Source: a bacterium
Lineage (GTDB): Bacteria > SM23-31 > JAUVVT01
DNA length: 13,915 nucleotides
Direction of reading: 5' to 3'
Assembly (NCBI GenBank): GCA_030616165.1
Contig: JAUWXV010000079.1
Span: 1 to 13,915, forward strand
In this document: one piece after another, positions 1 through 13,915 of the stretch
Numbering within the stretch: position 1 is the first letter of the stretch
Layout: every line of letters starts with the position of its first letter
Notes under the pieces: generated by a model
The model's input: the letters and a program-made list of their open reading frames with translations, nothing else
What the model was told of the DNA's origin: nothing
The model's database searches: none
Made by a program: the position numbers and the translations under genes

Positions 1-700
1 CTTCATTCATGCCTCCATATTCACCGGCAATATAAATATCCCACATCTTTTGCAGCTGGGTACGGTCAACTTTACTTAATCGAGAATAAATCCAGTCACC
101 CATTTTTTTGGTAATCTCCAAAGCCTCAGCGTTTTCTAAATGATAATAACAGGCAATCAAACCAGAAATAATTTTATGTTGTGTATAGTAAGGTGCCCAA
201 ATATTCGGATAAGTCTGTAATTGCTCCAGTTCCTCAAATTGATATTCGCCATAAGCACTGAGAAATCCGGTGTTGTATCCCTGGCTTACCGCTCTATCCT
301 GACATTTGCCTAATTCAGTAATAATGTACTCTGCTTTTGTTTTGAATTGCTCATCACCGGTGCTTGCATACGCCTGAGCAAGTGCTACAAGAAAATGTCC
401 CATTGAATGGCCCCGCAATTTACCCTCAGGTTTTTCCCAACCACCCGGCGCCTGAGCTCCTTGAGTCGAAAGTCCATAGTTTTCACGAAAACTGTATAAC
501 ATCCGATCAGCATCTAAAAAACTCAGATACTCGCACGTGCGGTTCAACGCATCCTTAAAAGGACTATCTAATAAAGTTACTTGTGACAGTGGAAACGATT
601 TTGCTTGAAGTAATGTCTGCTGGGAAACATCACAATACTGCACTATAACCGCTGTGAAAAACAGACTAAGAAATAAACAGATAAAGACCGAACGTTTCAT
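1..700 (-). CDS. DUF1680/GH127-type glycoside hydrolase, N-terminal part
   Basis: Only the first 233 residues are present; the gene runs off the left edge. The ATG at 698-700 follows a strong GGGAGGAAAT ribosome binding site. Residues 1 to about 20 form a hydrophobic Sec signal without a lipobox cysteine, so a periplasmic or secreted enzyme is likely. The mature protein opens with the family signature VTLLDSPFKDAL, then an EYLSFLDADRML stretch, LRGHSMGHFLVALAQAYAST near 120-140, WAPYYTQHKIISGL near 180, and EYGGMNE at the edge. These are the first helices of the (alpha/alpha)6 barrel of DUF1680 proteins (GH127, also GH146), whose known members are beta-L-arabinofuranosidases. The catalytic cysteine region lies outside the window, so activity and GH127 versus GH146 cannot be settled. 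It diverges from the GH127 at 5192-7603 and is not a recent duplicate. It is last in the same-strand series. Confidence 0.88.
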   Translation of the reverse strand, partial: MKRSVFICLFLSLFFTAVIVQYCDVSQQTLLQAKSFPLSQVTLLDSPFKDALNRTCEYLSFLDADRMLYSFRENYGLSTQGAQAPGGWEKPEGKLRGHSMGHFLVALAQAYASTGDEQFKTKAEYIITELGKCQDRAVSQGYNTGFLSAYGEYQFEELEQLQTYPNIWAPYYTQHKIISGLIACYYHLENAEALEITKKMGDWIYSRLSKVDRTQLQKMWDIYIAGEYGGMNE

Positions 701-978
701 ATTTCCTCCCTGTTAAAATAGTGAAAACATATTACCGCTATGTCCATACCACTATTTCACCGGTTTTGTAGCAGGACAAACTACCTTTTAAGACTGGTTG
801 GATATTTTATTGTTACCAGATCAGTGAAACAAACATATGATTACCCTCATCTATCGGTCACAAACATCCTGCCCTGGATTTTTCTTAGAGATATAGAGTG
901 CCTTTCCCCCAAAAGAATCGTGCCTCTGTGCTGAAATCACGAGAAGAGGTGAAGTACATCCTTACAACTAAACTTCTA
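701..978. other. Intergenic gap, possible weak hairpin
   Basis: There is no convincing gene. An 8-bp inverted repeat (AAATAGTG at 716-723, CACTATTT at 750-757, 26-nt loop) lies just upstream of the ribosome binding site of the minus-strand gene at 698-700. It is AT-rich and has no U-tract, so it is not a standard terminator; a regulatory hairpin or operator is possible but unsupported. I see no clear terminator for the S9 peptidase gene that ends at 979. Confidence 0.3.
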
Positions 979-3270
979 CTACTTTTCCTCCTCTGTCTTG
1001 TTCCAATTGGGGGGCGCGATGCCTAAAAGGTGCTGGACTAAGAAATCATAGAGCTTGCGCTGGCCATAGGCTCCACCCATACCATGACCCGCACCCGGAA
1101 TAACAAGAAGGTCGAAGTTTTTGTTCGCCTTGATAAGAGCGTTTACTACTTGCATAGTTGAGGCCGGATCAACGTTTGTATCCAACTCGCCCACTATCAA
1201 GAGGAGTTTCCCTTGAAGCCGGTAAGCGTTGTCTACGTTGGATGAAGCGGCATATTCAGGGCCCAACGGCCAGCCCATCCACTGCTCATTCCACCAAATC
1301 TTGTCCATTCGATTGTCGTGGCAGCCGCAAGAGGATACGCCGACCTTGTAAAGTTCGGGAAGAAAGAGGAGCCCTCCAAGAGCATTCTGACCGCCCGCAG
1401 AGTTACCGTAGATTCCTACACGGTTTATGTCATAATAGGGATATTTAGCGGCTACGGCTTTGTGCCAGAGAATCCGGTCCGGAAAGCCAGCATCACCGAG
1501 GTTCTTCCAGCAGACGTCGTGGAAAGCCTTGGATCGATTATTGGTACCCATACCATCAATCTGAACCACTATAAATCCAAGTTCAGCAAGAGCCTGCATG
1601 GAGCGGTAGGCACTGAACGTTTTGGGCACAAAAGATCCTTGCGGCCCGGCATAGATATACTCTACAACTGGATATTTCTTATTGGAGTTGAAATTCATGG
1701 GCAGGTTGATAATGCCCCAGATGTCGGTCTTACCGTCACGACCCTTGGCGACGAAGACTTCGGGCGCCCGCCATCCTGCATTGATGAGCTCCTGGATGTC
1801 CGTCTTCTCAACCTGCATCAACACCTTATAATCAGAAGAACGGTGAAGTTCCATGACAGGCGGAACATCAACGCGCGACCGGACGTCAACATAATAAGCC
1901 ATATCAGGAGAGAAGGTAATATAGTGGTCGTAATCACCATCAGTAAGCGGCGTGAGGTCCGTACCGTCGAAGTTGATCTTGTAGCAGTGTACAAAATAGG
2001 GGTCCTGACCCCCATTCATTCCGCTTGCCCGAAAATAGATTTGGCGCTTCTCCTCGTCGACTTTATCCACGCCGCGTACGATCCACTCCCCTTTAGTGAT
2101 TTGATTTTTGACCGCACCGGTTGCACCGTCGTAAAGGTAGAGGTGGTTCCAACCGTCCCGCTCGGACACCCAGATGATTTCTTTTCCATCCTGAATTGGG
2201 TAGCGGTATTTTTTCCCCTGTGGGAATTGATAATAGCAAAAAAACGTCTCTACCTCTTCACTGATGATAGCGCGGGCTTCCCCTGTAGAGGCATCGACCT
2301 CAATGATCCGGTAAACTTGGTGGCCACGTTGGTTGTACTCGAAGGTGAAGGCCCGGCTGTCCTTCCACCAGACCGGATTTGAGATATCGTATGGATTGGA
2401 GAAGAGAACGTTGTCTATGTTAACCTGTTTTTTAGCATCGAGGAGGAATAGCATAGGCTGGTCGACATCGAGTTCATCGCCTGGTTTGGCATATTCCATT
2501 TTGTGATACTTCGGCTGGAGCTGGTCGTCCGGAGACGACTCGACATACTGTATAACACGGTGATAGCCGCGTCGGAGGCGATAGGTGACAAGTTTTTTCG
2601 AATCAGGCGACCAGGAGATTGAGGCGTAGGTATAGTAGTTGCCCTCGGAGCCGTCGGAGCTCAATTGGAATTCCTCGTTTTTATCCTTGGATCGGATATA
2701 AATATTATAATTCTTTATGAAAGCCTCCCACTCACCGTCAGGTGAAGCTTTCGTTTCCTGGGAAGCAGACTGCGGAGCGGGACCTCTTTCCCACATTGTG
2801 AATCCCCCTCTGCGCCTCCGGCGTTCGACTGGTTCCACCATCTTGCAGACATACGTGGTCAGGTCGCAGGTATATTTCCACTCCCCGACTTCAAATTCAA
2901 TTGATTTCTCGTCGTTCACGAAACTGATCGACCTGAAAGGGAACCTCTTTGGATTAACATCTTCCTTAAGCACCAATGCCAGTGCGGCGGATAGTTTCTC
3001 ATGGTCGAAGGCGATTTTATTCTCTAACGTGGTGGCGTCCAAGACATTAAATTCGTAGCCGTCCTTGACCGACTTCCGATACCAGAAGCGGTTCGTCTTT
3101 TCGATCCAGGTAGGGCGGCCCGGCACGTTCAAGGCAAGACCTTCGAACTTCTCCTGCAAGCCGAAGGCTCGCTCGTAATCAGTCCGTATATCCTGGGCAG
3201 ACAAAGGGACAGGCCCAAACAGCAAAACAAAAATTAATATTGCAATAAGACTAAAATAATTGCGCTTCAT
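979..3270 (-). CDS. S9 family (prolyl oligopeptidase/DPP IV-like) serine peptidase
   Basis: A 763-residue exported serine peptidase. Residues 1-25 are a Sec signal ending in LSAQ. Residues about 40-500 form a beta-propeller, with repeat blades such as [15 protein letters not shown] and [18 protein letters not shown]. Residues about 515-750 are the alpha/beta hydrolase domain. The inferred triad is Ser624 in GNSAGG, Asp697 in GELDTNV and His729 in GAGHGMGG. S9 enzymes cut peptides at or near proline, usually small peptides that fit the propeller; some accept hydroxyproline. The DPP IV double-glutamate motif that grips the free N-terminus (YEEE type) is not seen, and the nucleophile elbow is GNSAGG rather than GWSYGG, so strict dipeptidyl cleavage should not be assumed. 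An AAGGAAG ribosome binding site precedes the ATG, 29 bp after the DUF885 stop, indicating co-transcription. The gene looks GC-richer than its neighbours. Confidence 0.93.
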
Positions 3271-3299
3271 TGTTCTTCCTTTTTGATATAATATATTTA

Positions 3300-5003
3300 T
3301 TAATTATTTGGGAAAAACCACATTGGTGGATTTTCTTGACTCAAAGGCTCATTAAGCAGTTTCGCCCGAAGCAGCGCCAGAGGAATAGAGTTTTCCCGGA
3401 GAACTGCATCATGAAAGGATTTTGGTGTAAACTTGCCTTCTACGATACATTCGTTGTAAAGCGCCCGTATCTGCAGACCGCCGATTAAATAGGCACATTG
3501 ATATAGTGGAGAATAATTTCCTTCAAAGGAGCGCCTTACCTCAGCCTCGGCATTTGCCGGTTCATGCCCTACTTTCTCGATGAGAAAATCAACACACTCT
3601 TGAGGTGTCATTTTGCCAAGATGAAAACTCAGTGAGAATATAATACGTGCTGCCCTATGCGTCCGCCAGAACAGCATACCCATACGGTCTTCTGGGCCTT
3701 GCGGGAAATCCAAATCCCAGAACAACATTTCCCAGTGCAATGGCAATCCCTCACCCCAAAAAGGTGTGCTGAATACCCGTCGATACGGTTTGTAACGACG
3801 GGTCATAAATCCCTGAAGGTGGTGACCCGGAATCAGCTCATGGTGCACTGTCGCACGACAGAAATGCCGATTGTTCCCACGAAGGCTCATGAGCTTCTGG
3901 TCATGTTGCATGGTATTGGTTGGGAATGAAACGGAAATAACCTCGCCACCTGTGAAGAAGGGATTCACCAATTGCCGCCTCGGAGACATCATTCCCATCC
4001 TCCAGGTCTCCTTAGCCAGGCTTGGGATTGTAACAAGTTGTTTTTCCTCTACAAATCGGATTGCCTCCCATGCCATTTCTCGGATGAGACCAGGCTGTTC
4101 ACCGGGCGTCACATAAAGGGATTTGACGTGGTTCAGTGCCTTTAACCAGTCCTGACCAAATCCCATCTCCTCGGACGCTTTGAGCATTTCGTTTTCACAC
4201 CACTGGTACTCTTTCCAACCAAGTTCTATAAGCTGTTCGGGAGTATTGCTAATAAGTGCCTGTCTTAACTCTCGTATAAGCCCGGATCGGCCAATGGGTA
4301 CACCTACAATAGGCTGGAGCCCTTCGTCATCTGGCTTACCAATCCGGCTATCCAGGTTTTTAATGAAGACTTCAAGCGTATTAAATGCTCCATTATAAGG
4401 TCTCTCGACCCACCAGGTGAAGAGGGGATCATATCCATTATAAAAATCAAACCACTGCTGCAAAATCCGCCTCAGTCTTTGTGAAAGTTGATGTATCTGC
4501 CGCAACTCAGGAATAGAAATATCTTGCTCATCTATTATGTCCTTGGCCTGCGTAATGGATGTTGTTATGGCAGTCAATGTGTCGGCTATAGTCCAGGCTT
4601 CTACAGGCGAACCTTTCCGCCTATCTGCCTCCAAGTTGACAATTGACCTCGCAAAAGGCAGGAAAAAATGAAGACTTTTTTCTTCTTCCCACTCGTCCTT
4701 TAATGATTGACGTTCATGTTCCAGATGTGTAATAAGCAAGTGATAGTCTACACGGGCATCTTGATCGAGTTTATCAAACTCAGTTGCTCTGATAGCATTT
4801 TCCCAATCTGTCAGGAATTTTTTCCAACGGTCTTGATGGGATTCCCAAAATGGAAGGCCATAGTTCCTGCCCATAATGTCGAGGTCCTCATCATATCGTT
4901 GGATCAATCCAATCATAGGATTGGTTTGAGCAAATGCTCCGGTTACATACACCCAAAAGGTAATAACCGAAATCAATATTATTCGTAATTTATTGAATTG
5001 CAT
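3300..5003 (-). CDS. DUF885 family exported metallohydrolase, probable peptidase
   Basis: A 567-residue protein of the DUF885 family (Pfam PF05960), whose members are zinc-metallopeptidase-like. I chose the ATG at 5001-5003, not the in-frame ATG at 5039, because GGAGGG at 5010-5015 sits 6 nt ahead and the product then begins directly with a signal peptide (residues 1-25, ending GAFAQ). With this start, the family signature [11 protein letters not shown] lies at 387-397, an HExxPGH-type metal site with His388, Glu389 and His394 as likely ligands or base. A second conserved block, [10 protein letters not shown] at 416-425, carries the further acidic residues expected of the family (EGxxLxxE). 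The remainder is largely helical, as usual. Substrates of DUF885 proteins are mostly undetermined; peptide hydrolysis is the usual guess. It precedes the S9 peptidase in a probable two-gene operon, which supports a shared role in peptide breakdown outside the cytoplasm. Confidence 0.88.
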
Positions 5004-5009
5004 ATATTT

Positions 5010-5015
5010 CCCTCC
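5010..5015 (-). promoter_or_regulatory. Ribosome binding site that fixes the DUF885 start
   Basis: GGAGGG on the minus strand, 6 nt before the ATG at 5001-5003. The longer alternative start at 5039 has no such site and would put 12 polar residues before the signal peptide. Confidence 0.7.
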
Positions 5016-5042
5016 AAATTTATTAAACTTATTTTGCATATT

Positions 5043-5159
5043 TTATATCATCACGCTTGCCGCACAATACCTAAAACACTTTAATTGATTTTCTCCACAT
5101 ACCGAAACAAGTACTGCCAATACGATGCAGAAGACTATATACTTTCGTGATGTTTTCAT
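5043..5159 (-). CDS. Possible 38-residue exported peptide or stub of a lost gene
   Basis: A short open frame fills the gap between the GH127 stop and the DUF885 gene. It begins MKTSRKYIVFCIVLAVLVSV followed by CGENQLK: a charged N-terminus, a hydrophobic core and a cysteine at position 21, which is the layout of a signal or lipoprotein leader, though VSVC is a poor lipobox. After about 17 more residues it ends in TAA. A weak AAGG lies about 11 nt upstream of the ATG. It could be a true small exported peptide, or, more likely, the surviving 5' end of a deleted secreted protein. I recognise no family, and the coding call is uncertain. Confidence 0.33.
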   Translation of the reverse strand: MKTSRKYIVFCIVLAVLVSVCGENQLKCFRYCAASVMI

Positions 5160-5191
5160 AATTTGTATGCCTTGCACTAATTTTGAGATAT

Positions 5192-7603
5192 TTACTTGAC
5201 TCTCCACTCAAGTATACCGCCGGCATAATTCTCTCTTGATTGTATCTCTAAACGAACTGCACGTGTCCGCACCGTTTCAAAAACAACCTTATTAAACATG
5301 TCCTTTTCCACACCGTATTTTCCTTCCGTATATACAGGATTCCAGTTTCTCCCTTCTCTATAGAGAATACGCCACGATTTCGGAATCCGGCATTCACCTG
5401 TTCCAGCATCGTCAAACCAATATACTTCTACGGTGGATATCTCCTCCGCATTCTGAAGACTGTATTGAATCCACTCTGTCGTCCCTTTATGTGGCCACCA
5501 GTGATAATATGGAATGCCGTGGTCATCAGAACTTTTCGGTTCCAATTGGTCATTGACCGCTTGAGGATTCTCCCCGTAAGACACCGATACTCTGCTCGTG
5601 GAGGCAATTGTCGGCATCTTCAAGGGATCAACCGCCGACTCCTCACGTGCAAGCCAGACCGCCATTTCACCTCTTCCGCGGTGCGCCCATGCATAATACG
5701 GAATTGCCGTAAAATCCTGCTCAGTTTTTTCTAATGTCCTGCGGTCTTTGGCAACCTTAAAACCAAAAGCCTTCCCTGTGATAATCTGAACACCATTCAG
5801 CATATCCGCTTTGAACTCAGTCTGTAAAGGTGCTTCATCCAGAAGAAGCAGGTTTCGGACATGTCCATCTTTATTGTCAGGCCATTCAGCACAGAAAACG
5901 ATAGGTCCCCTCTGCAGGGCTACTTTTCCCCTGTCTGCTTCGACACTGTCAATTGCAATAACGCGACGGACAGGCATCGGCAGGTTTAAATCAACTACAT
6001 CTCCCCCTTTCCATGTACGATGGATTCTGGCAAAGCCCTTTGAAATATCAAGTCTGACCGGTTCATCGTTTAATTTAATTGTCACGCTCTCGTTGTTTGT
6101 ATCCATGTACCGGTATAAGTCGCCCGGGACAGGTTCATTCCGTACCCATCCCGGAATACGCAGCAGGAGTGTGAATTTCTCTTTCTCACTTTCCGGTTCT
6201 ATTGTGATTTTTATCGCCCCATCCCATGGATATCGAGTCTCCTGCTGGATTTTTACAACGTTTTCCCCTGTATTCACTCTTCCTTCACCGCCGGCATACA
6301 GATTTACGTAAAGGTTATCATCTTTAACGGCATAGATATATCCCGGTACGGATGAAATAAAACGTGTAACATTTCCGGTACAGCAGGCACACCTAAACCA
6401 AGGACTTCTCTCATGCTGGCCGATGGATTCAAGAGGATTTGGATAGAAGAACAATGTTCCGTCCAGCGATATTCCGTCAATTAATGCATTATACAACGTG
6501 CGTTCCATAACATCTATATATCTTGCGTCACCATGAAGCAAAAACATTCTATGATTCCAGTATACATTTCCGATGGATGCACAAGTCTCGTTATACGCAC
6601 TCATATTGGGAAGTTCATAGTTTCTCGAAAATCCCTCCCCTGAACCTGCTGCTCCAATACCACCTGTTAAATATAGCTTGCTTCCGACAACGTTTTTCCA
6701 TATATTGTCAATCGCATTAATATACGACTTATCTCCAGTAAGAGCCGCAACATCCGCCATTCCGGCATACATATACGCCGCACGAACTGCGTGTCCCACA
6801 GCTTCATCCTGTTCGATTACGGGTTTATGGTCCTGGTTATATGTGCCGCCCAGTCTCCGCTCGTCAAGCGGTTTTCCTCGTACATATAAAAAGAACTTTG
6901 CAAGATTAAGATAATTTTCATCACCAGTCACCCTGTACAACTTCACCAAACCCATTTCAATAACCTGGTGGCCAGGGGGAGACTGGAGTTTGCCGGGACC
7001 GAAAACACTATTAACCAGATTTGCATTTTTTACAGCAATATCCAGAAGATTGCGTTTCCCCGTAGCCTGGAAGTGAGCCACTGCCGCTTCATACAGATGC
7101 CCGGCATTGTAAAGCTCATGACTGCCGTTTATTTTTACCCATCGTTCATCACCAAACCAGTTTTTCAGCCGGTCTGATTTATTGGTTCTGGCTGTATACA
7201 GATACCCGTCATCTTCCTGAGCCGCCGCAATTAAACCAATTAATTCATCAAGATATTTATCCAGCTCCGGATCAGCATGAACCATAAGTGAATATGAAGC
7301 TCCCTCAATATTTTTATAAACATCAGTGTCATCAAACGGATAGCTTCCTCTCTGCTCTCCCTGTTTAATACCGCCGGCAACAGCGAAGTTATCAATTCGT
7401 CCGGTCTCTTTACATTTCTTAAAAACATACGGTATCGTTACCTGGCGGTTGGTCTCCATACGGGGAGCCCAAAAATCATCGTTTAAGTGCACATTTGTAA
7501 ACTGAATTGGTTGAATTGGGTAATCTCTCTTTTCTGATTGTGAACATCCGCCAAGCACCAAAATGATTAAACCAATTAAAACATTTTTTCGCAATATATT
7601 CAT
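5192..7603 (-). CDS. GH127 beta-L-arabinofuranosidase, lipoprotein
   Basis: An 803-residue DUF1680/GH127 enzyme that should release beta-linked L-arabinofuranose. The N-terminus is a lipoprotein signal with lipobox LGGC (Cys20), so it is probably membrane-anchored. The family opening FTNVHLNDDFWAPRMETNRQ is followed by the (alpha/alpha)6 barrel. Active-site positions are recognisable against Bifidobacterium longum HypBA1: acid/base Glu323 in SGEGF, then 16 residues on Glu339 and Cys341 in ETCA, and Cys407-Cys408 in CACCTGN. These give the zinc site and the cysteine nucleophile (Cys407). A beta-sandwich follows, and residues about 690-803 form a discoidin/F5-8-like domain (HGIPYYHWWPHKGTTEW through ILEWRVK), common in longer members. 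A GGGAGTG ribosome binding site precedes the ATG. HypBA1 acts on beta-1,2-arabinobiose and on arabinosyl-hydroxyproline of extensin-type glycoproteins, the key link to the adjacent hydroxyproline enzyme. The exact linkage is inferred, not shown. Confidence 0.93.
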   Translation of the reverse strand: MNILRKNVLIGLIILVLGGCSQSEKRDYPIQPIQFTNVHLNDDFWAPRMETNRQVTIPYVFKKCKETGRIDNFAVAGGIKQGEQRGSYPFDDTDVYKNIEGASYSLMVHADPELDKYLDELIGLIAAAQEDDGYLYTARTNKSDRLKNWFGDERWVKINGSHELYNAGHLYEAAVAHFQATGKRNLLDIAVKNANLVNSVFGPGKLQSPPGHQVIEMGLVKLYRVTGDENYLNLAKFFLYVRGKPLDERRLGGTYNQDHKPVIEQDEAVGHAVRAAYMYAGMADVAALTGDKSYINAIDNIWKNVVGSKLYLTGGIGAAGSGEGFSRNYELPNMSAYNETCASIGNVYWNHRMFLLHGDARYIDVMERTLYNALIDGISLDGTLFFYPNPLESIGQHERSPWFRCACCTGNVTRFISSVPGYIYAVKDDNLYVNLYAGGEGRVNTGENVVKIQQETRYPWDGAIKITIEPESEKEKFTLLLRIPGWVRNEPVPGDLYRYMDTNNESVTIKLNDEPVRLDISKGFARIHRTWKGGDVVDLNLPMPVRRVIAIDSVEADRGKVALQRGPIVFCAEWPDNKDGHVRNLLLLDEAPLQTEFKADMLNGVQIITGKAFGFKVAKDRRTLEKTEQDFTAIPYYAWAHRGRGEMAVWLAREESAVDPLKMPTIASTSRVSVSYGENPQAVNDQLEPKSSDDHGIPYYHWWPHKGTTEWIQYSLQNAEEISTVEVYWFDDAGTGECRIPKSWRILYREGRNWNPVYTEGKYGVEKDMFNKVVFETVRTRAVRLEIQSRENYAGGILEWRVK

Positions 7604-7691
7604 TTTACACTCCCATTTAGTTTTATCTAATTAAAAGCAGAACAGTGCTGCATTCCTCAAAGAGATATTCATTGTTATACGCATTTTTTGC

Positions 7692-7719
7692 ATATTAATT
7701 GTTTTGGCGATAACACCAA
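7692..7719 (-). promoter_or_regulatory. Weak sigma70-like promoter candidate for GH127
   Basis: On the minus strand TTGGTG (7714-7719) and TAATAT (7692-7697) are separated by 16 nt, about 90 nt upstream of the GH127 start. Each box is an imperfect match in AT-rich DNA, so this is only a candidate. Its position in the long gap before GH127 fits a separate transcription unit. Confidence 0.25.
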
Positions 7720-7878
7720 CTCACAGTTTGAATATTTGTTTAAACACAATACTATATAAGCCTTGACAATAAAAGACAAATCATAAATTTCGGTTAAAAA
7801 CCTGAAAAATTAACAACCTTAAAAAAGTATAGGCACAAGTTATTAAGAGATTAAAATTACTCAATGACAAACCATTAA

Positions 7879-8158
7879 TTCTTGACGAAGCTCGGACGAT
7901 ATCAGAAATATTTCAATAGAGAAGATGTCAACACCAAAACGGAAATTGCAGAAATGTTTGTAGTATCAAGAGCAAGAGTGACACAGTATCTTAATCTTTT
8001 GAAATTGCCAAAACAAATCACAAAGTTTTTAAAATAATAGAGAAAATTTAGAAGTCAGAAAATTCTTTATTGAAAGAAGACTAAGGTCGATAACATGGAT
8101 TAATAATGAAAAGCAGTGCATAGAAAAATTTAATGAAATAATTAGTGCATCTGATTAA
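7879..8158 (+). pseudogene. Broken HTH (ParB/resolvase-like) gene remnant
   Basis: This is the only plus-strand coding trace in the window, inside the 623-bp gap between GH127 and the glycyl radical enzyme. One frame, open from 7879 to the TAA at 8035-8037, reads GRYQKYFNREDVNTKTEIAE, then MFVVSRARVTQYLNLLKLP: a helix-turn-helix of the type seen in small ParB-like or resolvase-associated proteins (AEIArxFgVSRaRVTQ). The sequence continues in the next frame from about 8033 to the TAA at 8156-8158 as NLEVRKFFIERRLRSITWIN, which looks like the same protein's tail. The shift falls in a T/A homopolymer near 8026-8034. A stop at 7876-7878 and no good start codon show that the 5' end is missing too. 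I infer a decayed accessory gene; the exact family is not certain. Confidence 0.5.
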
Positions 8159-8226
8159 GAGTCAGTGATTTAAAAGTCAAAAAAAAATCTAAATTATTAA
8201 AAAACAATTTTTGAATTTATGCATAT

Positions 8227-10590
8227 TTAAAAGCCCATGTGCTCGGTTCGCTTGATTATTTCATTCTGCAGGTCTTTTCCGACATCGATAAAATAATCAC
8301 TGTATCCGGCAACTCGCACAATTAAGTCCCTGAATTTTTCGGGATGTTGCTGTGCATCGCGAAGCGTTTTGGCAGTGACAACGTTAAACTGTACATGGTG
8401 TCCATCGAGTTTAAAATATGATCTAATGAGGTGGGCTAATTTTGTTAGCCCTTCATTCCCCTCAAGTATCTGCGGAGAAAATTTCATATTCAAAAGCGTA
8501 CCGCCAGTTCGGATATGATCCATTTTTGAAACAGACTTAAAAACGGCTGTCGGGCCCTTTCTGTCCGCACCCTGAACGGGTGATACTCCTTCCGAAAGCG
8601 GATCCCCCGCTTTTCGTCCATCAGGGGTAGCTTTGATGACAGACCCGAAATATATATGAACGGTAGTCGACAATAAATTTATCCTGTAATGTCCTCCTTT
8701 TGTATTCTTTCTTCCATTAACCGCGTCATAATAAACCTCGAAAAGCTCTTTCATTATATCGTCAGCATAATCATCGTCATTACCATATTTAGGAGTCTTA
8801 TTAAGCATTATTTGACGATGCTTATCATACCCCTCAAAATTGCTGCTAAGCATATGCATCAGTTCCCGCATCGTAAATCTTTTCCTGTCAAAAACGTTAT
8901 ATTTTATTGATGTCATTGCATCCGTTAACATACCCAGACCCACTCCCTGAATATAAGTAGTATTATACCGCGCTCCCCCATTATGATAATCTTCCCCTTT
9001 TTTTATGCAGTCATAAATCAACAACGAAAGAAAGGGTACAGGCATGTAATCTGCATAGATTCTCTCTATTATATTGTTACCTTTAACTTTAATATCAATG
9101 AAATGACGAATCTGTTTTTTATATGCATCAAGTAATTCATCAAATGTTTTGAATTTTAGAGGATTACCTGTTTTTATTCCGATTTTTTTGCCGGTACGTG
9201 GATCTGCTCCATTGTTTAAAGTGATTTCAAGTATCTTTACCATATTGAAATAGCCGGTCAGATTGTAATTTTCCTTTCCGAATGCTCCGGTTTCAACACA
9301 ACCGCTCGTGCCGCCGTTACGTGCGTCTTCAACTGATTTCTCTTGGCGAATAAGTTCCTGAATAACCGCATCACTGTTAAAAATTGACGGCTGACCGAAT
9401 CCTTTTCTCACAACTTGCAAGGCTTTTTTTAGAAATCTGTCCGGTGTTTTTTTGCTAATCTGGACCGATGGACTTGGCTGAATCAATTTCATTTCCATAA
9501 TTACATCAAGTATAAGATACGACAGTTCATTGACCGCATCCGAACCGTCAGGTTTTATTCCGCCTATATTAATTTGTGCAAAATCGTTGTACGTGGCACT
9601 TTCCTCAGCCGTTATACCAACTTTCGGCGGTGCTGGTTGATTATTGAACTTTATCCAGAATGCCTGGAGAAGTTCTTTTGCTTGGTCTTTTGTCAGGCTT
9701 CCATCTTCAATCCCTTGTTTGTAAAAAGGATATAGGTGTTGGTCAAGCCTGCCCGGATTGAATGAATCCCAGGGATTAAGCTCGGTAATAATTCCAAGAT
9801 GAACAAACCAGTAATACTGAAGTGCCTCCCAGAAATTCCGGGGAGCGTGTGCGGGAACATGAGTGCAAATCTCACTTATACGCTCTAACTCTTTTTTCCG
9901 CTGGGCATTTATCTTTTTTTGTGCATATTCTGCTGCCTTTTCTGAATGACGCTTTGCAAAGATAATTAGTGCATTTGCAGAAATGTCCATCGCTCTCAGC
10001 TCTTCTCTCTTATTATAGGCCTCAGGATCATCGAAAAAATCAAGATTTTTAATCCTCCATTTTATTTCATTTTTAAAATCAAGCATTCCTTTATGATATA
10101 TTTTATCATCCAGAACTGTATGTCCGGGCGCTCGCTGTTCCATAAATTCAGTAAAAACTCCAGCATCATATGCATCTCTCCATTCCACGGACATTTCATG
10201 AAAAATTTTTTCCCTGATCGTTTTTCCTTTCCAGAACGGAATAATCACTTCCTTATATAATCTTTTTGTTTCACCGCTTACTCTAAATGGGATTTTCTTT
10301 CGTGAATTCAGTATATCCAAATCTTTAATGCTGTGGGTGGTAAGCTCAGGATACGTATATACCTCTTTTGGTGCCGGACCTCTTTCCCCTACAATAAGTT
10401 CACCGTCGTTAATGCATATACTCTTACGTTCCATCATATATTTAAATGCCAAAGCTCTTTGTACAGGAGGAGAAACGCTGTATGAGGCATTATTTTTATA
10501 AAACTCAGTAATTAACAAAGCTCTTTCCGAAGAGAGACAAGGAGTTGCATTGATACTGTGTTCCCTTAGCTTTCTTATTCTCTCGTTCAA
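8227..10590 (-). CDS. hypD: Glycyl radical enzyme, probable 4-hydroxyproline dehydratase
   Basis: A 787-residue cytoplasmic glycyl radical enzyme of the dehydratase type. The thiyl cysteine and base lie in GTSGCVETG (Cys431, Glu433), and the radical glycine is Gly762 in RVAGYSDYF. Compared from memory with Clostridioides difficile HypD, every active-site residue I recall falls here at a constant offset of 3: Cys434/431, Glu436/433, Gly765/762, Asp278/275 (LNPWDSF), His160/157, Phe152/149, Ser334/331, Phe340/337, Tyr450/447, Thr645/642. HypD removes water from trans-4-hydroxy-L-proline to give pyrroline-5-carboxylate, which ProC reduces to proline. No proC is in the window. Related enzymes use other hydroxyproline isomers, so stereochemistry is open. 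The start is TTG (10588-10590) with GGGAGGA 7 nt upstream, 4 bp after the activase stop. The CVE motif excludes pyruvate formate-lyase. This hypD is unrelated to the hydrogenase maturation gene of the same name. Confidence 0.88.
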   Translation of the reverse strand: MNERIRKLREHSINATPCLSSERALLITEFYKNNASYSVSPPVQRALAFKYMMERKSICINDGELIVGERGPAPKEVYTYPELTTHSIKDLDILNSRKKIPFRVSGETKRLYKEVIIPFWKGKTIREKIFHEMSVEWRDAYDAGVFTEFMEQRAPGHTVLDDKIYHKGMLDFKNEIKWRIKNLDFFDDPEAYNKREELRAMDISANALIIFAKRHSEKAAEYAQKKINAQRKKELERISEICTHVPAHAPRNFWEALQYYWFVHLGIITELNPWDSFNPGRLDQHLYPFYKQGIEDGSLTKDQAKELLQAFWIKFNNQPAPPKVGITAEESATYNDFAQINIGGIKPDGSDAVNELSYLILDVIMEMKLIQPSPSVQISKKTPDRFLKKALQVVRKGFGQPSIFNSDAVIQELIRQEKSVEDARNGGTSGCVETGAFGKENYNLTGYFNMVKILEITLNNGADPRTGKKIGIKTGNPLKFKTFDELLDAYKKQIRHFIDIKVKGNNIIERIYADYMPVPFLSLLIYDCIKKGEDYHNGGARYNTTYIQGVGLGMLTDAMTSIKYNVFDRKRFTMRELMHMLSSNFEGYDKHRQIMLNKTPKYGNDDDYADDIMKELFEVYYDAVNGRKNTKGGHYRINLLSTTVHIYFGSVIKATPDGRKAGDPLSEGVSPVQGADRKGPTAVFKSVSKMDHIRTGGTLLNMKFSPQILEGNEGLTKLAHLIRSYFKLDGHHVQFNVVTAKTLRDAQQHPEKFRDLIVRVAGYSDYFIDVGKDLQNEIIKRTEHMGF

Positions 10591-10594
10591 GGAT

Positions 10595-11500
10595 TTATCC
10601 TCCCACTTTTATGATAAATTCACGTTTTTCAAATATTTTTTTTATTTCGTCGATAATGTCATTTGGTTCTGGGAAATTTTCGATAACCATACCTGGTGAA
10701 CTCAGCCGCATATACTTTGATACACCAAAATTATGATACGGCAAAATATTAATCTCTTTAATGTTTTTTAAGGGTAAAAGAAAATCTGCGATATCTTCAA
10801 TATGTGTAACATTGTCATTTACTCCATGAATAATTGGAATCCTGACAACTATATTGTTACCATTCGAAGATAATTTTTTAAGATTTTCCAGAATAGGCTC
10901 ATTTGAAACACCGGTATACTCAATATGAACACGATTATCAATTACTTTTAAATCATATAAAAACAGATCAACCTTATCTTGAACAGTCTCAATTGCCTGA
11001 TAAGGACAATAGCCCGATGTGTCCACTGCCGTATGTACATCTCTTTCTTTACATTGCTTCAGTAAATTGTTCAAAAAATCATGCTGAAACAGCGGTTCAC
11101 CCCCGGAAAAAGCTACACCACCGCCTGATTCATCAAAAAATATAACATCTCTCTCAATCTCATTAATAACTTCTTCAACACTCATATCCTTTCCAACGAT
11201 TTCCAGAGCTTCAGTACTGCATACTTTTACACATTCCCCGCACAGATTACATTTCTTCTTATCAATATATTTTGTATTGCCCTTTTTAATAATTGCATCG
11301 TAAGAACAAATATTTAAACAATCATCACATTGGCTACATCTATTTTCCCAGAAAATAACTTCGGGTTCTTTGGCAATTCCTTCAGGATTTTGGCACCAAC
11401 GACATTGCATGGGACAACCTTTGAAAAAAATTGTCGTACGAATTCCAGGACCGTCATGAATTGCATATCTTTTTATGTCAAAAACTATACCATTTTGCAT
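10595..11500 (-). CDS. Glycyl radical enzyme activating enzyme (radical SAM)
   Basis: A 301-residue radical SAM activase that places the glycyl radical on the downstream enzyme. The sequence shows DGPGIRTTIFFKGCP, then the CxxxCxxC cluster site at Cys29, Cys33 and Cys36 (CPMQCRWC). A bacterial ferredoxin insert follows with two CxxCxxCxxxC sets (Cys55, 58, 61, 65 and Cys84, 87, 90, 94) for two extra [4Fe-4S] clusters. SGGEP at 132-136 binds the SAM amino group, and LPYHNFGVSKY near 255 is the usual C-terminal motif. The two-cluster insert is typical of activases for glycyl radical dehydratases and lyases rather than the shorter pyruvate formate-lyase activase. It is the first gene of the operon; its stop lies 4 bp before the TTG of the dehydratase, so one transcript and a dedicated pairing are likely. 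The ATG at 11498-11500 has no Shine-Dalgarno sequence, unlike its neighbours. Confidence 0.92.
   Translation of the reverse strand: MQNGIVFDIKRYAIHDGPGIRTTIFFKGCPMQCRWCQNPEGIAKEPEVIFWENRCSQCDDCLNICSYDAIIKKGNTKYIDKKKCNLCGECVKVCSTEALEIVGKDMSVEEVINEIERDVIFFDESGGGVAFSGGEPLFQHDFLNNLLKQCKERDVHTAVDTSGYCPYQAIETVQDKVDLFLYDLKVIDNRVHIEYTGVSNEPILENLKKLSSNGNNIVVRIPIIHGVNDNVTHIEDIADFLLPLKNIKEINILPYHNFGVSKYMRLSSPGMVIENFPEPNDIIDEIKKIFEKREFIIKVGG
10598..10604 (-). promoter_or_regulatory. Ribosome binding site for the TTG start of the dehydratase
   Basis: GGGAGGA on the minus strand lies inside the last codons of the activase gene, 7 nt before the TTG at 10588-10590. It supports TTG as the true start and suggests coupled translation of activase and enzyme. 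Confidence 0.7.
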
Positions 11501-11524
11501 ACAATAATATAATATTTAATTAAT

Positions 11525-11554
11525 CAAAATACAAAATAATAAAAAAAACACAAA
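11525..11554 (-). promoter_or_regulatory. Possible Bacteroidota-type promoter of the activase operon
   Basis: On the minus strand TTTG (11551-11554) is followed after 19 nt by TATTTTG (11525-11531), about 25 nt before the ATG. The arrangement recalls the Bacteroidota consensus TTTG-N19-TAnnTTTG, but the second box is one base short, and the region is so T-rich that chance matches are likely. Confidence 0.27.
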
Positions 11555-11681
11555 TCATATTTATTGAAGTTTCTATTATAAAAAAATATTGTATTTATAC
11601 ATCATCAAGACATTTTGGACACTCTAACTTAAAAAATAAGAGACACATTTTACTTTATCAAGTGATTTTTACTATTTTTTT

Positions 11682-11704
11682 CCACCCTGCCAATTCTTGC
11701 CACT
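11682..11704 (+). repeat. Left arm of a 23-bp inverted repeat
   Basis: The plus strand starts CCACCCTGCCAATTCTTGCC and ends ACT. Its reverse complement matches 12375-12397 at 22 of 23 positions by direct reading. The arms enclose 670 bp of AT-rich DNA and may be the terminal repeats of a small non-autonomous element or copies of a dispersed genomic repeat. Confidence 0.7.
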
Positions 11705-11736
11705 ATTAGTTTCCTTTTTCTTTTTTATTTTATGAT

Positions 11737-11756
11737 TTATGCCCAGATTATGCCCA
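11737..11756 (+). repeat. Paired TTATGCCCA repeats, 11-bp period
   Basis: TTATGCCCA occurs at 11737-11745 and again at 11748-11756, an 11-bp period that places both on the same face of the helix. A related pair lies at 12075-12093. This spacing suggests paired protein-binding sites, such as recombinase arm sites, but no protein is assigned. Confidence 0.45.
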
Positions 11757-11845
11757 AAATTTCATGTAATATAAGTAAACATAGGTAAATATAGTGAAAT
11801 ATCGGCGGAAGTAAAGGTGGTTTAAATTTTTGTTTTTAACAAAAA

Positions 11846-11875
11846 ATAGTTACTTATTGTTAATTATAGTTACTT
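11846..11875 (+). repeat. Direct repeat ATAGTTACTT, 20-bp period
   Basis: The 10-mer ATAGTTACTT occurs at 11846-11855 and 11866-11875, about two helical turns apart, just before the tRNA-like fragment. It may be a binding site or chance in AT-rich DNA. Confidence 0.4.
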
Positions 11876-11887
11876 TTGTGAAAAGGG

Positions 11888-11918
11888 GAGTAACGGACTC
11901 TTAATCGGAGGGTCGCTG
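11888..11918 (+). pseudogene. tRNA-Lys(CTT)-like fragment, possible attachment-site scar
   Basis: The sequence GAGTAACGGACTCTTAATCG followed by GAGGGTCGCTG resembles the D-arm end, anticodon arm (loop CTCTTAA, anticodon CTT) and start of the T arm of a bacterial tRNA-Lys. The 5' acceptor and D arm are absent, and the match stops before the T loop (AAAACTG instead of GGTTCGA). The anticodon stem carries mismatches (ACGGA against TCGGA). It therefore cannot be a working tRNA. tRNA anticodon-to-T-arm segments are common integration sites, so I infer an att scar. Confidence 0.4.
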
Positions 11919-12074
11919 AAAACTGAAAAGTCAAAAAGAAAGATTATTTTAAGAATATGTAGAAATTTTCGGTACATTCCAGATCCAACAATAGAAATTT
12001 ATATTATAAAAATCTAACTTTTATTAAGGAAGTTAAAAAAAAATTTTTAATATAAGAAAATGTTTAAAATATTG

Positions 12075-12093
12075 TGTGCCCAATATGTGCCTA
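12075..12093 (+). repeat. Second TGTGCCCA/TGTGCCTA pair, 11-bp period
   Basis: TGTGCCCA at 12075-12082 and TGTGCCTA at 12086-12093 repeat the 11-bp spacing of the pair at 11737-11756. The tRNA-like fragment lies between the two pairs, an arrangement reminiscent of arm sites flanking a recombination core. Confidence 0.42.
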
Positions 12094-12199
12094 AAAATGA
12101 ATAAAAATATAACAAAATATACTAAAATTGGAATTTATAGAAGGTGTTATTTAGTAGTGTTAAATTTAATATTTTTAAAATATTTGTAGTATAAATAAG

Positions 12200-12260
12200 T
12201 AGTGGAGCAGAGCCCGAGTACTCGGGACGACCTCATCCGTGCAAGGGATAAGTTCCACTA
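12200..12260. other. GC-rich structured element with perfect 14-bp palindrome
   Basis: An outer 7-bp stem, TAGTGGA (12200-12206) with TCCACTA (12254-12260), encloses the perfect palindrome CCCGAGTACTCGGG (12213-12226) and a second short stem, ATCC (12235-12238) with GGAT (12246-12249). The nested layout resembles a three-way junction RNA or a folded single-strand DNA site. The GC-rich block stands out from AT-rich surroundings. It matches no riboswitch or ribozyme that I recognise, and no U-tract follows on either strand, so it is not a simple terminator. It could be an element end, a recombination site or a non-coding RNA. Confidence 0.5.
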
Positions 12261-12348
12261 TTTTAAACAACTTTGTAACTCATTAATAAACAATATAACT
12301 GCGTATGGCTGCTGAACTTACATCACCTTTTTTATATTGCCACCATTG

Positions 12349-12397
12349 CCACGAAAGCCACGATTAACACCAAAAGTGGCAAGAATTGGCAAGGTGG
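12349..12397 (+). repeat. Right arm of the 23-bp inverted repeat, with local hairpin
   Basis: AGTGGCAAGAATTGGCAAGG followed by TGG occupies 12375-12397 and matches the left arm in inverted orientation. Just before it, CCACCATTGCCAC and further GCCAC copies allow CCACC-(A)-TTGCCA to pair with TGGCAAGGTGG, giving a local hairpin with one bulge. The several GCCAC/TTGCCA copies suggest a dispersed repeat family. The arm lies about 75 bp downstream of the GH109-like stop codon. Confidence 0.55.
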
Positions 12398-12471
12398 GTG
12401 TTATCCCATCGTATGAGTTAATTATTTATATCATAACCACACTTTTTGATTCTTTGATAAATTTTATATTA

Positions 12472-13788
12472 TTAAACAAATTCAATTGGTGGTCTGGTTT
12501 TCCATTTACCTTTAGTAAAGTCAGGAAAATCAACAGACTTACCTCTGTTCGCGACAGATATTTCTGATAATGGTGAAATGACACTACTGGTAACAGAGTC
12601 ATATACATCCGTATCCGGCATCCTATCTTCGCGAATTGCCTGAATTAGTCTTTCCCAAATCATTGATGAAGGCAGACTGCCAGTACTTACTGACACTCGT
12701 GGTTTAGGCTTATGATTTTTTATTATTGGATGCTCATACTCTTCAAAATATTTATCTGGTGATTCCCACTGGTGTGGTCTAGGACTTATTCCATCGATAT
12801 AAATATAGTGTAGTCCTAAAGCTCTCTGACTCATATAGATAGCTTTAGTTCCCTGAAGTCGGAAAAATGAACGTGGATGAGGCGTGTTTGTATCAAAATT
12901 AAGGGTGACTAATTTCCCGTCAATGGTGCGAAGGATTGTTTGGTTATAATCGCCTTGAGCCATTATTTTTGTAGCATATGGGTGGTCTTCACCGTAGTTT
13001 AAATCGGCAAACTCGTTAATGGTTTTTGCTCTCGAACTCATGGATACAAGAAAATCAAACCTATCTCCGTGATTTATATTAAAAGGACAACTTATTGATG
13101 CCATAGGGTGGTCAGGGTAGAGATTGCCGTTTCGGTCAGCCGAGTGCTGCAAGCGCCAGGGTTCACCCGAAGGATTGAACTTAGTTCCTCTAAGGTCGTG
13201 TACATATTCACCTTCGGCATGAACAACATCACCAAATAAACCCTTACGGATCATATTCAAAATAGTGTGCCTGCGGTAATTCTCCAGCCCCAATGTAGCC
13301 CACTTACCTGTACTTTCGTATGTTTCTACTAATTCCCAAGCTTCATCAACTGTTATCACGATAGGAACTTCACTTACAGCATTCTTGCTGTTCTTCATTG
13401 CAGAAAGGCATACTGGAGTGTGCCATTCCCAAGAGGTACAGCAGATAACGACATCTAAATCCTCTTGTTCGCACAACCGCTTAAAATCTGTTCTATTTTT
13501 TCCATAAAGCCTCGGTGCGGGTTGACCAGCGGCTTCAACTAAGCGTTTTGCGTTGTACAATCTTGAATTTTTAATATCACAAAGAGCTGGGACTTCCACC
13601 CCTTCTATCCGAAGGGCACTATTAAGGTGAGAAGTTCCGCGTCCTCCAACACCTACAAAACCTATCTTGACTTTTCTGCTATACTGAGCATTGGTTTTGC
13701 TGGGAGTAACTATTCCGCTCGCAACTACACTCGCACCGGCAGCTGCACCAATTTTTAAAAAATCTCTGCGGTTTAGATTTCTATTCAT
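12472..13788 (-). CDS. GH109-like Gfo/Idh/MocA-fold protein, Tat-exported
   Basis: A 438-residue protein. Residues 1-35 are a twin-arginine signal (LNRRDFLKIGAAAGAS), so it is exported folded, fitting a protein that carries bound NAD. Residues about 40-160 are the Rossmann domain with GFVGVGGRG at 43-51; the usual Gfo/Idh/MocA EKP is replaced by SEVP (139-142), as in GH109 proteins. WEWHTPVCL, LENYRRHTILNMIRKGLFGDV, EYVHDLRG, WRLQH and RNGNLYPDH (His227) match the GH109 order. Known GH109 enzymes hydrolyse alpha-N-acetylgalactosaminides by an NAD-dependent redox-elimination mechanism. Here the usual YPTHGLGP reads YPDHPMAS, so specificity may differ, or this may be a relative outside GH109. 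The AGGAGA ribosome binding site lies 6 nt before the ATG. It is the first gene of the same-strand series but is separated from the rest by a 970-bp gap. Confidence 0.85.
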   Translation of the reverse strand: MNRNLNRRDFLKIGAAAGASVVASGIVTPSKTNAQYSRKVKIGFVGVGGRGTSHLNSALRIEGVEVPALCDIKNSRLYNAKRLVEAAGQPAPRLYGKNRTDFKRLCEQEDLDVVICCTSWEWHTPVCLSAMKNSKNAVSEVPIVITVDEAWELVETYESTGKWATLGLENYRRHTILNMIRKGLFGDVVHAEGEYVHDLRGTKFNPSGEPWRLQHSADRNGNLYPDHPMASISCPFNINHGDRFDFLVSMSSRAKTINEFADLNYGEDHPYATKIMAQGDYNQTILRTIDGKLVTLNFDTNTPHPRSFFRLQGTKAIYMSQRALGLHYIYIDGISPRPHQWESPDKYFEEYEHPIIKNHKPKPRVSVSTGSLPSSMIWERLIQAIREDRMPDTDVYDSVTSSVISPLSEISVANRGKSVDFPDFTKGKWKTRPPIEFV

Positions 13789-13899
13789 AGCGTTTCTCCT
13801 CTATTTTATTTAAATATCTGAGAGTTTATCTCAATTTTTTCATAAATTCCCTTCTATCACAAGAAATACAATTTAGCAATTAATATTATAAAATCCTAT

Positions 13900-13907
13900 C
13901 AAAGGTA
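13900..13907 (-). promoter_or_regulatory. TACCTTTG, possible Bacteroidota -7 element
   Basis: TACCTTTG on the minus strand matches the Bacteroidota -7 consensus TAnnTTTG exactly and lies about 110 nt upstream of the GH109-like start. The -33 TTTG partner would fall beyond the window edge, so it cannot be confirmed. The remaining DNA from 13789 is AT-rich leader. Confidence 0.3.
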
Positions 13908-13915
13908 TAATTAAC

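Follow-up and report, generated by a model that had tools for sequence, protein, structure and literature searches.

Among the components of plant and algal walls, hydroxyproline-rich glycoproteins are hard to degrade, and several described bacterial systems touch on parts of their breakdown. The HypBA cluster of Bifidobacterium longum (GH121/GH127 and a transporter) supplies beta-L-arabinofuranosidases that act on hydroxyproline-linked arabinose, and it harvests sugar only (PMC7263609, PMC10850190). Hydroxyproline itself is fermented by C. difficile and gut bacteria using HypD and its activase (PMC7077986). In Bacteroides thetaiotaomicron, BT1003 is a GH127 that serves as the RG-II aceric-acid hydrolase and BT0349 is a GH146 that acts on arabinan; GH127s with other substrates are on record as well (PMC5698469). 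For the Latescibacteria (WS3), GH127-based use of extensin by an uncultured anaerobe has been proposed in silico (PMC4454575). In the open-licence literature we found no description of a locus that joins the stripping of glycoproteins to hydroxyproline catabolism, which agrees with what a preliminary description of the present DNA had stated.

The window analysed here, 13,915 bp long, makes up the whole of contig C25 in a 3.74-Mb metagenome-assembled genome. It carries seven genes, all on the minus strand (Table 1), with intergenic gaps of 278, 29, 152, 623, 4 and 971 nt in window order. Domain and model searches recovered every gene that the preliminary description had named on one strand. 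Of the two DUF1680/GH127-type proteins that it listed, one is a complete GH127, whereas the second is the N-terminal fragment of a GH146-type protein. The translations of the front-end genes begin with signal or lipoprotein sequences, and those of HypD and its activase do not. Taking the evidence below together, we consider it likely that the contig is a modular locus for breaking down arabinosylated glycoproteins that contain hydroxyproline, in which a conserved front end strips the glycoprotein and the back end, which uses the hydroxyproline, can be exchanged. Naming extensin in particular goes a step further; the substrate may be extensin-type or similar, and of plant or algal origin.

Table 1. 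Genes of the 13,915-bp window, with positions and supporting domain or model matches.
Feature	Positions	Strand	Domain or model match
GH146-type protein, N-terminal 233 aa, secreted, predicted beta-L-arabinofuranosidase	2..700	-	PF07944 142 bits
Secreted S9 peptidase	979..3270	-	DPPIV_N + Peptidase_S9
Secreted DUF885 protein, predicted metallopeptidase	3300..5039	-	PF05960 151.7 bits
GH127 lipoprotein, long type, C-terminal F5/8-type domain	5192..7603	-	PF07944/PF20736/PF20737
HypD, trans-4-hydroxy-L-proline dehydratase, glycyl radical enzyme, TTG start	8227..10590	-	NF043068 1320.6 bits
HypD activase, radical SAM glycyl-radical activating enzyme	10595..11500	-	TIGR02494 364 bits; NF043069 395.2 bits
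Tat-signal Gfo/Idh/MocA protein with GH109_C domain	12472..13788	-	PF21252 158.9 bits, PF01408

The claim of a 4-hydroxyproline-type dehydratase passes every sequence criterion that was applied. HypD scores 220 bits over the curated equivalog cut-off of its NCBIfam model (1100), and its best PDB match is 6vxc, the trans-4-hydroxy-L-proline dehydratase of C. difficile (1073 bits). Eleven residues of the C. difficile enzyme, most of them essential or substrate-binding (PMC7077986), were checked: Cys434, Glu436 and Gly765; the hydroxyproline-binding His160, Asp278, Ser334, Asp339, Phe340, Tyr450 and Thr645; and Phe152. All 11 are identical in the window HypD and in the HypD of a second genome, G351, which is described below. 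There is strong sequence evidence that the window enzyme is a genuine trans-4-hydroxyproline dehydratase. The activase gene, 4 nt upstream of hypD, clears the cut-off of the general activase model (174); its score on the hydroxyproline-specific model falls slightly below the cut-off of 425, yet this is its best-scoring model. A gene for ProC, which catalyses the following step, is present at another place in the genome. When 85 HypD sequences were placed in a tree with two outgroups, the window HypD grouped with a HypD from the same class and with one from a MAG of another lineage; on this placement it looks like a resident gene.

The GH127 contains all three GH127 domains in addition to its extra C-terminal domain, has a lipobox (LVLGGC, read from the sequence) and conserves the catalytic residues, including the Zn-Cys centre. 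It had been likened to HypBA1, and the HypBA1 substrate-binding residues His142, Tyr145, His194 and Arg273 are indeed kept. However, the protein appears closer to a different enzyme: its best PDB match is 6ex6 (54% identity), which we take to be the aceric-acid hydrolase BT1003, compared with 44% to 4qjy and 36% to HypBA1, and it groups with BT1003 rather than HypBA1. The four residues are also conserved in BT1003, in the short type and in every GH127 examined, so the sequence does not fix the linkage that is cleaved, and a division into HypBA1-type and BT1003-type enzymes by substrate residues was dropped. No close relative of this GH127 was found in viral contigs.

The GH146-type ORF runs off the contig. 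In the PDB it matches 5opj best (9e-20), presumably BtGH146/BT0349. The fragment aligns with residues 68-266 of the L137 GH146 (see below) at 39% identity, and an ORF at the edge of another contig of the genome, C319, matches residues 356-649 of that protein, which leaves a gap of about 89 aa between the two pieces. Because the genome has only three PF07944 places and both pieces can be fitted to a single GH146, the C319 ORF is most likely the missing C-terminal part. Some GH146 members (Bll4HypBA1, XeHypBA1) remove the last arabinose from hydroxyproline (PMC10850190), which makes GH127 and GH146 a plausible pair for hydroxyproline-linked arabinose chains.

These structural relatives also bear on a different explanation, namely that the window is a pectin (RG-II/RG-I) side-chain locus in which the GH127 is an aceric-acid hydrolase, the GH146 is an arabinan beta-arabinofuranosidase and the hydroxyproline genes are coincidental or reflect a mixed cell-wall diet. 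The closeness of the GH127 to BT1003 is in line with this explanation, as is the match of the GH146 to BT0349, which lies in an RG-I locus (PMC10850190), and some long-type GH127 loci (L195, L223) have arabinose genes without hydroxyproline genes. The GH127, however, reaches 489 bits on the aceric-acid-hydrolase model NF049879, under its cut-off of 950, and no other RG-II enzyme family was found in the window or in loci L137, L138 and L239. Moreover, hydroxyproline genes recur with the long type described below, while none of 12 loci of the short, BT1003-length type has them. We regard a pectin side-chain locus as decidedly unlikely, and return to arabinosylated glycoproteins as the probable target.

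The S9 peptidase and the DUF885 protein of the front end have counterparts in other GH127 loci. Over 719-799 aa, the S9 protein shares 44-47% identity with its counterparts in loci L187, L192, L194 and L199; hydroxyproline-catabolism genes are present in three of these four. An AlphaFold model of the DUF885 protein (pLDDT 86.8) is nearest to DUF885 structures (Z 30-35), followed by metallopeptidases of the M3, M32 and M2 (ACE-type) families (Z 10-13). In a largely helical protein such a fold match is only suggestive; a conserved His-Glu...Gly-His motif adds to it, and peptidase is our best guess for the function. Homologues of DUF885 occur in the hydroxyproline-linked loci L137, L179, L180, L199, L239 and L240. 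As a marker of the module on its own, DUF885 was rejected, since 10 homologues from other loci had no module partners nearby.

The GH109-like protein, which the preliminary description had counted as part of the set, does have a GH109_C domain and an NAD-binding fold, and its best PDB match is the GH109 structure 2ixa. No recurring equivalent was found among the clustered neighbours of GH127 loci, and its gene lies 971 nt from the activase. For these two reasons it was left out of the system, to which it is probably unrelated. A 29-nt imperfect inverted repeat (11682-11710 and 12369-12397) flanks 716 bp in the gap that separates the GH109-like gene from the activase; the core of the repeat, GGCAAGAATTGGCA, recurs on two further contigs of this genome (L121:1613 and L123:1439), and this is perhaps a small repeat element. 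Within this interval, at about 11882-11918, the stretch GAGTAACGGACTCTTAATCGGAGGGTCGCTG looks like a piece of a lysine tRNA (CTT anticodon arm) and may be an integration scar. Rfam gave no match and no tRNA gene was called in the window, and scans of the window for promoters and terminators were at chance level (38 versus 35.8 and 9 versus 11.4, respectively).

The base composition divides the window. The GC content is 0.50 for S9, 0.45 for DUF885 and 0.45 for GH127, compared with 0.39 for HypD and 0.35 for a genome sample; the front end spans 0.41-0.50, and the S9 value lies above those of all 109 sampled genome ORFs of at least 300 aa. For this genome, the high GC of these three genes hints at recent acquisition. 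The window has no transporter gene, and a SusC/SusD pair is absent both from its ORFs and from the putatively adjoining contig C319 over the length inspected. Given the GC step, the 623-nt gap between GH127 and HypD and the absence of a transporter, the two halves of the locus may have joined recently.

Neighbourhood searches centred on HypD and on the phylum returned no second example. We examined 84 HypD loci from many phyla: a GH127 within about 10 kb was found in none, DUF885 was likewise absent, and the activase was present in 74. About half of 50 HypD genomes have a GH127 somewhere, away from HypD. The window's GH127 is absent from the other five genomes of the phylum (six genomes in total), and the 8.1-kb contig that holds the same-class HypD has no GH127, the only neighbours there being the activase and a GntR-like regulator. 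A separate pattern did emerge from these loci. In about a fifth of them (about 17 of 84), spread over several phyla (L027:9999-13810, L034, L036, L042, L047, L062, L064, L067, L069, L070, L072, L075, L077, L086, L103 and others), a gene for a PepP-type Xaa-Pro aminopeptidase follows a short way downstream of HypD. Such a gene is also found in the GH127/hydroxyproline loci L191, L206 and L209, which suggests that cleavage of Xaa-Hyp/Pro peptides by a PepP-type enzyme feeds hydroxyproline use.

From the HypD and phylum searches, the window could be viewed as a chance neighbourhood, in which a native HypD and activase sit beside unrelated, horizontally acquired pectin or arabinan genes (GH127, GH146) and general peptidases. 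This is how one would read the lack of recurrence in the phylum and around HypD, the grouping of the window HypD with a same-class HypD that has different neighbours, the GC step and the 623-nt gap, and the fact that S9 genes are common in the window's genome. The view was dropped after a search from the GH127 side, in which 386 genomes were searched with the window's GH127 and the neighbourhoods of the best matches were inspected. The two closest full-length homologues both lie beside hydroxyproline-catabolism genes, one of them beside HypD. The top match (genome G257, locus L137) is part of a SusC-SusD-GH127-DUF885-GH146-S9 cluster and shares four families with the window. This cluster is convergent with a four-gene operon encoding a DHDPS-family (DapA-type) protein, an aldehyde dehydrogenase, a 4-hydroxyproline epimerase (584 bits on NF010578, cut-off 376) and an FAD-dependent protein resembling D-amino-acid dehydrogenases, which we take to be the aerobic trans-4-hydroxyproline pathway; the G257 genome contains no HypD. 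In the second match (G351, L138), GH127 is 81 bp from HypD and its activase.

A profile of the three GH127s (window, L137 and L138) was then searched in 396 genomes of the order to which G257 belongs, giving 49 long-type loci (L137 and L179-L226) that were inspected over about 10 kb around GH127. At least two of the four hydroxyproline genes occur in 13 of these, the other 36 lacking two in 20 kb, as against none of 33 control GH127 loci (12 short-type loci of the same order and 21 other GH127s; Fisher p = 6e-4, shared ancestry ignored). The controls have not even one of the four hydroxyproline genes. The profile was built partly from hydroxyproline-linked loci, and without L137 the count is 12 of 48. 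Eight hydroxyproline epimerases lie near the 49 loci, where about 0.2-1 would be expected (p 5e-11 to 9e-6, shared ancestry ignored), and all six epimerases of long-type loci that were tested against NCBIfam exceed the 4-hydroxyproline epimerase cut-off. The partners of the window's GH127 recur too: GH146 in 16 of the 49, DUF885 in eight, GH51 in eight and the window-type S9 in four. The clearest locus, L199, has GH51, GH127, GH146, S9, DUF885, D-hydroxyproline dehydrogenase, epimerase, aldehyde dehydrogenase and a DHDPS-type gene on one strand. Loci L192 and L194 combine hydroxyproline genes, S9, GH51 and GH127 with ribulokinase (AraB), L-ribulose-5-phosphate 4-epimerase (AraD), L-arabinose isomerase (AraA) and an AraR-like NUDIX regulator, so that arabinose and hydroxyproline catabolism are physically joined. 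A SusC/SusD pair is present in L137, L206, L209 and L239.

The recurrence on which the preliminary description had staked its reading is therefore absent when sought in the phylum or around HypD, but clear when sought from GH127. Its central proposal, a single pathway from glycoprotein stripping to hydroxyproline use, gains support from this recurrence and from the identity of HypD. With GH127 associated in this way with hydroxyproline genes, and with DUF885, GH146 and S9 recurring beside it, a chance neighbourhood is unlikely.

Annotated plasmids provide further examples that speak against chance, and the combination of GH127, GH146 and DUF885 was confirmed on two of them. In Spirosoma oryzicola, which comes from rice-grain surfaces, a 240-kb plasmid encodes DUF885, an amino-acid permease, a long-type GH127 (55% identical), GH146 and an FAD oxidoreductase, along with a 4-hydroxyproline epimerase, a DHDPS-family protein, AraC and SusCD. 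The Granulicella tundricola plasmid pACIX901 (L240:2119-33346) has GH127, GH146, two DUF885 genes and a hydroxyproline-type operon, together with two M1 peptidases, a peptidylprolyl isomerase, aminopeptidase P and GntR; it is a richer version of the locus, in the Acidobacteriota. A GH127 on a Hymenobacter plasmid that is without the C-terminal domain lies in an arabinose operon with no hydroxyproline genes. The plasmid examples and the GC step of the window agree in fitting a horizontal spread of the front end. We think it reasonably probable that these loci form a horizontally mobile class, found in several phyla and on plasmids, in which a conserved outer module (long-type GH127, GH146 and DUF885, often with S9 or GH51) is coupled to either HypD or the 4-hydroxyproline epimerase pathway.

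In the pathway that we propose as the most parsimonious account, exported GH127 and GH146 would remove beta-L-arabinofuranose from hydroxyproline, and exported S9 and DUF885 would cut the exposed peptide, rich in hydroxyproline and proline. Hydroxyproline or hydroxyproline-containing peptides would then be taken into the cell, where HypD, activated by its radical-SAM activase, would convert trans-4-hydroxyproline to pyrroline-5-carboxylate and ProC would presumably reduce the latter to proline. The genes of such a pathway might be expected to be co-regulated. Elsewhere, the same front end would feed a route through 4-hydroxyproline epimerase, D-hydroxyproline dehydrogenase, a deaminase and a semialdehyde dehydrogenase in place of HypD. 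The back end appears to follow lineage, with HypD in the window organism and G351 and the epimerase route in Bacteroidota and Acidobacteriota; the pairing of one front end with either route indicates that the system is modular. Another idea is that the organism scavenges hydroxyproline-containing protein in general, such as collagen, and that the sugar enzymes are accidental. HypD is widespread in sediment anaerobes, and Xaa-Pro aminopeptidase genes often follow the HypD-activase pair, as this idea would have it. Yet hydroxyproline genes are repeatedly accompanied by GH127, GH146 and GH51, and at some loci by AraA/B/D, and we know of no arabinose on collagen, which makes general scavenging highly improbable.

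If the proposed pathway for arabinosylated glycoproteins is correct, sugar, peptide bond and modified amino acid would all be taken by one locus. The finding predicts a bacterial locus for the full breakdown of hydroxyproline-rich glycoproteins, suggests roles for DUF885 and the long-type GH127 that can be put to the test, and connects a glycyl radical enzyme with carbohydrate-active enzymes. A neighbourhood search from HypD alone would have missed this type of locus.

Compared with the known systems, the Latescibacteria proposal shares GH127-based extensin use in an uncultured anaerobe; in the parts of that work available to us it is made at genome level, and a single locus, HypD or another hydroxyproline back end does not figure there, unlike in the window (PMC4454575). 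BT1003 and BT0349 are the closest solved relatives of the two glycosidases, but the window sets these enzymes in a context of hydroxyproline catabolism, and its GH127 has an extra C-terminal domain and a score under the aceric-acid-hydrolase cut-off. With hydroxyproline fermentation in C. difficile and gut bacteria the window shares the same dehydratase, as judged by model score and active site (PMC7077986), whereas the 84 HypD loci examined are without such glycosidases. The likeness to the B. longum HypBA cluster lies in the predicted action of beta-L-arabinofuranosidases on hydroxyproline-linked arabinose and in the pairing of GH127 and GH146 activities. The window GH127 belongs to a different clade from HypBA1, and where the HypBA cluster harvests only sugar (PMC7263609, PMC10850190), the present loci add peptidases and hydroxyproline catabolism.
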